Assembly (NCBI RefSeq): GCF_021654575.1
Contig: NZ_AP024488.1
Location: 1,426,001 to 1,490,000, forward strand
Reading direction: 5' to 3'
Source of the DNA: Desulfoluna limicola
GTDB taxonomy: Bacteria; Desulfobacterota; Desulfobacteria; Desulfobacterales; Desulfolunaceae
Length of the DNA: 64,000 nt
The number at the start of each line of letters is the position of its first letter. Position 1 is the first letter of the stretch. The translations under genes and the position numbers were made by a program. Shown one piece after another: positions 1-64,000 of this stretch. Under the pieces are notes generated by a model that was not told the DNA's origin, made no database searches, and worked only from the letters and a program-made list of their open reading frames with translations.

Positions 1-2
1 AA

Positions 3-31
3 TTGTTTAGATCCTTATTATAGATGATAAT
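3..31 (+). promoter_or_regulatory. Possible sigma-70 promoter of the transposase gene
   Basis: TTGTTT at 3-8 and GATAAT at 26-31 are 17 bp apart and lie about 50 bp upstream of the transposase start, in an AT-rich stretch. The match is by eye only, and the region is too short to judge what lies further upstream. Confidence 0.3.
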
Positions 32-83
32 ATTGCAATGATAAGATCATTTGTTTCATGTCATTCAGGAATAGGGGGGACCT

Positions 84-740
84 ATGCCGAGGGCACACCG
101 ACACTATCTGCCAGGCCACGTCTGGCACATCACACACCGTTGTCATCAGCATGATTTTCTGTTGAAGTTTGCCCGGGACCGTCGCCGATGTACAGGATGG
201 CTGTTTGAGGCAAAAAAGCGCTATGGTTTATGTGTTTTAAACTACATCGTCACATCCAACCATTTTCACCTCCTGGTGTACGATACGGGGGCGCCTCGCA
301 TCATTCCAAAATCCCTTCAATTGATTGCCGGGCGTACCGCCCAGGAGTACAACCAGAGAAAGGGCCGAAAAGGCGCTTTTTGGGAAGACCGCTACCATGC
401 CACAGCCGTTGCAAGTGACAACCATTTGGCGGAATGCCTTACCTATATAGATTTGAATATGGTGAGGGCCGGGGTGGTTGAAGATCCATCAGATTGGGAG
501 TGCTCTGGCTACCATGAAAGTCTTTTGCAACGGCAGAGGTATCGGATTATAGATTCCGAAAGGTTGATGCATCTTTTAGGCATGGAAGATGAGAGGACCA
601 TGGCAGAGCATCGACAGCGGTGGATTCAGGCGAAAATTCAAGAAGGAAATCTTGTGCGGGAAACGATATGGTCACAGGGTGTTGCGGTGGGTGGCGAAGC
701 GTACCTCAAGGAGATTCAGACTCAGGTGGGGAGGGTGTAA
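84..740 (+). CDS. REP-associated tyrosine transposase (RAYT, IS200/Y1-like)
   Basis: A 218-aa protein with the HUH Y1-transposase signature: an N-terminal region rich in His (HRHYLPGHVWHITHRC), the HUH-type metal site in SNHFHLLVYD around residue 60, and a conserved C-terminal half with NMVRAGVVEDP and a catalytic-Tyr segment (SGYHES, about residue 143). RAYTs are single-copy, single-strand DNA transposases that mobilise or maintain REP palindromes rather than their own gene. The AGGGGGA Shine-Dalgarno just before the ATG supports this start. No terminal imperfect palindromes of an IS200 element are evident around it, which fits a domesticated RAYT. The many palindromic intergenic elements further along are possible partners; that link is inference. 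Confidence 0.85.
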   Translation: MPRAHRHYLPGHVWHITHRCHQHDFLLKFARDRRRCTGWLFEAKKRYGLCVLNYIVTSNHFHLLVYDTGAPRIIPKSLQLIAGRTAQEYNQRKGRKGAFWEDRYHATAVASDNHLAECLTYIDLNMVRAGVVEDPSDWECSGYHESLLQRQRYRIIDSERLMHLLGMEDERTMAEHRQRWIQAKIQEGNLVRETIWSQGVAVGGEAYLKEIQTQVGRV

Positions 741-771
741 AAAGAAGAAAGGAGCAGGTCACTCGATGCAA

Positions 772-1497
772 TTATTCACGGGTTGTGACTTCTATTATAC
801 CACCCAGTGTCGCCTGGGTGGTGGGGCCCTGAGAAAATTGCAGGTAATGCTTATCGGAGTTGGATGCATCGGGTTGGTTCAGCAGGCCCACGTCATAGCT
901 GTGTGAGGTGTGATGGATCTCAAAAGTCGGCATACCAACGACAATGCCTTCTACGTGGGTCGAAGAAAGGCCCAAGTTCAAGGCCTTGTTGTTATAGGTA
1001 AGCATCTCGGAAAGGATAGGGCAGCGACCTTCGGTGATGGTCATGTAATGGGTTATAAACAGATCTTCAATACCTGTTTCAGGGTTGACAGTGTTGACAT
1101 ATCTATAGGACACACCTGTCAATGCCTGAGACTCGGGTGAGGTTTCGCCGTAGGAGGAGACCAGGCCAGAGTTTTGACCCGAAGTTGCGTCAGTGCCCGT
1201 CAGTGACTGAAGAATTGATGAGAACATATCCCCTGTGAAGCCTACCCCAGTATTACCCAGTATGTCCGATACGCCTCCATCCCAACTTGTTTGCATGATT
1301 TCTGACGTTCGGCCGTTGGTGATGGCGCTGATATATATTTTGGTTTGCTCCACCACTGCTTGTGCTTCATCACTCATTCCGGCTTGCCCGGTCAGGAACT
1401 TGAGAGCGTGATCGGAGATGGCCCTCATTGCCGAGGCGGAAGCCGGGGCGAATGCGAGCATGACGCCGAGGAAAAGTGCAACAAGAGACTTTTTCAT
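772..1497 (-). CDS. Secreted protein of unknown function
   Basis: I do not recognise the family. The 241-aa product starts with a clear Sec signal peptide (MKKSLVALFLGVMLAFAPASASA) and is otherwise soluble, rich in Ser, Thr and Gly, with no transmembrane segment or Cys pair. I place the start at the second Met of the frame (complement of 1497) because it is directly preceded by an AGGAG Shine-Dalgarno and begins the signal peptide; the longer frame to 1527 adds ten residues before it. The gene is convergent with the transposase and stands alone. Codon usage looks normal, so I consider it real, but the role is unknown beyond a periplasmic or extracellular location. Confidence 0.7.
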   Translation of the reverse strand: MKKSLVALFLGVMLAFAPASASAMRAISDHALKFLTGQAGMSDEAQAVVEQTKIYISAITNGRTSEIMQTSWDGGVSDILGNTGVGFTGDMFSSILQSLTGTDATSGQNSGLVSSYGETSPESQALTGVSYRYVNTVNPETGIEDLFITHYMTITEGRCPILSEMLTYNNKALNLGLSSTHVEGIVVGMPTFEIHHTSHSYDVGLLNQPDASNSDKHYLQFSQGPTTQATLGGIIEVTTRE

Positions 1498-1852
1498 CTG
1501 AATCTCCTCTTGAATCGTACTTATCATGGATAAGGATGAAGAATTTGGAGCGCTGGACCGCTCCCATGCTGTGCTTCAGGTAAGACGTGCGACGATCGGG
1601 ATGGCATCGGCGACTGATGGCCGGAGTGTTCCGGACGGTATAAAAATAACCAAATCAATCGAACCGTTTATTTTGGATTGATTCTATTTGCTTAGCACAG
1701 TGGGTATGCTTGGGCAAGGTGTAAATACCTATAAATCCAGCATTAGAGTATTGTCAGCCAGTGCTCATTGTAAAAAATGTAAACGTCGTTCAGGGGGCGA
1801 TATTTTTCGGGCATGGTGTCTGCATTGGTACCGAAATAACAGTTTAGAACCT

Positions 1853-2130
1853 GATTACCATCTAATCTCAGCTACCACCCAGAGTATTGATGCCCACAGT
1901 ATGGTGGCTTGTGGAAAACGTTCTTCGTGCTCGGTTCTTAGTTCATGGTTCGAGGAGCCGTTGCACTCCATCAGTTATAAAAAAAACATGCGCTGGTTGC
2001 TGAGGTCGCAACTCTTTATGAATTCCAACGCCTTGATGGAGCAGTGGCTCTGAAACTGTTTATTTCAGTCGCTTGCGACTGTCGTATATGTTCGGAGCAT
2101 GGCTGCGAATAAGGGGTAATCAACATTTGG
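1853..2130 (+). repeat. Composite dispersed repeat, copy 1
   Basis: About 280 bp: GATTACCATCTAATCTCAGC, a GTGGAAAACG heptamer array (1915-1960), then ATGCGCTGGTTGCTGAGG, CCTTGATGG and CATGGCTGCGAATAAGG. The same order of blocks recurs in direct orientation at 2740-2965 (diverged) and in inverted orientation at 24085-24352. Confidence 0.75.
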
Positions 2131-2166
2131 AAAAGGATTTGGGCCTCATTTTAGGGTGACGAATCA

Positions 2167-2211
2167 CAAAACGGGCGACTCCTTAATTAATTTAAGGTGT
2201 CGCCCGTTTTG
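2167..2211. terminator. Long hairpin, probable bidirectional terminator
   Basis: A perfect 13-bp stem (CAAAACGGGCGAC at 2167-2179 with 2199-2211) is extended, after one mismatch, by CCTTAA/TTAAGG (2181-2186 with 2192-2197). The outer stem is flanked by A4 on one side and T4 on the other, so it could act in both directions. No obvious gene ends right beside it. Confidence 0.45.
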
Positions 2212-2232
2212 TCATAGGCTTAGCGCCTGTTA

Positions 2233-2270
2233 ATAGTGAGCAGTGAATGGTGAGTGGTGAGTGGTGAATA
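2233..2270. repeat. Heptamer array, GTGARTG family
   Basis: Reads as consecutive 7-nt words GTGAGCA, GTGAATG, GTGAGTG, GTGAGTG, GTGAATA. The reverse-complement family (CACTCAC, TATTCAC) appears at 54143-54172 and near 27947 and 28317. Confidence 0.6.
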
Positions 2271-2739
2271 GAAAAGAGACTTATGGACCACGAAGGACAC
2301 GAAGAAAAACAAAAGGGGATCGTTTTTAGCGGCGCAGCCGCCTTCGTGCTCTTCATGTCCTTCATGGTAAAGATCTTTTTTGCAGTTGTCGGGCAGGCCT
2401 CAGGGCAGGTGACTTGAAGAGCGCCGATGTATAAGGATCAAAGAGCTGTCGGAAATCGCTTTCGAGGTGTTTTTGCCTGATGTGGCTTTGCCGCCCTCGC
2501 CGCTGAATGCATGTTTGGTCCTCTGATAGTGCAGCGGGTTGTTCATCAAGTCTGGCGAAATGTTCACAAATGGTGGATAGTGTGTCATGGAAAGGGAACA
2601 TCTCATGTGTCGGGGCGGAGAAAGAATCACTGCAATTGAAGCGGGTTGTGAAACTATACCGGCGTTGCGGGGGTTCGGCAGGCTTTTTGCTCTCTAAAAT
2701 GAGACCAGGGTTCAGGTTAGGTGGGCTATTGAAAATGTT

Positions 2740-2965
2740 CTTCGTGCTTGGTTCGTCGTTCTTGGTTCGTCGTTCTTGGTTCTTCGTTCGAGGAGTCACT
2801 GCGTTCTATCAATTATGAAAAAAACATGAGTTGGTGGCTGATGACGTAAGTCTTCATGAATTTCATAGTTTTGGCAGTCGCAGCGGGTATAACACCATTC
2901 CATTTCAGCATGGTGTGACTCGCGTATATGTTTTGAGCATGGTTGTGAATAAGAGGTCATCAAAT
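2740..2965 (+). repeat. Composite dispersed repeat, copy 2 (diverged)
   Basis: Heptamer array (2740-2800) followed by TTATGAAAAAAACATG, GAGCATGG and GTGAATAAGAGG blocks in the same order as copy 1 at 1853-2130. Confidence 0.65.
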
Positions 2966-3060
2966 TTCTTTTTGAACGCGGCGGTTGGATATGAACTAAA
3001 CAGTTCGTGTGAATTTAAAAGGTTCTCTGCTGGCCTTGTTTTGGGACAATGCCTACGGCG

Positions 3061-3140
3061 GAAGCGATGTGACCCGAGGAACGAGTGGCAATGCGCATCC
3101 GTAACCAGCTTTCAAGGTGGCTCACCTTGCCGCCGGAGGC
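3061..3140 (-). repeat. eut-locus palindromic element, reversed copy
   Basis: Contains ACCCGAGGAACGAGTGG, AAGGTGGCTCACCTT and the terminal CCGCCGGAGGC. It ends 65 nt before the start of the solute-binding protein gene. Same element family as the bounded elements at 6963-7572, 12906-13454, 15842-16444 and 17999-18251. Confidence 0.7.
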
Positions 3141-3205
3141 ATTTTTTTCTACGTCCTTTACACAAATGTGCTCCAGGGGAGATCAACGATGGTCGAGGCA
3201 ATATA

Positions 3206-4348
3206 ATGAGGTGGGTGAAATCGGCTGCGGCCGTGGTCTTTATTTTGATGTGCTTCGCGTCCGGGGCTTGGGCTCTTGGCGGCGTGGTGGCCGAGAAGCA
3301 GATGACCCTGCGGCTTCTTATCTGGGACGGGTACGCCCCGAAAGAGGTTCAGGACTCCTTTATAAAAGGTGTGCGGGAGAAGTACGGAGTGGACCTTGCG
3401 TTTGCCATCACCTACGCCTCCAACCCCGATGATTTTTTTGATGCCCTTCGAAACGACAAGGTAGACCTTATCTCCCCGGCCCACAACCTGCCCAAGGATT
3501 TTCGCTACAATCTCACCACCAACGGTCTGACCCTGCCCGTGCGGCTGGAGAATATTCCCAACTACACTCACCTGGTGCCTGAACTCTACCGGCAGCCCTG
3601 GGCCATGGAAGGGGGAGAGGTGTATGCCGTGCCAGTGGTTCAGGGGGCCTACGCTCTGGCCTACAACACGGCCATGGTGCCGAAGGAACCCACCAGCTGG
3701 CGTGTCTTCTGGGATCCTGCCTGGCGGGGAAAATTTATGGTTCACAAGGATTATTACGAACTTAACGTTTACATCTCCGCCCTGGCCCTGGGGCATCGAC
3801 GGCAGGATATTTTTCGATTCGATGCCATCAAGGGGGAGAGCCTGGAGCGCATGATCGGCTATCTCGCTGGGGATGCCGCCTCCTTCTGGCAGGGGTTTGA
3901 CCAACCTGAAAACTACGAGGGCCTTGCCCTGTCCACCACCTGGCGATGCACCTTTCCCGAGGCGGGCGGCGCCTTCAAGGGGTGGCGCATCGCCGTGCCG
4001 GAAGAGGGGACGCCCTGGTGGATCGATGCCATGCTCATCAGCCATACCTTGAAGGAGAGGCCCCTCTTGCGTCGTATCGCCGAGGAGTGGATCAACCATC
4101 TCTTGACCGATGGGGTCCAGACCCAAGCCATCGCCATGGAGCTGGGGACCTACCCGGTGACCCGAAAAGGCCTCTCGGATTATGTCGCCTCTTTTCCGGA
4201 CACCACGGATGGCGACAACCTGAAGCTTTTGCTCAACAATAAGATTCCCTGGGAAATTCTTGAAACCCGGGATCGAAACGCCTTTAATTTTTTATGGGAC
4301 GAGGCCATGAAGACAAGACCCGTTGGCAGGGAAGGGGAGGGCCAATGA
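3206..4348 (+). CDS. Periplasmic solute-binding protein (PotD/SBP_bac type), likely sensor partner
   Basis: A 380-aa extracellular solute-binding protein. It has a signal peptide (MRWVKSAAAVVFILMCF, cleaved near AWA), then a typical lobe-I start (MTLRLLIWDGYAPKEVQDSF) and motifs shared with polyamine or iron-type binding proteins (DLISPAHNLP, YAVPVVQGAYALAYNT, VFWDPAWRGKF). The open frame extends 125 codons upstream through repeats; I chose the ATG at 3206 because it starts the signal peptide and has GAGG upstream. No ABC permease or ATPase follows. Instead its stop overlaps the kinase start by 4 nt (ATGA), so I infer that it presents a ligand to the kinase rather than feeding a transporter. 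The ligand is unknown; a small amine would suit the eut locus nearby. Confidence 0.8.
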   Translation: MRWVKSAAAVVFILMCFASGAWALGGVVAEKQMTLRLLIWDGYAPKEVQDSFIKGVREKYGVDLAFAITYASNPDDFFDALRNDKVDLISPAHNLPKDFRYNLTTNGLTLPVRLENIPNYTHLVPELYRQPWAMEGGEVYAVPVVQGAYALAYNTAMVPKEPTSWRVFWDPAWRGKFMVHKDYYELNVYISALALGHRRQDIFRFDAIKGESLERMIGYLAGDAASFWQGFDQPENYEGLALSTTWRCTFPEAGGAFKGWRIAVPEEGTPWWIDAMLISHTLKERPLLRRIAEEWINHLLTDGVQTQAIAMELGTYPVTRKGLSDYVASFPDTTDGDNLKLLLNNKIPWEILETRDRNAFNFLWDEAMKTRPVGREGEGQ

Positions 4349-6927
4349 TGGCGTTGCGAAGTGAGCCCGGCAAACGAACCTCCCTGAGAACCGAATTTAC
4401 GTATGCTCTTTTTATGGTATTGGGCGTTACCTGCATCATCGTGACGATCATCGACTGTTACATGGTCTATGTTCGAAACACCCGCATGCTCGCTAAAAAT
4501 GCCGAGAGCACCATGGAAAATGCCGTGGGGACATTGGCTCAGCCCCTCTGGCATTACGATGTGGCCTTTGTCCGGAAGTTTGCAGACATCCTTGCCACCG
4601 ACCGCAGCCTGGTTCATATGGAGGTGTTTGACGAAGGGGGCAAGAAACTGGTCTTTTACGACCGGCAACGGGAAGCCCCGGTGACGGAGCGGATTCGCTG
4701 GGAGCTGGAGCGCCCCGTTATCTACAACGGCAAGAACATCGGTCGCATTGTCATGACCTTTACCAACAGCGACGTGTGGATGCTGGCCCAGCAGATGATT
4801 TTTTCTGACCTGGCCATTATGTTTTCGGCCCTTTTTGCGGTGGTGGGAACCACCTGGATCCTTCTCAACCGGCAGATTCTAAAGCCGTTGGGCGTGATGG
4901 AGCAGGCCTTTCACCAAATTTCCGCCGGAAACTACTCCCGAAGGGTGGCCCTTAAGAAGAACAACGAACTCTCCGTTATTGCCGATGAGTTTAACATCAT
5001 GGTGGAGCAGGTGGCCCTGAGGGACACCAAGATCCGGGAGAGTGAAACCAACTACCGAAATCTGGTGGAGGGCACCACGGACATCATCTTCCGTACCAAC
5101 CTGGAGGGGAAACTGGTCTACATGAACCGGAACTTTGAAAAGTGGACCGGGTTCGAGGTGGCTGATTTTCTGGGGAAGCCGTTTTTCCAGCTCCTTGCAT
5201 CGGGGTACTCCACGGACGCCTTTGAGACGTTAAAGCAAGGCGCCCTTGAAGGAAGAACCACCCTGTACGAAATTCAGCTGATCAAGCGGGATGGCTCCAT
5301 GGTTCACATGGAACTGAACATTACCATCCAGAGGGATTTCGATGATTCGCCCATGGGCGCCATGGGCATTGCCCGGGATATCACACGGCGCAAGCACTCC
5401 GAAGAGGAGCTTAGAAAGTATGAGCAGATGGTGGCTGCTTCCAGCGACTGCATGTGGCTGGCCGATGGCGACCTTACCATTCAGGCGGTAAACGAGGCCT
5501 ACCTCCAGGCCAGCCTCAGGGATCGCTCTCAGCTCATCAACCGGCCCGTGGCCGAGGTGATGGGGGAGTCCCTTTTTGAAGAGCATGTGAAGCCTCACCT
5601 TGTCCAGTGCCTTAAGGGGGAAAGCGTGCGTCACCGCGCCTGGGTGAGGCTTCCGGGCCGGGGGCTGCGGTTCATCGATTTTACCTTTTACCCGAGTTTT
5701 GACGCCGACAATGTTGTCAGCGGGGCCGTGGTCAACGAGCGGGACCTTACCGATCAGAAGGCCCTTGAAACAAGGCTGCAGCAAGCCCAGAAGATGGAGG
5801 CCATCGGCACCCTGGCCGGCGGCATTGCCCACGACTTCAACAACATTCTGGGTGGCATTATCGGCTACGCCGAGATGATCGACATGTTTGACGTGGAAGA
5901 GGACGATCGGGTGGCCATCCGCATCGATCACATATTAAAAGGTGCGTACCGGGCCCGGGAGCTTGTGGATCAGATTCTTACCTTCAGCCGCCATGGCGAA
6001 CAGGAGAAGAGTGTTTTAAGGCTGACCCCCATCGTCAAGGAGAGTCTGAAGTTCCTGAGGGCCTCCATCCCATCCACCATTCGTATTGAAGAGTCCATGG
6101 CGTGCCCGAATGATGTGGTGCTGGCCAATGCCACTCAAGTGCATCAGGTGCTGATGAACCTGTGTACCAACGCATCCTATGCCATGCAGGAGAGGGGAGG
6201 TACCCTGACCGTGGCCCTTGCCGAGACCATGGTGGGCATCGAACAGGCGCGGGGGCTGTCCGGGATCTTTCCGGGGCCCCATGTCAAGCTCTCCATCATC
6301 GATACCGGGCCGGGAATCGACCCGGAGCTCATCGATCGTATTTTCGAGCCCTTCTTCACCACCAAGAAAACTGGGGATGGGACCGGCATGGGTCTGGCCG
6401 TGGTTCATGGTATCGTGAAACACTTCAACGGTGCGGTGACTGTTACCTCATCGTTGGGTGAAGGGACCGCTTTTCATGTGTTCCTGCCTGCCGGTAGCAA
6501 TGGGCATTCCGTAGCGACGGAGGAGACTCACGCCGCGGCACCGAAGGGCAATGGGAAGATCCTGTTCGTGGATGACGAGGAGGAGCTTGTGGGCTTCAGC
6601 TCCGAAATCCTGGGGCACCTTGGGTACGAGGTGGTGGCAGAGACCAGCAGCATCCGGGCAAGGCGTCTCTTTATGGAAGACCCGGACGGCTTTGACCTGG
6701 TGATCACGGACCAGACCATGCCCGAGATGACGGGATTTGATCTCGCCCTGGAGATTATGGCCGTCAGGCCGGAGCTGCCCGTGGTGCTCTGCACGGGTTT
6801 CAGCTCATCGCAACTGGAAGAGGAGGCCCTGGCCGCAGGGATACGAAGCTTTATGAAAAAGCCCATCGGGGCACGGCAGCTTGCTGATCTGGTCAGTCGC
6901 ATGATGGCGCGTGAGCAGATGTCATGA
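4345..6927 (+). CDS. Membrane hybrid sensor histidine kinase (HAMP-PAS-PAS-HisKA-HATPase-REC)
   Basis: An 860-aa inner-membrane kinase. TM1 is about residues 18-43, with a short periplasmic domain to a second TM near 155-175, HAMP (about 176-230), two PAS domains (about 235-355 and 360-480), HisKA with the phospho-His in GGIAHDFNNILGG, HATPase with N, G1 (DTGPGI) and G2 (GTGMGL) boxes, and a C-terminal receiver (DDEEEL, acceptor Asp in ITDQTMPEM, Lys in MKKP). I start at ATG 4345, preceded by GGGGAGGG and overlapping the solute-binding gene. A bounded repeat element begins 35 nt after the stop, and the sigma-54 activator lies just beyond it. Presumably it autophosphorylates on ligand input and relays to that activator. 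Confidence 0.9.
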   Translation: MMALRSEPGKRTSLRTEFTYALFMVLGVTCIIVTIIDCYMVYVRNTRMLAKNAESTMENAVGTLAQPLWHYDVAFVRKFADILATDRSLVHMEVFDEGGKKLVFYDRQREAPVTERIRWELERPVIYNGKNIGRIVMTFTNSDVWMLAQQMIFSDLAIMFSALFAVVGTTWILLNRQILKPLGVMEQAFHQISAGNYSRRVALKKNNELSVIADEFNIMVEQVALRDTKIRESETNYRNLVEGTTDIIFRTNLEGKLVYMNRNFEKWTGFEVADFLGKPFFQLLASGYSTDAFETLKQGALEGRTTLYEIQLIKRDGSMVHMELNITIQRDFDDSPMGAMGIARDITRRKHSEEELRKYEQMVAASSDCMWLADGDLTIQAVNEAYLQASLRDRSQLINRPVAEVMGESLFEEHVKPHLVQCLKGESVRHRAWVRLPGRGLRFIDFTFYPSFDADNVVSGAVVNERDLTDQKALETRLQQAQKMEAIGTLAGGIAHDFNNILGGIIGYAEMIDMFDVEEDDRVAIRIDHILKGAYRARELVDQILTFSRHGEQEKSVLRLTPIVKESLKFLRASIPSTIRIEESMACPNDVVLANATQVHQVLMNLCTNASYAMQERGGTLTVALAETMVGIEQARGLSGIFPGPHVKLSIIDTGPGIDPELIDRIFEPFFTTKKTGDGTGMGLAVVHGIVKHFNGAVTVTSSLGEGTAFHVFLPAGSNGHSVATEETHAAAPKGNGKILFVDDEEELVGFSSEILGHLGYEVVAETSSIRARRLFMEDPDGFDLVITDQTMPEMTGFDLALEIMAVRPELPVVLCTGFSSSQLEEEALAAGIRSFMKKPIGARQLADLVSRMMAREQMS

Positions 6928-6962
6928 AGATATTGGGGGGGGCAAAGTCGGGAAAAAAATAA

Positions 6963-7572
6963 GCCTCCGGCGGCGAGGTGAGCCACCTCGAAAGCTGGTT
7001 GCGAATGCTCTTGACCCTCGTTCCTCGGGTCAAGAGCATTCGCGAAGGGTGTCGTGTTGAGTTTAAGCTGGCACAACCTCAATTGTTGACTAAAATCTGT
7101 TTGCCAAACTCCATCCAGCGATACAGCAAGTGATTGGTTTTGGGAGGGCTTCCGGAGGCTGAATAATAACATTCGGAGTAACGAAATCATAGAACACCAG
7201 CCGTCACCCCGTAGGGTGCATTTTACGCACCATCTTCTTGGTACCCAACAGTCTTGCATTGTTATGTAGGTGCAGCGGGATCGAAGCCGACGCTCTGGTG
7301 CGTGGAACGCGCCCTGCATATTTCGGAGCTTCAAATGGATCTGGGGTTGACTCATCCGTTCTCATTATTGGGCCGATTATATAGGACCCATGATTTGAAT
7401 TCATTTCTTATTTGCCTCGGGTACCGTAAGGAATGCGCTGTTGTTGATTTGGGTAAGCCCGCAGCGAACGCCATTGTGATTTGCCCCGAGGAACGAGGGG
7501 CGAAGCGCAATGGTAACCCGCTTTCGAGGTGTTTTACGCTATAGTGGCTTCGCCACCCTCGCCGCCGGAGGC
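6963..7572. repeat. MITE-like element with inverted ends, between kinase and activator
   Basis: Starts with GCCTCCGGCGGCGAGG and ends with CCGCCGGAGGC. Inside the left end is the small hairpin GAGGTGAGCCACCTC and then a perfect 17-bp stem (7001-7017 with 7027-7043, loop TCGTTCCTC). The right end carries the matching pieces reversed (CCCCGAGGAACGAGGGG, CTTTCGAGGT). A GTAGGGTGCATTTTACGCACC palindrome lies at about 7211-7231. It fills nearly all of the 692-nt gap; I see no gene in it. Confidence 0.75.
7001..7043. terminator. Perfect 17-bp hairpin inside the repeat element
   Basis: GCGAATGCTCTTGACCC pairs perfectly with GGGTCAAGAGCATTCGC around a 9-nt loop. It lies 73 nt past the kinase stop and could stop transcription or protect the 3' end of the transcript. 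No U-tract follows, so an intrinsic terminator is not certain. Confidence 0.4.
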
Positions 7573-7619
7573 TGGCTTTTGATTTATAAAAAGTTGAACA
7601 GCTAAAAAAGGGAAAAGAG

Positions 7620-9155
7620 ATGGCCAACGTATTGATCATTGATGACGATCTGGAGATGTGCACGATGCTGTGTGACCTCGTAAACCACGTGGATCACGAG
7701 GCCGCCTACGCGCAAACACTTGCAGATGGATTGCGGCTGGCTGTTTCCGGTGGTTTCGACGTGGTTTTTCTCGATGTGCGCATGCCCGACGGTAACGGGC
7801 TTGAGGTGATGAAGGACATCCTTGAGATTGATTTTCCGCCGGAGATTATTGTGATGACCGGCATGGGGGATTCCGACGGTGCGGAAAAGGCCATTCGAAA
7901 CGGCGCCTGGGACTATATCCAGAAACCCCTCTCACCCAAAAAGATCATCCAGCCCCTGAACCGGGTGCTTCAGTACCGGGACAATATCCGCACGATGAAT
8001 CGGCCGACCCGAAACCTGAAGCGAGCCGGCATCGTGGGTGACAGCCCCCAGATTCAGGAGTGCCTCAACACCGTGGCCAAGGCGTCCCAGAGTCTCTCCA
8101 ATGTGCTTATCACAGGGGAGACGGGCACGGGAAAGGAGCTCTTTGCACGGGCCATCCATACCAACAGCAGCCGAGCCAGGCACCGGTTTGTTGTTGTGGA
8201 CTGCGCGGCCCTGCCCGAAAATCTCGTGGAGAGTGCCTTGTTTGGCCATGAAAAGGGCTCGTTCACCGGAGCGGACAAGGCCACCGACGGTCTTGTGGGG
8301 ATGGCAAACGGGGGCACCCTCTTTTTGGACGAAGTGGGGGAGATGAACCTCAATCTTCAGAAGGCCTTTTTAAGGGTGCTTCAGGAGCGGCGCTATCGGC
8401 CCGTGGGTGGCAAAAAAGAGGTGGACAGCGATTTTCGCCTGGTGGCCGCCACCAACCGGGATCTCTCGGCAATGGTGAAACAGGGCACTTTCCGTGAAGA
8501 CCTTCTCTATCGCCTCAACGCCATCTCCCTTCACCTGCCTCCGTTGCGCGAGCGTCTTGAAGATCTTCCCGCTCTGGTGACGCAGCTCAGCACGAAGATC
8601 TACTCCACATTGGGCGTCAAGCCGAAACCGTTCTACCAGGATTTTTTCGCCGCTCTTTCCGGCTACCACTGGCCGGGCAATGTGCGCGAACTGGTGAACA
8701 CCCTTGAAGCCTCCATCAGCGATGCCTACTACGAGCCGGAGCTCTTCTCCAAGCATCTGCCGGAGCGGATTCGCATCACCATGGCCCGCTCGGCGGTTGC
8801 ACCTGTTGTGCTCGAAAAGGGGGAGATGCCCGCAGACACCCCTGTGGTGCCCACTCCCGAGGTATCGGCTGAGGTCGACCCGGGCCCACGTACAGCAAGC
8901 CCTGCCACCACCGCGGTCACCCCTTCACCCGTTGCCGACAATGACGAGCCCCTGGGAGACCGCCTTTCCACCTACAAAGTATACCGGGAGAGCGTTCTCA
9001 ACCGAGCCGAGAAGAAATATCTTCAAAAATTGATGAAAACCACCCGAGGCAACATCAAAGAGGCCTGCGCCACCTCCGGTCTGGGTCGGACCCGGCTCTA
9101 CACCCTTCTAAAAAAACACAGCGTGGACCGAATGGGGTGGGGGGTGGAGGATTAG
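7620..9155 (+). CDS. NtrC-family sigma-54-dependent response regulator
   Basis: A 511-aa regulator with an N-terminal receiver (acidic pocket IIDDDLE, phospho-acceptor Asp52 in FLDVRMPDG, Lys in YIQKPLSP), a linker, and a AAA+ domain with Walker A GETGTGKE (about residue 165), the sigma-54 contact loop as GSFTGAD (Ala to Ser relative to GAFTGA), Walker B TLFLDEVGEM and an arginine finger region. A Pro/Thr-rich linker (about 395-440) precedes a Fis-type helix-turn-helix (NIKEACATSGLGRTRLYTLLKK). The ATG has a purine-rich AAAAGAG upstream. It is the cognate partner of the hybrid kinase by position. I found no convincing -24/-12 promoter before the eut genes by eye, so eut as its target is only a guess. 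Confidence 0.93.
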   Translation: MANVLIIDDDLEMCTMLCDLVNHVDHEAAYAQTLADGLRLAVSGGFDVVFLDVRMPDGNGLEVMKDILEIDFPPEIIVMTGMGDSDGAEKAIRNGAWDYIQKPLSPKKIIQPLNRVLQYRDNIRTMNRPTRNLKRAGIVGDSPQIQECLNTVAKASQSLSNVLITGETGTGKELFARAIHTNSSRARHRFVVVDCAALPENLVESALFGHEKGSFTGADKATDGLVGMANGGTLFLDEVGEMNLNLQKAFLRVLQERRYRPVGGKKEVDSDFRLVAATNRDLSAMVKQGTFREDLLYRLNAISLHLPPLRERLEDLPALVTQLSTKIYSTLGVKPKPFYQDFFAALSGYHWPGNVRELVNTLEASISDAYYEPELFSKHLPERIRITMARSAVAPVVLEKGEMPADTPVVPTPEVSAEVDPGPRTASPATTAVTPSPVADNDEPLGDRLSTYKVYRESVLNRAEKKYLQKLMKTTRGNIKEACATSGLGRTRLYTLLKKHSVDRMGWGVED

Positions 9156-9168
9156 GGCGAAAAAACGT

Positions 9169-9252
9169 GCCTCCGGCGGCCAGGGGCTGAGCCCCTGGAC
9201 CCCAGGTTCGCGAATGCTTTCACCCCTCGTTCCTCGGGGTGGCCACATTCGC
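9169..9252 (+). repeat. eut-locus palindromic element, forward copy
   Basis: Starts GCCTCCGGCGG 13 nt after the activator stop, followed by the hairpin CCAGGGGC-TGA-GCCCCTGG (9180-9198) and a second hairpin CACCCC-TCGTTCCTC-GGGGTG inside GCGAATGC/ATTCGC. Its distal half begins the 113-bp repeat that is duplicated at 10735. Confidence 0.7.
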
Positions 9253-9322
9253 TGACGGGATGCGCCTGTGATGCTCCATCAATGACTTTTATGTCGTCTT
9301 CCCTGGCTGTCAGACATGTGGA
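9210..9322 (+). repeat. 113-bp direct repeat, left copy flanking the Fic module
   Basis: Differs at about 6 positions from 10735-10847. Shared blocks include GGGGTGGCCACATTCGCTGA and CGTCTTCCCTGGCTGTCAGA. The two copies bracket the two-gene Fic unit. Confidence 0.75.
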
Positions 9323-9408
9323 TTCATTGGTGTGTGGTTCAATAATGTCCATAAATAAGACGTTCAAAAATCAGTCGTCATTGAGTTGTATATTTAAGGG
9401 GAAGACAA

Positions 9409-9810
9409 ATGAAGAGAGAAACGGCCACCATTGAGGCCATGGTGCCAGAGGTTGACGATTTTATCGAACGTTATCCTCAATATCGAAATGTGGTCGAAAC
9501 CAATGGGCGGCAACTGTTTTACCTTGTCATGTCGCCTCACTCTTTTTATCGTGCGAAATGGGCAACAGAGCAGGGTCTTCCAGCGGTGTTGGGTGTCGCA
9601 CAAATCTGCTTTGATGCGCTGGCTCTGTCAAAGGGCGAAGGTGGCATTGATAATTTAACAAAACAATTTATCGGTGCGATGGTTTGCTGCTTAATGGAAG
9701 CCAATGGGTATCAAAAGGATGGAAGAAAATCCGTGCCACATCATGCTTTTGTCAAGGGTACGGTCTATCAAAAGAAGCAGGCATCTTTTTATGGGGAGAG
9801 GACGACTTGA
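9409..9810 (+). CDS. Small hypothetical protein preceding Fic
   Basis: I do not recognise this 133-aa protein. It is predicted soluble, with no signal peptide. It starts acidic (MKRETATIEAMVPEVDDFIERYPQYRN) and has a Cys-containing hydrophobic segment (FIGAMVCCLMEANGYQKDG) in the second half. The ATG at 9409 has AAGGGGAAG upstream. Its stop overlaps the fic start by one base (TGATG), so the two are almost certainly translated together. Pairing with a Fic gene suggests an antitoxin or Fic accessory, but class II Fic proteins carry their own inhibitory helix, so it may not be needed as an inhibitor. Confidence 0.65.
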   Translation: MKRETATIEAMVPEVDDFIERYPQYRNVVETNGRQLFYLVMSPHSFYRAKWATEQGLPAVLGVAQICFDALALSKGEGGIDNLTKQFIGAMVCCLMEANGYQKDGRKSVPHHAFVKGTVYQKKQASFYGERTT

Positions 9811-10553
9811 TGGAAAATTTTACTAAGCTTGATCACCTGAAAGAGACCCTTGATACCTTCAGACCCATACCCCTTGAGGTTGTCAAAAATCTTCATGAAG
9901 ACCTTGTGCTGCGTTGGACTTATAACTCCAATGCCATTGAAGGCAATACCCTCACGTTAAAAGAGACGAAGGTTGCTTTGGAAGGAATCACCGTTGGCGG
10001 CAAAACCATCCGGGAACACTTTGAAGCCATCAACCATCGGGAGGCCATCTATTTCGTCGAAGAGCTGGTACAGAAAAATGAGCCACTTTCCGAATGGCAG
10101 ATAAAGTCAATCCACCAGCTGATCTTGAAGAATATTGATGACGCTCATGCTGGGATCTATCAAAAAAACAACGTGATTATTTCTGGTGCAGAGCATACTC
10201 CCCCAGATGCAGTGCATGTTGAAAGCGGCATGGCTCAGTTTATTGACTGGTATAACAACGTTGCACCTTCCCTTCATCCTGTAGAACGAGCAGCAAGAGT
10301 TCATGCGGATTTTGTAAAAATTCATCCCTTTGTCGACGGAAATGGAAGAACATCCAGGTTGCTGACAAATTTGGAGTTGATGAAAAGTGGGTTTCCCCCG
10401 GTTGTTTTACCTGTTGAGAAGCGTTTGGAATATTATGAATCATTGGACACCGCACACACAAAAAATGATTACAGTCCTTTCTTAACGCTCATTGCAGATG
10501 TGGTTGAAGCCGGTTTTAAACCCTACTGGCATGTTTTAGGCATAACGGTCTGA
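9810..10553 (+). CDS. Fic domain protein (class II, adenylyltransferase type)
   Basis: A 247-aa Fic/DOC enzyme. The catalytic motif HPFVDGNGRTSR (His at about residue 172) matches HxFx(D/E)GNGRxxR. The N-terminal SNAIEGN (residues 40-46) matches the autoinhibitory (S/T)xxxE(G/N) motif, placing it in class II with an intramolecular inhibitory helix. Fic enzymes AMPylate (rarely otherwise modify) Ser, Thr or Tyr hydroxyls of target proteins, or de-AMPylate them. I start at 9810 rather than at the longer upstream frame because GAGAGG precedes it and it overlaps the upstream stop. The module is flanked by 113-bp direct repeats, which suggests acquisition as a unit. Confidence 0.9.
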   Translation: MENFTKLDHLKETLDTFRPIPLEVVKNLHEDLVLRWTYNSNAIEGNTLTLKETKVALEGITVGGKTIREHFEAINHREAIYFVEELVQKNEPLSEWQIKSIHQLILKNIDDAHAGIYQKNNVIISGAEHTPPDAVHVESGMAQFIDWYNNVAPSLHPVERAARVHADFVKIHPFVDGNGRTSRLLTNLELMKSGFPPVVLPVEKRLEYYESLDTAHTKNDYSPFLTLIADVVEAGFKPYWHVLGITV

Positions 10554-10734
10554 TTGCTGATGCCCGCACTTCATGAGGAAACGGTCAAGCCAAATAAATA
10601 AACTGTAATTAAAGTGCTTTGCTGCTATGGATTCAGTTGTTTTAAAAATGCAAATTGTAATTCACGGTTTTCTTTTTGATTTTCTCACCCTCCGGGCGAT
10701 CCGGGTTAGGCAAAAAACACCTTGAAAGCGGATT

Positions 10735-10847
10735 GCGAATGCTCGCACCCCTCATTCCTCGGGGTGGCCACATTCGCTGACGGGATGCGCCTGTGGTGCT
10801 CCATCGATGACTTTTATGTCGTCTTCCCTGGCTGTCAGACATGCGGA
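10735..10847 (+). repeat. 113-bp direct repeat, right copy flanking the Fic module
   Basis: About 95% identical to 9210-9322 and in the same orientation. It also contains the hairpin of the eut-locus palindromic family (GCGAATGC, CACCCC-TCATTCCTC-GGGGTG, ATTCGC) preceded by CACCTTGAAAGCGG. Confidence 0.75.
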
Positions 10848-11227
10848 ACCATGTGGGTTGCCTGGTCTTTAAGGTGGCACGCCGGCCTTCGCAGGGCCGG
10901 ATGACCGGGGATGTATGCATTTAGATACCATTAGAGGTTGACGTTCGCCGGGAAAATATCGACGAACAGCCTGATTGAATGACCGCAATAGAATCTTCCG
11001 AATTGTCTTTGTGCAGGCCGCGCTCTTGTGTGGCTTTTATCTTTTCATGGGTGAACACCCTTGAATCAAAAATCCATGTTAGCCATATCTTAATACAGAG
11101 ATACAAGGGCTACGCCTGCGTCGGGTGAATTCAAACCTGTAATAAGACATTACCCAAAAAAGCCGCCATGGAGCACGATACGCCCGACGACGAATTGTCA
11201 ATTGCCTTGTTTTCCTATCTGTCGGGG

Positions 11228-11266
11228 CGCAGCGACTCCTCGAACCAAGAACCAAGCACGAAGAAC
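11228..11266 (-). repeat. Heptamer array, GTTCTTN family (reverse)
   Basis: On the minus strand it reads CGTTCTT, CGTGCTT, GGTTCTT, GGTTCGA, GGAGTCG in 7-nt steps. It is a short isolated copy of the arrays described from 26.5 kb onward. Confidence 0.65.
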
Positions 11267-11692
11267 GTTTTCCACGACCCCTCCCCCATAACCCTTCTCA
11301 TTCCCTTTTCACCTTTCCCCGGACAAGCGTTCAGAAAAAGTGGATACATTCCTTTCCTTGCTGGACACCCATCTCTCCGTAATTTCTTCAAGATGATCTC
11401 CTTCGACCTAATCATCCGTAATGAGTACTAAAAAATCAATTCCTCAAGGTTGGTACGTATTTTGATTAATGAAGGGGTGAGCCCGTGATTTTGATGGATG
11501 CGTTGCGGGTGAAACAGACATGGGTGGCAACCGTGTGCAGGGAAGGGGCACCTTCCGCTCTGGTAGGTCGGCAAGGAGGCCGGTTGGATCGGGGCACTGC
11601 TGCTGCGGGCTCGGGAAGAGACCGGGAAGCCGCCGGAACCATGTAACGAACCGTCATGATGAAGTGACATCACAGATCAGGAGAATTGCGCT

Positions 11693-12895
11693 ATGGGTAG
11701 CATCGGTACGATCATTATCTACATTATTATGGGGTGCGCCATCCTCGGCGCCTTTGCCTACATTAAGGATGATCAAAGCGGACTTGGCCAGGAGTTCATC
11801 GAAGGACTCAACAGCATTGGCCCCATCTTTGTGCCTGTGGCCGGCATCATGGCCGCCACGCCTTATCTTTCTATTTTCGTAAAAACAGTTTTTGGCCCCA
11901 TGTTTGCCGCCATCGGCGCAGACCCCGCCATCGCCGCCACCACCTTCATCGCCGTGGACATGGGCGGGTATCAGCTGGCCGAGGTTCTGGCGCAGACCAA
12001 AGAGAGCTGGATCATGGCCATGGTTGTCGGGTACATGTCCGGCGCCACCATCGTGTTTTCCATCCCCGTGGGCCTTACCATGCTTCAGAAAAGCGACCAC
12101 AAATACATGGCCTTGGGGGTCATGGCCGGAATCTTGAGTATTCCTGTCGGTGTGTTTGTCACCAGCGCCATTCTGTCCGTCGGTGACCTGGCTGTCCGCG
12201 GGGTGATCTCCGCCAACGCGGACTCCGCCTATGTGCTCGCCCTTAACTTCGGCACCATTTTCGCCAACCTGCTTCCCCTGACCCTCTTTTGTGTGGGATT
12301 GGCCATCGGCCTTAAGCTTGCTCCCAAAACCATGATCAAGGGCTTTCTTCTTTTTGGCCGCGCCATGAGCATCGGCCTGACCCTGGTTCTGGTCTTCTCC
12401 ATCGTGGAGTACTTCACCGGCGTATTCTCAAATCTTCTGGGCGGCTGGGGCTTTGATCCCATCATCGCTGACGAGGCCGATCAGTTCCGTGCCCTGGAGA
12501 TCGCCGGTTACATCGGCATCATGCTCTGCGGTGCGTTTCCCATGGTCTACCTTATTAAACAGTACCTGGCAGGTCCCATGGAAGCCATCGGCGCTAAGGT
12601 GGGACTCAAGAGTGAGGGGGCCGCTGGCATTCTGGCCGCTGCTGCCAACATTCTTGCCATGTTCCGCCTCATTGCCGACATGCGCGCCAAAGACAAGGTT
12701 CTCTGCATCGCGTTTTCCGTCTGCGCTGCCTTTATGTTCGGCGATCACCTCGCCTTTACTGCCAACTTTCAGCCCAACATGATCCTGCCTGTCATGAGTG
12801 GCAAGCTTGTCGGCGGCATCACGGGCTTTTGCCTTGCCTATATCCTCTCGGTTCCGGCCGCTGTCAAAATCGAGCAGGAGCAGCTGGAAGATTAA
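11693..12895 (+). CDS. eutH: Ethanolamine transporter EutH
   Basis: A 400-aa polytopic membrane protein of the EutH family, with about ten hydrophobic segments beginning at IGTIIIYIIMGCAILGAF. Recognisable family stretches are IGPIFVPVAGIMAATPYLS, the middle FIAVDMGGYQLAE and the C-terminal FGDHLAFTANFQP. EutH mediates uptake of ethanolamine across the inner membrane, mainly when the concentration of uncharged ethanolamine is low. AGGAG is placed 10 nt before the ATG. It is the first gene of the ethanolamine locus but is separated from eutB by a 549-bp repeat element, so it may be its own transcript. Confidence 0.93.
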   Translation: MGSIGTIIIYIIMGCAILGAFAYIKDDQSGLGQEFIEGLNSIGPIFVPVAGIMAATPYLSIFVKTVFGPMFAAIGADPAIAATTFIAVDMGGYQLAEVLAQTKESWIMAMVVGYMSGATIVFSIPVGLTMLQKSDHKYMALGVMAGILSIPVGVFVTSAILSVGDLAVRGVISANADSAYVLALNFGTIFANLLPLTLFCVGLAIGLKLAPKTMIKGFLLFGRAMSIGLTLVLVFSIVEYFTGVFSNLLGGWGFDPIIADEADQFRALEIAGYIGIMLCGAFPMVYLIKQYLAGPMEAIGAKVGLKSEGAAGILAAAANILAMFRLIADMRAKDKVLCIAFSVCAAFMFGDHLAFTANFQPNMILPVMSGKLVGGITGFCLAYILSVPAAVKIEQEQLED

Positions 12896-12905
12896 AACAA
12901 CACGT

Positions 12906-13454
12906 GCCTCCGGCGCCATGGGATGACCTCATGGACCACATGTTGTGAATGATCGATCCCTCCCTTTCTCGGGGCGATCATTCACTAAGCCCGGATATTT
13001 CACGAGTTGAGTGCCCTCATACTCAAGGCATCAGAGCTGCAGTTCTCAATGCTCTGATAACGCAGACGATGGGTGCACTCGGCTCCCCCGGAGGGTGAGA
13101 AAAGCGAGCAGGAAACCGTGAATTACATGTTGTTGTTTTGATCCAATGGTTTTCTCATGAAATATCCGGGCAAGGTGCCAGAACCACTGGTTAAGACTTG
13201 CTGTTGCAAATTTGGTAATTGCCTGGCCCTCGGCAGGGCCGCCGGAGGCAAGGGCATACCTTATATACTATAGAGTATTCATAACCACGTTTTGATTATT
13301 TGCCCGGGCTATCGGTGAGAGTTTTTTCTGGGAGCAGTCAACCTGTGAGCGAAGACCGAAACTCCTGTAGCTCACGCATTTTTATCACTTTATAACGACA
13401 CCCGTCTCGCATTCGCCATAAGGTTTCGAGGTGCCTCACCTCGCCGCCGGAGGC
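12906..13454. repeat. MITE-like element with inverted ends, between eutH and eutB
   Basis: Left end GCCTCCGGCG begins 10 nt after the eutH stop; right end CCGCCGGAGGC ends 29 nt before the eutB start. It contains the stem GTGAATGATCG/CGATCATTCAC (12945-12955 with 12975-12985) and, near the right end, CGAGGTG-CC-TCACCTCG. An internal 130-bp block (about 12993-13120) recurs at 59117-59275. No gene seen in it. Confidence 0.75.
12993..13120 (+). repeat. Dispersed repeat shared with 59.1 kb
   Basis: Shares GGCATCAGAGCTGCAG, GATAACGC, GGGTGCACTCGG and GAGGGTGAGAAAA blocks, in order, with 59117-59275; a reversed fragment lies at about 10655-10705. Confidence 0.6.
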
Positions 13455-13483
13455 TGGTTTTAATACAAGAAGGAGATACACAC

Positions 13484-14845
13484 GTGAATCTGAGAAGCAA
13501 GATCGGCGACAAGGTCTTTACCTTTCAATCGGTCCGCGACGTTCTGGCAAAGGCCAACAACGAAAAATCCGGCGACGCCCTGGCCGGTATCGCTGCTGAG
13601 TCCGCCACGGAACGCGTGGCAGCCAAGCTCTGCCTGGCCAACCTGCAACTGAAAGACATCTATGAAAACCCCGTCATTGCCTACGACGATGACGAAGTGA
13701 CCCGGGTTATTTACGATGACCTGAACACCACGATTTATGACTCCGTAAAGAACTGGAGCGTGGCGGAGCTTCGGGAGTATATCCTCAAAACCCGGCGCCA
13801 GGGGGACCTGCTCAATATCAGCCGGGGACTGACCAGCGAGATGATCGCGGCGGCCGCCAAGCTGATGTCCACCATGGACCTGGTATACGCCAGCAAGAAG
13901 ATCAAGGTGTCTGCCCACTGCAACACCACCATCGGCCTTCCCGGGACCCTTTCGTTCCGCTGCCAGCCCAACCACCCCACGGACTCCATCGAAGGGATCT
14001 TGGCTGCCTTGAAAGAGGGCATCTCCTTTGGTTCCGGAGACGCGTGCTTCGGCGTGAACCCTGTCGAAGACAACGTGGAGGGGTTCACGCGGGTCATGCG
14101 GGCGATTACGGATTTCAGGGACAAGTACGAAATTCCCACCCAGTGTGTGGTTCTGGCCCACATCACCACCCAGATGCAGGCCATGGAGAAGGGGGTCCCT
14201 GTGGACCTTCTGTTCCAGAGCATTGCAGGCACCCAGACCGCCAACGACGCCTTCGGCATCTCCGCGACCATGCTGGAAGAAGCCCGTGAGATGGCCCTTC
14301 GCCTCGGCACCTCCACAGGCCCCAACGTCATGTATTTCGAAACAGGCCAGGGTTCCGAGATCTCTCTTGACTGCCACCATGGCGTGGATGAGATGACCCT
14401 GGAGGCTCGCTGCTACGGCCTGGCCCGTCGCTACAACCCCTTCATGCTCAACAACGTCTCCGGTTTTATCGGTCCCGAGACGATTTACACCGGCAAAGAG
14501 GTGATCCGGGCCGACCTGGAAGACCTCTTCATGGGCAAGATGCACGGCATCTCCATGGGGATCGCTCCCTGTTACACCAACCACATGAAGGCCGATCAGG
14601 ACGACCAGGAACTGGGGACCATGCTCTGCGCCATGGCCGGATCCAACTTCTTCATGGGGGTTTCCGGCGGTGACGACTGCATGCTGAACTATCAGGACAC
14701 CAGTTTCCACGATGACGCGGCGGCTCGTGAAATTCTCGGCCTGAGACCGGCCCCTGAGTTTGAAACGTGGCTTGAGAAAATGGGCATCATGGAAGATGGC
14801 TGCCTTACCGATGCTGCAGGCGACGCCTCAATTTTTGACAAATAG
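13484..14845 (+). CDS. eutB: Ethanolamine ammonia-lyase large subunit EutB
   Basis: At 453 aa it has the full family length. EutB is the catalytic TIM-barrel subunit of the adenosylcobalamin-dependent lyase that converts ethanolamine to acetaldehyde and ammonia. Family segments are clear: an N-terminal KIGDKVFTFQSVRDVLAKAN, DLLNISRGLTSEMIAAA, NTTIGLPGTLSFRCQPN, the substrate-pocket region FGSGDACFGVNPVEDN and the conserved FFMGVSGGDDCMLNYQ. The start is GTG, fixed by AAGGAG 6 nt upstream. It is followed 18 nt later by eutC, forming the lyase pair. A reversed repeat end lies 29 nt upstream, so its leader RNA largely derives from repeat DNA. Confidence 0.97.
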   Translation: MNLRSKIGDKVFTFQSVRDVLAKANNEKSGDALAGIAAESATERVAAKLCLANLQLKDIYENPVIAYDDDEVTRVIYDDLNTTIYDSVKNWSVAELREYILKTRRQGDLLNISRGLTSEMIAAAAKLMSTMDLVYASKKIKVSAHCNTTIGLPGTLSFRCQPNHPTDSIEGILAALKEGISFGSGDACFGVNPVEDNVEGFTRVMRAITDFRDKYEIPTQCVVLAHITTQMQAMEKGVPVDLLFQSIAGTQTANDAFGISATMLEEAREMALRLGTSTGPNVMYFETGQGSEISLDCHHGVDEMTLEARCYGLARRYNPFMLNNVSGFIGPETIYTGKEVIRADLEDLFMGKMHGISMGIAPCYTNHMKADQDDQELGTMLCAMAGSNFFMGVSGGDDCMLNYQDTSFHDDAAAREILGLRPAPEFETWLEKMGIMEDGCLTDAAGDASIFDK

Positions 14846-14863
14846 TGAAGGAGCGTGGAAGCA

Positions 14864-15757
14864 ATGAACGAACAGGAATTGATTCAAAGCGTCATCGGCA
14901 AGCTGGTGGAGCAGGGCGTGATAACAGGTAAACCTTCAGCCGAGACGGTGGCCGCAGTTGCCGCCTCTCCTTCGTTTTCAGGAGGCGCAGTCGGTGAGCC
15001 TGTGACCCTGCCTCCTTTGGACGAGGTGAAGGTGGACAACCCCAAAAACATGGCTGCCCTCGAGGCCATGCGCAAGACCACCCCGGCCCGGATTTTTATG
15101 GGCCGGTGCGGCGCTCGCCAGAAAACCCACTCTTTCCTTCATTTTCAGGCCGACCACGCCGCAGCCGTGGATGCTGTCTTTCTCGATGTCTCGGATGAGT
15201 GCCTGGCGGAAAACGGGCTTTTCGGCGTCCAGACCGCCGTCAAAGACAAAGACGAATTCCTCATGAAACCCGAGTTGGGAAAAAAGCTGAGCGAGGAGGC
15301 AAAAAAGACCATTGCCGAGAAATGCGTCAAAGGCGCTCAGGTCCAGATCATCGTGGTGGACGGCTTAAGCTCCACCGCCATCGAAGCCAACATCGCCGAT
15401 ACCGTTCCCGCCCTCGTCCAGGGCCTCAAAGCCGAAGGCATCTCCGTGGGAACCCCATTTTTCATCAAGTACGGCCGCGTGGGCGTTATGGACGACGTGG
15501 GCGCTCTCTTGAATTGCGACGTGGTCGTTGAACTCGTCGGCGAGCGCCCCGGCCTCATCACCGCAGAAAGCATGAGCTCCTACATGGTCTACAAAGCCGG
15601 GGAGAAAACCGTGGAAGCCGACCGAACCATTATTTCCAACATCCACAAAGGCGGCACGCCCCCGGCAGAAGCCGGCGCCCACATGGCCACCGTGGTGAAG
15701 CAGATGCTCGCCCACAAAGCCAGCGGGGTCTCTCTCTCTGAGGCGATGAAGGGGTAA
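14864..15757 (+). CDS. eutC: Ethanolamine ammonia-lyase small subunit EutC
   Basis: A 297-aa small subunit that helps bind adenosylcobalamin in the EutBC lyase. Segments characteristic of the family are TPARIFMGRCGARQKTHSFL, IVVDGLSSTAIEAN, PFFIKYGRVGVMDDVG and the C-terminal VELVGERPGL. An N-terminal stretch (about residues 1-60), Ala-rich with a possible amphipathic helix (NEQELIQSVIGKLVEQGV), precedes the core and resembles microcompartment-targeting peptides. I prefer the ATG at 14864 to GTG 14855 because AAGGAG lies only 1 nt from the GTG but 10 nt from the ATG. It is co-transcribed with eutB. Confidence 0.96.
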   Translation: MNEQELIQSVIGKLVEQGVITGKPSAETVAAVAASPSFSGGAVGEPVTLPPLDEVKVDNPKNMAALEAMRKTTPARIFMGRCGARQKTHSFLHFQADHAAAVDAVFLDVSDECLAENGLFGVQTAVKDKDEFLMKPELGKKLSEEAKKTIAEKCVKGAQVQIIVVDGLSSTAIEANIADTVPALVQGLKAEGISVGTPFFIKYGRVGVMDDVGALLNCDVVVELVGERPGLITAESMSSYMVYKAGEKTVEADRTIISNIHKGGTPPAEAGAHMATVVKQMLAHKASGVSLSEAMKG

Positions 15758-15841
15758 TCGCTGAAACCGTTCCTGGTGCGGGGTGCATTGTTCTTGGTTC
15801 AATAGTTTCGTTGCACTCATGACCAGGTACTGAGAAAAGCA

Positions 15842-16444
15842 GCCTCCGGCGGGCAGGTGGAGGCACCTGCAAACCTGATTACCGTTGCGATTTAACCCTC
15901 GTTCCTCGGGCGAAATCGCATCGGTATTCCCTCGACTCAAGAGCTGAGGCATGGAATCAGGTCGGCACAAGCTTCGCAAGAGTGGTGGTGTGATTTTTGT
16001 AGGGTGCATTCCATGCACCACAAACGAAAGCATGCTGTACCTTGAGTTTATTTGAAATACCGAGGCTGCTGTCTATTCAAACATGGTGCAAAAATGCACC
16101 CTACGGTGGTGGTGCTTGGCATCGTGTTTGATTGAGCATGATCTAACTCTGCAAGTTCAGTGTTTGTTAAAAGACCCTTTCCCGAGACCGATAAACGATG
16201 TTTCAGGGGAAGTCGTAATCGAAACGTTTTTGGTTCAGCTTTTTGAAGAAGCTGACCGCCCGAGTAATTCCGGTAAAAATCAACTCCAGGGTTTGTACCG
16301 GAGGACCCACGGCCCACGCGCGTTCAACGACCGTGGTATGCGTTCAACCTTAACGCGAATGCGGACGCGACACCCCATGAATCATATGGAACGTCGCGCA
16401 TTCGCCATATGGGGTCCAGGGGATCATCCCCTGGCGCCGGAGGC
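15842..16444. repeat. MITE-like element with inverted ends, between eutC and eutA
   Basis: Left end GCCTCCGGCGGGCAGGTG with hairpin GCAGGTG/CACCTGC and stem GCGATTT/AAATCGC around CCC-TCGTTCCTC-GGG. Right end is the hairpin CCAGGGGAT/ATCCCCTGG followed by CGCCGGAGGC. Two GTAGGGTGC-type palindromes lie inverted to each other at about 16000-16022 and 16083-16106. It fills the gap; no gene recognised. Confidence 0.75.
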
Positions 16445-16452
16445 AAGGAGTT

Positions 16453-17970
16453 ATGGCCGACAGTCCCAAAATTTCATCGCTTTACGCGGCTCATGTGAGT
16501 GCGCCGGAAGAGGGCGAAGCCGAAGAGGTGGTGACCAGTGTGGGGATTGATATCGGCACCACCACCACCCAGTGTGTCATCAGCCGGCTCACGGTGAAGA
16601 ACACCGCGCCGGGAACCCTGGTGCCCCGAATGGAGATCACCGACAAGGAGGTGGTCTACCGAAGCGATATCCACTTTACCCCTATAACGGGTGAGAACCT
16701 TGTGGACACGGAAAAAGTGTTCCGGCTCATCGACGTGGAATTTACCAAGGCGGGCATCTCGCCCTCAGAGATCGACACCGGGGCGGTGATCATTACCGGA
16801 GAGACGGCCAAGAAAGAGAACGCACGGCTGATCTCAGGAGAGATGGCGGGCTACGCCGGGGACTTTGTGGTGGCAACGGCTGGTGGCAAGCTGGAGTCGG
16901 TGATTGCCGGGCGGGGTTCCGGAGCCTCGGATTATTCCCGGAGATATTTCAAGACCGTGGCCAACATCGACATCGGGGGAGGGACGGCCAACATCGGTAT
17001 TTTCAAGGGCGGAAAGGCCATCGACAGCTGCTGCATTAATGTAGGCGGCAGGTTGCTTCGCGTGGATGCCCATGGCGGACATGTTGTTCAGGTAACCGAG
17101 CCCATGGTTCATGTGCTTGAAGACCTCGGCTTTTCTCTCAAACAGGGGGATGCTGTGGACCCCATGACCCTTGAAATCATCTGCCGCCGCATGGCCGAGG
17201 TGGTGTTGAATTCCCTTAAGGGTTCAACTCTCACCGGCCTTGAGGATGCACTCATGATGACGGATGCCCTTCGGCTCGATTACGAGGTGGAGTGTGTGAT
17301 GATCTCCGGCGGTGTGGCGGACCACGCGTACACCACCTCTCCGTGTGACACCCTGGATGAGATCGCGCGGTATGGGGACATCGGTCCCATGCTCGGGCGT
17401 CAGGTGAGGCAGGTATTCAAAGGCAACGGCATGGAACTCATCCGCCCCACGGAAACGATTCGCGCCACGGTGATCGGGGCAGGGTCCCAGACCGTGGACG
17501 TGAGCGGCAGCACCATCGTGGTGACCGACGAGCGCCTGCCCATGAAGAACATTCCCGTGGTTATTCCCTTCGTGGAGGGGATCCCGGCAAATTCGGGTGC
17601 TGTCGCCGGAGCGATTCGGCAGAGCATCTCAAGCCTCTACGAATCCGACGACCTGGAGCCCCTGGCCGTGGGCATTCAAGGGAACGACTACCTTTCGTAC
17701 AAGCTGATTCAGGTCCTTGCAAAGGGAATCCTGGCAGGCCTTGAGCCCCTGATTCGGGTCGGCTTTCCCGTTATTGTTGTCATGGAACACGACAGCGGCA
17801 AGGTCCTCGGCCAGAGCTTAAGGGTGTTGAACCCAGCGGCCCAGGTAATCTGCGTGGACCAGATTGAAGTCAACGAAGGGGACTACATCGATATCGGCCG
17901 GTCCATTGCAGGGGGCACGGTGGTCCCGGTGGTGATCAAGACGCTTGTTTTTGAGACCCGTCAAACTTGA
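16453..17970 (+). CDS. eutA: Ethanolamine ammonia-lyase reactivating factor EutA
   Basis: A 505-aa ATPase of the actin/Hsp70 fold that reactivates inactivated EutBC by exchanging damaged cobalamin. It shows the phosphate-1 loop GIDIGTTTTQCVISRL (about residue 35), a second nucleotide motif NIDIGGGTANIGIF (about 175), and GAVAGAIRQSISS and MEHDSGKVLG near the C-terminus. The ATG is preceded by AAGGAG, and the nearby GGAGGC belongs to the end of the bounded repeat element, which stops 8 nt before the gene; the repeat therefore contributes to its ribosome-binding region. A forward copy of the element starts 28 nt after the stop. Confidence 0.96.
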   Translation: MADSPKISSLYAAHVSAPEEGEAEEVVTSVGIDIGTTTTQCVISRLTVKNTAPGTLVPRMEITDKEVVYRSDIHFTPITGENLVDTEKVFRLIDVEFTKAGISPSEIDTGAVIITGETAKKENARLISGEMAGYAGDFVVATAGGKLESVIAGRGSGASDYSRRYFKTVANIDIGGGTANIGIFKGGKAIDSCCINVGGRLLRVDAHGGHVVQVTEPMVHVLEDLGFSLKQGDAVDPMTLEIICRRMAEVVLNSLKGSTLTGLEDALMMTDALRLDYEVECVMISGGVADHAYTTSPCDTLDEIARYGDIGPMLGRQVRQVFKGNGMELIRPTETIRATVIGAGSQTVDVSGSTIVVTDERLPMKNIPVVIPFVEGIPANSGAVAGAIRQSISSLYESDDLEPLAVGIQGNDYLSYKLIQVLAKGILAGLEPLIRVGFPVIVVMEHDSGKVLGQSLRVLNPAAQVICVDQIEVNEGDYIDIGRSIAGGTVVPVVIKTLVFETRQT

Positions 17971-17998
17971 AAAGAGCAATGAACGGAGAAAAAGCGAT

Positions 17999-18251
17999 GC
18001 CTCCGGCGGCAAGGTGAGCCACCTTGAAAGCTGATTACCGCAGCGCTTTGCCTCTCGTTCCTCGAGTCAAATCACAACGGCGTTAAGGCAAGAATTGTAC
18101 ATTTTCATATGTCATGGCGCCTTGGCCTTTGTTTCGAAGCTTGATTGAATTTGATGACGGGCTTCGCCCGAGAATAACGGCTGAAAATAATAGCAACCCG
18201 CTTTCAAGGTGGTTTTAGCTACAGTGGCTTCGCCACCTTGCCGCCGGAGGC
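17999..18251. repeat. MITE-like element with inverted ends, between eutA and eutL
   Basis: The shortest complete copy (253 bp). Left: GCCTCCGGCGGC, hairpin AAGGTGAGCCACCTT, GAAAGCTGATTACCGC, CTCGTTCCTCGAG. Right: ACCCGCTTTCAAGGTGG, GTGGCTTCGCCAC, CTTGCCGCCGGAGGC. Left and right halves are clearly reverse complements in their terminal 35 bp. Confidence 0.8.
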
Positions 18252-18387
18252 TCGTTTTTAAAGTTTTGTGATTTGAGTGGTTCTATAGAGAGACCTCTTT
18301 CGGTGCAATGGCGCACGGAAATGAGACGTCACTTATAAGATGCATCGATGAAAAAAAGGCCGGTTGATTCCGGCAAGGAGGAGTCGC

Positions 18388-19041
18388 ATGAAAGGGGATG
18401 CCCTGAAGTCCAAGGTACTGAGCGTGAAGATGATTCCCAATGTGGATCAGGACATGATTCGGGAGCTGTCGCTTCCCGATGGCCATCGCAGTGTGGGAAT
18501 GCTTACCTGCGATATTGACGACGTGGGCTACACGGCCATCGACGAGGCCACGAAGAAGGCCGATGTCAACGTGGCCTACGCCAAAAGTTTTTATGGCGGT
18601 GCCGTCAACGCCAACTCCAAGTTGGCCGGTGAATTTATCGCCATCCTTTCCGGGCCCAACCCTGCCGAGGTGAAGAGCGGCATCGATGCGGCCATTGATT
18701 TTCTGGAGAACGACGCATGCTTCCACAGCTGCAACGAAGACGACTCCATCTGTTACTACGCCCACTGCATCTCCCGAACAGGTTCCTTTCTGTCCGCCGA
18801 GGCCGGTATCAAAGAAGGGGAGGCCATCGCCTATCTTATCGCTCCCCCCATCGAGGCGGTTTACGCTGTGGATGCGGCCTTGAAGGCAGCGGATGTGAAG
18901 ATGGCGGTTTTCTACGGCCCTCCGTCAGAGACCAACTTCGGCGGGGCGCTTCTCACGGGCAGCCAGTCTGCCTGCAAGGCGGCGTGTGATGCCTTTGCCG
19001 ATGCCGTGCAGCATGTGGCCGACAACCCCCTTAAATATTAA
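18388..19041 (+). CDS. eutL: Microcompartment shell protein EutL (tandem-BMC trimer)
   Basis: A 217-aa BMC-T protein, close to the usual 219-residue length. EutL trimers tile the facets of the ethanolamine microcompartment and contain a gated central pore. Family stretches are GHRSVGMLTCDIDDVGYTAI, YAKSFYGGAVNANSKLAGE, AHCISRTGSFLS and FYGPPSETNFGGALLTG. I start at 18388, which has AGGAGG 8 nt upstream, rather than at the longer frame at 18364. It is followed 120 nt later by a second BMC gene. Confidence 0.96.
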   Translation: MKGDALKSKVLSVKMIPNVDQDMIRELSLPDGHRSVGMLTCDIDDVGYTAIDEATKKADVNVAYAKSFYGGAVNANSKLAGEFIAILSGPNPAEVKSGIDAAIDFLENDACFHSCNEDDSICYYAHCISRTGSFLSAEAGIKEGEAIAYLIAPPIEAVYAVDAALKAADVKMAVFYGPPSETNFGGALLTGSQSACKAACDAFADAVQHVADNPLKY

Positions 19042-19161
19042 CCCGGCGGTTTACATGCGTGACGGTGGAGGGGCGGTATGCCCCTTCGGATTCAGTCATC
19101 TCCACCCCCAGGTGATTCATATACGAAGTTGCCGGGTTACGACTAACAGCAGGAGGCCTCT
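19042..19161. other. Short spacer with hairpin between eutL and the second BMC gene
   Basis: Contains GGGGC-GGTAT-GCCCC at about 19069-19083 and no repeat element, unlike most other spacers of the locus, so these two shell genes may share a transcript with a 3'-end or processing structure between them. Confidence 0.35.
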
Positions 19162-19770
19162 ATGAACGGCAAGGCGTTGGGAATCATTGAAACCGTAGGG
19201 CTCGTGCCCGCTGTGGAGGCCGGGGACGTAGCGGTGAAGACCGCCGCCGTTTCCCTTATAGGCTCACAAGCGGTGGGCGGGGGCCTTGTCTCCATCCTGA
19301 TGACAGGGGATGTGTCTGCTGTCAAGGCATCCGTTGATGCGGGCAGCTCAGCGGCAGCGAGACTCGGTGAGGTCTTTTCGGTGACCGTGATTGCCCGGAC
19401 CGCAGATGGCCTTGGCGGGATTCTGATGGAAGAGAGCAAAAGCATTAAACGCTTTCCTGGAGGAACAGCTCAGGGTGCCACGCATAAGGAGTCCGTCTCA
19501 GGACCGGAAGCCCTGACCGAACCTGCATCCGCTGAGGCACACGAAGCACAGATCGGTGAAATGGCTGAGGTAGAGAAGAAGAGTGCGGAGGCCGGAGACG
19601 GCGAGCCCTTAAGCTTAGACATGGCAGACCTTAACAAGCTGAAGGTGACCAAGCTGAGGCGTCTCGCACGACAGATTCCAGGTTTCTCCATTGCGAGGGG
19701 CGAGATCAAGTATGCCAAGAGGAAGGATCTTCTTGAGGCGTTTACGGCTTACATCAAATCATTGACGTGA
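19162..19770 (+). CDS. BMC-domain shell protein with Rho_N/SAP-like C-terminal tail (EutK/EutM-like)
   Basis: A 202-aa protein. Residues 1-90 are a single BMC domain (GIIETVGLVPAVEAGDVAVKTA, then VSILMTGDVSAVKASVDAG), the hexamer-forming building block of shell facets. An acidic, Ala/Glu-rich linker (about 95-150) leads to a basic C-terminal domain (LNKLKVTKLRRLARQIPGFS, with KRKDLLEAFTAYI) resembling the Rho N-terminal or SAP helix-extended-loop-helix fold that binds nucleic acid. Enterobacterial EutK also joins a BMC domain to a nucleic-acid-binding-like tail, but that tail is a winged helix. It may tether RNA or DNA, or a partner protein, to the shell; that is inference. GGAGG precedes the ATG. 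Confidence 0.82.
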   Translation: MNGKALGIIETVGLVPAVEAGDVAVKTAAVSLIGSQAVGGGLVSILMTGDVSAVKASVDAGSSAAARLGEVFSVTVIARTADGLGGILMEESKSIKRFPGGTAQGATHKESVSGPEALTEPASAEAHEAQIGEMAEVEKKSAEAGDGEPLSLDMADLNKLKVTKLRRLARQIPGFSIARGEIKYAKRKDLLEAFTAYIKSLT

Positions 19771-19791
19771 CACATGACGGAAGAACCCCTT

Positions 19792-20003
19792 GCCTCCGAT
19801 GGGTCGCTTTGTTGATAAAAGCTCCGCAAATAAATTTCGGTTGCAGCAGCTTGTGCCTTCAGCCCCTGAAAGGGGGGGGGACACCGGCTCCCATAAGATG
19901 AATTATCCGAAAAAAGAGACGGTGCCCGAAGAGCTGGAATCGCTTTCAAAGCCTGTTTGTCAAACTTTTCATAAGTTTGGCCCCCGGCAGGGCCGCCGGA
20001 GGC
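19792..20003. repeat. MITE-like element with inverted ends, upstream of eutE
   Basis: Left end GCCTCCGATGGG starts 21 nt after the BMC-gene stop; right end GGCCGCCGGAGGC ends 44 nt before the eutE start. It contains a G9 run (19872-19880) and the hairpin CAAACTT-TTCAT-AAGTTTG (19962-19980). The left half is more diverged than in other copies. Confidence 0.6.
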
Positions 20004-20047
20004 AAACAGGAACGTATCATGACAACGACGTAAGAAGAGGACTTAAG

Positions 20048-21490
20048 ATGGTAGATAAGGATTTACTCTCAATCCAGGAAACCCGGGCGCTGGTTCGTGC
20101 CGCCCGCGCAGCGCAACCCGCCCTTGAAGGGGCCGGCCAGGAGCGCGTGGATGCTCTTGTTGAGGCCATTGCCAAGGTTGGGGCTGAGATGGCTGAAGAG
20201 CTGGGCAAGATGGCCAGTGAAGAGACCGGTTTCGGCAAGTGGCAGGACAAGAAGCAGAAGAACATCCTCGCCACCCGGAAGCTGGTTGATTACTTCAAGG
20301 GCATGAAGACCATTGGCATCATCGGTGAGGACAAAGAGAAGAAGCTTGTGGAGATCGCCACCCCCATGGGGGTGATTGCAGGGCTGATCCCCTCCACCAA
20401 CCCCACGTCCACCACGTTCTATAAATCAATTATCTCTCTAAAGAGCGGCAACGGCATCATTTTCAGTCCCCATCCCAGTGCGGTGACGTGCATTACTGCC
20501 ACCGTGAACGTGATCAAGGGGGTTCTGAAAGCCATGGGGTTTTCCGAAGACCTGGTGGGCGTCATCAGCGTCCCCACCATGGAGGGCACCGATGAGTTGA
20601 TGAAGATTTCCGACATGATCCTCGCCACCGGTGGCAATGCCATGGTGAAGGCAGCTTACAGCTCCGGCACACCCGCCCTCGGCGTGGGGGCCGGCAACGT
20701 GCCCGTGTTCATCGAGCGCAGCGCCGACGTGGACGTGGCCGTTCAGAAGATCCTGGCTTCGAAAACGTTCGACAACGGCACTGTCTGCGCGTCCGAGCAG
20801 CACATTGTCACCGAAGCCTGCATCGCCGACAAGGTGAAGGCAAGCCTCGTCGCCCAGGGCGGTTACTTTCTCGAAGGCGAGAAGCTCGCCAAGGTCAAGC
20901 GCGTCATGGAACGCCCCAACGGCGCCATGAACCCTGCCATCGTGGGGCGCTGTGCCGCCGATATTGCCAAGATCGCCGGCATCGACATCCCTGCCGGCAC
21001 CACCATGCTGGTGTGCGAGGAAGAGGGTGTCGGTCCCACGTTCCCCTTCTCCAAGGAGAAGCTCACCGCCCTTCTCGGCTTCTACACCGTGAATGACTGG
21101 CAGGAGGCCTGCGAGCTCTGCTTCAAGCTCCTGAAGAACGGCGGCATCGGCCACTCCCTCGGTATTCACTCCAACAACGAGACCGTAATCCGTGAGTTTG
21201 CCATGAAAAAGCCCGTCTCCCGCTTCCTGGTGAACACCCCCACCACGCAAGGCGCAGTCGGCATCACCACCAACCTGTCTCCCTCCTTCACCCTCGGGTG
21301 CGGGACCGTGGGCGGCAGCGCAACTTCGGACAACGTCGGCCCCCAGCACCTCTTCAACATCCGTCGCATGGCCTACGGCCTCGATGATGCGGCAGCCACC
21401 ACCTCCGTGGGTTCGGGTGAACATGTCGACGTGCAGGCGGTGACCAACATGATCGTGGAGCAGCTCAAGAAGATGAGCGCGGCGCAGTAG
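20048..21490 (+). CDS. eutE: CoA-acylating acetaldehyde dehydrogenase EutE
   Basis: A 480-aa aldehyde dehydrogenase of the EutE/PduP group, which oxidises acetaldehyde from EutBC to acetyl-CoA with NAD+ inside the microcompartment. The catalytic Cys lies in NGTVCASEQHIV. Other marks are IPSTNPTSTTFYKSI, the NAD-binding GNAMVKAAYSSGTPALGVG and ATSDNVGPQHLFNIRRMAYG. The N-terminal ~20 residues (LLSIQETRALVRAARAA) look like an amphipathic targeting helix. The frame is open to 19790 through repeat DNA; I start at ATG 20048, which has AGAGGA upstream and matches family length. Confidence 0.95.
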   Translation: MVDKDLLSIQETRALVRAARAAQPALEGAGQERVDALVEAIAKVGAEMAEELGKMASEETGFGKWQDKKQKNILATRKLVDYFKGMKTIGIIGEDKEKKLVEIATPMGVIAGLIPSTNPTSTTFYKSIISLKSGNGIIFSPHPSAVTCITATVNVIKGVLKAMGFSEDLVGVISVPTMEGTDELMKISDMILATGGNAMVKAAYSSGTPALGVGAGNVPVFIERSADVDVAVQKILASKTFDNGTVCASEQHIVTEACIADKVKASLVAQGGYFLEGEKLAKVKRVMERPNGAMNPAIVGRCAADIAKIAGIDIPAGTTMLVCEEEGVGPTFPFSKEKLTALLGFYTVNDWQEACELCFKLLKNGGIGHSLGIHSNNETVIREFAMKKPVSRFLVNTPTTQGAVGITTNLSPSFTLGCGTVGGSATSDNVGPQHLFNIRRMAYGLDDAAATTSVGSGEHVDVQAVTNMIVEQLKKMSAAQ

Positions 21491-21503
21491 CTTTGAATAG
21501 CAT

Positions 21504-21622
21504 GCCTCCGGCCAAGGTGGGGGCACCTTGAAACCCTATGGTGAATGCGTAAAGGTCGCTGTGATTAAATCGTTTTCGGGGCATTCGCTCGGAGAACGAG
21601 GCACGGCGACCGCTTTTGAGAA
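21504..21622 (+). repeat. eut-locus palindromic element, forward copy after eutE
   Basis: Starts GCCTCCGGCC 13 nt after the eutE stop with the hairpin CAAGGTGG-GGG-CACCTTG, then GTGAATGCG and GGCATTCGC. No reversed partner is evident before the next gene, so this copy appears single-ended. Confidence 0.6.
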
Positions 21623-21723
21623 GAAGCCTGTTTCATTTTTTTGTGTCACGACAACTCCTCGATTTCGTCTTCCCCGGCTGTCCGGGTAGCCTGTAGCTCC
21701 AAGTGAACCACAAAAGGCGTTTT

Positions 21724-21990
21724 ATGATCACAGGGCGTCTCCTGGGCAGCGTCTGGGCCACACGAAAGGTGGAGGCCCTGTCCGGCATGAAGCGGATTCT
21801 GGTTGAATGCCCGGACCCAATAGATGCAGGTCGATGAACAACCTTTGTGGCGGTTGATTTTGGAGGCGCCGGAAGAGGCGGCAGGCTCGTGAGTGCCAAG
21901 GGACGTACGGTTGGAAAAGGCCCGGCGATGACCGCTGCGCCAGTGGACACCGCCATGGTGGGGATTATCGACGAGAAGGAAGAGAGATGA
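21724..21990 (+). pseudogene. eutN: EutN/CcmL-type microcompartment vertex protein with in-frame UGA
   Basis: Reading 21724-21990 in one frame gives an 88-codon product with the hallmarks of BMC-P pentamers: MITGRLLGSVWATRKVEALS, ILVECPDP, then FVAVDFGGAGRGGRLVSAKG and APVDTAMVGIIDEKEER. The frame is intact except for a TGA at codon 38 (21835-21837), in the variable loop just before FVAVD. It ends in an ATGA overlap with eutQ. So it is a single point-nonsense allele, a sequencing error, or a read-through gene. Pentamers cap the vertices of the shell, so loss would leave it open unless another BMC-P exists elsewhere. Selenocysteine seems unlikely: this position is not a conserved Cys and no convincing SECIS hairpin is seen. 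Confidence 0.8.
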
Positions 21991-22652
21991 AAAAGATATT
22001 GGTCGGCGCCGACGCCGTACTTGCCCAAGTAAACGACGGCGTTTTTATTCTTGAGGAGAACATGATCTTGACCCCGGCGGCCCGTGATCTTTTACGGGAG
22101 GGCCGTGTGATGATCATGGCAGGGACGATTGCCCATAACCAGAGCATAGCCCAGGCCCCCTGTGGAGCCCCGGTATGCATGAACTGCAGTGAGTGTGTCA
22201 TGGAAAACAACGACGTAAATCTTGAAGCATTGATTCGTAAAATCGTAGCCGAGCAGTTGACTGCCGCAGGAAATAAGTTTGAGAAAATCGTGGACAAAGA
22301 GAGCGGCGTTCTTTGCGTAAAGGCGGCAACGGTCAACCCCGAACCGTTTGATACAGGAAAAGAGGGGGACAAGGTTTTTATTACCGACGTCGTCAACCTG
22401 GAGGAGAGCCCCCGCCTCGGATTCGGCATTATGGAGATGAAAGAGGGCACCGCCTTTGATTGGACCCTTCGTTACGACGAGGTGGACTACATCATCGAAG
22501 GCACCCTTGATATCATCATCGACGGACGCAACGTCACCGCCACCAAAGGGGATATTATCTTTATCCCCAAAGATTCCTCCATCACCTTCAGCACCCCTGA
22601 CTCCACCCGGTTTATGTTTGTCACCTATCCTGCTGACTGGGCCAGCCAGTAG
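21987..22652 (+). CDS. eutQ: EutQ-like cupin protein
   Basis: A 221-aa protein. The C-terminal half (about residues 110-220) is the EutQ cupin: FDWTLRYDEVDYIIEGTL, IIDGRNVTATKGDIIFIPKD and FMFVTYPADW. In Salmonella, EutQ has been linked to acetate-kinase activity and microcompartment assembly. The N-terminal half (ILTPAARDLLREGRVMIMAG) resembles the start of EutT-type proteins, and APCGAPVCMNCSECVMEN forms a small Cys-rich segment that could bind metal. The start overlaps the upstream vertex-protein frame by 4 nt, so translation is probably coupled, and the UGA there could reduce its expression. AAGGAAGAG precedes the ATG. Confidence 0.88.
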   Translation: MKKILVGADAVLAQVNDGVFILEENMILTPAARDLLREGRVMIMAGTIAHNQSIAQAPCGAPVCMNCSECVMENNDVNLEALIRKIVAEQLTAAGNKFEKIVDKESGVLCVKAATVNPEPFDTGKEGDKVFITDVVNLEESPRLGFGIMEMKEGTAFDWTLRYDEVDYIIEGTLDIIIDGRNVTATKGDIIFIPKDSSITFSTPDSTRFMFVTYPADWASQ

Positions 22653-23173
22653 CCTTCAGTTGAATTCTCCCACGAAGCCACTTTCATCAGGGCTTCGTGG
22701 GCCCCACCTGACGATCCCTTCATTTTCCATAGCCGGTATCGTCTGCGTGTTCTTACTCCCTCAGGCAACCGTCGCACTCTCCTCTGTTTTTTTTCTTCAG
22801 GCGGCTCCAAAACCCAAGAGCGTGTTTGGTTTTCACCATGCATCGAAGGCACCACCGTTCGAGTGGCCAACAGACGTAACGACGAGTTTAAACACAGGGT
22901 TTTGGCCTTCATGTCACCCTTAGCCCCTCTTTTATCCCCTATGTCCTGTCTTTTCTGTTGGTCCCCCCGCATTTTATCCCTTGCCTTCTTTTTAAGGACC
23001 GTTACCGTCCTTCAGCCCACTTTATATCCAAGCACGCGTTTCCCTTTTTTTTCCACTCACTGTCTTTATAATGAACTGATGCCCTGTTGATCTTCTTGTG
23101 ATATACTGACTTTTTATATAAGGTAGATTAATACAGGTGGTTATATCTCTTTTTACATTCAGGGGTAAGCTAA
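22653..23173. other. Intergenic region after the eut locus
   Basis: Holds the hairpin at 22669-22701, then pyrimidine-rich DNA (CCCTTAGCCCCTC at about 22918, related to the TTAGCCC words). No gene seen. Confidence 0.5.
22669..22701 (+). terminator. Hairpin at the end of the eut locus
   Basis: A perfect 11-bp stem CCCACGAAGCC/GGCTTCGTGGG with an 11-nt loop, 16 nt after the eutQ stop. No U-run follows directly, so it may be a 3'-end-stabilising structure rather than a classical intrinsic terminator. Confidence 0.45.
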
Positions 23174-24061
23174 GTGGGCGCAATTGATACCATTCAGACA
23201 GATCATCTGATCGGCATGGAGGTGGGGTCGTCCACCATCGTGCGGGAGCTGGCGCGTGGGGGGATGGCTGTGATCTTTGTCGCCTACCAGCGCACGCTCA
23301 AGCGTCGGATTGCTCTGAAGGTCCTCCCCAAGAGCCTCATCACCCCCAGGGCCTCCGAGCTGTTTCAGCGGGAGGCCGAGTCTGCGGCGGTTCTCTACCA
23401 TCCCAACATCATTCCAGTGTATGAGGTGGGGGAGACCGATGAGTTTCTCTATTTTTCCATGCAGCTGGTGGAAGGGGAGTCGCTGCTCAACGTGATGAAG
23501 ACGGCCCGGAAGAACATTCTGCCGTCCAAACGCACCATTGACTTGAAAACAGCCCTTTCCATCGGGATCCGGGTGCTTGACGCCCTGGCGTATGCCCACA
23601 CCGAAGGGATCGTTCACCGGGACATCAAGCCGGGAAACATCCTGATCGAAAAGCGGAACGGTCGGCCCATTTTGCTGGATTTTGGGGTGGTCAAGGTGCT
23701 GAAGGAGGATGTGAAGACCCGGCGGGTGATTCAGGGAACCCCTGTTTACATGGCTCCGGAGCAGATTCTGGGGCTGAGCGTGGACGGGCGTGCCGATATT
23801 TACGCCTTTGGGATCACCTTAAGCCAGATGCTGGTTCCGGCCCTGCCTTTTCCCAAGGTGAAGAGCGCGGTGGAGCTGATGCGTGAAAAGGTGAAGCGCA
23901 AAGACCATGTGTTCGTTCGCTCCCTTGCGACGTTGAACCCGCGACTCGATGAGCGGTTTGATGCTATAATCAAGAAATCCATCGCCTATCACCCGGACAA
24001 TCGGTATCAGTCCTGCGGCGAGCTCAAGCAGGAACTGGAAGAGTATCTCTCGCGGCTTTAA
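23174..24061 (+). CDS. Hanks-type Ser/Thr protein kinase
   Basis: A 295-aa protein that is essentially a lone kinase domain. It has a glycine-rich loop ELARGGMAVIF, the catalytic Lys49 in IALKVLPK, the loop HRDIKPGNILIE with catalytic Asp150, metal-binding DFG in LLDFGVVKVL, an activation segment ending GTPVYMAPEQ and DGRADIYAFG. It lacks the transmembrane and PASTA regions of PknB, so it is cytosolic. The start is GTG at 23174, after GGGGTAAG; it would phosphorylate Ser or Thr of partner proteins. The next gene downstream, with a dead-looking GGDEF domain, is a candidate partner, although a 343-nt repeat-containing gap separates them. Confidence 0.92.
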   Translation: MGAIDTIQTDHLIGMEVGSSTIVRELARGGMAVIFVAYQRTLKRRIALKVLPKSLITPRASELFQREAESAAVLYHPNIIPVYEVGETDEFLYFSMQLVEGESLLNVMKTARKNILPSKRTIDLKTALSIGIRVLDALAYAHTEGIVHRDIKPGNILIEKRNGRPILLDFGVVKVLKEDVKTRRVIQGTPVYMAPEQILGLSVDGRADIYAFGITLSQMLVPALPFPKVKSAVELMREKVKRKDHVFVRSLATLNPRLDERFDAIIKKSIAYHPDNRYQSCGELKQELEEYLSRL

Positions 24062-24404
24062 CCCGTGAAATATCCGGGCTATCATTGTGACATGTGATTC
24101 CCCCGTAATCGCAGCCATGTTTCGAACACAGACGATCGTCGCAACAGACCGACATAGCCAGACTCCAGAGCCACTGCGACCATCAAGGCCTTGGAATTCA
24201 CGAAGCGGTGCGACCTCAACAACCGGCGCATGTTTTTTTCATAACTGTTGGAGTGCAACGACTCTTCGAACCAAGAACCAGGCACGAAGAACGTTTTCCA
24301 CAAACCACGATGCTGATGTTCTGGATGGTAGCTGAGAATAGATGGTAATCAGATTGTGAAACGACCGAGCCCTTTACGTCTTTGATGCACAGGTACAGTG
24401 ACGA
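24062..24404. other. Gap filled by an inverted copy of the composite repeat
   Basis: Almost the whole gap is the third copy of the 280-bp repeat (24085-24352, minus strand). No gene seen. Confidence 0.6.
24085..24352 (-). repeat. Composite dispersed repeat, copy 3 (inverted)
   Basis: On the minus strand it runs CTGATTACCATCTATTCTCA, GTGGAAAACG, heptamer array, ATGCGCCGGTTGTTGAGG, CCTTGATGG, CATGGCTGCGATTACGG, in the same order as 1853-2130. The two copies are in opposite orientation 22 kb apart. Confidence 0.75.
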
Positions 24405-26525
24405 ATGAAAAGAAAAAACCCTCAGAAACAACAGGCTGTTGACAAGGTTGGGCGCAGCTTTTCCCTGCTGTTCAACCGCGCCCTCATGTACAAGACCAAC
24501 CACCCGACCACCGTTCAGTCGGCCGGGGAGTTCCACCGGGTGATCCGTGCCGAGCTCAAGAAAGCCTCCCCCATTGCCATTGTGCTTCATCGGGACGCCC
24601 TTTATGTGGACGAAGAGACCCTGGACCCTAAGATCAACGTCTCCAAAATTGTGGCGTGCTTTAAAGAGACCGGGGTGGAGTCCATCTCCTTTACCGATCA
24701 GCTTTCCCTGGATGACGTGAACCTTCTCCTGGATATCCTCACCGATTCCAAGCGCTTCCCCACTGCCGGCTCCATGAAAAATGCCCTGAAAAACCAGGGC
24801 GTGCTCTCCGTGTCTGTCAACCACATTGTCTACCGCAAGGTAACCGAGGAAGAGACGGTGGTGACCAAGGGTGAGGCCAAAGCATCGAAGATGCCGCCGT
24901 CAGAGATCCACAAATACTTGATTGACCAGCTGATGAAAGCCGAGGTCTCATCGGGGGGAACAGGGTTTTTTCACGAGATGTTTGGTGACTCCGGCGGTGG
25001 GGGCAGCGAAGGGTTTGCCACCGGCGTTTCCAGGGGGCTGGAGAACCTGGATGGGGCACTGGAACAGCACCTGAGCGGCTTGGGTGACGATGCCGTGGAA
25101 AAGTTGCTCAAGGGATTGATCCATCTAAAAAGAGAGCTTCGCTCGCGCAAGGCCTCCAGGCAGGAGGCCGGAGAGGACGGCGGAAGGGAGCAGGGGCTCC
25201 TTGACAAGGCCGATTCGGTGACAGACGGGGTGATCCTTGACCTGATCCGTCGCGAGTATGGCAGGGGCATGATCACCGTGGAGCGTCTTGCTCAGATCAT
25301 CCAGCGGATCATTCCCGACAAAGACGACCTCCTGCGCCTGTTGCCCCGCATTGAGCGGATGCTGCTGAAAGAGGGGATGCATATTACGGATTTTGTCCGG
25401 CTTTCAGAGATCCTCCACGGCCATGAGGCCGGCAGGGAGGTGATGGAGGCCATCGCCGAGGGGGCCGAGTCCATCGGTGTGCAGGGGCAGGAGCTTTTAA
25501 ACGAGATCACGGACGACCCGAGGGGGGCGGCAGAGCTTATCTACCTGGCCTCGGAGATCCGCAAAGGCAGCGGCAACGAAGGCGCCCTCACCGAGGTGCT
25601 GGTGGAGTACATCGAGCGCATCGGCGGCAAGATGGCCCTGGATGCCGTGGGGGAGGGCGGCGTCGAAGGGGATGAGCACCTTCAGAGTGTCGTCACCCGC
25701 CTGGAGAGGGATATCGTGCGCAACTTAAGGGGGCGGGGCATCTCCCCCGAGGTGATGGACACCGTGGTCGGCCGGTTGAACGGTCGCCTGGAAGGATGCC
25801 TGAAAAAGCTGGAGTCGGACTGGGAGCTTCGCGCCATGGCCTCGGTGGGCGGGCTCAAGGGAGATCCCACCAACGTGCTCTCCTATTTTGAAGAGACCAT
25901 CGACAGCATGGAGGATCTGCAGTTCGTGCTGCAAAAAGCCCGGGAGTCCGTTCTGGAGATGCGGGCAATCGATGAGAAAGCGAAAGAGGTCACCCCGATC
26001 GTTGCGCAGGAACCGGCGCCGCCTGCTGCCGCAGCACCGTCCCTTCCCAAGGGGGTGCTGGGCAAGAAGAACGCCCTCTACTTTGTGGAAAAAGAACTTC
26101 AGCGGGCCTTCCGCTACAAAACCCCCTTTACCCTGGCGATGTTCGAGGTGCTCGGCGCCAAGGCCTCCGGCCCCGTGAAAAAAGGGGAGGTGAAAACCAT
26201 GGATATTACCGTGGCCGTCCTCGACGTCTTCCGGGATATCGTTCGCGACACCGACACCATCGGCCTTCTCAGCAACAAGCGCTTCGTCGTCCTTATGCCC
26301 ATGACCGACGACTACGACGCCCGCATCGCCTTGAGGCGCCTCCTCAAGGCCTTGCAGTCCATGGAGGTCTCCATAGGCAAGGTCGGCATCGATGCCTCTT
26401 TTGCCGGGTCCGTCACCGGCTACGACGTGGAAGAGGCCCCGGATCTCCGAAAATTCCTCTCCTCATCTGAACATGCCTTGGAGGAGATGGCCCAGCGGTT
26501 GCGGAATATACAGACGTTTTTGTAA
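24405..26525 (+). CDS. Large cytosolic protein with degenerate C-terminal GGDEF domain
   Basis: A 706-aa protein without signal or membrane segments. Residues 1-150 form a domain seen in bacterial signalling proteins (RALMYKTNHPTTVQSAGEFH, DALYVDEETLDP), followed by a long helical middle (150-530) with HEAT-like or coiled helices (LLDKADSVTDGVILDLIRREY, IIQRIIPDKDDLLRLLPRIE). The C-terminal 170 residues have the diguanylate cyclase fold (LYFVEKELQRAFRYKTPFTLA, RDTDTIGLLSNKRFVVLMP), but SNKRF replaces the GGDEF signature, so cyclase activity is not expected; it may bind a nucleotide or act as a regulatory platform. Gly/Asp-rich stretches near residue 190 look like a flexible linker. Confidence 0.7.
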   Translation: MKRKNPQKQQAVDKVGRSFSLLFNRALMYKTNHPTTVQSAGEFHRVIRAELKKASPIAIVLHRDALYVDEETLDPKINVSKIVACFKETGVESISFTDQLSLDDVNLLLDILTDSKRFPTAGSMKNALKNQGVLSVSVNHIVYRKVTEEETVVTKGEAKASKMPPSEIHKYLIDQLMKAEVSSGGTGFFHEMFGDSGGGGSEGFATGVSRGLENLDGALEQHLSGLGDDAVEKLLKGLIHLKRELRSRKASRQEAGEDGGREQGLLDKADSVTDGVILDLIRREYGRGMITVERLAQIIQRIIPDKDDLLRLLPRIERMLLKEGMHITDFVRLSEILHGHEAGREVMEAIAEGAESIGVQGQELLNEITDDPRGAAELIYLASEIRKGSGNEGALTEVLVEYIERIGGKMALDAVGEGGVEGDEHLQSVVTRLERDIVRNLRGRGISPEVMDTVVGRLNGRLEGCLKKLESDWELRAMASVGGLKGDPTNVLSYFEETIDSMEDLQFVLQKARESVLEMRAIDEKAKEVTPIVAQEPAPPAAAAPSLPKGVLGKKNALYFVEKELQRAFRYKTPFTLAMFEVLGAKASGPVKKGEVKTMDITVAVLDVFRDIVRDTDTIGLLSNKRFVVLMPMTDDYDARIALRRLLKALQSMEVSIGKVGIDASFAGSVTGYDVEEAPDLRKFLSSSEHALEEMAQRLRNIQTFL

Positions 26526-27047
26526 AACAACTAAAAGCGTTCTTCGTTCTTAGTGCCTGGTTCTTGGTTCGAGGTGTTCGCTCCGCGAATGTCTAATTGA
26601 TTAAAAGCAAGGGCGTTCTTCGTTCTTAGTGCTTGGTTCTTGGTTCGTGGAACTTGCTCCGCAAGGGCCGGTTAGATTAAGGGCAAAAAGTGAAAAAATA
26701 AGAGCGTGCTTGGGTAAAACTAAAAGCGTTCTTTGTTCTTCGTGCTTGGCTCTTCGTTCGAGGTGTTCGCTCCGCGAATGTATAGTTGATTAAAAGCAAG
26801 GGCGTTCTTCGTTCTTAGTGCCTGGTTCTTCGTTCGTGGTGTTCGCTCCGCGAATGTCTAATTGATTAAAAGCAAGGGCGTTCTTCGTTCTTAGTGCTTG
26901 GTTCTTGGTTCGCGGAACTTGCTCCGCAAGGGCCGGTTAGATTAAGGGCAAAAAGTGAAAAAATAAGAGCGGGCTTGGGTAAAACTAAAAGCGTTCTTTG
27001 TTCTTCGTGCCTGGTTCTTTGTTCTTCGTGCCTGGTTCTTCGTTCGT

Positions 27048-27901
27048 GGTGTTCGCTCCGCGAATGTCCAATTGATTAAAAGCAAGGGCAAGGGCGTTCT
27101 TAGTACGCGGAACTTGCTCTGTAAGTGGTCAGATTGATCAAAGGAAAAACAAAAACGTTCTTTGCTTAATGAGTTTGCTACGCAAGCATCCCATTCCCCT
27201 CATTCCCAGGCTTCGCCTGGGGATGCCTTCCTGTAGGCTCTGCCTTCTCTGTAGTTGATGCAGCAGCCTCAATTTACTCCACCTATACAACAAAATTTAT
27301 ACCGTAGTTTTGGTGTGAGTAACGCGCTCGACGATTACAGGCCTTTTAACGGCTTTGGCTTTTATCTAAATGATGGAACGCAGAGACTCCTCGAACGAAG
27401 CACGAACGAAGCACGAAGAACCAAGCACGAAGAACGCCTTTGCTTTTTCTATTCACTACTCACCGAAACTAAAAGCGTTCTTCGTTCTTAGTGCCTGGTT
27501 CTTGGTTCGAGGTGTTCGCTCCGCGAATGTCTAATTGATTAAAAGCAAGGGCAAGGGCGTTCTTAGTACGCGGAACTTGCTCTGTAGGTGGTCAGATTTG
27601 ATCAAAGGAAAAACAAAAACGTTCTTTGCTTAATGAGTTTGCTACGCAAGCATCCCATTCCCCTCATTCCCAGGCTTCGCCTGGGGATGCCTTCCTGTAG
27701 GCTCTGCCTTCTCTGTAGTTGATGCAGCAGCCTCAATTTACTCCACCTATACAACAAAATTTATACCGTAGTTTTGGTGTGAGTAACGCGCTCGACGATT
27801 ACAGGCCTTTTAACGGCTTTGGCTTTTATCTAAATGATGGAACGCAGAGACTCCTCGAACGAAGCACGAACGAAGCACGAAGAACCAGGCACGAAGAACG
27901 C
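27048..27901. repeat. Direct duplication of about 390 bp
   Basis: 27048-27437 is repeated at 27511-27901 with an offset of 463-464 and very few differences (one inserted T near 27595, a few substitutions). Each copy runs from a forward heptamer arm through a structured spacer to a reverse arm. Confidence 0.8.
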
Positions 27902-28348
27902 TTTTGTATTTAAGCCCCAAGAACAGTTTTTACGCTTTTGCTTTTTCTATTCACCATTCACGACTTACTATATCACTGATACCCTGCCTTCCATGCCGGA
28001 GCGGAGCGACTCCTCGAACGAAGCACGAAGAACCAGGCACGAAGAACGCTTTTGTATTTAAGCCCCAAGAACAGTTTTTACGCTTTTGCTTTTTCTATTC
28101 ACCATTCACGACTTACTATTCACTGATACGGTCCTGCCTTCCATGCCGGAGCGGAGCGACTCCTCGAACGAAGCACGAAGAACCAGGCACGAGGAACGCT
28201 TTTGTATTTAAGCCCCAAGAACAGTTTTTACGCTTTTGCTTTTTCTATTCACCATTCACGACTTACTATTCATTGATACGGTCCTGCCTTTCCTGCCGGA
28301 GCCCAGCGACTCCACCGCTACTCACTATTCACGACTTTCTATTCACAG
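27901..28348 (+). repeat. Three tandem copies of a unit of about 150 bp
   Basis: Copies start at 27901, 28049 and 28199 (periods 148 and 150). Each runs from CTTTTGTATTTAAGCC through TATTCACCATTCAC to CATGCCGGAGCGGAGCG and a reverse heptamer arm; the third copy diverges at its end. Confidence 0.8.
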
Positions 28349-28434
28349 GGCTGTTACAGCCCTCCCTTCCATGCCGGAGCGGAGCGACTCCTCGAACGAA
28401 GCACGAAGAACCAAGCACCAAGAACCGTTTTTAA

Positions 28435-29294
28435 TCTTTTTATTACTTGCCAAGGAATTCCCAACCCCCAAACTGTCCAATTTTTCGTACAGATGAGGAT
28501 TAATTCATTTTAGTGTTGACATGGGAGAGGAAAAGCGGGAAAACATAACTCGTTTTGGTTTGGTGGACCAACATTGGCGCAGCTCTCGCGCATCTTTAGT
28601 CGTTGTAATCATGATGGAATCGTTTTGCGAAATTAAGCGATGTGAGTTCAGGTCCCGTGATTGCGTATTTTAAGGCTACGATTCGTCAAGTAAAGTAACG
28701 AGTTCTCTTTTCTGGAGACCAGAGAGACGATACCTTGTTCCCGATAAGTGAAACAAGTCGTTTCTTCTTCCTTCTCCCTCCCCCCCTATAGAAAAGAGAC
28801 CCATCGGCTGCGTTTCAGCCCCTGGTGTGTCCCCCCAAAATATCATAATCCGTCATATTTAATGTTGTACCCGTAGTGGCAACACCCGTCGTACTAAAAA
28901 ATTGGTGACCTTAGCCCGGAATCGTTTATGAGAAAACGGCGAGGTCCTCGACATACATCGCAATTGGTGTGCACGTTTTTTTGTGTGGCTTCCTCACCCT
29001 CCGGGGAACTGAGAGAGCTTACCTGAGGTGTTATCAGGGTTTTGAGGTGACTTGCTGCGTCTGCAGATCTGCTGCCGTGTGTCTAAGTGCACCCGATTCG
29101 TGAGTTATCCGAGTTAGCAACCCGCAACACCGCCAGACTGAGCCAGAATTCATTTTCTGGCCCTTGGATCTGGCCGTCTTGCGAACGACGGCACCCGTTT
29201 ATCGCCAACAGGCGAATTGTTTCCCCCATCGTTAACGTTTTTAAAACAGGTGGATGTAACCTGAGGGGCGGAGCTATGCGCGGAAAATATTAAA
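28435..29294. other. Unassigned AT/GC-mixed region without a gene
   Basis: No credible gene. Contains a C7 run near 28784 and a stretch at about 28919-29090 with CTCACCCTCCGG and GTGCACCCGA, faintly like the reversed 12993-13120 repeat. The longest frame (29087-29293) shows no recognisable domain. Confidence 0.45.
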
Positions 29295-29576
29295 AGCGTT
29301 TTAAAAGCGTTCTTCGTGCTTGGTTCTTAGTTCTTCGTTCAATGAGTCGCTTCGCTCCAGGCATATTGATGAAAAAGGCGAAAGAGAGAAAACGTTCTTA
29401 GTGCTTGGTTTATCGTGCTTCGTTCGCGGTGGCGCTTTGCTTTAAAAACAAGGGTGATGAACCAGAAGGCCTTTGTGATTCCTATGAACGTATTTGTTTT
29501 TGAATTTGATTTCTATCAATTAGGCCACTTGCGGTGCAAGTTCCTCTAGCGAAGAACGAAGAATGTTTGTATTCTT
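29295..29576. repeat. Heptamer arrays upstream of the first four-helix-bundle gene
   Basis: Forward arms at 29309-29350 (GTTCTTC, GTGCTTG, GTTCTTA, GTTCTTC, GTTCAAT, GAGTCGC) and about 29395-29435, a reverse arm at 29548-29570, and a hairpin CCACTTGC-GGT-GCAAGTT near 29524. They abut the gene start. Confidence 0.75.
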
Positions 29577-29945
29577 ATGTCAATAAAACGATTTGAAGAT
29601 ATCGAAGCTTGGTCGGTCGCTCGAAAATTGACTCAGGAAGTCTATTTGGCTGTAAAGTCGGATAAATTCAGTCGGGATTGGGGTTTGAAGGATCAGATAA
29701 CCAGAGCCTCCGGCTCAGTCATGCACAATATAGCTGAAGGATTTAATTCGGGATCAAAGAAAGATTTTGCTCGATTTTTATCATATGCCCAAAGGTCCTG
29801 TACAGAGGTTCAAAGCCAGCTGTATGTGGCTCTGGATCAACAGTATATAGATTCTAACTCTTTCGAACATATCTATGAATTGGCCGAACATGCGAAATTG
29901 AAAATCGGTGGATTTATAAGGTATTTGAAAAGTGAGGAAAAATAA
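29577..29945 (+). CDS. Four-helix-bundle protein (S23/IVS-type), copy A
   Basis: A 122-aa protein of the S23 ribosomal/23S rRNA-intervening-sequence family. Diagnostic parts are FEDIEAWSVARKLTQEVY (helix 1), DWGLKDQITRASGSVMHNIAEGF (helix 2), DFARFLSYAQRSCTEVQSQ (helix 3) and a C-terminal helix ending FIRYLKSEE. The fold is a small antiparallel bundle that forms pentamers in the related Avd proteins and is basic enough to bind nucleic acid. It lies directly inside heptamer arrays on both sides and has no Shine-Dalgarno outside the repeat. The copy at 62466 is a close paralogue. It is not in a 23S rRNA gene and no reverse transcriptase is nearby, so the job is unknown. Confidence 0.9.
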   Translation: MSIKRFEDIEAWSVARKLTQEVYLAVKSDKFSRDWGLKDQITRASGSVMHNIAEGFNSGSKKDFARFLSYAQRSCTEVQSQLYVALDQQYIDSNSFEHIYELAEHAKLKIGGFIRYLKSEEK

Positions 29946-30350
29946 TAAAAACAGTTCTTCGTGCTTGGTTCGTAGTTCTTCGTTCGAGGAGTCGTTTCAC
30001 TCCAGCATTTATGAAACGACAAAAAACAAGGGCAATGAGACCAAAAGGTTGTGCTTGGTTCTTGGTGCTTCGTTCCTCGTTCAAGGAGTCGTTTCACTCC
30101 AACATTAATAAAAGGGCAATGAGACAGGTCAACAGAATCAAATATGCTGTTGTCTTAAGCGCTTTTGCTCTTATCAAAACGGGCCACTTGCGTAGCAAGT
30201 TCCGCGAACGAAGAACCAGGAACGAAGAACGAGTAACGAAGAACGAGGAACGTTTTTTTAATCAAATTGGTTATTCGCCCAGCGAATTCATTGAACGAAG
30301 AACCAGGAACGAAGAACGAAGAACGCTTTTTAAGGAACGCCTTTCATTAT
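29946..30350. repeat. Heptamer arrays between the bundle gene and the metallo-hydrolase
   Basis: Forward arms at about 29957-29995 and 30052-30095, reverse arms at 30205-30255 and 30290-30330. Array hairpins include GGAGT-CGTTTC-ACTCC and CCACTTGC-GTA-GCAAGTT (about 30184). The last reverse arm ends 20 nt before the metallo-hydrolase start. Confidence 0.75.
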
Positions 30351-31694
30351 ATGCCTTACACCCTATCCCATCTATCACCCGTCGATTCAGTCACGCCTTC
30401 TTGCCACCTATTGCAAGTAAAAGGCGGTCTTACGATTATGATCGACTGCGGCCTCCCCATGGCCGGCGACTCAATCGCCCCTTTTACCGACAGGCCCGTG
30501 GCCCCGGCAGACATCGACTATCTCTTCCTCACCCACGCCCATATCGATCACATCGGGCGGGTGCCGGACTTGATCGATGCGGGGTTTGAAGGGGAGATCC
30601 TCTGTTCCCATCCCACGAAGGCCCTGCTGATTCCCATGCTGCACGATGCCATGGGGTTTTCCAAGCGGTCAAAGGATGAGGTGAAGCGGCTGGAAGCAGC
30701 CATTGACGAGCTCTCCTGGGGATTTGAGTACCAGCAGTCGTTTCGGCTGAACAAGGGGGTTCGGTTTAAGCTGGGCCGGGCAGGGCACATTCTGGGGTCC
30801 TCCTTTGTCCATTTTACGATCCCCAACGGGGATGGAAAGCCATCTAAGGTTCTCTTTTCAGGGGACCTGGGGTGCAAGGGCTCTCCGATCCTCTGCGATC
30901 CGGACACACCCGATCCCTGCGATCTTCTGGTGATGGAGTCCACCTACGGGAACAGAAACCATGAAGATCGAACCGAACGCGTTGAGCGCCTCGAAAAGGT
31001 CCTCAGAAAAGCCCTTTCCGACGGCGGCAAGGTCTTTATCCCCGCGTTCTCCCTGGGGCGCACCCAGGAGTTGATCTATGAAATCGACCGGATTTTGTCC
31101 AACATAAACCCAGGGGATGGGAGCCCGTTAAATGGGATTCCGGTCTTTGTGGATTCGCCCCTGGGCCTTGAGATCACCAACATCTATGCGTCGCTTTCAG
31201 AGTTCTGGGACCGGGAGTCCCAAGCCCTTCTCAAAGAAGGCGATCACCCCATCGATTTCAAGACACTCTTTTCCGTTCGCTCCTACCGCGACCACCAGAA
31301 AGCCCTCACCGTGCCCGGCCCGGCCATCATCATCGCCGGAAGCGGGATGTGCTCCGGAGGCCGGATCATCGACCACCTGGAAGAGGGCCTTGGTGATGAA
31401 AAGAACGATGTCCTTTTTGTGGGCTACCAGGCCCGAGGGACCCTTGGCCGCGATATCCTGACGTACGGCCCCCGGAAAAACGGTTACGCCCGCATCAACG
31501 GCGAAAAGGTCTTCATCAACGCCGAGGTCCACAAGCTGGCCGGCTACTCGGCCCACGCCGATCAGAAAGAGTTGGTGGAGTGGGTGGAGGGGATGGGGGA
31601 AAAACCGGGGAAGATAAGGTTGGTGCATGGGGAAAGTGATGCGCAGGAGGGGTTGAAGAGGGTGTTGGAGGATCGAGGGTACAGAGTAGAATAA
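30351..31694 (+). CDS. beta-CASP metallo-beta-lactamase-fold RNA/nucleic-acid hydrolase
   Basis: A 447-aa MBL-fold enzyme of the CPSF73/beta-CASP group. It shows motif 2 THAHIDHIGR, motif 3 GRAGHILGSS, motif 4 FSGDLG, the beta-CASP insert with MESTYGNRNH and IPAFSLGRTQE, and motifs A-C ending KLAGYSAHADQ. These enzymes are zinc-dependent endo/exonucleases acting mainly on RNA. The usual N-terminus (a strand of the form FLGA..VTGSCHLLE) appears here as HLSPVDSVTPSCHLL, so the first strand is altered, and heptamer-array DNA runs to within about 20 nt of the ATG. The frame stays open upstream to 30267 through the array, but I choose ATG 30351. Catalytic residues are intact. Confidence 0.85.
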   Translation: MPYTLSHLSPVDSVTPSCHLLQVKGGLTIMIDCGLPMAGDSIAPFTDRPVAPADIDYLFLTHAHIDHIGRVPDLIDAGFEGEILCSHPTKALLIPMLHDAMGFSKRSKDEVKRLEAAIDELSWGFEYQQSFRLNKGVRFKLGRAGHILGSSFVHFTIPNGDGKPSKVLFSGDLGCKGSPILCDPDTPDPCDLLVMESTYGNRNHEDRTERVERLEKVLRKALSDGGKVFIPAFSLGRTQELIYEIDRILSNINPGDGSPLNGIPVFVDSPLGLEITNIYASLSEFWDRESQALLKEGDHPIDFKTLFSVRSYRDHQKALTVPGPAIIIAGSGMCSGGRIIDHLEEGLGDEKNDVLFVGYQARGTLGRDILTYGPRKNGYARINGEKVFINAEVHKLAGYSAHADQKELVEWVEGMGEKPGKIRLVHGESDAQEGLKRVLEDRGYRVE

Positions 31695-32071
31695 ATACTT
31701 AAAAAACGTGCTTGGTTCTTGGTTCTTCGTGCTTCGTTCGAGGAGTCGCGGTGCTCCATCATTTAGAAAAAATACTAAAGACGTATTTTGGAAAAACGTT
31801 CCTCGTTCTTGGTTCTTCGTGCTTCGTTCGAGGAGTCGCGATGCTCCATCATTTAGAGAAAAGCCAAAATCGTTGAAAGTCTCAAAAACAAGGTGCCTTT
31901 TTCTTTTCACGGAATGCTTTCGATTTTAACGAAATGCCTTTGTTTTTAATATTTTTGACCTCATAAAATTGGTCACATGCAACGCAAGTTCCATGAACGA
32001 AGAACCAGGAACGCAGTTGCTCTTATTCGAAGAACCAAGAACGAAGAACTAAGCACGCCCTTATTATATCT
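31695..32071. repeat. Heptamer arrays around the metallo-hydrolase 3' end
   Basis: Two near-identical forward arms at 31707-31764 and 31799-31856 (CTTGGTTCTTCGTGCTTCG, then GGAGTCGCGGTGCTCCATC or GGAGTCGCGATGCTCC) and a reverse arm at 31994-32055. No gene seen. Confidence 0.75.
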
Positions 32072-33445
32072 ATGTTTGATCCTTCTCCCCAAATAAAATT
32101 CCCCACCAACGGAATGCTTCGCTCAAAGCAAGAGTATATCGAGCGCTGCCTTCTTATCGCCGATACCTTGCTTGCACACTATGGTTCCGCCGATGGGATC
32201 GCCAGCCAGGAAGCGGAGATCAACTGCTACCCCAACCTTGCGTACTTAAAGGAACCCAAGGGGATCTCAGTGGTGGGCGCAAATGGCAAAGCCCGTCGGA
32301 AGAGGGCGGTGGCCTGTGTTCTGGAAGGGAAGCTCTTTTCAGAGCACGCCGTGGCAGGGGAAGCCACACGGCTGGGGCTCGGGACGAAGTTTCTGCTCAA
32401 CATCGGGCGGGATCTGTCTTTGGGCAAAATCGCAGAGCTGATGACGAATGAGACGGGAAAACGTGTCACCCCCGAAGAGGTGGAAGAGGCCGCAGGCTCC
32501 AGGCCGGAGTTTCTGCTCCCACTCTCCCTCGGCGAGCGGCACATGCTTCAGTTCTCGTGGGATATCCACAAGCTGGCGGAAGAAAACGGCGCAGACCCCA
32601 AAGAGGTTCTGAAGAAGCAGAAGATGCTTATTGTGTTGAATCAAAAGAGCGCCGGCACCATCACCCAGGGCTTTATCGACTCAAACTTTTATGGGTTCTC
32701 CCCGGAAAACGTCCTCTTCATGGTGCAAGACTCCTTCCATGGCATTACCATCAAAGGCGGCTGCGCCGTATACGACCGAACCACCCCCAAACGCCTTCAC
32801 AACCACGGCCAGATTGCCCTTCAGCAGACCATGGATCACCAGATCTTCAGAGTAAGCCCAAGCGGTGGAAAAGAGTTCCTCTCCGCAGAAGACTACGCCG
32901 AGATCCTCGCCAGCATGGACGACAAGGTCACCTACAGCATCGAAGACCTTAGCTTTTTGTCCCAATCCATCGACCTCGATGCCCTGGGCTTTGCCCTGGA
33001 AGAGGGTGAAAAAGGGGCACGGATGGTCATGGAGATCGTGGCCAACGATCCCAAGAACCCCCAGAAAGGGGGCATGGCCGCTTACGATCAGGTCCTGGGC
33101 CGAAACGTCATGATCGAAGGCTTCCAGCTCAAAGATATCGACAACAAGGACATCGTCTTCCTCAACAAAAATTTCAATCACTACCCCAATCCAATCGACT
33201 CCTGGACCGAGGTGGCTCAGATCGGGCTCAACATGCCCGTGACCATGAAAAAGGGCCACCTCTACTTCCAGCCCGTCCAGGGGGACATCAATTTTCTGGT
33301 GAAGACGAGTTTTTTTAGTCGGGAACATCGAAGGGTGATTAAGGCGTTGAAGTCGGGGGTGAATTTGCCTTTGGCTGTGCGGAAGATGGGGGGGCAGGAT
33401 TTGCAGACTGAATGGGAACGCTACGCGTCAAAAATAATTCAATAA
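32072..33445 (+). CDS. Unknown protein, possibly a distant UDPGP-type nucleotidyltransferase
   Basis: A 457-aa soluble protein that I cannot assign with certainty. Two segments recall UDP-sugar pyrophosphorylases: AVAGEATRLGLGTKFLL resembles the nucleotide-binding loop GGxxTRLGxxGPK, and MLIVLNQKSAGTITQGFIDS with YGFSPENVLFMVQDS resembles the ITS...T..FF...FG...V..F.Q block. KRLHNHGQIALQQTMD may correspond to the (N/H)GxG sugar-site segment. The first Gly-Gly of the loop is replaced, so activity on a standard NTP-sugar is doubtful. It lies alone between heptamer arrays, upstream of a nucleotide-sugar dehydrogenase, which would suit a sugar-nucleotide role. No ordinary Shine-Dalgarno is visible. 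Confidence 0.45.
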   Translation: MFDPSPQIKFPTNGMLRSKQEYIERCLLIADTLLAHYGSADGIASQEAEINCYPNLAYLKEPKGISVVGANGKARRKRAVACVLEGKLFSEHAVAGEATRLGLGTKFLLNIGRDLSLGKIAELMTNETGKRVTPEEVEEAAGSRPEFLLPLSLGERHMLQFSWDIHKLAEENGADPKEVLKKQKMLIVLNQKSAGTITQGFIDSNFYGFSPENVLFMVQDSFHGITIKGGCAVYDRTTPKRLHNHGQIALQQTMDHQIFRVSPSGGKEFLSAEDYAEILASMDDKVTYSIEDLSFLSQSIDLDALGFALEEGEKGARMVMEIVANDPKNPQKGGMAAYDQVLGRNVMIEGFQLKDIDNKDIVFLNKNFNHYPNPIDSWTEVAQIGLNMPVTMKKGHLYFQPVQGDINFLVKTSFFSREHRRVIKALKSGVNLPLAVRKMGGQDLQTEWERYASKIIQ

Positions 33446-33834
33446 AAACGTGCGTGGTTCTTAGTGCTTCGTTCTTGGTTCGAGGAGTCGCTCTGCTCCG
33501 GCAGTAAAAACGGGCGAATGGCTAAAGGAAGATAAAGCGGGCGAAAGGCCAAAGGCAGAGGGCTAAAGGTCGTGGAATCGTTATGCTCCGTCATTAAAAA
33601 AACACCGTTGGAAGAACCGCAACTCTGTAGGGTGCGTTCTACGCACCAAAACGACGGTCTAAATATAGCTTAAGTTTTCCACAAGCTCTGGACCTATTTT
33701 ACTCGATAAACTGTCTTTTGATCTTGTCAAAACGGACTACTTGCAAAGCAAGTTCCACGAACGAAGAACCAGGAACCAAGAACGCTTGTAGTTTTTAATA
33801 GTACGCTTTTATAAATAAACTCTGGATTATTAGA
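33446..33834. repeat. Heptamer arrays of two word families
   Basis: A forward GTTCTTN arm (33450-33500, with GGAGTCGCTCTGCTCC) is followed by GGCTAAA/GGCGAAA/GGCCAAA/GGCAGAG words (33513-33580) and a reverse arm at 33755-33786. A GTAGGGTGCGTTCTACGCACC palindrome lies at about 33629-33649 and a hairpin ACTTGC-AAA-GCAAGT near 33740. No gene seen. Confidence 0.7.
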
Positions 33835-35121
33835 ATGAATCAGCCTGTTATCGCAATTATCGGTTTGGGTTACGTAGGCCTCCCTCTCGCCCTGGAATTC
33901 GGAAAGCACCACGAAACCATCGGTTTTGATATCAAAGAGTCCCTGGTTGAAAACTGCCTTAATGGTGTGGATTACACCGGAGAGGTGGATTCCGATGATT
34001 TTAAGGCAGCTGTGAAGTTTACGGCAACGAGTGACCCTGCGCTTATCGAAAAAGCCGATATCATCATTGTTGCGGTCCCAACACCCATTAATGAAGCCCA
34101 TCAACCCGATTTGACGCCCCTGATCTCTTCGTCAGAAACCGTGGGGCGGCATATGAAAGAGGGAGTCGTCGTCATCTATGAGTCCACGGTCTTTCCGGGA
34201 GCCACGGAAGATGTCTGTGTTCCGATTCTGGAAAAAGAGTCAGGGAAGACTTGGAAAGAGGGGTTCTTTGTTGGTTACTCTCCTGAAAGAATCAACCCGG
34301 GAGACAAAGAGCGAACCCTTACCACCATCACCAAGGTTGTGTCGGGGGATACCCCTGAAACCCTGGAAAAAGTTAAGGCCATTTATGGCTCCATCATTAC
34401 CGCCGGCGTTCATCCCACGACGACCATCAAAGAGGCCGAAGCCGCAAAAGTCATTGAGAACACCCAAAGGGATCTCAATATTGCCCTCATCAATGAGCTG
34501 GCCATAATCTTTGACACCCTTGGCATCGATACTTTGAATGTTCTTGAAGCAGCAGGAAGTAAATGGAATTTTCTCCCATTCAGGCCCGGCCTTGTGGGCG
34601 GTCACTGCATTGGCGTGGATCCGTATTACCTCACGTACAAGGCCCAGATTGAGGGGTATCACCCGGAGGTGATTCTGTCCGGACGTAAGAGAAACGACTC
34701 CATGGGCAAATATATCGCCCAAACCACAGTCAAGCGCCTCATGAAAAACGGGTGCCTGAAAAATGGGTCGTCCGTTGCCATTCTGGGGCTCACATTCAAA
34801 GAAGATTGCCCGGATTTAAGAAACACCCGAGTTGTCGATATTGTGGAGGAGTTTCAATCCTATGGGATCAAGGTTCAGGTCCATGACCCTCAGGCTGATC
34901 CAGTTGAGGCTAAACGTTATTACGGGATTGATCTGGTATCCATGGATGAGATTGAGAGTGTGGATGCCATTGTGATAGCGACGGCGCACCGCGAGTACAA
35001 AGCGATGCCGCTGGCAGCGTTTACAAAGAAGCTGAAACCCAAGGGGTCGTTGATTGACGTGAAGAGTGTGTTGGACCCGGTTGAGGTAGAGGAATGGGGG
35101 GGGGATTTTTGGCGGTTATAG
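33835..35121 (+). CDS. Nucleotide-sugar dehydrogenase (TviB/WbpO-like)
   Basis: A 428-aa UDP-sugar 6-dehydrogenase. It has an N-terminal Rossmann IIGLGYVGLPLALEFG, then VYESTVFPGATEDVCVP, EAEAAKVIENTQRDLNIALIN and the catalytic Cys in GLVGGHCIGVDPYYLTY (about residue 258), and the C-terminal domain LGLTFKEDCPDLRNTRV. Length and motifs fit the group oxidising UDP-GlcNAc or UDP-GalNAc to uronic acids, a building block of O-antigen and Vi-type capsules; the exact substrate is not decided. A G9 run (35096-35104) near the C-terminus encodes Trp-Gly-Gly and could slip. No Shine-Dalgarno is evident before the ATG. Confidence 0.92.
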   Translation: MNQPVIAIIGLGYVGLPLALEFGKHHETIGFDIKESLVENCLNGVDYTGEVDSDDFKAAVKFTATSDPALIEKADIIIVAVPTPINEAHQPDLTPLISSSETVGRHMKEGVVVIYESTVFPGATEDVCVPILEKESGKTWKEGFFVGYSPERINPGDKERTLTTITKVVSGDTPETLEKVKAIYGSIITAGVHPTTTIKEAEAAKVIENTQRDLNIALINELAIIFDTLGIDTLNVLEAAGSKWNFLPFRPGLVGGHCIGVDPYYLTYKAQIEGYHPEVILSGRKRNDSMGKYIAQTTVKRLMKNGCLKNGSSVAILGLTFKEDCPDLRNTRVVDIVEEFQSYGIKVQVHDPQADPVEAKRYYGIDLVSMDEIESVDAIVIATAHREYKAMPLAAFTKKLKPKGSLIDVKSVLDPVEVEEWGGDFWRL

Positions 35122-35257
35122 GAGAGGGATTGAGTTTGCATTGATCCTAACAGGCCGAACATATGAAGATATAAACTATAAAGTTAAACGTGTGTTTTGT
35201 TGTGTCCGAATAGTATGGGCGGGCCTGTACTCTTAATAAATAGGAACCTTAAACCTT

Positions 35258-36435
35258 ATGATATACAAGTTTGACATAGAGCCTCCCTTTGTTTCCGATC
35301 ATGGGGTTCATAAAATATTACCCGCCAAGTTTGTATGGTTGGATTGGCTGCGATTTTTGGCAGCATTGACCGTCCTCTTAGTTCATTCTCGTGGATTTAC
35401 TTTTGTTGAGTTTGGCAGGCTGCCAGAGACCCAACAAACATTTTTAATAGGTATAATCTTTTTCTTTACAAGACTTGGGAATGAAGCTGTTTTAGTTTTT
35501 TTGTGTTAAGTGGCTTTTTTGTATGTGGAAAAGCAATGAAAAATCTATGCGATAGAACTTTTATACCTATTGAATTTGCAATTGATCGCTTTGCACGTAT
35601 AATGATTCCTTTATTGCCTGCCTTAATTTTGACTGTATGTATTGCATTTATCACCAATGAAAATATAAGTGGGTATCATTTTGTAGGAAATTTATTCTCC
35701 TTACAAAATATTCTTGTTCCAGTTATTGCTAATAATGAGCCTCTATGGTCCTTAGGCTATGAAGTATGGTTTTATGTTTTTTGTGGGGCTATCGGAACAC
35801 TTGTTATGGTTATCCGTTCTCGATTAAATTATTTCATTTCGTTTTGTTTTGCTTTAGTAATTATTTTTCTTTTTTATTTTGTTTTTACAAAACTAAAAGT
35901 AGTCTATCTTTTTTGTTGGGTTATCGGAGGTCTTGCATACATTTTTAGAACCAAAAAATTTTCTTGGAGATGGTTTTTTATCTCTCTTGTAATTGTCACT
36001 TATGGAACAATAGGTATTGAGTTAAGCAGAACGTCTAAATCTATTGTGGTGGATAACTTAAGCATATATATGCCATCTCTAATAAATTCTATACTCATTT
36101 TTTCAATCGGAATTGCCTTGTTTATTCAACAAACAAGATTTTTACAACCTCAAGGCAGGGTGATGTTTCAGGTGGAGGCACTTGGGACTAAATTTGCCGC
36201 AGTATCTTACACTCTTTATCTTACTCATGCTCCAATATTGCATCTCATGAAAGTCTGCGGGATTGATAGGGCACCATTAATAAGTCTGTACTCGATATCA
36301 ATCTATTTTGCAGTGGTTTCGATCTGTATTATGTGCGCTTGGTTGATCTATTGGCCTTTCGAAAGGCGAACAAGTGAAGTAAAAAAATGGATTAAATGTT
36401 GGTTAGCGACATCTCTTTCATCAAGTCGGAGTTAG
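35258..36435 (+). pseudogene. O-acyltransferase (acyltransferase-3/OafA type), frameshifted in a T7 tract
   Basis: Two frames, 35258-35509 and 35503-36435, are halves of one membrane acyltransferase. The first holds the family start FVWLDWLRFLAALTVLLVHS and reaches GNEAVLVF; the second resumes with VLSGFFVCGKAMKN, and nine or so further membrane segments follow. The break falls in a run of seven T (35496-35502); eight T would restore the usual FFVLSGF. Enzymes of this type transfer acetyl groups from acetyl-CoA to surface polysaccharide. The gene is either phase-off, dead, or hit by a sequencing error; a frameshift at a homopolymer is compatible with all three. AT content is higher than upstream. 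Confidence 0.85.
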
Positions 36436-36718
36436 AATCCATTTCGCAATTCATAATTATGTTCCTCAATTGAAAACTGATGCAAGAAAATAGCTATTCC
36501 GTGCCATCTTTGGCATCTGTTCGTTTGCAGGTCACTATTGACGACCGGCTCCAATTGGGGCTTTTAGGGGTATAATTGAATAATTCGAAAATATAACTTG
36601 GTTCGACATCTAAAACTAACATACTCATTGTCAAGTAAATTCAAAAGTATACAATTTATATATCAAACCCTAAACGGGATGTTATCATGTTTTATCACCA
36701 CAAATGGAGTCCATATAT
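36436..36718. other. AT-rich spacer
   Basis: No gene or repeat recognised in about 280 bp between the acyltransferase and the flippase. Confidence 0.4.
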
Positions 36719-38266
36719 ATGACCTCCATCCAACGCCTCGTCCTGAATACCTTAGTAGCCTATGCCCGTTCAGTCTTTGGTGCAGCCCTTGCTTTGTTCG
36801 GTAGTCGCTGGGTTTTGAATGCCCTTGGCCAAATCGATTTTGGCATCTTTACCCTCGTCGGATCTCTGATTATCTCCATCACCTTTTTAAATAATATTAT
36901 GTCAAGTAGTGTAGGGCGCCATTATGCCTTTGCAGTTGGGGAAGGAAACACTGCTGAGGTGAATCGATGGTTCAATGCTGCCCTCAGCATTCATCTCTTT
37001 CTCGCAACAGCCCTGATTATTATGGGCTGGCCCGTTGGAGAATATGTGATTGCGCACACGCTGAATATTCCGGCAGAACGAATAATCACTTGCGTCTGGG
37101 TTTTTCGCATTTCTCTGGTCTCTGCATTTGTCAATATGATATCGATTCCATTTGTTGCCATGTTTGTGGCTAAGCAGCACATTGCCGAACTCTCTGTTTG
37201 GGGTATACTCCAATCTATCATGACTTTCACTCTTGCTTATATGCTTACGAGTGTTTCAGGGGATCGGCTTCTATTCTATTCCTTTGGCATGGTTATTATT
37301 CTTGTTTTTATTCAGACCGTTCAGATAGTACGCGCCGTTTCTGGGTTCCGTGAGTGCAGTATTGTATACAATCAGTGGTTCGACATAACTCGCTTACGGA
37401 AAATATTATCATTTGCAAGCTGGAATCTATTTGGCGGATTAGGAGTCACATTCCGCAATCAGGGATCAACTATCTTGCTTAACCTTTTTTATGGGGCCAA
37501 CGTCAACGCCGCCTTTGGTATCGCCAACCAGGTATCCTCGCAGACCAATCAGCTTGCAACCGCAATGATTGGTGCCTTCACTCCGGAAATCACATCCAGC
37601 GAAGGGCGTGGTGATCGTGAGCGTATGCTTTCTTTAGCGCTCAGATCTAGTAAATTTGGTGCAATCCTGGTCATGCTTTTCGCCGTCCCGCTCATGGTGG
37701 AGATGGATTACGTGTTGGTGCTCTGGCTTCGCGTACCGCCTGATTACACAGCAATGTTTTGTCAGTTAATCCTGTGCACTTTTCTCATCGATCGTATGAC
37801 CGCGGGGTATATGCTAGCAGTAAATGCATACGGCAGGATTGCCGCTTACCAAGCGACAGTCGGTACGTGTTTACTTTTCACCCTACCGCTTGCTTGGATA
37901 TTTCTTAAAGTAGGTTATGCGCCCCATAGCGTCGGCGTGGCCTTCATTATTACCATGACCGCCTGTTCCATAGGTCGAATTTATTGGGTACGGCGACTCT
38001 TCGATATTCCAGTGTCTCGGTGGTTATTAAACGTTTTGCTGCCCTGCTTCATTGTTGCAATCGCTGCAACGCTAGCATCAGTAGTCCCTCGATTGTTTTT
38101 GTCTTCCTCATTTTTGCGCCTTGCGCTGACCACTGTTGCAAGTGTTACTACAACTTTGCTGGTTGCTTGGTTTTTTGCCTTTGATACCATAGAGCGCGAA
38201 ATTGTTAATAAGATTACACAAGGAATTTTCAGTAGGTTCAAAGGTAAGTTTTCATTTCAAACGTAG
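36719..38266 (+). CDS. wzx: Polysaccharide flippase (Wzx-like, MATE/MOP superfamily)
   Basis: A 515-aa integral membrane protein with about 12-14 hydrophobic helices (VAYARSVFGAALALFGSRW, LVGSLIISITFLNNIM, ISIPFVAMFVAKQHIAEL and so on). The N-terminal pattern with the short FGIFTLVGS and the NNIMSSS region fit lipopolysaccharide/O-unit translocases of the PST family, which move undecaprenyl-linked repeat units across the inner membrane. I choose ATG 36719 because GGAG lies 10 nt upstream; the frame also allows 36704. Neighbouring glycosyltransferases and Wzy make Wzx the natural call, though sequence alone does not prove the substrate. Confidence 0.85.
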   Translation: MTSIQRLVLNTLVAYARSVFGAALALFGSRWVLNALGQIDFGIFTLVGSLIISITFLNNIMSSSVGRHYAFAVGEGNTAEVNRWFNAALSIHLFLATALIIMGWPVGEYVIAHTLNIPAERIITCVWVFRISLVSAFVNMISIPFVAMFVAKQHIAELSVWGILQSIMTFTLAYMLTSVSGDRLLFYSFGMVIILVFIQTVQIVRAVSGFRECSIVYNQWFDITRLRKILSFASWNLFGGLGVTFRNQGSTILLNLFYGANVNAAFGIANQVSSQTNQLATAMIGAFTPEITSSEGRGDRERMLSLALRSSKFGAILVMLFAVPLMVEMDYVLVLWLRVPPDYTAMFCQLILCTFLIDRMTAGYMLAVNAYGRIAAYQATVGTCLLFTLPLAWIFLKVGYAPHSVGVAFIITMTACSIGRIYWVRRLFDIPVSRWLLNVLLPCFIVAIAATLASVVPRLFLSSSFLRLALTTVASVTTTLLVAWFFAFDTIEREIVNKITQGIFSRFKGKFSFQT

Positions 38267-38840
38267 TTTGTTTCGTTCTTTTTGAAAGTGGCACCTAACG
38301 CCTGGAAACGTGAGATATTTCGACTTCTTTCTGTTGGATAGCAACATAGTGAGGCAGATGCACGTATTTGTGAAAGTGTTCATTTCTGGAAGCTTTAATT
38401 TTTACAGTTACAAAAAGACGAATATTCCTTCTGGCTTTATTTGGGTGTGACGAATTTGCCACGCAATTCGTATGTGGTGAATTTCGTCATTACAACGTCA
38501 TCGTCTCTGGGCTTAACACCAATAATCAAGCGCCATACCGTCAGCACATGTTTGAGGCCATTGCTACGATTTTGCCTATTCAAATGTGCTTTTTGGAGAG
38601 TTATGCATGCCAAGCCTATTACGTGGGAAGATGATGTTCAAGCTTGGAGACAACAGAGTTAAGGTCATCATGGCATTACTTGGTTTTTGAAATATCCTCA
38701 TTTTCAGCCTGAACATTGATTTCTGGGTCATAGATAAACCAGATGATTACAATATGCAAAGCTCTAAAATTACAACATTAATATAGTCGTTACCTTTCTT
38801 TTAATTATTTCAACTAAAGAATTTTTAAAGGCATATAAGC
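38267..38840. other. Gap without a recognised gene
   Basis: An imperfect inverted repeat (GACGAATTTGCCAC with GTGGTGAATTTCGTC, about 38448-38490) is present. A 73-codon frame at 38441-38662 shows no family resemblance and is probably not coding. The region could contain a decayed gene. Confidence 0.45.
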
Positions 38841-39938
38841 ATGAAAATTGGCATTATCACTTTTTTGTCAGATAATTATGGCGCAGCTTTGCAGGCTTGG
38901 GCTCTGCAACGTCATTTGAAAAGTATGGGTCATGAGGTCTATATTATTTCGTATCGTCATGCATTGCCGAGTGGCGTTTTAAAGAGTTACCTCGGCCGTA
39001 CACCTTTTGGGACTTATACAAAATGGTTCGGCAGATTTAAAAAATTAAGATTTGATCGGTTTCGTCTTCAGCATCTCAACCTGACAGATCAATTTTATGA
39101 GTCTATCGATGAATTGCGTCGCGAACCTCCTGAAGCAGATATCTATATATGTGGAAGTGATCAGATATGGAACCCAAATTTTGCTAAAAGCATGAGTGAT
39201 CAGTGTGCTTATTGGCTCGATTTTGGGGTACCTCAAACAAAAAAGATCGCTTATGCTGCTAGTTTTGGTGTTCAGAGACTCAGAGATCAAAACTTGCATG
39301 CTATTTTATCATCCTATCTGAAAAAATTTGCAGCCGTAGGGGTTAGGGAATATCAAGCCATTGGTATTATAGAGGCTCTGGGGAAGGAGGGTGCCCATTG
39401 GGTTCCGGATCCAACACTTTTGCTTAAAGCTGACGACTATAATGAGTTAGCCAAATTGCCAAATAAAAATCGACCCTATTTTTTCGCTTATATTTTGGGT
39501 GATAGGCAAGATTTAATTTATAAAATTAAAAATTTTATTCATAGCGAGTACAATCTGCAGTCCCGAATACCTTTCATAGTGAAATGGTGGCGCGATATCA
39601 GAAGTGCAGTATTCCCTACTCCGCAAGAATGGTTGGGTTACATTCGAGAATCTAAGTTTGTAGTAACGAATTCATTTCATGGGACAATATTTTCTATTTT
39701 GTACAGAAAACCATTTGTAACAATACCTATAGCGGGTAAAGGGTCAGAAATGAATGATAGAATTATTTCTCTGTTAGAAAGGTTAGGTATAGAAGATAGA
39801 ATTTTGTGGCAGTACGATGAGATTAAGCTCAAAAAATTGTTTGAAACACCCGTTAAGTGGGGGGGCGTGGAGCAGAGAATTGAGGAGTGGCGAAAGGACG
39901 CACAAGTGTTCTTGACTCGATCCATTGAAGGTGGCTAA
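38841..39938 (+). CDS. Polysaccharide pyruvyl transferase family protein
   Basis: A 365-aa GT-B-fold enzyme of the CsaB/WcaK group. It shows the N-terminal IGIITFLSDNYGAALQAWAL, the segment ADIYICGSDQIWNPNF and, in the C-terminal half, VVTNSFHGTIFSILYRKPFV, the conserved SFHG motif. Members add ketal-linked pyruvate to hexoses of exopolysaccharides from phosphoenolpyruvate, making the polymer acidic. AAAGGCAT precedes the ATG as a weak ribosome site. It follows a 574-nt gap and is transcribed in the same direction as all its neighbours. Confidence 0.9.
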   Translation: MKIGIITFLSDNYGAALQAWALQRHLKSMGHEVYIISYRHALPSGVLKSYLGRTPFGTYTKWFGRFKKLRFDRFRLQHLNLTDQFYESIDELRREPPEADIYICGSDQIWNPNFAKSMSDQCAYWLDFGVPQTKKIAYAASFGVQRLRDQNLHAILSSYLKKFAAVGVREYQAIGIIEALGKEGAHWVPDPTLLLKADDYNELAKLPNKNRPYFFAYILGDRQDLIYKIKNFIHSEYNLQSRIPFIVKWWRDIRSAVFPTPQEWLGYIRESKFVVTNSFHGTIFSILYRKPFVTIPIAGKGSEMNDRIISLLERLGIEDRILWQYDEIKLKKLFETPVKWGGVEQRIEEWRKDAQVFLTRSIEGG

Positions 39939-40084
39939 AAAATCGATTGTATATATGTTTTGCCTCTATACTTCTTATTATAGGTTGTTTATGCCCCGTC
40001 ATGTATGTACCGGTATAATGAAAAATGAAATACAAACTATCAGACCAATCAATTTATTAGAAAATAGTAATTGAAGGATTCTTC

Positions 40085-41185
40085 ATGGTGAATACGTCCG
40101 AACTTTTAATCCCGCAGGTTTCAATTATTGTTCCTGTTTATAATGTTGCACCCTATCTATCTACATGTTTGGAATCTTTATTACTTTACCAAAGTGCTGA
40201 AATAGAAGTTGTAGCTGTAGATGATTGTTCTTCTGACGGTAGTTTAGATATCCTAAAAAGCTATGCTAAGCGATATAATAATTTACGTGTTATATCCCAT
40301 TCGGTGAATAAAGGCGTTGCTGAGGCTCGAAATTCAGGTTTAGGCCTTGCGCTTGGAAAATATATCATGTTTGTCGATTCTGATGATCGTTTACACAGTG
40401 ATGCGGTTAAAATACTGTTTGAGACAGCTGAGAAAGACACCATAGACATTGTTTTGTTTCAAATAAGAAAAATAGATGAAAAAGGAAATGTTTTAAGTGA
40501 AACACGCGTAGAATCACGAGCGTATGATTTATCATACAGAGATCAGAGGCGAATCGCATTTGAATGCATGGTGGGGAGCTTGCTTGCATGGAATGGTTTT
40601 TATAAGAGAGATTTGTTGCGGACAATACAGTTTTCGAACTACCCAAATGGGGAAGACCTTTTATTTGGTGTAGAAGCATTCTGCAAGGCAAGATCGGTTT
40701 TTATCTTTCCTTATGCACTGTATGATTATCTACAGAGAAAGGATTCGGCTTCGTATGCTTTAACTAAACGTCATTTTAAGAGTGTGTTGGATGTCGTATA
40801 TGAGGTTGTGTATATTGTCCAAAAATCTACACATTATGAAGATGTTAGAGGTTTATTGTTCAGAAAAGTACGTGGTATAGCGCATGGAAATTTGTTGGAT
40901 ATTTTACGAAAGTTAGATGATGTCGACCGATCTGAGTGTTGGGATTTATGGTTCAATCAAATCGAGTCTATATATTTTCAAGCAGGTATTGTTCCCGCCT
41001 CCAATCGTTGGTTCTACAAAATAATTTTTTGGCTGCGTAGTCGCTTTTGCATCCTATTGTTTTTTTGGGTTCCAGCAAGTTTAAAACGATCGATGCTATC
41101 ATCTGAAACTCTAAAGAAATCCTGGTCAAGAATCCGTTTTTTTATGCTAAAGCAATCATTGAAAAGTATAAGCAATGAAAGATGA
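40085..41185 (+). CDS. Family 2 glycosyltransferase
   Basis: A 366-aa GT-A glycosyltransferase. It has the classic start VSIIVPVYNVAPYLSTCLES, the nucleotide-binding VVAVDDCSSDGS and DXD-type metal site FVDSDDRLH (about residue 100), followed by a catalytic-region Glu-Asp in NYPNGEDLLFGVEAF. The C-terminus is hydrophobic and aromatic (WFYKIIFWLRSRFCILLFFW), suggesting membrane association. GAAGGA precedes the ATG. It overlaps the next glycosyltransferase by 11 nt, so both are translated from one message. The transferred sugar is not predictable. Confidence 0.92.
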   Translation: MVNTSELLIPQVSIIVPVYNVAPYLSTCLESLLLYQSAEIEVVAVDDCSSDGSLDILKSYAKRYNNLRVISHSVNKGVAEARNSGLGLALGKYIMFVDSDDRLHSDAVKILFETAEKDTIDIVLFQIRKIDEKGNVLSETRVESRAYDLSYRDQRRIAFECMVGSLLAWNGFYKRDLLRTIQFSNYPNGEDLLFGVEAFCKARSVFIFPYALYDYLQRKDSASYALTKRHFKSVLDVVYEVVYIVQKSTHYEDVRGLLFRKVRGIAHGNLLDILRKLDDVDRSECWDLWFNQIESIYFQAGIVPASNRWFYKIIFWLRSRFCILLFFWVPASLKRSMLSSETLKKSWSRIRFFMLKQSLKSISNER

Positions 41186-42332
41186 AACCTATTGTATTAC
41201 TCTCGTCATACAGGACCTCTATCGGTTAGGCGCCCAGTATGTAACATCCCTTGTTGCAAAAGGCTTGGCACAACGTGGCCATCAGGTGACTTTGCTGGTA
41301 TCGGCGGTACATTCTAGGTTATCTCAGGATCGTCCAGATCTAATACCGTTCCCGGTTCCGGAGTCTGTACGCATGATTCGGTTACCGCATGCCAAGGCAT
41401 CGCAAAATATTTTAGCTTTAGCGAACTATTATAGAAGCACACATCCGCAGATTGTTATTACGATGTCACCAACCTATTTTCTAGCTTCAATGCTTGCATC
41501 ACGTTTAATTCCCGAACGCCCCGGTATCATTAATGTCGAACATTCTGGTGGAATAGGGATGCCAGAGGATAACTCTAAAGTCAGAACTTCAAAGGGTCCG
41601 CTCCAAGGGCTTCGAAAAGCTTTGGACAAATGGTGTTTTGTAAACGCAGATAGAATCTTGACAGTGAGCCAAGGTGTTTCTGTGGCATTAAATAAAACAA
41701 TGAATGTGGATTACCCCAAGATGGCAGTCGTTTATAATCCTGTGGTGGATGAGCAATTTGAAAATAAAATAAAGATGTTACCGCATCACCCATGGCTGTT
41801 AGATGATTCCGTGCAGGTCATCGTTGCCGCAGGTGCCCATGAACCACTAAAGGGATATGACATATTGATCGAAGCTTTTTCGGTTTTACGCCAGCGCCGA
41901 AGGTGTCGATTGGTTTTGTTTGGGGAAGGCTCACAATCAGAAAGCCTCAAAGCGTTAACACATCAGCTTGGTATTGAAGATGATGTGTCATTTCCGGGGT
42001 ATACAAATAATTTACCGGCAAACCTTAGAAAGGCGGATATGTTCGTTGTTTCTTCGCACTGCGAATCCTTTTCCGTTGTTTTAGTTGAGGCTCTGGCATG
42101 TGGCGTACCTGTTGTTGCGACGAATTGCCCTTCTGGGCCACCGGAAATTTTGGCAGGGGGGAAGTATGGGATACTTGTTGAACCGAATAACCCTTTAGCT
42201 ATGGCTAAAGGAATGGAGCTGGTTCTGGATGGAAAGGGTATACTACCCCCTCTCGAAAGTTGGAAGCCCTACACTCTGGACCGTGTCATTAACCGATATG
42301 AAGCAGTTATAAAAGAAGTTGTAGACGGTTAA
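41175..42332 (+). CDS. Family 4 glycosyltransferase (GT-B)
   Basis: A 385-aa retaining glycosyltransferase. The N-terminal acceptor domain begins with ITLVIQDLYRLGAQYVTSLVAKGLA; the C-terminal donor domain carries VAAGAHEPLKGYDILIEAF and the E-x7-E signature in SSHCESFSVVLVEALACGVPVVATN. It adds a sugar from an NDP donor to the growing lipid-linked oligosaccharide at the cytoplasmic face. The ATG lies inside the end of the upstream gene (11-nt overlap, other frame). Confidence 0.92.
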   Translation: MKDETYCITLVIQDLYRLGAQYVTSLVAKGLAQRGHQVTLLVSAVHSRLSQDRPDLIPFPVPESVRMIRLPHAKASQNILALANYYRSTHPQIVITMSPTYFLASMLASRLIPERPGIINVEHSGGIGMPEDNSKVRTSKGPLQGLRKALDKWCFVNADRILTVSQGVSVALNKTMNVDYPKMAVVYNPVVDEQFENKIKMLPHHPWLLDDSVQVIVAAGAHEPLKGYDILIEAFSVLRQRRRCRLVLFGEGSQSESLKALTHQLGIEDDVSFPGYTNNLPANLRKADMFVVSSHCESFSVVLVEALACGVPVVATNCPSGPPEILAGGKYGILVEPNNPLAMAKGMELVLDGKGILPPLESWKPYTLDRVINRYEAVIKEVVDG

Positions 42333-42502
42333 CTATTAACAGTTAGTTCGCGTAACGTATACTTGAAATATGGAGCATAAAAGAATCAGTTACTTTCACA
42401 TCATTGTCAATGCTCTGGACTTCCAATTAAAGGCATCAACCTCGATACCTTAGGATTGACTTATTTGTCTTTTTTCTGTGTGCTTATGAATAAGGAATTC
42501 TT

Positions 42503-43045
42503 ATGAACATGTCATCCATCAAAAATTATTTCATATATTTGATTTTTCCCCTCCTGCCTCTCTTAAAGTTTAATTGCGTGAAGATAGCTTTGCTGCGTTG
42601 GCGTGGCTATAAAGTAGCGAACGATGCTATTATAGCCTCGACTGCTTCTATTCATGGTGAAATGTCCCTTGAAATAGAAAATAATGTTTTTATAGGACAT
42701 TGTACTACCATTCTAGGGGGACTCAACGGGCATATTAAGATAAGTAAAAATGTTGGGATAGCTCCCCATTGCATTATTATTAACGGCACTCATAAATGGG
42801 AAATGGATGGTGATATAACAAGGGGTGAGGGGAAGGTAGCTAATATTGTTATTGAAGAAGGCGCCACCCTTAATGCCAATGTTTTTGTTTCTCCTGGCGT
42901 GACTATAGGAAAAATGTCTATTCTGGGTGCCGGTTCCATTGTGGTTCATGATATTCCTTCATACTGTTTTGCTGCTGGTAATCCAGCTAAAGTGATAAAG
43001 AAATACAATACTATAAAGAAAACTTGGGAACAGGTAGTCTCATAA
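42503..43045 (+). CDS. Hexapeptide-repeat acyltransferase (LbH fold)
   Basis: A 180-aa transferase with the left-handed beta-helix repeats typical of serine, maltose and sugar O-acetyltransferases (IENNVFIGHCTTILGG, IKISKNVGIAPHCIIING, GATLNANVFVSPGVTIGKMS). The segment HKWEMDGD after the third turn and the tail VVHDIPSYCFAAGNPAKVIKKY are characteristic of the family; the catalytic His is probably in NGTHKWE. It would acetylate a sugar of the polysaccharide repeat. It has a hydrophobic N-terminus (FIYLIFPLLPLLKF). GGAATT before the ATG is a weak ribosome site. Confidence 0.88.
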   Translation: MNMSSIKNYFIYLIFPLLPLLKFNCVKIALLRWRGYKVANDAIIASTASIHGEMSLEIENNVFIGHCTTILGGLNGHIKISKNVGIAPHCIIINGTHKWEMDGDITRGEGKVANIVIEEGATLNANVFVSPGVTIGKMSILGAGSIVVHDIPSYCFAAGNPAKVIKKYNTIKKTWEQVVS

Positions 43046-43388
43046 TGTTTTATCACCACATTTTTTTAGTTAAAAATTAGGAACCTCGATAGGTAGGCCT
43101 TCTTAGACGGTTAAAACTTTTTGTAAATTGAGGCACAAGAATTTTTTATGTATAAAGTCGATTTACAGGGTATTGGAATTATGTCAGTTCTCTTTATAAT
43201 TTTTTTGAATAGAATTCTAAGTTCCTTGAGTTAACTTATTATATTGAAAAGTTACTTGTTATTATAGTTAAACACTTGCTGTTTAACTGCTTACTTTTCG
43301 TGCTAAATGATGTTGATAATTTGATTTACGGAGTAATGTTATTAAGCATTCAATCAGTCAATATAAAGCTTTTTTAGTAGTAACAGTC
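43046..43388. other. AT-rich spacer upstream of wzy
   Basis: Strongly AT-rich with several T-runs and no repeats of the window's families. The wzy reading frame actually stays open from about 43323; see that entry. Confidence 0.4.
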
Positions 43389-44708
43389 TTGACAGTTACG
43401 TTACGTTTAATATCTACGCCAACAGCAAATCTGAGTTACCTGGTCATCGCTGTTTATGCACTGTTCGGACGGTCTCAGATAGTACAGGCGCTGACTTTGT
43501 CGTGGCTTTTTAGCATGATTAACCCTGCTTTGGCAGCCGAAGCACCATATGCTTCTATTGGTCGTTATACTGTTTTGGCTGCAGCTGCATTATCTATTAT
43601 TTTTCACAGCAATTCTTTTCGATATTCCAGGCGATTTAACCCTATTGTACGCTTTACTTTGATGCTCGGCATTTTTTTTGTTGTTCATTCGTACTTTTTC
43701 AGTCCTGTCGTTGATGTTTCTATATTGAAGGCGGTGTCGTGGACAGTTGCAATGTGCACGCTGTGTGCAGCATGGGTTGGCCTCACTTCCGTCGAGCGTG
43801 ATTTGTTAGGGCTGCAAATTTTCACTGGTCTGATAGTGGTGCTGCTTGTCAGTTTGCCTCTGCTGTTGGTGCCATCTGTTGGTTACCTACGCAACGGTAC
43901 AGGCTTTCAGGGTATTCTTTGTCATCCTCAAGTATTTGGTCCAACGATGGCGCTTCTTGGAGCATGGGCTTCAGGCCAAATGCTCGCGCAAAATCGGCCA
44001 TCGTGGTCGGTTGTCGGGCTCGCAGGGGCCTGTCTGGTTTTAGTGGTCTTATCCGAGGCTCGTACTTCAGGCGTGTCTTTGATTCTTGGCGTCACAATTT
44101 CTGCGGTTGTTGTACCTGTTTTGTCAGGTCGTTCGACACGGTTATTACTACCCGGCCTTCGAAGCAGGAGGGTCCATCTCATAGTTGGGCTGGCACTTGC
44201 CTTTGCACTGGGTGCGGGTCCGATGATTGGCGAGCGGATCGGTTCCTATATTTCCAAGCGAGGGGAGCCGGTGAGCTTTGTACAAGCCTATGATAATTCG
44301 CGCGGCAGGCTGATTAATATCATGTGGGACAATATTAAATACGAGCCATTGCAGGGTATTGGCTTCGGTATTGCTTCAGTACCTGCGTTGATGATTGTCA
44401 AGCGAGACCCAGTATTTCATCTACCCGTGAGTGCTGTGGTCGAGAAAGGTGTGCTACCGCTTGCGGTGCTGGAAGAGGTGGGGGTATTTGGTTTGTTGGG
44501 CGTTGCAATATGGGGCTGGATGATTTTAGGAAGAAGCGCGCGTGCTGGTGTTGGGACGCTTGCGGTGAGCATTACGGCACTGCTTCTGAATATGGGTGAA
44601 TCAACGCTTTTCTCCCCAGGCGGTTTGGGATTGCTATTACTCATTCTGCTTAGTTGGGCCTTTGCCAATGGATACGAGGGGGGGGGGGATGACAGCAACG
44701 AGTGCTAA
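43389..44708 (+). CDS. wzy: O-antigen polymerase-like membrane protein (Wzy)
   Basis: A 439-aa (from TTG) polytopic protein with about 11 hydrophobic helices and a large periplasmic loop (GERIGSYISKRGEPVSFVQAYD ... RGRLINIMWDNIKYEPLQGIG) containing the Wzy_C-like Arg-Gly-Arg and Pro-Leu-x-Gly-Gly/Ile-Gly-type pieces. Wzy joins lipid-linked repeat units in the periplasm. No ATG exists; the frame extends upstream as KHSISQYKAFLVVTVLTVTL, which looks natural, with GGAG 7 nt before ATT 43341, so an ATT start or a mutated start is possible. The last codons (EGGGDDSNEC) are encoded by an 11-G tract that also lies before the next ATG, so slippage would change the C-terminus. Confidence 0.82.
   Translation: MTVTLRLISTPTANLSYLVIAVYALFGRSQIVQALTLSWLFSMINPALAAEAPYASIGRYTVLAAAALSIIFHSNSFRYSRRFNPIVRFTLMLGIFFVVHSYFFSPVVDVSILKAVSWTVAMCTLCAAWVGLTSVERDLLGLQIFTGLIVVLLVSLPLLLVPSVGYLRNGTGFQGILCHPQVFGPTMALLGAWASGQMLAQNRPSWSVVGLAGACLVLVVLSEARTSGVSLILGVTISAVVVPVLSGRSTRLLLPGLRSRRVHLIVGLALAFALGAGPMIGERIGSYISKRGEPVSFVQAYDNSRGRLINIMWDNIKYEPLQGIGFGIASVPALMIVKRDPVFHLPVSAVVEKGVLPLAVLEEVGVFGLLGVAIWGWMILGRSARAGVGTLAVSITALLLNMGESTLFSPGGLGLLLLILLSWAFANGYEGGGDDSNEC
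44678..44688 (+). repeat. G11 homopolymer at the wzy/glycosyltransferase junction
   Basis: Eleven consecutive G, ending directly at the ATG of the next gene (44689). They encode Gly codons near the wzy C-terminus and occupy the ribosome-binding site of the glycosyltransferase. Confidence 0.9.
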
Positions 44709-45813
44709 AGTGATCTGGTTTTGGCAACGCATTGTTAGTCCTCATATGGCGGGCTTGGCAGTTGCACTTCTGCGTCAAGGTTGCGAAGTCGTCTATGTGG
44801 CTGAAAAACGGATGTCGGAGGAACGGGCACGACAAGGTTGGGCACCTCCCTTTTTGGGTGGTGTACGATTAGAGTTGGCAAGCTCGACCGCAGAGTTGCA
44901 AGCTTTGATCTCGTCAGCACCTTCCGACTCCGTTCATATTTGCCAAGGCATCCGGGGGAACGGGCTGGTTGGTATAGCACAGGTTGCATTGGCGAGACGA
45001 GGGTTGCGCCAGTGGGTCGTGATGGAGACAGTGGAGGATTCCAATTGGCGTGGTATACTGAAGCGGTTGGAATATCGTCGTTTGTTTTGGCAATGGAGGA
45101 GTCATCAGCGAGGTGTGCTCGCCATAGGTCATAGTACGCCGACTTGGGTTGCTAAGAGAGGGATGCCAGATGGACGTGTATTTCCCTTTGCGTATTTTTT
45201 GAGTTTGTTTTTATCTGAAATACCTATTGTTAGAGTGAATGAAGGCCGATTTCGTGTAGTGTTTGTCGGTCAATTTATTAACCTCAAACGGCTTGATTTA
45301 CTGATTTCAGCACTGGCTCTATTGAATAATACGAATGTGGAATTAGTGGTGATTGGGTCGGGACCACTGAAAAACGAGCTGTTTGCGATGGCAGAAACGG
45401 CGTTACCGGGTCGTATCAACTTGATCGGTCGTCTTCCAGTGGATGAAGTACCTGGGGAGGTAGCGAAGGCTGATTGCTTGGTCTTGCCTAGTCGTTATGA
45501 TGGATGGGGGGCCGTTGTGTCAGAATCTTTGATGGTGGGCACACCAGCAATTTGTAGCGACCGGTGTGGCTCGGCCACTGTCGTTCGGGCAAGCGGTTAC
45601 GGTGGAGTTTTTCGGAGTGGAGATATAGACGACTTGGTTGTGACATTAGAGCGGACTGTATCTAAAGGACGCTTGTTGCTAGGAGAACGGCTAGCCCTTG
45701 TCGATTGGGCAAAGTGTTTGGGAGCTGATGCGGGAGCAAACTACCTGTTAAATATTCTCGAGCATGCAGATGGGCGATTGGGCAGGCCATTGCCGCCCTG
45801 GGAAATATCATGA
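44689..45813 (+). CDS. Family 4 glycosyltransferase, start overlapping wzy
   Basis: A 374-aa GT-B glycosyltransferase. It begins VIWFWQRIVSPHMAGLAVAL and has the donor-domain signatures FRVVFVGQFINLKRLDLLI, VVIGSGPLKNELF and LPSRYDGWGAVVSESLMVGTP (E-x7-E-like). I start at ATG 44689, inside the wzy end, because the poly-G run directly upstream serves as Shine-Dalgarno; the frame is open further upstream but reads the wzy coding sequence. It probably adds a sugar to the repeat unit. Variation in the G tract may tune its translation. Confidence 0.88.
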   Translation: MTATSAKVIWFWQRIVSPHMAGLAVALLRQGCEVVYVAEKRMSEERARQGWAPPFLGGVRLELASSTAELQALISSAPSDSVHICQGIRGNGLVGIAQVALARRGLRQWVVMETVEDSNWRGILKRLEYRRLFWQWRSHQRGVLAIGHSTPTWVAKRGMPDGRVFPFAYFLSLFLSEIPIVRVNEGRFRVVFVGQFINLKRLDLLISALALLNNTNVELVVIGSGPLKNELFAMAETALPGRINLIGRLPVDEVPGEVAKADCLVLPSRYDGWGAVVSESLMVGTPAICSDRCGSATVVRASGYGGVFRSGDIDDLVVTLERTVSKGRLLLGERLALVDWAKCLGADAGANYLLNILEHADGRLGRPLPPWEIS

Positions 45814-46200
45814 CATTTTTATTCAACTCCATTTCGGGTTCCATTTGAGTTACACAATAATTTTTACTCTGATACAGGGTCGAAATGTATATTTTACTTG
45901 TGATTTCTACTGATAGCCGTTTGCAAGGGTGCTTAGATTTTTTAAAATAGTCATATTACTAAATTGCTATTACAAAAAGATTCTATTTTCGATGTGGGAA
46001 CAACACCGGGTAATCATGATAGTGAATTAGAAATATTACTATCCAAGTCAATCAATAAGAATAGAGATAATTATTGGTATTTTAGAGGACAGTCACCGAA
46101 AGTAATATCATTTTCATTTCAACGATCTGATCGAATATATTTATCGTCTATATTTTAAGTGCCCATTTCATTCAACTAAATTTTTTTAGGACTGTATCAT
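45814..46200. other. AT-rich gap between two glycosyltransferase genes
   Basis: A 64-codon frame with a TTG start (45964-46158, NRDNYWYFRGQSPKVISFSF) is open but unrecognised. It may be the remnant of a gene or chance. No repeat of the window's families seen. Confidence 0.4.
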
Positions 46201-47331
46201 ATGGTTTCCAGTGTTCACTGTGTACCACAAATAGAAACTGAAGCTGCCGGTCCTTCTTATTCTGTACCAAGTCTCTGTCAGACAATGCATGATATGGGTG
46301 AGGCGGTAAGTCTTCATTGTCTTCAAAAGGCACCTAACCATTGGTCATTTCCTATTGTTACGTATCCACATTGGAAATACCCTACTCGTCTTGGTATCTC
46401 TCCTGAAATGCACTATGGATTGAATCGTCTAGCATCTAAGATAAATATTATGCATAATCACAGTTTGTGGATGATGCCGAACATCTACCCGGCGTGGGCT
46501 ACTAGATCAAAAGACTGTCGGCTTGTTACATCACCTCGGGGCACTTTGGCTGATTGGGCGTGGCAACGGTCGCGATGGGTCAAGCGAATTATCTGGCCGA
46601 TACAGAAGGAAGCCCTCATTAGAGCAGATTGTCTTCATGCAACATCAGATGATGAGTATAATCAAATTCGACAAAGGAACTTAAGGGCACCCGTTGCAAT
46701 AATTCCAAATGGTGTCGATATACCCGAGTTAAAGCACAAGGAAGTAGCTAAGGATTATAGAGAACTTCTTTTTTTGGGGAGGATTCACCCAACAAAAGGT
46801 GTCGATTTACTATTACGTGTATGGAAAAAAATTGAGCCATATCATCAAGGGTGGTTTTTAAAAATTGCAGGTCCTGACAACGATGGCTACTTGGCAAAGA
46901 TGATTGAACTTAAAGATCATTTAGGGCTTTGTCGTGTTAATTTCATTGGCCCTGTTTATGGTGAAGAGAAAAATAAAACATATCAAAATGCAGATCTCTT
47001 TGTTTTACCGACTCATACAGAAAATTTTGGTGTCACTGTAGCCGAGGCTTTGGCGAACTCGGTGCCATCCATTGTGACAAAAGGTGCACCTTGGTCAGGG
47101 TTAGTTACCAACGAGTGCGGTTGGTGGATTGACCGAAATGAAGCTTCTCTATTTGAGGCCATGAATAATGCGATGACCATGAGTAGTGCCGAACTATCAT
47201 CGATGGGCAAAAACGGCCGTGAGTGGGTAAAACGTGATTGTTCATGGGAAGAAATAGCCAAAAAAATGACATCTACATATGAGTGGTTGCTAAGCAGGGG
47301 AGTCCGGCCTGATTGGGTAAGAGAGGATTAG
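46201..47331 (+). CDS. Family 4 glycosyltransferase
   Basis: A 376-aa GT-B enzyme with acceptor-domain parts HNHSLWMMPNIYPAWA and VTSPRGTLADWAW, and donor domain LLFLGRIHPTKGVDLLLRVW and LPTHTENFGVTVAEALANSVPSI, with the E-x7-E motif intact (TENFGVTVAEA). Proteins with this combination commonly add mannose or similar sugars to exopolysaccharide, but I cannot assign the sugar. ATTTTTTTAGGAC lies before the ATG (AGGA). The following gene starts 3 nt after its stop. Confidence 0.92.
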   Translation: MVSSVHCVPQIETEAAGPSYSVPSLCQTMHDMGEAVSLHCLQKAPNHWSFPIVTYPHWKYPTRLGISPEMHYGLNRLASKINIMHNHSLWMMPNIYPAWATRSKDCRLVTSPRGTLADWAWQRSRWVKRIIWPIQKEALIRADCLHATSDDEYNQIRQRNLRAPVAIIPNGVDIPELKHKEVAKDYRELLFLGRIHPTKGVDLLLRVWKKIEPYHQGWFLKIAGPDNDGYLAKMIELKDHLGLCRVNFIGPVYGEEKNKTYQNADLFVLPTHTENFGVTVAEALANSVPSIVTKGAPWSGLVTNECGWWIDRNEASLFEAMNNAMTMSSAELSSMGKNGREWVKRDCSWEEIAKKMTSTYEWLLSRGVRPDWVRED

Positions 47332-47334
47332 AAT

Positions 47335-48246
47335 ATGGGAAGAATCAATATAGGTCTCACTGTTATAATAATCACTTACAATGAATCAAAGCATATCAGA
47401 AGATGTCTTGAATCAGTTCAAGATATTGCCAATGATGTTTTTGTTGTAGACTCATTTTCTACTGATGACACAGAGGCTATTTGCAGGGATATGGGGGGGC
47501 AAGTATTAAAGAATAATTTTGTAAATCACGCTACACAATTTAACTGGGCGCTCCAGAATTGCCCTATAGAGACGAAGTGGGTGATGAGACTTGATGCTGA
47601 TGAATATTTGTTACCAGAGTTGGTTGATGAGTTAAGAAACAAGCTTCCAATATTAAGGCCTAATATTTCAGGTTTGTATATGAAAAGGCGAGTTCATTTT
47701 TCCGGCAAATGGATACGTTATGGTGCTTATTACCCAACATGGCTTTTACGTGTATGGCGTCATGGTGACGCAGTCTGCGAACAACGATGGATGGATGAAC
47801 ATATTAAGCTATTGAGGGGAGAATCGTTACATTTAAAAAATGATTTTGTTGACGACAACCTTCATGGTTTAACGAACTGGGTATCCAAACACAATGGGTA
47901 TGCATCTCGCGAAGCTATCGATTTAATGAATATGACTGAGCAATTTTTAGACCAGGATGAAGTACCTATGCGTTTGTTCGGAAGCCAGGAAGAGCGGAAA
48001 AGGTGGTTAAAATACCGTTATGTCCAATTCCCCCTTTTCTTGAGGCCTTTTATTTATTTCTTTTATCGATACTTTATAAAATTGGGATTTCTGGATGGAA
48101 AAGAAGGTTTAGTATGGCATTTTCTGCAGGGGTTTTGGTACCGATTTCTTGTTGACGCAAAATTAATGGAACTTCGCAGGGATATGCAACTAAATGGTTC
48201 TAATCCACAATCTGCCATAAAAAATGTACTTGGAATTGAAGTTTAG
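47335..48246 (+). CDS. Family 2 glycosyltransferase (WaaE/KdtX-like)
   Basis: A 303-aa GT-A enzyme with the start LTVIIITYNESKHIRRCLES, DVFVVDSFSTDDTEAICRDM and the DxD metal site MRLDADEYLLPEL (about residue 87). The C-terminal half contains YYPTWLLRVWRHGDAVCEQRW and a hydrophobic segment (FPLFLRPFIYFFYRYFIK), typical of the WaaE-like family that extends oligosaccharides. A G7 run occurs near 47493 inside the coding sequence. The gene begins 3 nt after the upstream gene, on GAGAGGATTAG as ribosome site. Confidence 0.9.
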   Translation: MGRINIGLTVIIITYNESKHIRRCLESVQDIANDVFVVDSFSTDDTEAICRDMGGQVLKNNFVNHATQFNWALQNCPIETKWVMRLDADEYLLPELVDELRNKLPILRPNISGLYMKRRVHFSGKWIRYGAYYPTWLLRVWRHGDAVCEQRWMDEHIKLLRGESLHLKNDFVDDNLHGLTNWVSKHNGYASREAIDLMNMTEQFLDQDEVPMRLFGSQEERKRWLKYRYVQFPLFLRPFIYFFYRYFIKLGFLDGKEGLVWHFLQGFWYRFLVDAKLMELRRDMQLNGSNPQSAIKNVLGIEV

Positions 48247-48269
48247 TTTCTTAAAAAGGGGCAGTTTAA

Positions 48270-49322
48270 ATGTTTAAAGGTAAAACCCTTCTCATCACAG
48301 GCGGTACAGGCTCTTTCGGCAACGCCGTTCTTCGCCGTTTTCTCGATACCGACATCAAAGAAATCCGTGTCTTCAGCCGTGACGAAAAAAAACAGGAGGA
48401 CATGCGGATTCAACTGGCGAATCCCAAGGTGAAGTTCTACATTGGAAATGTCCGTGATTATGAGAGCATTCTTCCGGCCATGGAAGGCGTGGATTATGTG
48501 TTTCAGGCCGCAGCCTTGAAGCAGGTCCCTTCCTGTGAGTTTTATCCCTTAGAAGCTGTGAAGACAAATATCTTGGGGACGGAAAATGTCATGAACGCGG
48601 CTCTTGCCATGGGGGTAATGAATTTCATCACGTTAAGCACAGACAAAGCAGTCTACCCTATTAACGCTATGGGTATTTCCAAGGCATTGATGGAGAAGGT
48701 GGTGGTGGCCAAGTCGCGTTTTGTGGCTCCTGAAAAAACCGTCTTTTCCTGCACTCGTTATGGGAACGTCATGGCTTCGAGGGGGTCAGTGATTCCCTTG
48801 TTTATAAAACTCATCAAAGAGGGAAAGCCACTTACTGTGACGGATCCTCAGATGACCCGGTTTCTTATGTCTTTGGATGACGCGGTGGATCTGGTCCTTT
48901 ATGCCTTTGAGCATGGTCGGCAGGGCGATACCTTTGTGCAGAAAGCCCCGGCATCGACCATTGGGGATCTTGCTCAGGCGCTTCTCGAGCTTTTTAATGC
49001 CGACAATGAGGTGAAAATCATAGGCACCCGTCATGGGGAAAAGCTTTACGAAACCTTATTGACTCGGGAAGAGATGTTGCAGGCCGAAGACATGGGGAAT
49101 TATTATCGTATTCCTTCTGATGACCGAGATCTGAATTACAACAGGTATTTTCTCGAAGGGACTGAGCAGCTTTCATGCACCGAGGATTACAATTCCCACA
49201 ACACGGAGCGTTTAACTGTCGAGCAGGTCAAAGAGAAGTTGTTGGCGTTGGATTATGTGCGGCATGAACTCTACGGTGACAACTCCGGGGTTAGGCCAGA
49301 TGCTCTATTTCTTGCAGGCTGA
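48270..49322 (+). CDS. capE: UDP-GlcNAc 4,6-dehydratase/5-epimerase (CapE/WbjB)
   Basis: A 350-aa extended SDR with cofactor loop ITGGTGSFGNAVLRRFL, VFQAAALKQVPSCE, LSTDKAVYPINAMGISKALME (catalytic triad with the family's Met-x3-Lys in place of the usual Tyr) and RYGNVMASRGSVIPLF. It converts UDP-GlcNAc to UDP-2-acetamido-2,6-dideoxy-beta-L-arabino-hexos-4-ulose, the first step of UDP-L-FucNAc synthesis. GGGGCAG precedes the ATG. It heads the CapE-CapF-CapG set, and GC content rises again relative to the preceding block. Confidence 0.95.
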   Translation: MFKGKTLLITGGTGSFGNAVLRRFLDTDIKEIRVFSRDEKKQEDMRIQLANPKVKFYIGNVRDYESILPAMEGVDYVFQAAALKQVPSCEFYPLEAVKTNILGTENVMNAALAMGVMNFITLSTDKAVYPINAMGISKALMEKVVVAKSRFVAPEKTVFSCTRYGNVMASRGSVIPLFIKLIKEGKPLTVTDPQMTRFLMSLDDAVDLVLYAFEHGRQGDTFVQKAPASTIGDLAQALLELFNADNEVKIIGTRHGEKLYETLLTREEMLQAEDMGNYYRIPSDDRDLNYNRYFLEGTEQLSCTEDYNSHNTERLTVEQVKEKLLALDYVRHELYGDNSGVRPDALFLAG

Positions 49323-49483
49323 ATTGGTTGTTGTATCTGATATCCCGCTTTTTAGCTTTATAACGTAATTGATTTTATCTCCCTCCCCCTTATTCTTAAT
49401 CCTAATTTTCTTCCGTAAATAAAATCTTTAGCTTTATTCGAGGCATCCGTGCTATTCGTGGCTAAAAGTATCGAGGATAATTC
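49323..49483. other. Spacer upstream of capF with CGTGGCTAA-type repeat
   Basis: Contains CCGTGCTATTCGTGGCTAAA (about 49447-49466), a repeat whose relatives in inverted orientation (GAGCCACTAATCGCACGAAT) follow capF at 50608. Confidence 0.5.
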
Positions 49484-50605
49484 ATGAAGCATGTTCTTGT
49501 AACAGGTTCCGCTGGGTTTGTGGGCAAAAACTTGGTCGCTGCTTTAAGGCGACGCGAAGATGTGTCGTTGTCTACATTTGATATTGAAGACGATAAAAAT
49601 GAATTGAAAAAAGGCCTTCTCAATGCGGATGTTATATACCACCTTGCAGGGGTCAACCGCCCGAAAACAAACGATGAGTTCTCCAAGGGGAATGCAGGGT
49701 TAACTGAAGAGATCGCTGCCTTCCTTGAAAAGAACAACCGACAGCCTGTGATTATCCTGGCTTCGTCGATTCAGGCCGACCTTGAAAATCCTTACGGGCA
49801 GAGTAAGAAAGCTGCCGAGGATGCCTTGTTTAGTTACCATGGGCTTACAGGTGCACCGATATGTATTTATCGATTTCCCAATCTTTTCGGCAAGTGGTCA
49901 CAGCCTAATTACAATACAGTGGTGGCTACATTTTGCCACAATATCGCTCGAGGTCTGGAGATTACAATTTCAGATCCCAACCACGAAGTTGAGTTTGTTT
50001 ATATTGATGATGTGGTTCAAGCTTTTTTGGCCCATCTTGATTCGAAACCCAACCAAGATCGGCATTGGTATACCATTTCTCGGGTTTTTCGCGTGACATT
50101 GGGGGACTTGGCAGCCCGCATTCGTACGTTGCATGAGATTCGAAAGACCCTGGTAGTTCCTGATTTATCCGATGATTTCATGAAATGCCTTCATGCAACC
50201 TATCTCTCCTTTTTACCTGAAGATGACTTTGCTTATCCGGTCAAGTTGAACACCGATGATCGAGGCTGGCTTTTCGAATTGATTAAATCTGAGCAGTTCG
50301 GCCAGATCTTTGTCTCTAAAACTATGCCTGGTATCACACGTGGCGATCACTTCCACGACACAAAACTTGAAAAATTTTGTGTTATTCAGGGCGAGGGCGT
50401 TATTCGTTTTAGGCAGATTGAGTCGGAAGAGATTCTGGAGTATCCGGTTGATGGGAACGACATCAAGATTGCCGATATACCGCCTGGGTATACACATTCT
50501 ATTGAAAATACAGGGGAAGAGGAAATGATTTGCCTGTTCTGGGCAAACCAGATTTTTAACCCCGAGTCACCCGATACGTATTTTGTTCCAGTTAAGACAA
50601 CATAG
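49484..50605 (+). CDS. capF: UDP-2-acetamido-2,6-dideoxy-hexulose reductase/epimerase (CapF/WbjC)
   Basis: A 373-aa bifunctional enzyme. An N-terminal SDR reductase domain (VTGSAGFVGKNLVAALR, VIYHLAGVNRPKTNDEF, ENPYGQSKKAAEDALF with Tyr-x3-Lys) is joined to a C-terminal cupin (GITRGDHFHDTKLEKFCVI, IPPGYTHSIENTGEE) that performs C3 epimerisation with zinc. It acts after CapE to form UDP-L-6-deoxy-talose-type intermediates. The fold order and length match CapF. The gene is bracketed by inverted CGTGGCTAA-type repeats. Confidence 0.95.
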   Translation: MKHVLVTGSAGFVGKNLVAALRRREDVSLSTFDIEDDKNELKKGLLNADVIYHLAGVNRPKTNDEFSKGNAGLTEEIAAFLEKNNRQPVIILASSIQADLENPYGQSKKAAEDALFSYHGLTGAPICIYRFPNLFGKWSQPNYNTVVATFCHNIARGLEITISDPNHEVEFVYIDDVVQAFLAHLDSKPNQDRHWYTISRVFRVTLGDLAARIRTLHEIRKTLVVPDLSDDFMKCLHATYLSFLPEDDFAYPVKLNTDDRGWLFELIKSEQFGQIFVSKTMPGITRGDHFHDTKLEKFCVIQGEGVIRFRQIESEEILEYPVDGNDIKIADIPPGYTHSIENTGEEEMICLFWANQIFNPESPDTYFVPVKTT

Positions 50606-50730
50606 TGAGCCACTAATCGCACGAATGAACACAAATAGTTTAACTCTATGAATACATGTTTGGCGCATTGTTAAATGTTCGAGTCGTTTGTGTGATTCGT
50701 GGCTAACACGCTCTTTTGAAAGAGATATAT
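50606..50730. repeat. Inverted CACGAAT-type repeat pair between capF and capG
   Basis: GAGCCACTAATCGCACGAAT (about 50611-50630) and GTGTGATTCGTGGCTAAC (about 50689-50706) are imperfect inverses; they belong to the CGTGGCTAA family also seen before capF and, as CACGAAGGACACGAAG, at 2282-2371. Confidence 0.55.
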
Positions 50731-51861
50731 ATGAAAAAGATAAAAGTAATGACGGTGGTGGGCACCAGACCTGAAATTATACGCCTTTCACGGGTGCTGG
50801 CAGCTCTTGATCGATATGTGGATCACGTTCTTGTTCATACCGGTCAGAATTATGATTATGAGTTGAACGAAGTCTTTTTTCAGGATCTGGATATCCGCAA
50901 GCCGGATTATTTCTTGGAAGCAGCTGGAGCCAACGCTGCGGAGACCATTGGGAATACCATCATCAAGCTTGACCCCGTCCTTGCCAAGGAGCAACCGGAG
51001 GCCCTTCTGGTTCTGGGAGATACCAACAGCTGTCTGTCTGCAATTCCTGCCAAACGAAGACAAATTCCTATTTTTCATATGGAAGCAGGAAATCGGTGTT
51101 TTGATCAACGTGTTCCAGAGGAAACCAATCGAAAGATTGTTGACCATATAAGCGATATCAACCTGACGTACAGCGATATAGCACGGGAGTATCTTTTGCG
51201 TGAGGGGCTTCCTCCTGACCGTGTTATCAAGACCGGCAGCCCCATGTGTGAAGTGCTGAATTATTATACGGATAAGATTGAGAGTTCTGAAATTTTATCG
51301 CGCCTGGATCTTACCCCCCAGGACTACTTTGTGGTGAGTGCCCACCGGGAAGAGAACATCGAGTCGGATCGTAACTTCAACCGCCTTGTTGGGATTTTAA
51401 ATGCCCTTGCTGAGAATTATGGAAAACGGGTCATAGTCTCCACCCACCCTCGGACACGCAACAGGGTTGAAAAAATGGGGGTGACCTTTCATCCCGGTGT
51501 AGAATTACTCAAGCCACTCGGCTTTTGTGATTATGTACACCTGCAAACTCGCTCTCAGGTTGTTTTGTCGGATAGCGGCACCATCAATGAGGAGTCATCG
51601 ATTCTTAATTTTCCTGCTTTGAATCTCCGTGAGGCTCATGAAAGACCGGAGGGGATGGAGGAGGGTTCCGTTATGATGACGGGCCTCGAGCTGGACAGGG
51701 TGATGCAGGGGATCGAAATTCTAAAAGACCAACCAAGGGGAGACGATCGCATTCTCAGGCAGGTGGCCGATTACAGTATGCCCAATGTGTCTGAAAAGGT
51801 GGTCCGAATCATCCTCAGCTACACGGATTATGTGAATCGCACGGTCTGGAACAAATATTGA
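50731..51861 (+). CDS. capG: UDP-N-acetyl-L-talosamine/FucNAc 2-epimerase (CapG/WbjD)
   Basis: A 376-aa member of the non-hydrolysing UDP-GlcNAc 2-epimerase family: [76 protein letters not shown] and [16 protein letters not shown]. Next to CapE and CapF it should make UDP-L-FucNAc, the final step. I start at ATG 50731 with GAAAGAG upstream; the frame also begins at TTG 50716, which would place the Shine-Dalgarno inside the protein. Confidence 0.95.
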
Positions 51862-51966
51862 CGAATTAAAAGAGCATGTGTGTTCTTCATGGCAGTGCAT
51901 GCATGTACTCGTTGTTATTGAACTTGTAGAATATTAACAACCGGCATGGAAGACGGGTGATATTAG

Positions 51967-53247
51967 GTGCATATTCTGATTGTGACCAACCACTTTTGGC
52001 CCGAAAATTTTAGAATTAATGAATTGGCAGTCGGCTTAAAAAATCGTGGGCATGACATCACAGTATTCACGGGGGTTCCTGATTATCCCGAAGGTCGATT
52101 TTACACCGGGTATGGTTGGTTTAAAAAGCGCTCTGAAGACTGGAAGGGCGTACGAATTCATCGATTTCCGTTGATTCCACGTGGCAACGGGCGTGCGCTT
52201 AACCTGATTTTAAATTATCTTTCGTCCCTTTTTTTGGCTTGCCTCCATATTCCTTTTGTCTGTCGCGAAAGGTACGATGCAATTTTTGTGTTTGATACAT
52301 CTCCGGTGACAATTGGTTTGCCTGCCGTATTATTAAAAAAATTTCGGTCAATACCTCTTGTTTTCTGGGTTCTGGATTTGTGGCCGGAGAGTCTTTCGGC
52401 GACAGGTGCCGTTACATCCCCTAAAGCGATCTCCTTGGTTAAGCGGTTGGTGCGCTTTATCTACAGTCATTGTGATCGTATTCTGGTCTCATCCAACTCT
52501 TTTAAATCCAATATCAAAGAGATTGGAGGGTATGACGGCAAGGTGGATTACTTTCCCAATTGGGTTGAAAATGAATACCTTTTTGAGGATCAAGACGTCC
52601 TCAATCATGACCTCCCAGAAATGCCCGGTGGGTTTAAGGTGATGTTTGCCGGTAATATCGGTGCAGCCCAAGATTTTCCAACCATACTTGCTGCAGCAGA
52701 GTGTTTGAGAGGCTATCCCGACATTCATTGGATCATTTTGGGGGATGGACGTAAGGCATCGTGGGTTAAAGACCAGGTAAAATCGCGTGGTTTAGAAAAA
52801 CAGTTTCACCAGATGGGCCGATTCCCAGCGGAGACCATGCCTCATTTTTTTCAACAGGCTGATGCCATGTTGTTGACCTTGAAAAACGATCCCATTTTTG
52901 AATTAACGGTTCCCGGTAAGTTGCAATCCTACTTTGCTTCAGGAAAGCCGGTTATCGGCGGGATCGAAGGGGAGGGGGCCTCCATAATCCGTGAAGCTCA
53001 GGCGGGCTTCAGTTGCCCTGCAGCATCGCCGGAGTTGTTGGCCAAGTGTGTCCTTGACATGTATGAACTCAATTCTGAAGAACGGCAGGCCATGGGGAAA
53101 AGCGGGCAAGCGTATTGCAACGCTCATTTTGACCGGGATGTGTTGTTCGCTCGTTTAGAAGATACATTTTATGATGTTGTCGCGGCATACAACCGTTGTG
53201 ATGACATCAAAGAAACGTCAGCCAGTGAGGCTTATGAAACTCCTTGA
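51967..53247 (+). CDS. wbuB: L-fucosamine transferase-like glycosyltransferase (WbuB family)
   Basis: A 426-aa GT4 enzyme beginning at GTG: HILIVTNHFWPENFRINELA, VFTGVPDYPEGRFYTGYGWF, LWPESLSATGAV, YFPNWVENEYLF, FKVMFAGNIGAAQDFPTIL and PGKLQSYFASGKPVI. These match WbuB-type L-FucNAc transferases of E. coli O26-like clusters, in which the gene is paired with wbuC, as here. It would use the UDP-FucNAc made by CapE/F/G. Its end overlaps wbuC by 14 nt. The GTG and the family start agree. Confidence 0.93.
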   Translation: MHILIVTNHFWPENFRINELAVGLKNRGHDITVFTGVPDYPEGRFYTGYGWFKKRSEDWKGVRIHRFPLIPRGNGRALNLILNYLSSLFLACLHIPFVCRERYDAIFVFDTSPVTIGLPAVLLKKFRSIPLVFWVLDLWPESLSATGAVTSPKAISLVKRLVRFIYSHCDRILVSSNSFKSNIKEIGGYDGKVDYFPNWVENEYLFEDQDVLNHDLPEMPGGFKVMFAGNIGAAQDFPTILAAAECLRGYPDIHWIILGDGRKASWVKDQVKSRGLEKQFHQMGRFPAETMPHFFQQADAMLLTLKNDPIFELTVPGKLQSYFASGKPVIGGIEGEGASIIREAQAGFSCPAASPELLAKCVLDMYELNSEERQAMGKSGQAYCNAHFDRDVLFARLEDTFYDVVAAYNRCDDIKETSASEAYETP

Positions 53248-53722
53248 CTCAAACCTCTTTGATTCTCTTTCTTTTGAAGCCTCTGAAACGCCCAGATTGA
53301 GAAAACATCTGAACCTTCATACAAGTTACGACGAGCCTTCGCAGCGCTTGCTGATTGCCATGGAGCCTGGTTCTTATCTTAGGCCTCATCGTCACTTGGT
53401 CGTTTCCAAACCGGAGACTTTTGTATGTCTTCGGGGGGCGATGCTCCTTGTTCTTTTCAGCGATGACGGAAAGATTGCCAGACCCCTTCGTATTGGACCG
53501 GGAGAGGAGGCTGCAGGGGCGGAGGTCACTTCGGGTGAGTGGCATACGGTTCTTTCCCTTGAATGTGGCTCAATCCTTCTCGAGACCAAGCCAGGTCCTT
53601 TTACACCGATCCCTGAAGAAGACATGGCCCAATGGGCTCCTTCCGAGGGAGATAAGGAAGTACCGGCGTACCTCGAAAGTCTTCGCGACATTGCTTTGAA
53701 GCTGAGATCTTCTGTCGAATGA
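53234..53722 (+). CDS. wbuC: WbuC-family cupin protein
   Basis: A 162-aa cupin-fold protein with metal-type residues in GSYLRPHRHLVVSKPETFV and SGEWHTVLSLECGSILLETKPGPF. WbuC is a small partner found next to WbuB in O-antigen clusters; its activity is not established. I start at ATG 53234 (GTGAGG upstream) rather than the longer in-frame extension from 53171, which merely reads wbuB DNA in another frame. It overlaps the next gene by ATGA. Confidence 0.9.
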   Translation: MKLLDSNLFDSLSFEASETPRLRKHLNLHTSYDEPSQRLLIAMEPGSYLRPHRHLVVSKPETFVCLRGAMLLVLFSDDGKIARPLRIGPGEEAAGAEVTSGEWHTVLSLECGSILLETKPGPFTPIPEEDMAQWAPSEGDKEVPAYLESLRDIALKLRSSVE

Positions 53723-54126
53723 ATCGATTCTCCTGGTCCGTGACGGGCATTATCATCATAGCAACAGGGATTTTAATCCTCAGTTGCTTGCCCCTCCGCT
53801 CGTTCAATTTAATTTATAATCAACTTGTCCACACTCTACGGGTCGATAACACTTCTTTGTCGCATTTTATTATCTCTCACCCTGATGTCGGGCATATTGC
53901 TGCGTACAGCGTTTTCACGCTGATTCTTTTTTTCAGCATGAATGAGCGTTGGGAATGGCGGGTTCCTGTGATTGCCTTTGTCTTTGGCGGGGTAGTGGAA
54001 GTTTTGCAGCTTTCTGTGCCTACGCGAGGGAGTTCCCTTGGTGACCTTGCCTGGAATTTTTCGGGAATCCTATTGGGTACAGCACTTTGGAGAATTTTTC
54101 GAAGAATAACCGATTCAAAATCATGA
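53719..54126 (+). CDS. VanZ-family membrane protein
   Basis: A 135-aa inner-membrane protein with four predicted helices. VanZ marks are SHPDVGHIAAYSVFTLILFF, FVFGGVVEVLQLSVPTRGSS and DLAWNFSGILLG (the Glu-x-x-Gln and Asp-x-x-x-Asn residues). VanZ-like proteins are common in exopolysaccharide and cell-envelope clusters; their biochemical role is unclear. The ATGA overlap with wbuC indicates coupled translation. Confidence 0.9.
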   Translation: MNRFSWSVTGIIIIATGILILSCLPLRSFNLIYNQLVHTLRVDNTSLSHFIISHPDVGHIAAYSVFTLILFFSMNERWEWRVPVIAFVFGGVVEVLQLSVPTRGSSLGDLAWNFSGILLGTALWRIFRRITDSKS

Positions 54127-54142
54127 TTTGGTTTTTTGGTTT

Positions 54143-54172
54143 TCCATTCACTCCTTACCACTCACTATTCAC
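54143..54172. repeat. Heptamer array, CACTCAC/TATTCAC words
   Basis: CATTCAC, TCCTTAC, CACTCAC, TATTCAC in 7-nt steps; the reverse complement of the GTGARTG words at 2233-2270. Confidence 0.55.
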
Positions 54173-54225
54173 TGGCATAACCCTTACCCAACCACCTATC
54201 TTTTCAGGTCCGGATCTCCAATCCC

Positions 54226-56568
54226 ATGAAGATGCATAAATTGCCTTTTAAATTTTTGATTTTCACCCTCATCTTTGCCGTCCTCGCCTTCGGGATGCGG
54301 GCCACCTGGTCTCGTTTTGTGGTGGAGACTCTTTTGTATTTAGCACTGGGCGGTTTTCTGGTCCAGGCGTGGAAGGGCGAGAAAACTCTCTATAGTCTTC
54401 CGGGTCTGATTCCCCTTGGGTTGGTTCTTCTTCTGATGATTCTTCAGATTATTCCGCTTCCCATGGCATGGATTGCAAAGCTCTCTCCTGCTGCTGCAGA
54501 TCTTTACCGGGAGACGGTGGTGATCACGGGTGGGTTGGAGAAAGCGACCCTTTCCATCACCCCGGACCTCACGCAGGTGGAGTTGTTTCGTTTTGCGGCG
54601 TTGATTGTGGTTTATTATCTCTCTGTTCAGCTTCTTGCCGACAGAAAGACGTTGAAATGGTGTGTGACGTTTGCGGCCATTTTTGCCACAGGTGTGGCGC
54701 TTTTCGGGATTGTCCAGCATTTCACCTCAGGTGGAAAGCTTTACTGGTTTAGGGAGATGGCTGGTTCTCATTTTGGACCCTTTGTCTATCGCAATCACTT
54801 TGCCGGGTTCATGGTGCTTCTGTTTCCCATCTCTTTTGGTTTGTTCTATCTCTACAAGCCTCAGATTCGGTACGGGAGTTTCCGGGAGTCTCTGCTGGAT
54901 TGTCTGACGGGGAGGGAAGTCAACCTAAGGGTCCTTTACGGCCTTTCCGCCCTTGTGGTGGCGACATCGGTGTTTGTCTGTCTTTCCCGAGGCGGGGTGT
55001 CAGCGCTTTGCTTTTCGGCTTTGTTTCTTTCTCTGATGCTTCTTGTCCAGAAGGGTGGATCGAAGAAAGGTCTCGCTGTGGCGATCTTTATCTCTCTTGT
55101 GGTTCTTTCTGTGAGTTGGTTTGGATGGGATGCGATTGTTGAACGGTTTGCCAACTCGGTGAATGACGAGGGGGAGTTTTGGGACGGTCGTTTTATCTAC
55201 TGGGCGGATACGAAACGAATTATCTCGGATTTTTCGTGGGTGGGCAGTGGGTTTGGAACCTTTGTGACAGTGTACCCAGCCTATCAGAGCATATTTTTGC
55301 ATGGAATGATGGTTAGCCATGCCCATGGGGATTACTTTGAACTGTTTGCCACAGGGGGCCTGGTCGGGTTTTTTCTTTTTGCCTGGTTTGCCGGTGAACT
55401 TGTCTTGCGGACCGTTGGGGTGTACCGAAAGCGCCGGGAGCGCTACAGTCGCTACATTTATCTGGCCTCGGGGGCCGGGCTCCTTGGATTTATGGCCCAG
55501 TCCCTGGCAGAGTTTAATTTTTACAGCGGCGCTGCGGTCCTCTGGTTCTATTTTGTCGCGGCCCTCTGGGTGTCCGCTGCCCATACCCGGCTTCGGGGCA
55601 GGGCGGCAACCCGTCTTTCGGCTGTTTCGCAACCGAAAGCGATGATTGTGTGTGTGGGCGTTGCGGTGGCGGTGGGCTTGGGGGTCTCTGTGACTCACAA
55701 TGTGTCACGCCTTGGGGCGGAGTATGCCTTTTCCAAGTCCCTTGACGCAGAGAGAGAGGGTGCCGACGCACAAGCTGTTTTGTCCTTCGTTCAAACGGCG
55801 GTGGAGAAAAACCCCTTAAACCCACGGTATCATCTGGACTTGGCGGCCCTTCTGGCTCAGCAGGGCGATGTCGAGGCATCACGCAGGCATTTTGCACGGG
55901 CGGCAGCCCTGAATCCTGCGTCTGCTGAACTGTTTCACCTGTTCGCCCGTTATGCCGGAAACCTCGATCGCAACACGATCAGCTACTGCCTGGAACAGGC
56001 CAGAGACCGCGAGGTGATGAACCCCAATCGGTACAAGTTCAGTGCGTCGAGTCTTTTTGTCGAGGGACGAAAAGAGGAGGCCGTTCTCACTCTGGTCCAT
56101 GCCATGGAGCTGGACCCCTCGAAAGAGAATATCGATGAATGCCTGAAAATTATGATTTACAGCGGGGTCTCCTTTGAGGAGATCGCAACGCTGATTCCCC
56201 CCACCCCTGAAGCTGCCCTGGCAGCATCTGAATTCTTTGAAGCCTTTGGCGAAGACGATCTGTCCGTCACCATGCTCGACACGGCCTGCGACACCCTTAT
56301 CTCATCTCCCCACAAGAGCCTCGGCCTCTACTTTCGTATCTACAGCCGACTCATGAAAAACGACGACGTCAACAGGGCCCTTGCGGTCATCCAGGCCGCT
56401 GCCCGAACCCACCCGGACAATGAACGGGTCTATGTCCTTACGGGCGATATCTACACCCAAATGGGTATCGGCTACCGCGCCCGCGACGAATACCGAAAAG
56501 CCCTCGCCATCAATCCCCGGAACCCGCATGTGTTGAAGAAGTTTAATGGGGCGGGGGGAACGTTGTAA
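54226..56568 (+). CDS. O-antigen ligase/polymerase (Wzy_C) fused to a TPR domain
   Basis: A 780-aa protein. Residues 1-490 form 10-12 hydrophobic helices with the Wzy_C segment (FWDGRFIYWADTKRIISDF, GSGFGTFVTVYPAYQS, VSHAHGDYFELFATGG), including the Arg and His residues typical of the O-antigen ligase/polymerase family. Residues 500-780 are TPR-like alpha hairpins (HLDLAALLAQQGDVEASRRHF, VYVLTGDIYTQMGIGYRARDEY) facing the periplasm. Such ligase-TPR fusions occur with exopolysaccharide loci. With Wzy at 43389 the window carries two such enzymes, so one may polymerise and one ligate, or act on different glycans. Confidence 0.88.
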   Translation: MKMHKLPFKFLIFTLIFAVLAFGMRATWSRFVVETLLYLALGGFLVQAWKGEKTLYSLPGLIPLGLVLLLMILQIIPLPMAWIAKLSPAAADLYRETVVITGGLEKATLSITPDLTQVELFRFAALIVVYYLSVQLLADRKTLKWCVTFAAIFATGVALFGIVQHFTSGGKLYWFREMAGSHFGPFVYRNHFAGFMVLLFPISFGLFYLYKPQIRYGSFRESLLDCLTGREVNLRVLYGLSALVVATSVFVCLSRGGVSALCFSALFLSLMLLVQKGGSKKGLAVAIFISLVVLSVSWFGWDAIVERFANSVNDEGEFWDGRFIYWADTKRIISDFSWVGSGFGTFVTVYPAYQSIFLHGMMVSHAHGDYFELFATGGLVGFFLFAWFAGELVLRTVGVYRKRRERYSRYIYLASGAGLLGFMAQSLAEFNFYSGAAVLWFYFVAALWVSAAHTRLRGRAATRLSAVSQPKAMIVCVGVAVAVGLGVSVTHNVSRLGAEYAFSKSLDAEREGADAQAVLSFVQTAVEKNPLNPRYHLDLAALLAQQGDVEASRRHFARAAALNPASAELFHLFARYAGNLDRNTISYCLEQARDREVMNPNRYKFSASSLFVEGRKEEAVLTLVHAMELDPSKENIDECLKIMIYSGVSFEEIATLIPPTPEAALAASEFFEAFGEDDLSVTMLDTACDTLISSPHKSLGLYFRIYSRLMKNDDVNRALAVIQAAARTHPDNERVYVLTGDIYTQMGIGYRARDEYRKALAINPRNPHVLKKFNGAGGTL

Positions 56569-56758
56569 AAAAAACTGGCAAAGGGCGAATGGCTAAGGGC
56601 TAAAGGGGGAAAAGCAAGCGAAAGGCCATGGAGTCGCTTCGCTACGTCAGTTGTATAAAAACGTAAATCCCTCCTTAAAAAAACTCACACCTTATTACCA
56701 GCGTTTTATCCATAGATACGCTATTGAGGTCGGTTACCGTCCATTACCTAATAAAACT
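56569..56758. repeat. Heptamer array, GGCTAAR words, before the second four-helix-bundle gene
   Basis: 56577-56640 reads in 7-nt steps AAAGGGC, GAATGGC, TAAGGGC, TAAAGGG, followed by GGAGTCGC-TTCGCTACG. The reverse-complement words TTAGCCC follow the gene at 57223-57262. Confidence 0.65.
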
Positions 56759-57109
56759 ATGAATTTTCGAAAATTAAACGTATGGCAGCAGGCAAAGGAC
56801 CTGACTGTTTATATATACAAACTCACGGCTCAGGGTGCGTTTCATCGTGATTTAGGTTTACGCGAACAGATTCAACGGGCTGCAGTATCAATCCCCAGTA
56901 ATATCGCTGAAGGGAATGAACTGAATACTGATAAACAGGCCGTAAGGCATTTCTATATAGCCAAAGGGTCGGCTGCCGAGGTTTTAACTCAGTCCATTAT
57001 TGCTTTTGAAATAGGCTATCTGGATCAAACACATTTTTCTCACATAGAAGAAGAGTGCCGAAAGATATCTGGAATGTTGCAACGATTAATCCAAGCCCGT
57101 TCGAAGTAA
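56759..57109 (+). CDS. Four-helix-bundle protein (S23/IVS-type), copy B
   Basis: A 116-aa S23-family protein: FRKLNVWQQAKDLTVYIYKL, FHRDLGLREQIQRAAVSIPS, NIAEGNELNTDKQAVRHFYI, SAAEVLTQSIIAFEIGY and SHIEEECRKISGMLQRLIQA. It belongs to the same fold but a different subgroup from copies A and C (it has VSIPSNIAEGN and few other shared positions). I start at ATG 56759, the family start, not the upstream frame at 56651. It is flanked by heptamer words of the GGCTAAR/TTAGCCC family on both sides, as copies A and C are by GTTCTTN words. Confidence 0.88.
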   Translation: MNFRKLNVWQQAKDLTVYIYKLTAQGAFHRDLGLREQIQRAAVSIPSNIAEGNELNTDKQAVRHFYIAKGSAAEVLTQSIIAFEIGYLDQTHFSHIEEECRKISGMLQRLIQARSK

Positions 57110-57287
57110 AAAGCGGGCAAATGGCAGATAAAAAACTGGCTGATGGCGAAAGGCGGATGGTAAATTCCCTCAGTTTGGGATCTTTCATTTGTCCCTTGAC
57201 TGGATTTTCAGGACGGTTAACGTCCCTTAGCCCTTAGCCCTTAGCCCTTAGCCCTTAGCCCTTTCACCCTCCCTCTGGAAAAGCCCT
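57110..57287. repeat. Heptamer array, GGCGAAA and TTAGCCC words
   Basis: GGCAAAT, GGCAGAT, GGCTGAT, GGCGAAA, GGCGGAT (57116-57162) face a five-fold tandem of CCCTTAG words (57223-57262) in inverted orientation. Together they form a fold-back array that ends 25 nt before the transferase start. Confidence 0.75.
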
Positions 57288-58856
57288 ATGACTACCATCC
57301 TTGGTCTCGCACTGATTGGTTTTTTCATCTCCCTGTCGATTACCCCCCTGGTCAGGATCTTTGCATTTCATCGCGGATATCTCGATTATCCGGACAAGCG
57401 AAAATCCCATGAGAAGGCGATCCCGCGAATTGGCGGGGTGGCGATTTTTCTGGGCTGCTTTTTGGCGTTTGCTCCATTTATGGTGCATCATACCCAGGCG
57501 GCGGACCTGATCTTCTCCGATCCACGGATCCCTTGCCTTGCAGCTGGAGCGTTGGTTGTGTTTTTCCTTGGCCTCGCCGATGACATTTATGGGATACGGG
57601 CGTGGAAGAAGCTGGCTGTTCAGATTCTTGCAGCTGGGGTTGCCTGTGCCGGGGGGCTTCGCATCACCTCCATGGGGCTTCCCGGGGTCTTTGAGTTGGA
57701 GTTGGGGCTTCTCTCTCTACCTGTGAGTATTTTTTGGATTCTTATTGTTATCAACGGCATCAACCTCATCGACGGGCTCGATGGGCTGGCCGCAGGGATT
57801 ACTTTGTTTGTGTGCGTGGTTCTTTTTGTTCTGGCGCTGCTCGGCGATCGGCTGATGCCGGCCATGGTGCTGGCAGCTCTGTCTGGCTCTGTTCTTGGCT
57901 TTTTGATGTACAACTACAACCCGGCCACCATTTTCATGGGAGACAGCGGCAGTTATTTTCTGGGGTACATGCTGGCCACCTTAAGTGTCATGGGCAGCAT
58001 GAAGAGCCAGGCCGCCGCCACCCTCTCCATTCCCATGATTGCCATGGGAATTCCCCTCATCGATACCGTTTTTGCCACCATTCGGCGATTTTTCGTGGGG
58101 CAGGCCCTGTTTCAGCCCGACAAGAACCACTTTCACCATCGCCTCGTCAAAATCGGCTACACCCAGCGGCGGGCCGTTCTCATCCTTTATGGGATCACTA
58201 TCGTGGCGGGGTTGGCCTCCTTCGGGATGGTGGCCTTTCATGATGAGCGCTCCTTTATCATTCTGTTGATGCTCGGGGCAGGGCTTGCGGTGTCATTGAA
58301 ACGCCTCGGGTATTTTCGCGGATTGACAGGGCAGGGGCTTGTGGGATGGGCCTCCCGCCTCATGGACGAATTTCCCATCCGTAAGGAGAGGCGCCAATTC
58401 ATCGGGCATCAGTTGTCTGTGACAGCTGCACGGGATTTGGAAACATTCTGGCAGGCAACGGTGGATGCGGCCGAGGAGCTGGGGCTGGACAGCCTTCATA
58501 TCAAGCTCTTTGACAGCACATCGTCGAGCTGCCTTTTCAACCAGCGGTGGTGCACGGAAGGCAAAGGGCCCTTTATGCAGGACGACGTCTGGCCCGGGCT
58601 TCTGGCGGGTTTTACCATCGACGGAAAGAACGAGATCACCACGGAGCTTCTCTTTGAGCGCGACGAGGCCGTGGACATTTACTCCACCACCTACAGGCGC
58701 ATTGGACTTCTCAAGGACGCCATCGCTCATCGCGTGTCGCAATTCAGTATTGAAGACCTGGAAAGTGCCAGAGGCACAGTGCTTGCTTTTCGACCGTCAA
58801 AGGCTGGGTTGAATTCGAACTTAGGTATCCGAGTTTCACTCGAAGAAAGTGGGTAA
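57288..58856 (+). CDS. Polyprenyl-phosphate sugar-1-phosphate transferase (WecA/MraY family) with C-terminal extension
   Basis: A 522-aa protein. Residues 1-350 are the WecA-type transferase with 10-11 membrane helices: KSHEKAIPRIGG, VFFLGLADDIYG (Asp-Asp metal site), INLIDGLDGLAAGI, MGDSGSYFLGYMLA and KNHFHHRLVKIG (HxHH). It loads the first sugar phosphate (probably GlcNAc- or similar-1-P) onto undecaprenyl phosphate. Residues 360-520 are a soluble cytosolic domain (LDSLHIKLFDSTSSSCLFNQ, DEAVDIYSTTYRRIGLLKDA) that I do not recognise, about 170 residues beyond the usual family length. It could regulate or link it to the chain-length machinery. The heptamer array ends 25 nt upstream. Confidence 0.9.
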   Translation: MTTILGLALIGFFISLSITPLVRIFAFHRGYLDYPDKRKSHEKAIPRIGGVAIFLGCFLAFAPFMVHHTQAADLIFSDPRIPCLAAGALVVFFLGLADDIYGIRAWKKLAVQILAAGVACAGGLRITSMGLPGVFELELGLLSLPVSIFWILIVINGINLIDGLDGLAAGITLFVCVVLFVLALLGDRLMPAMVLAALSGSVLGFLMYNYNPATIFMGDSGSYFLGYMLATLSVMGSMKSQAAATLSIPMIAMGIPLIDTVFATIRRFFVGQALFQPDKNHFHHRLVKIGYTQRRAVLILYGITIVAGLASFGMVAFHDERSFIILLMLGAGLAVSLKRLGYFRGLTGQGLVGWASRLMDEFPIRKERRQFIGHQLSVTAARDLETFWQATVDAAEELGLDSLHIKLFDSTSSSCLFNQRWCTEGKGPFMQDDVWPGLLAGFTIDGKNEITTELLFERDEAVDIYSTTYRRIGLLKDAIAHRVSQFSIEDLESARGTVLAFRPSKAGLNSNLGIRVSLEESG

Positions 58857-59414
58857 AAAGCTTGTAATAAAATGGTCATTATGGTTTTCTGTTGGGCGTT
58901 TAGATTGGATGCTGTCGTTTTATGGTTTACTTAAATTTTAATAGCGAAAATAAGTTCACATATCTTTCTTGCGTCCAGGTCGAATTGCCCGTCTCATTTT
59001 CTTTGAAGTCACCTTTTTATCATTCGTTGGTGCGAAAGAAGACATAGGAAATAAAGTCAAGCGGTGGGGCCTTACAGGGGCAGTTCGTGTGTTGTCGTCT
59101 TAGGTCTTGCCGTAGCAGCCCGGAATTTCACGAGCCGTGTGCGCCTATATGCAAGGCATCAGAGCTGCAGATGTAGTGGTTTACCTCAACGCTTCGATAA
59201 CGCGGCAGATGAGTGCACCCGGCTTGCCCGCAGGGTGAGAAAATCGAAGAGTATACCGTGGATTACAGTTTACATGTTTGAAATAACTGAACGTTTCACA
59301 ATAATTATTGAAATCACGTTGTAATACTTTGTCTTGATCGCTTTCTTAATGAAAGATCCGGGATAGCGTATCCAACTTTATTTGAAGGCTCAACCATACA
59401 TTCAGGGGGACACC
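58857..59414. other. Intergenic region with a 12993-type dispersed repeat
   Basis: AT-rich first half without features. The second half holds the repeat at 59117-59275. No gene recognised. Confidence 0.5.
59117..59275 (+). repeat. Dispersed repeat shared with 12993-13120
   Basis: Contains CCCGGAATTTCACGAG, GGCATCAGAGCTGCAG, GATAACGCGGCAGATG, GTGCACCCGG and GCAGGGTGAGAAAA in the same order as the eutH-eutB element copy. Confidence 0.6.
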
Positions 59415-60251
59415 ATGAAAAAGAGTATCGTTGTTTTGGTCGCGTTTCTCGCATTATGCGTGACGGCTTCCGGCAGTTTTGCGGAGTCGGACTGGAAAAC
59501 GGTGTTGAAGGATGCTGTTGAATTCGGGGGTGTTGTGGACTCCACCATGATGGAGGATGCTCTTCAGTTTGCCCTGTCGCAGGACATTTCACTGGCCGAT
59601 TGCCTGGCAGAGATCAAGGCCATCGACCCCGGAGCCGTTGAGATTGCGTTGAAATCCAGCTTTTCAGTGGTTGGGGACAAGAAGGAGGTTATCAAGGCGG
59701 CCCTTGAGGCCAAGGCCGATGTGGCCATGGTGGTGAATGCCGCCATTGCAGCAAATGTAGAGCCTGCGGATGTGGTGGCAACGACCCTTGCGGCCGATGC
59801 TCCTGCAAGCGAGGTGGTGGCAGCCGCCGTTGAAGCCGGTGCCGATACCGGTGTGGTCGTTACGGCGGCCCTTGCGGCCAATGCCCCGGCCAATCAAGTG
59901 GTCGCTGCGGCCATTGTCTCCGGTGCACCCGAAGGCGAGGTGGTCACCGCCGCTCTTGCGGCAAATGTTCCCTCAGCTCAGGTGGTGGCGTCAGCCATTG
60001 AAGCCGGTGGAAGCGTGGTTGCTGTCATCGGCAGCGCCATGGAGTCCGACGTGCCCATGTCCGAGATCAACACCGGGGCTGCCCAGGCCGGGCTTGCACC
60101 GGAAGCCGTTACCGTCGCTGTTGACACCGCTCAGACCGGTCAGACTTATACTTCCGATAGCGATCAGGGTAATCAGGGCGGGCAAAATGGCCAGCAAACT
60201 CAAACCCAGGAGCGAACACGCGAACGGGAGGGGGATGTGAGTCCGAATTAG
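59415..60251 (+). CDS. Secreted Ala/Val-rich repeat protein
   Basis: A 278-aa exported protein of unknown family. Signal peptide MKKSIVVLVAFLALCVTASG, cleaved near SFA. Residues 100-240 form about eight degenerate repeats of 16-18 residues (ANVEPADVVATTLAADAPAS, then EVVAAAVEAGADTGVV, VVTAALAANAPANQVV), each with Val-Val and an Ala-rich turn, suggesting a solenoid or amyloid-like repeat. The tail is Gln/Gly-rich and charged (GNQGGQNGQQTQTQERT). It sits between the WecA-type transferase and the outer-membrane barrel, so it may be an extracellular or matrix protein; I infer this only from context. I start at ATG 59415 with GGGGGA upstream. Confidence 0.75.
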   Translation: MKKSIVVLVAFLALCVTASGSFAESDWKTVLKDAVEFGGVVDSTMMEDALQFALSQDISLADCLAEIKAIDPGAVEIALKSSFSVVGDKKEVIKAALEAKADVAMVVNAAIAANVEPADVVATTLAADAPASEVVAAAVEAGADTGVVVTAALAANAPANQVVAAAIVSGAPEGEVVTAALAANVPSAQVVASAIEAGGSVVAVIGSAMESDVPMSEINTGAAQAGLAPEAVTVAVDTAQTGQTYTSDSDQGNQGGQNGQQTQTQERTREREGDVSPN

Positions 60252-60870
60252 GAAAAAACGAAAAGCGTTCTTAGTGCTCGGAGATAAAAAAAATGTTCTT
60301 AGTGCTTGGTTCTTAGTTCTTGGTTCAGGGTGTCGTTTCACTCCGGCATTAATAAAAAGGCCGAAAACCAAGGGCAATGATACAAGTTGTCAGAACCAAG
60401 TATGCTGTTGCTTTAAACGCTTTTGTTTTTATCAACTGGTCATTCGCGTAGCGAATACATTGAACCAAGAACCAGGCACCAAGAACCAAGAACGCAATTG
60501 CTTTTGCCCTAAGAACCAGGAACGACGAACCAAGAACACCCTTGTTTTATTCGGTTTTGTCTTTATCAACTGGCATTCGCGTAGCGAATACATTGAACCA
60601 AGAACCAAGCACCAAGAACTAAGAACGCAATTGCTCTTGCCCTAAGAACCAAGAACGACGAACCAAGAACGCAATTGCCCTTGTTTCAAACGCTTTTGCC
60701 CTTATCAAAACTGGCCACTTGCAAAGCAAGTTCATTGAACGAAGAACCAAGAACGATGAACCAAGCACGCTTTTTGTTTTGAACAACTGGCGATTCGTGG
60801 AGCGAATACCTTCAACTAAGAACCAAGAACGACGAACCAAGCACGCTTTTTTAAAATATAGGTGACTACA
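60252..60870. repeat. Heptamer arrays with inverted arms (upstream of the beta-barrel gene)
   Basis: Forward arms at 60262-60278 and 60294-60332 (GTTCTTA, GTGCTTG, GTTCTTA, GTTCTTG, GTTCA), reverse arms at 60460-60495, 60515-60540, 60596-60625, 60645-60670, 60735-60768 and 60812-60845. Hairpins ATTCGC-GTA-GCGAAT (60442-60457) and ACTTGC-AAA-GCAAGT (60717-60731). 60301-60537 is duplicated at 62162-62398. Confidence 0.8.
60301..60537 (+). repeat. 237-bp direct repeat, left copy
   Basis: Matches 62162-62398 with only one difference noticed by eye (T at 60461, C at 62322). Consists of a forward heptamer arm, a spacer of about 110 bp, a hairpin and a reverse arm. Confidence 0.85.
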
Positions 60871-62115
60871 GTGAAACGAACGACGTGGGTGTGGTGTGTG
60901 GTGTGCGGTCTGCTGATTCTGGCGACGGCCACCTCGGGGTGGTGCTCTCTCTTTTCCCGGGAGACGCTCGGGATTGAATCCGGGGTGGTGCACCCCTTTA
61001 TCAAGGTTGACGGGGAGTACACGGACAACCTGTTCGCCACCAACGGGAACGAAGAGGAAGATTACGTCAGTTACGTCTCTCCGGGGTTCTGGCTGGCCCT
61101 TCCCGGGTCCGATACCGAGGTAATCAACCTTGCGACCATGAGCTCGGCGCCGGGCGGCATGGCCCAGACAAGGTTTCAGGCAGAGGACATGGGGCGATTT
61201 CAAACCTACCTCAAGTACGCGCCGACCTTTGAAAACTACGCGGACTTCGACGAGCGGGATTTCACCTCACATCAGTTTGACGCTTATGCGGCCTTCAACC
61301 TTGCTGGCGGCCTCTCCTTTGAGCTGATGGATCAGTACAAGGACAATAGAGATGGTGTGGAGGAGGAGACGGACAGCGCGGAGTACACCAACAACCTTGT
61401 GGGTCTGACGACCTCCTATGCCATCACCGATAAAATGAAGGCCAGGGTGGATGTGGGGTACTACGATGTGAACTACGACTCGAAGAACCCGGAGAAGGAT
61501 CGTGAGGACACCTCGGTAACCGGTTACCTCTTTTTTGAGGTGAGGCCCAAGACCAACCTCTTTGGTGAGGTTACCCATGTGGATATCGATTACGATTCGG
61601 TCGACAGAGACAGTGAAGAGATCAAGGCCTATGGCGGTGTGACGTACAACGCCACTGATCGGATCGATGCCATGTTGAAGGTTGGCATGATGAGAAAGGA
61701 TATCGATGCCATCGATCAGACCGATGACACAATCAGCATGGAGGGCAGTCTTTCTTATGATCTCACCGCTCGGGTGAACCTGTCAGCCACTGCCAATCGT
61801 TTAAACAAGGAGACCACCACAGGAAACAGTCGCTATGTCACTGAAACCGGCACCAGCCTCACTGGCTCCTACCTGCTCACAGACCGCGTCTCCACCTCAC
61901 TGATGCTTTCCTTCAGAGATGAAGAGTATGACGGCATTGACCGAGATGATACCACGGTCACGGCCTCGCCGCAGGTCTCCTACACCTTCAATAATAATTT
62001 CTTCGCAAGCCTTTCGTATTCATACACCGATCGGGATGTGGATGGGAATGATGTGACGGATTCGAGTGCGTATACGGAGAACAGTGTGATGGTGAGTGTG
62101 ACGGCGTCGTTATAA
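60871..62115 (+). CDS. Outer-membrane beta-barrel protein (BBP2/exopolysaccharide-associated)
   Basis: A 414-aa exported protein with signal peptide (KRTTWVWCVVCGLLILATATSG) and many amphipathic beta strands ending in aromatic residues, closing with the C-terminal phenylalanine-like terminal strand (SVMVSVTASL, ending Leu). Repeating strands such as FFEVRPKTNLFGEVTHVDIDY and ASLSYSYTDRDVDGNDV with abundant Asp-rich turns support a barrel of about 16-18 strands. Such barrels accompany Wza/WecA-type loci and may serve polymer export or matrix attachment. The GTG at 60871 is favoured, with AGGTGA upstream; GTG 60862 would place that site inside the protein. Confidence 0.82.
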   Translation: MKRTTWVWCVVCGLLILATATSGWCSLFSRETLGIESGVVHPFIKVDGEYTDNLFATNGNEEEDYVSYVSPGFWLALPGSDTEVINLATMSSAPGGMAQTRFQAEDMGRFQTYLKYAPTFENYADFDERDFTSHQFDAYAAFNLAGGLSFELMDQYKDNRDGVEEETDSAEYTNNLVGLTTSYAITDKMKARVDVGYYDVNYDSKNPEKDREDTSVTGYLFFEVRPKTNLFGEVTHVDIDYDSVDRDSEEIKAYGGVTYNATDRIDAMLKVGMMRKDIDAIDQTDDTISMEGSLSYDLTARVNLSATANRLNKETTTGNSRYVTETGTSLTGSYLLTDRVSTSLMLSFRDEEYDGIDRDDTTVTASPQVSYTFNNNFFASLSYSYTDRDVDGNDVTDSSAYTENSVMVSVTASL

Positions 62116-62465
62116 GAGATAAAAAAATGTTCTTGGTGCTTGGAGATAAAAAAAGGTTCTTAGTGCTTGGTTCTTAGTTCTTGGTTCAGGGTGTCGTTTC
62201 ACTCCGGCATTAATAAAAAGGCCGAAAACCAAGGGCAATGATACAAGTTGTCAGAACCAAGTATGCTGTTGCTTTAAACGCTTTTGTTTTTATCAACTGG
62301 TCATTCGCGTAGCGAATACATCGAACCAAGAACCAGGCACCAAGAACCAAGAACGCAATTGCTTTTGCCCTAAGAACCAGGAACGACGAACCAAGAACGC
62401 AGTTGCTCTTGCCCTGAGAACCAAGAACTAAGAACGTCGTCGTTATTTAACGGAGCCCTTGTTTT
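62116..62465. repeat. Heptamer arrays upstream of the third four-helix-bundle gene
   Basis: Forward arms (62128-62142, 62155-62190), spacer, reverse arms 62323-62358, 62376-62402 and 62418-62435. Includes the right copy (62162-62398) of the 237-bp duplication. Confidence 0.8.
62162..62398 (+). repeat. 237-bp direct repeat, right copy
   Basis: Nearly identical to 60301-60537, 1861 bp downstream in the same orientation. The beta-barrel gene lies between the copies, so recombination would delete it or duplicate it in tandem. Confidence 0.85.
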
Positions 62466-62837
62466 ATGACAATAAGACGGTTTGAAGAAATCGAAGCTTG
62501 GCAGTTGGCAAGGCGATTGACGCAAGATGTCTATAGCATGGCCAATTCGGAACGGTTTAGTAGGGATTGGGGGTTAAGGGATCAGATCACCAGAGCTTCC
62601 GGATCTGTGATGCATAATATTGCTGAAGGTTTTGATTCCGGGACAAGCAAAGAGTTTGTCCGGTTTCTGGCCTATGCACAAAGGTCCTGCACAGAAGTTC
62701 AGAGCCAGTTATATGTGGCTTTGGATCAACATTATATATCGCCGGAAACGTTTGAAAATATCTACCAGTTAACCAAGGATACGAAACAAAAAATTGGTGG
62801 GTTTATTAAGTATTTAAAAGGGACTCAGAGTACATAA
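62466..62837 (+). CDS. Four-helix-bundle protein (S23/IVS-type), copy C
   Basis: A 123-aa S23-family protein, close to copy A: RRFEEIEAWQLARRLTQDVY, RDWGLRDQITRASGSVMHN, NIAEGFDSGTSKEFVRFLA, AYAQRSCTEVQSQLYVALD and KIGGFIKYLKGTQ. About two thirds of positions match copy A by eye, with the best match in the central helices. Differences are spread and conservative, so both copies appear under selection. The gene is embedded in heptamer arrays on both sides and has no ordinary Shine-Dalgarno. Confidence 0.9.
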   Translation: MTIRRFEEIEAWQLARRLTQDVYSMANSERFSRDWGLRDQITRASGSVMHNIAEGFDSGTSKEFVRFLAYAQRSCTEVQSQLYVALDQHYISPETFENIYQLTKDTKQKIGGFIKYLKGTQST

Positions 62838-63246
62838 AAACGTTCTTAGTGCTTGGAGATAAAAAAAGGTTCTTAGTGCTTGGTTCTTTGTTCTTTGTTC
62901 TTCGTTCGAGGGGGCGCTGCGCTCCGTCATTTATAAAAGGGCAAAAAACAAGAGTTATGAGCCAAGAACGCTGTTGCTTTAAACGCTTTTGTCTTTATCA
63001 ACTGGCATTCGCGTAGCGAATACATTGAACCATGAACCAGGCACCAAGAACCAAGAACGCAATTGCCCTAAGAACCATGAACCAAGAACGCAGTTGCTCT
63101 TGCCCTAAGAACAAGGAACCAAGAACGCCCTTGCTTTGAACGCTTTTGTTTTTGCCCTTATCAAAACTGGCCACTTGCGTAGCAAGTTCATTGAACGAAG
63201 AACCAGGAACCAAGAACTAAGAACTTTCCCTTTTTTACAGGTAACT
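62838..63246. repeat. Heptamer arrays downstream of bundle copy C, running into the wza-like gene
   Basis: Forward arms at about 62840-62857 and 62869-62910, then reverse arms at 63027-63060, 63070-63091, 63108-63127 and 63193-63225; hairpins ATTCGC-GTA-GCGAAT and ACTTGC-GTA-GCAAGT. The last arm ends about 20 nt before the start of the exporter gene. Confidence 0.75.
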
Positions 63247-63783
63247 ATGAGAAATATAGCAGTACTTCTGATTGTCATGGTGATTTTGGGTCCCCTTTGT
63301 ACGGCCTCGGCGCAGAGCTTCCGGGTCGGGAAAGGGGATTTGTTGTCTATCAAGGTCTACGAGCATCAGGATCTGACCATGAACGCGCGGGTGACCGCCG
63401 ACGGGACCATCAAGATGCCGTTTATCGGCAGCGTGAAGGTGAGCGGGATGACCGCAGAAGAGATCTCCGAGCACCTCATGAATCAGTATGTGGAAGAGGA
63501 GTACCTGGTCAATCCGCAGATCAACGTCTTTATCGATGAGTACCGAAGCCGAAAGGCCAACATCCTGGGGCAGGTTTCAACGCCGGGTCAGTATGAAATC
63601 GATGAGGACACCTCCATCATGGTGCTGGTGACCATGGCGTCCGGGTTTACGCGCAGGGCCTACAAGAAGAGCGCCCAGGTGATCCGGCTTGTGGATGGGC
63701 AAAAAGAGATCCTTGAAGAGATCGACATGGGGGAGAAGGTGATCCCCGGCGACATCATCGTGATACAGGAGAGTTTTTTCTAA
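63247..63783 (+). CDS. Polysaccharide export protein (Wza/OPX-like, short form)
   Basis: A 178-aa periplasmic or outer-membrane exporter. Signal peptide (MRNIAVLLIVMVILGPLC, cleaved near ASA), then Poly_export domain (FRVGKGDLLSIKVYEHQDL, ADGTIKMPFIGSVKVSGMTAEEI) and one SLBB-type domain (NILGQVSTPGQYEIDEDTSI). It lacks the long C-terminal helix region of Wza, so it may need another outer-membrane partner, for which the beta-barrel at 60871 is a candidate. I choose ATG 63247 (AGGTAACT upstream) over the frame at 63136, which reads heptamer DNA. It is 1 nt from the next gene's start. Confidence 0.9.
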   Translation: MRNIAVLLIVMVILGPLCTASAQSFRVGKGDLLSIKVYEHQDLTMNARVTADGTIKMPFIGSVKVSGMTAEEISEHLMNQYVEEEYLVNPQINVFIDEYRSRKANILGQVSTPGQYEIDEDTSIMVLVTMASGFTRRAYKKSAQVIRLVDGQKEILEEIDMGEKVIPGDIIVIQESFF

Positions 63784-63784
63784 C

Positions 63785-64000
63785 ATGGAAGAGAGAGAAA
63801 TCCATTTACGCGACTACTGGCGGGTGATTCAAAAACGGTGGTTTACGATTCTGACCTTCTTTGTCCTGACAGTCACCGTCACCATCATCGGGGTGTACAC
63901 CTCCCATCTGGAGCCCACCTGGCGGGCCACCACCAAGCTTCTTATTGAAAAGGGCGATACCTCCATTTCCCTCGCAGATGCACAGGGCTATGGACGTTGG
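63785..64000 (+). CDS. Wzz-type chain-length/tyrosine autokinase protein (partial, runs off the window)
   Basis: The first 72 codons of a Wzz-domain protein: EEREIHLRDYWRVIQKRW, the first membrane helix FTILTFFVLTVTVTIIGVY and the conserved periplasmic start WRATTKLLIEKGD. In such loci this protein is either a plain Wzz chain-length regulator or a bacterial tyrosine kinase; the missing 3' part decides it. Only one base separates it from the stop of the exporter gene, so they form one operon. Confidence 0.88.
   Translation, partial: MEEREIHLRDYWRVIQKRWFTILTFFVLTVTVTIIGVYTSHLEPTWRATTKLLIEKGDTSISLADAQGYGRW

Follow-up and report, generated by a model that had tools for sequence, protein, structure and literature searches.

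The eutN gene in the eut operon of Desulfoluna limicola, which codes for the vertex (corner) protein of a bacterial microcompartment that processes ethanolamine, is, in our assessment, a young pseudogene, with a probability of about 0.87. The gene lies within a 64,000-nucleotide stretch of DNA (the window), which corresponds to positions 1426001-1490000 of the 6.26-Mb single-contig genome. It carries a TGA within its reading frame and has evolved under relaxed constraint, and three congeners lack eutN altogether in the corresponding operon. The layout of the operon is given in Table 1.

Table 1. Features of the D. limicola eut operon, in window coordinates
Feature	Position	Strand	Remarks
eutH	11693..12895	+	
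eutB	13484..14845	+	
eutC	14855..15757	+	
eutA	16453..17970	+	
EutL-like tandem BMC shell protein	18364..19041	+	
BMC-H shell protein, EutK/EutM-like	19162..19770	+	
eutE, aldehyde dehydrogenase	19790..21490	+	Annotated start gives the longest frame; conserved part from near 20042
eutE-eutN gap	21491..21723	+	Holds a single interspersed-repeat copy (about 21502-21710)
eutN (BMC-P, PF03319), probable pseudogene	21724..21990	+	88 codons and stop; from translation, Pfam and whole-genome search
In-frame TGA, codon 38 of eutN	21835..21837	+	Sole internal stop; from translation and the GLD-1 orthologue
eutQ	21987..22652	+	Start overlaps the end of eutN

A single in-frame TGA interrupts eutN

The eutN frame translates as MITGRLLGSVWATRKVEALSGMKRILVECPDPIDAGR, a stop, TTFVAVDFGGAGRGGRLVSAKGRTVGKGPAMTAAPVDTAMVGIIDEKEER and a final stop. 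Read through the TGA, it matched all 83 of the 83 positions of the Pfam EutN_CcmL model (PF03319) at 56.9 bits (E 3e-15), well above the curated cut-off of 25, and as a gene remnant it therefore belongs to this family over the whole domain (positions 1-83). A search of the whole genome recovered the same site independently, reporting "1 TGA" inside the match (E 1.1e-14). The original prediction, made from the window alone, had described a eutN frame broken by one UGA in the loop before FVAVD and ending in an intact overlap with eutQ; all of this was borne out, and the last codon of eutN overlaps the start of eutQ as ATGA (21987-21990). MAG GLD-1 has an intact orthologue (64% identical) in the corresponding position of this operon, so the frame is not a chance one. 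In its full-length match and in the operon position of the GLD-1 orthologue, eutN thus resembles the EutN/BMC-P vertex proteins (PF03319), among them Salmonella EutN and PduN and carboxysomal CcmL, but unlike them it is interrupted and its constraint is relaxed. The TGA is not explained by an alternative genetic code, because eutA and the EutK-like gene end in TGA as their ordinary stop, as does the full eutN frame.

The gap between eutE and eutN measures 233 bp in D. limicola and 78 bp in GLD-1, and most of it is a single copy of an interspersed repeat about 220 bp long. We counted 80 copies of the repeat core in the D. limicola genome (38 forward and 42 reverse, with at most 3 mismatches), 54 in D. 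spongiiphila, 30 in D. butyratoxydans, 5 in Desulfoluna sp. Pyr_d60_bin26 and 0 in GLD-1; a reversed control gave 0. The listed D. limicola copies were 75-87% alike over up to about 210 bp, and several copies start directly after a same-strand open frame ends. The arms of the hairpin with which the repeat begins covary (AAGGTG/CACCTT, CAGGTG/CACCTG and GAGGTG/CACCTC); covariation over the whole length, examined in 19 copies, was weak. Rfam gave no match in positions 21300-22100, and neither a promoter-like site on the + strand nor a terminator-like site was found in 21400-22800. Elsewhere in the window, repeated frames reading RSGATPRTKHEEPGTKN and similar occur on both strands at 27800-28500 and 29870-31930, and these look like another dispersed family of DNA repeats between genes.

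eutN is intact in one relative and absent from the operon of three others

We compared the locus with those of four congeners: D. butyratoxydans MSL71 (G002), D. spongiiphila AA1 (G006), Desulfoluna sp. Pyr_d60_bin26 (G005) and MAG GLD-1 (G003). The only intact orthologue found was that of GLD-1, which lies directly 5' of eutQ and has an ATA (Ile) codon at the site corresponding to codon 38. The codons around this site read CGG-ATA-ACC in GLD-1 and CGA-TGA-ACA in D. limicola, a difference that implies either multiple substitutions or two single-base indels that offset each other. The eut operons of the other three congeners had no PF03319 match, and the spacing between eutE and eutQ in these genomes is only about 70-100 bp. 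It follows that the operon is able to persist without a vertex gene of its own. In a further genome with a fragmented assembly (G004), we saw no counterpart of the long-form eutQ locus.

Searching contigs with D. limicola eutN alone returned no matches; relatives were obtained when a GLD-1-led alignment was used as the query. In a tree of 83 BMC-P proteins, the D. limicola and GLD-1 eutN sequences paired (99/96), with a very long branch leading to D. limicola (1.68). The tree does not fix the point at which this pair joins, so a gain in the pair and repeated loss elsewhere are both compatible with it. Two Photobacterium BMC-P proteins, from P. proteolyticum and P. alginatilyticum, fell among Desulfobacterota sequences in the same tree, pairing at 100/100 and joining Desulfobotulus at 93/82, a placement that suggests transfer between phyla.

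Constraint on eutN is relaxed on the D. limicola lineage

Between D. limicola and GLD-1, pairwise omega (dN/dS) was 0.38 for eutN and 0.05-0.16 for the validly aligned neighbors. A custom-written branch codon model, built on one orthologue with distant paralogues as the outgroup, gave an omega of 0.42 on the D. limicola eutN lineage and 0.08 elsewhere (p=0.002); an omega of 1.0 on that lineage was not rejected (p=0.25), nor were values down to about 0.15. Across three outgroup sets, omega was 0.42-0.54 on this lineage, and relatives had 0.06-0.13 (p about 0.001; range, 0.0006-0.0012), so that eutN lacks purifying selection like that of its relatives as well as an uninterrupted frame. Polarized amino acid changes told the same story, with a D. 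limicola to GLD-1 ratio of 9:1 in eutN and 62:116 in eight neighbors pooled (Fisher p=0.0008). At columns at least 90% conserved in relatives, D. limicola eutN departed at 7 and GLD-1 eutN at 1 (p=0.06).

The other shell genes and the enzymes of the eut operon remain under purifying selection, which indicates that the operon is in use. Four control genes (eutL, the EutK-like gene, eutB and eutC) showed no acceleration on the D. limicola lineage; the remaining one, eutQ, was slightly faster (p=0.03, one of five tests), which a relative-rate count did not confirm. The relaxation on the D. limicola lineage dates from after its split from the GLD-1 lineage. Constraint had thus weakened, and the stop does not stand alone in an otherwise well-kept gene.

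The loss itself appears to be young or very recent, because a single disabling change, and not one frameshift, is seen in the 264 bp of eutN. The D. limicola lineage has accumulated about 0.3 substitutions per neutral site, and drift along the whole branch would predict about 1.7 stops and, if an indel share of 5-10% is assumed, about 4-8 indels. Set against this expectation, the lone stop and the lack of any net frameshift suggest that the loss spans only part of the branch. A weakly constrained but working eutN that was hit by a very recent stop (or by a sequencing error) fits the selection data as well.

Intact vertex genes are present at other microcompartment loci

The second BMC-P gene that the original prediction suggested looking for exists twice in this genome. 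Both copies are intact and score more than 105 bits; they lie at genome positions 1361592 and 1393531, 86 and 54 kb upstream, each amid several BMC-H and BMC-T genes. One of the two upstream loci also holds EutB and EutC, and the other holds a PFL-like glycyl-radical enzyme and a radical-SAM protein and is, by resemblance, a putative choline-type GRM locus. The two loci are large, occupying genome positions 1346662-1403060, 23-100 kb from the eut operon, with many BMC-H/T genes and one BMC-P gene each. The genome as a whole contains three EutB and four EutQ-like genes.

Recoding, read-through and other explanations for the TGA

Reading UGA 38 as selenocysteine, to yield a full-length EutN selenoprotein, is a question worth asking in an organism that decodes selenocysteine, and D. 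limicola has both a tRNA-Sec (75 bits) and SelB (367.8 bits), components whose search had been proposed with the original prediction. Its three formate dehydrogenase alpha genes (genome positions 1279399, 1274862 and 5729739) each have one in-frame TGA after HCAR and are likely selenoproteins; in two of the three, an 8-pair stem whose loop reads GGGCU or GGUCU lies 3' of the TGA, and the third has a shorter stem at the same place. In eutN, by contrast with these positive controls, no SECIS-like hairpin was found 3' of the TGA. The fold there was no stronger than that of shuffled sequences (z from -1.15 to +0.92), and the TGA-free eutN of GLD-1 folds much like it. Cys was present at the codon-38 column in 0 of 81 relatives, which have Leu, Gly, Lys, Asp, Arg and others there, with Ile in the orthologue; the column belongs to a variable loop, not to a redox site. 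Thus eutN shares with the selenoproteins of the same genome an in-frame TGA in a Sec-decoding organism, and differs from them in hairpin, Cys homologues, redox site and selection. Together these differences rule against a recoded selenoprotein, which we find barely credible.

Nor is ordinary low-level read-through, giving a small but useful dose of vertex protein, other than very improbable. The frame is open on both sides of the UGA and few pentamers would suffice, since only 12 cap a polyhedral shell (PMC8217296), but a useful protein should keep its constraint, whereas omega on this lineage reached 0.42-0.54, and a trace supply would be unnecessary given the two intact BMC-P genes. The read-through that the original prediction had entertained was not supported, with no SECIS-like hairpin, no Cys in relatives and a decaying protein. 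Very much the same doubt attaches to the broader idea that low-level decoding of UGA 38, by Sec insertion or by read-through, would supply a few full-length vertex proteins as a translational control of dose. It is likewise highly unlikely that the first 37 codons have been retained because they do something by themselves, for instance as a leader peptide through which translation is coupled to eutQ. When the parts on either side of the stop were fitted separately, omega on the D. limicola lineage was 0.09 before it, with 1.0 just rejected (p=0.048), and 1.55 after it; a joint fit with shared branch lengths did not support this hint of differing selection, the two parts showing no difference with any of the three outgroup sets (p 0.22-0.25). 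Moreover, the stop lies 150 bp 5' of eutQ, and in the three congeners eutQ has its start with no eutN before it. A base-call or assembly error, under which codon 38 would in truth be a sense codon and eutN an intact, fast-evolving gene, is unlikely, if less far-fetched. AGA, GGA and TTA, each one base away from TGA, either occur in relatives at this column or would be plausible there; the frame has no other interruption, and it still overlaps eutQ. Such an error would leave both the relaxed selection along eutN and its absence from three congeners unexplained, and the assembly is a single contig. The recent mutation that the original prediction had listed as another option is the one that the relaxed selection on this lineage and the missing eutN of the three congeners support.

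Implications for the eut microcompartment

If eutN is a young pseudogene, ribosomes would end at the UGA and release a peptide of 37 residues at most; such a fragment covers under half of the pentamer-forming domain and is unlikely to form a pentamer. The likely cause of the relaxation is redundancy, the two intact BMC-P genes residing in two other microcompartment loci. These genes are present in the genome, and they may be used in the shells of the eut operon; the vertices of those shells, if made, would have to come from them. The claim in the original prediction that the state of eutN decides whether the shell seals is accordingly not supported, since the same genome has both genes. In Salmonella, assemblies are elongated when EutN is lacking (PMC12487888), and cells without PduN form tubes that nevertheless shield the cytosol (PMC9243111), so a shell need not be capped to have some use. 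Work in Klebsiella has shown hexamers to be compatible across BMC types (PMC12058022); a limited literature search found no comparable test for pentamers.

The eut locus may be turning satellite-like, relying on vertices made elsewhere. Satellite-like loci, in which hexamer genes and enzymes occur without BMC-P in genomes that hold complete loci, have been described (PMC4207490), as have EUT modules as satellite loci (PMC8217296). The category is thus already known, and the Desulfoluna eutN locus is a new example of it: PF00936 genes and BMC enzymes are present at the eut locus with no working PF03319 gene, and complete loci, with BMC-P among BMC-H and BMC-T genes, lie around 1361592 and 1393531. 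Unlike the satellite-like loci, it retains a BMC-P remnant that can still be read, so that the loss has been caught part-way, and the described EUT modules have fewer genes than the Desulfoluna locus.

These results remove a tempting story of recoding and put a plain one in its place. They also provide, within one genus, a series of the same eut operon in which the vertex gene is intact (GLD-1), broken (D. limicola) or absent (three genomes), in genomes that hold other microcompartment loci with intact vertex genes. With this series, whether the pentamers of one locus cap the shells of another becomes testable.
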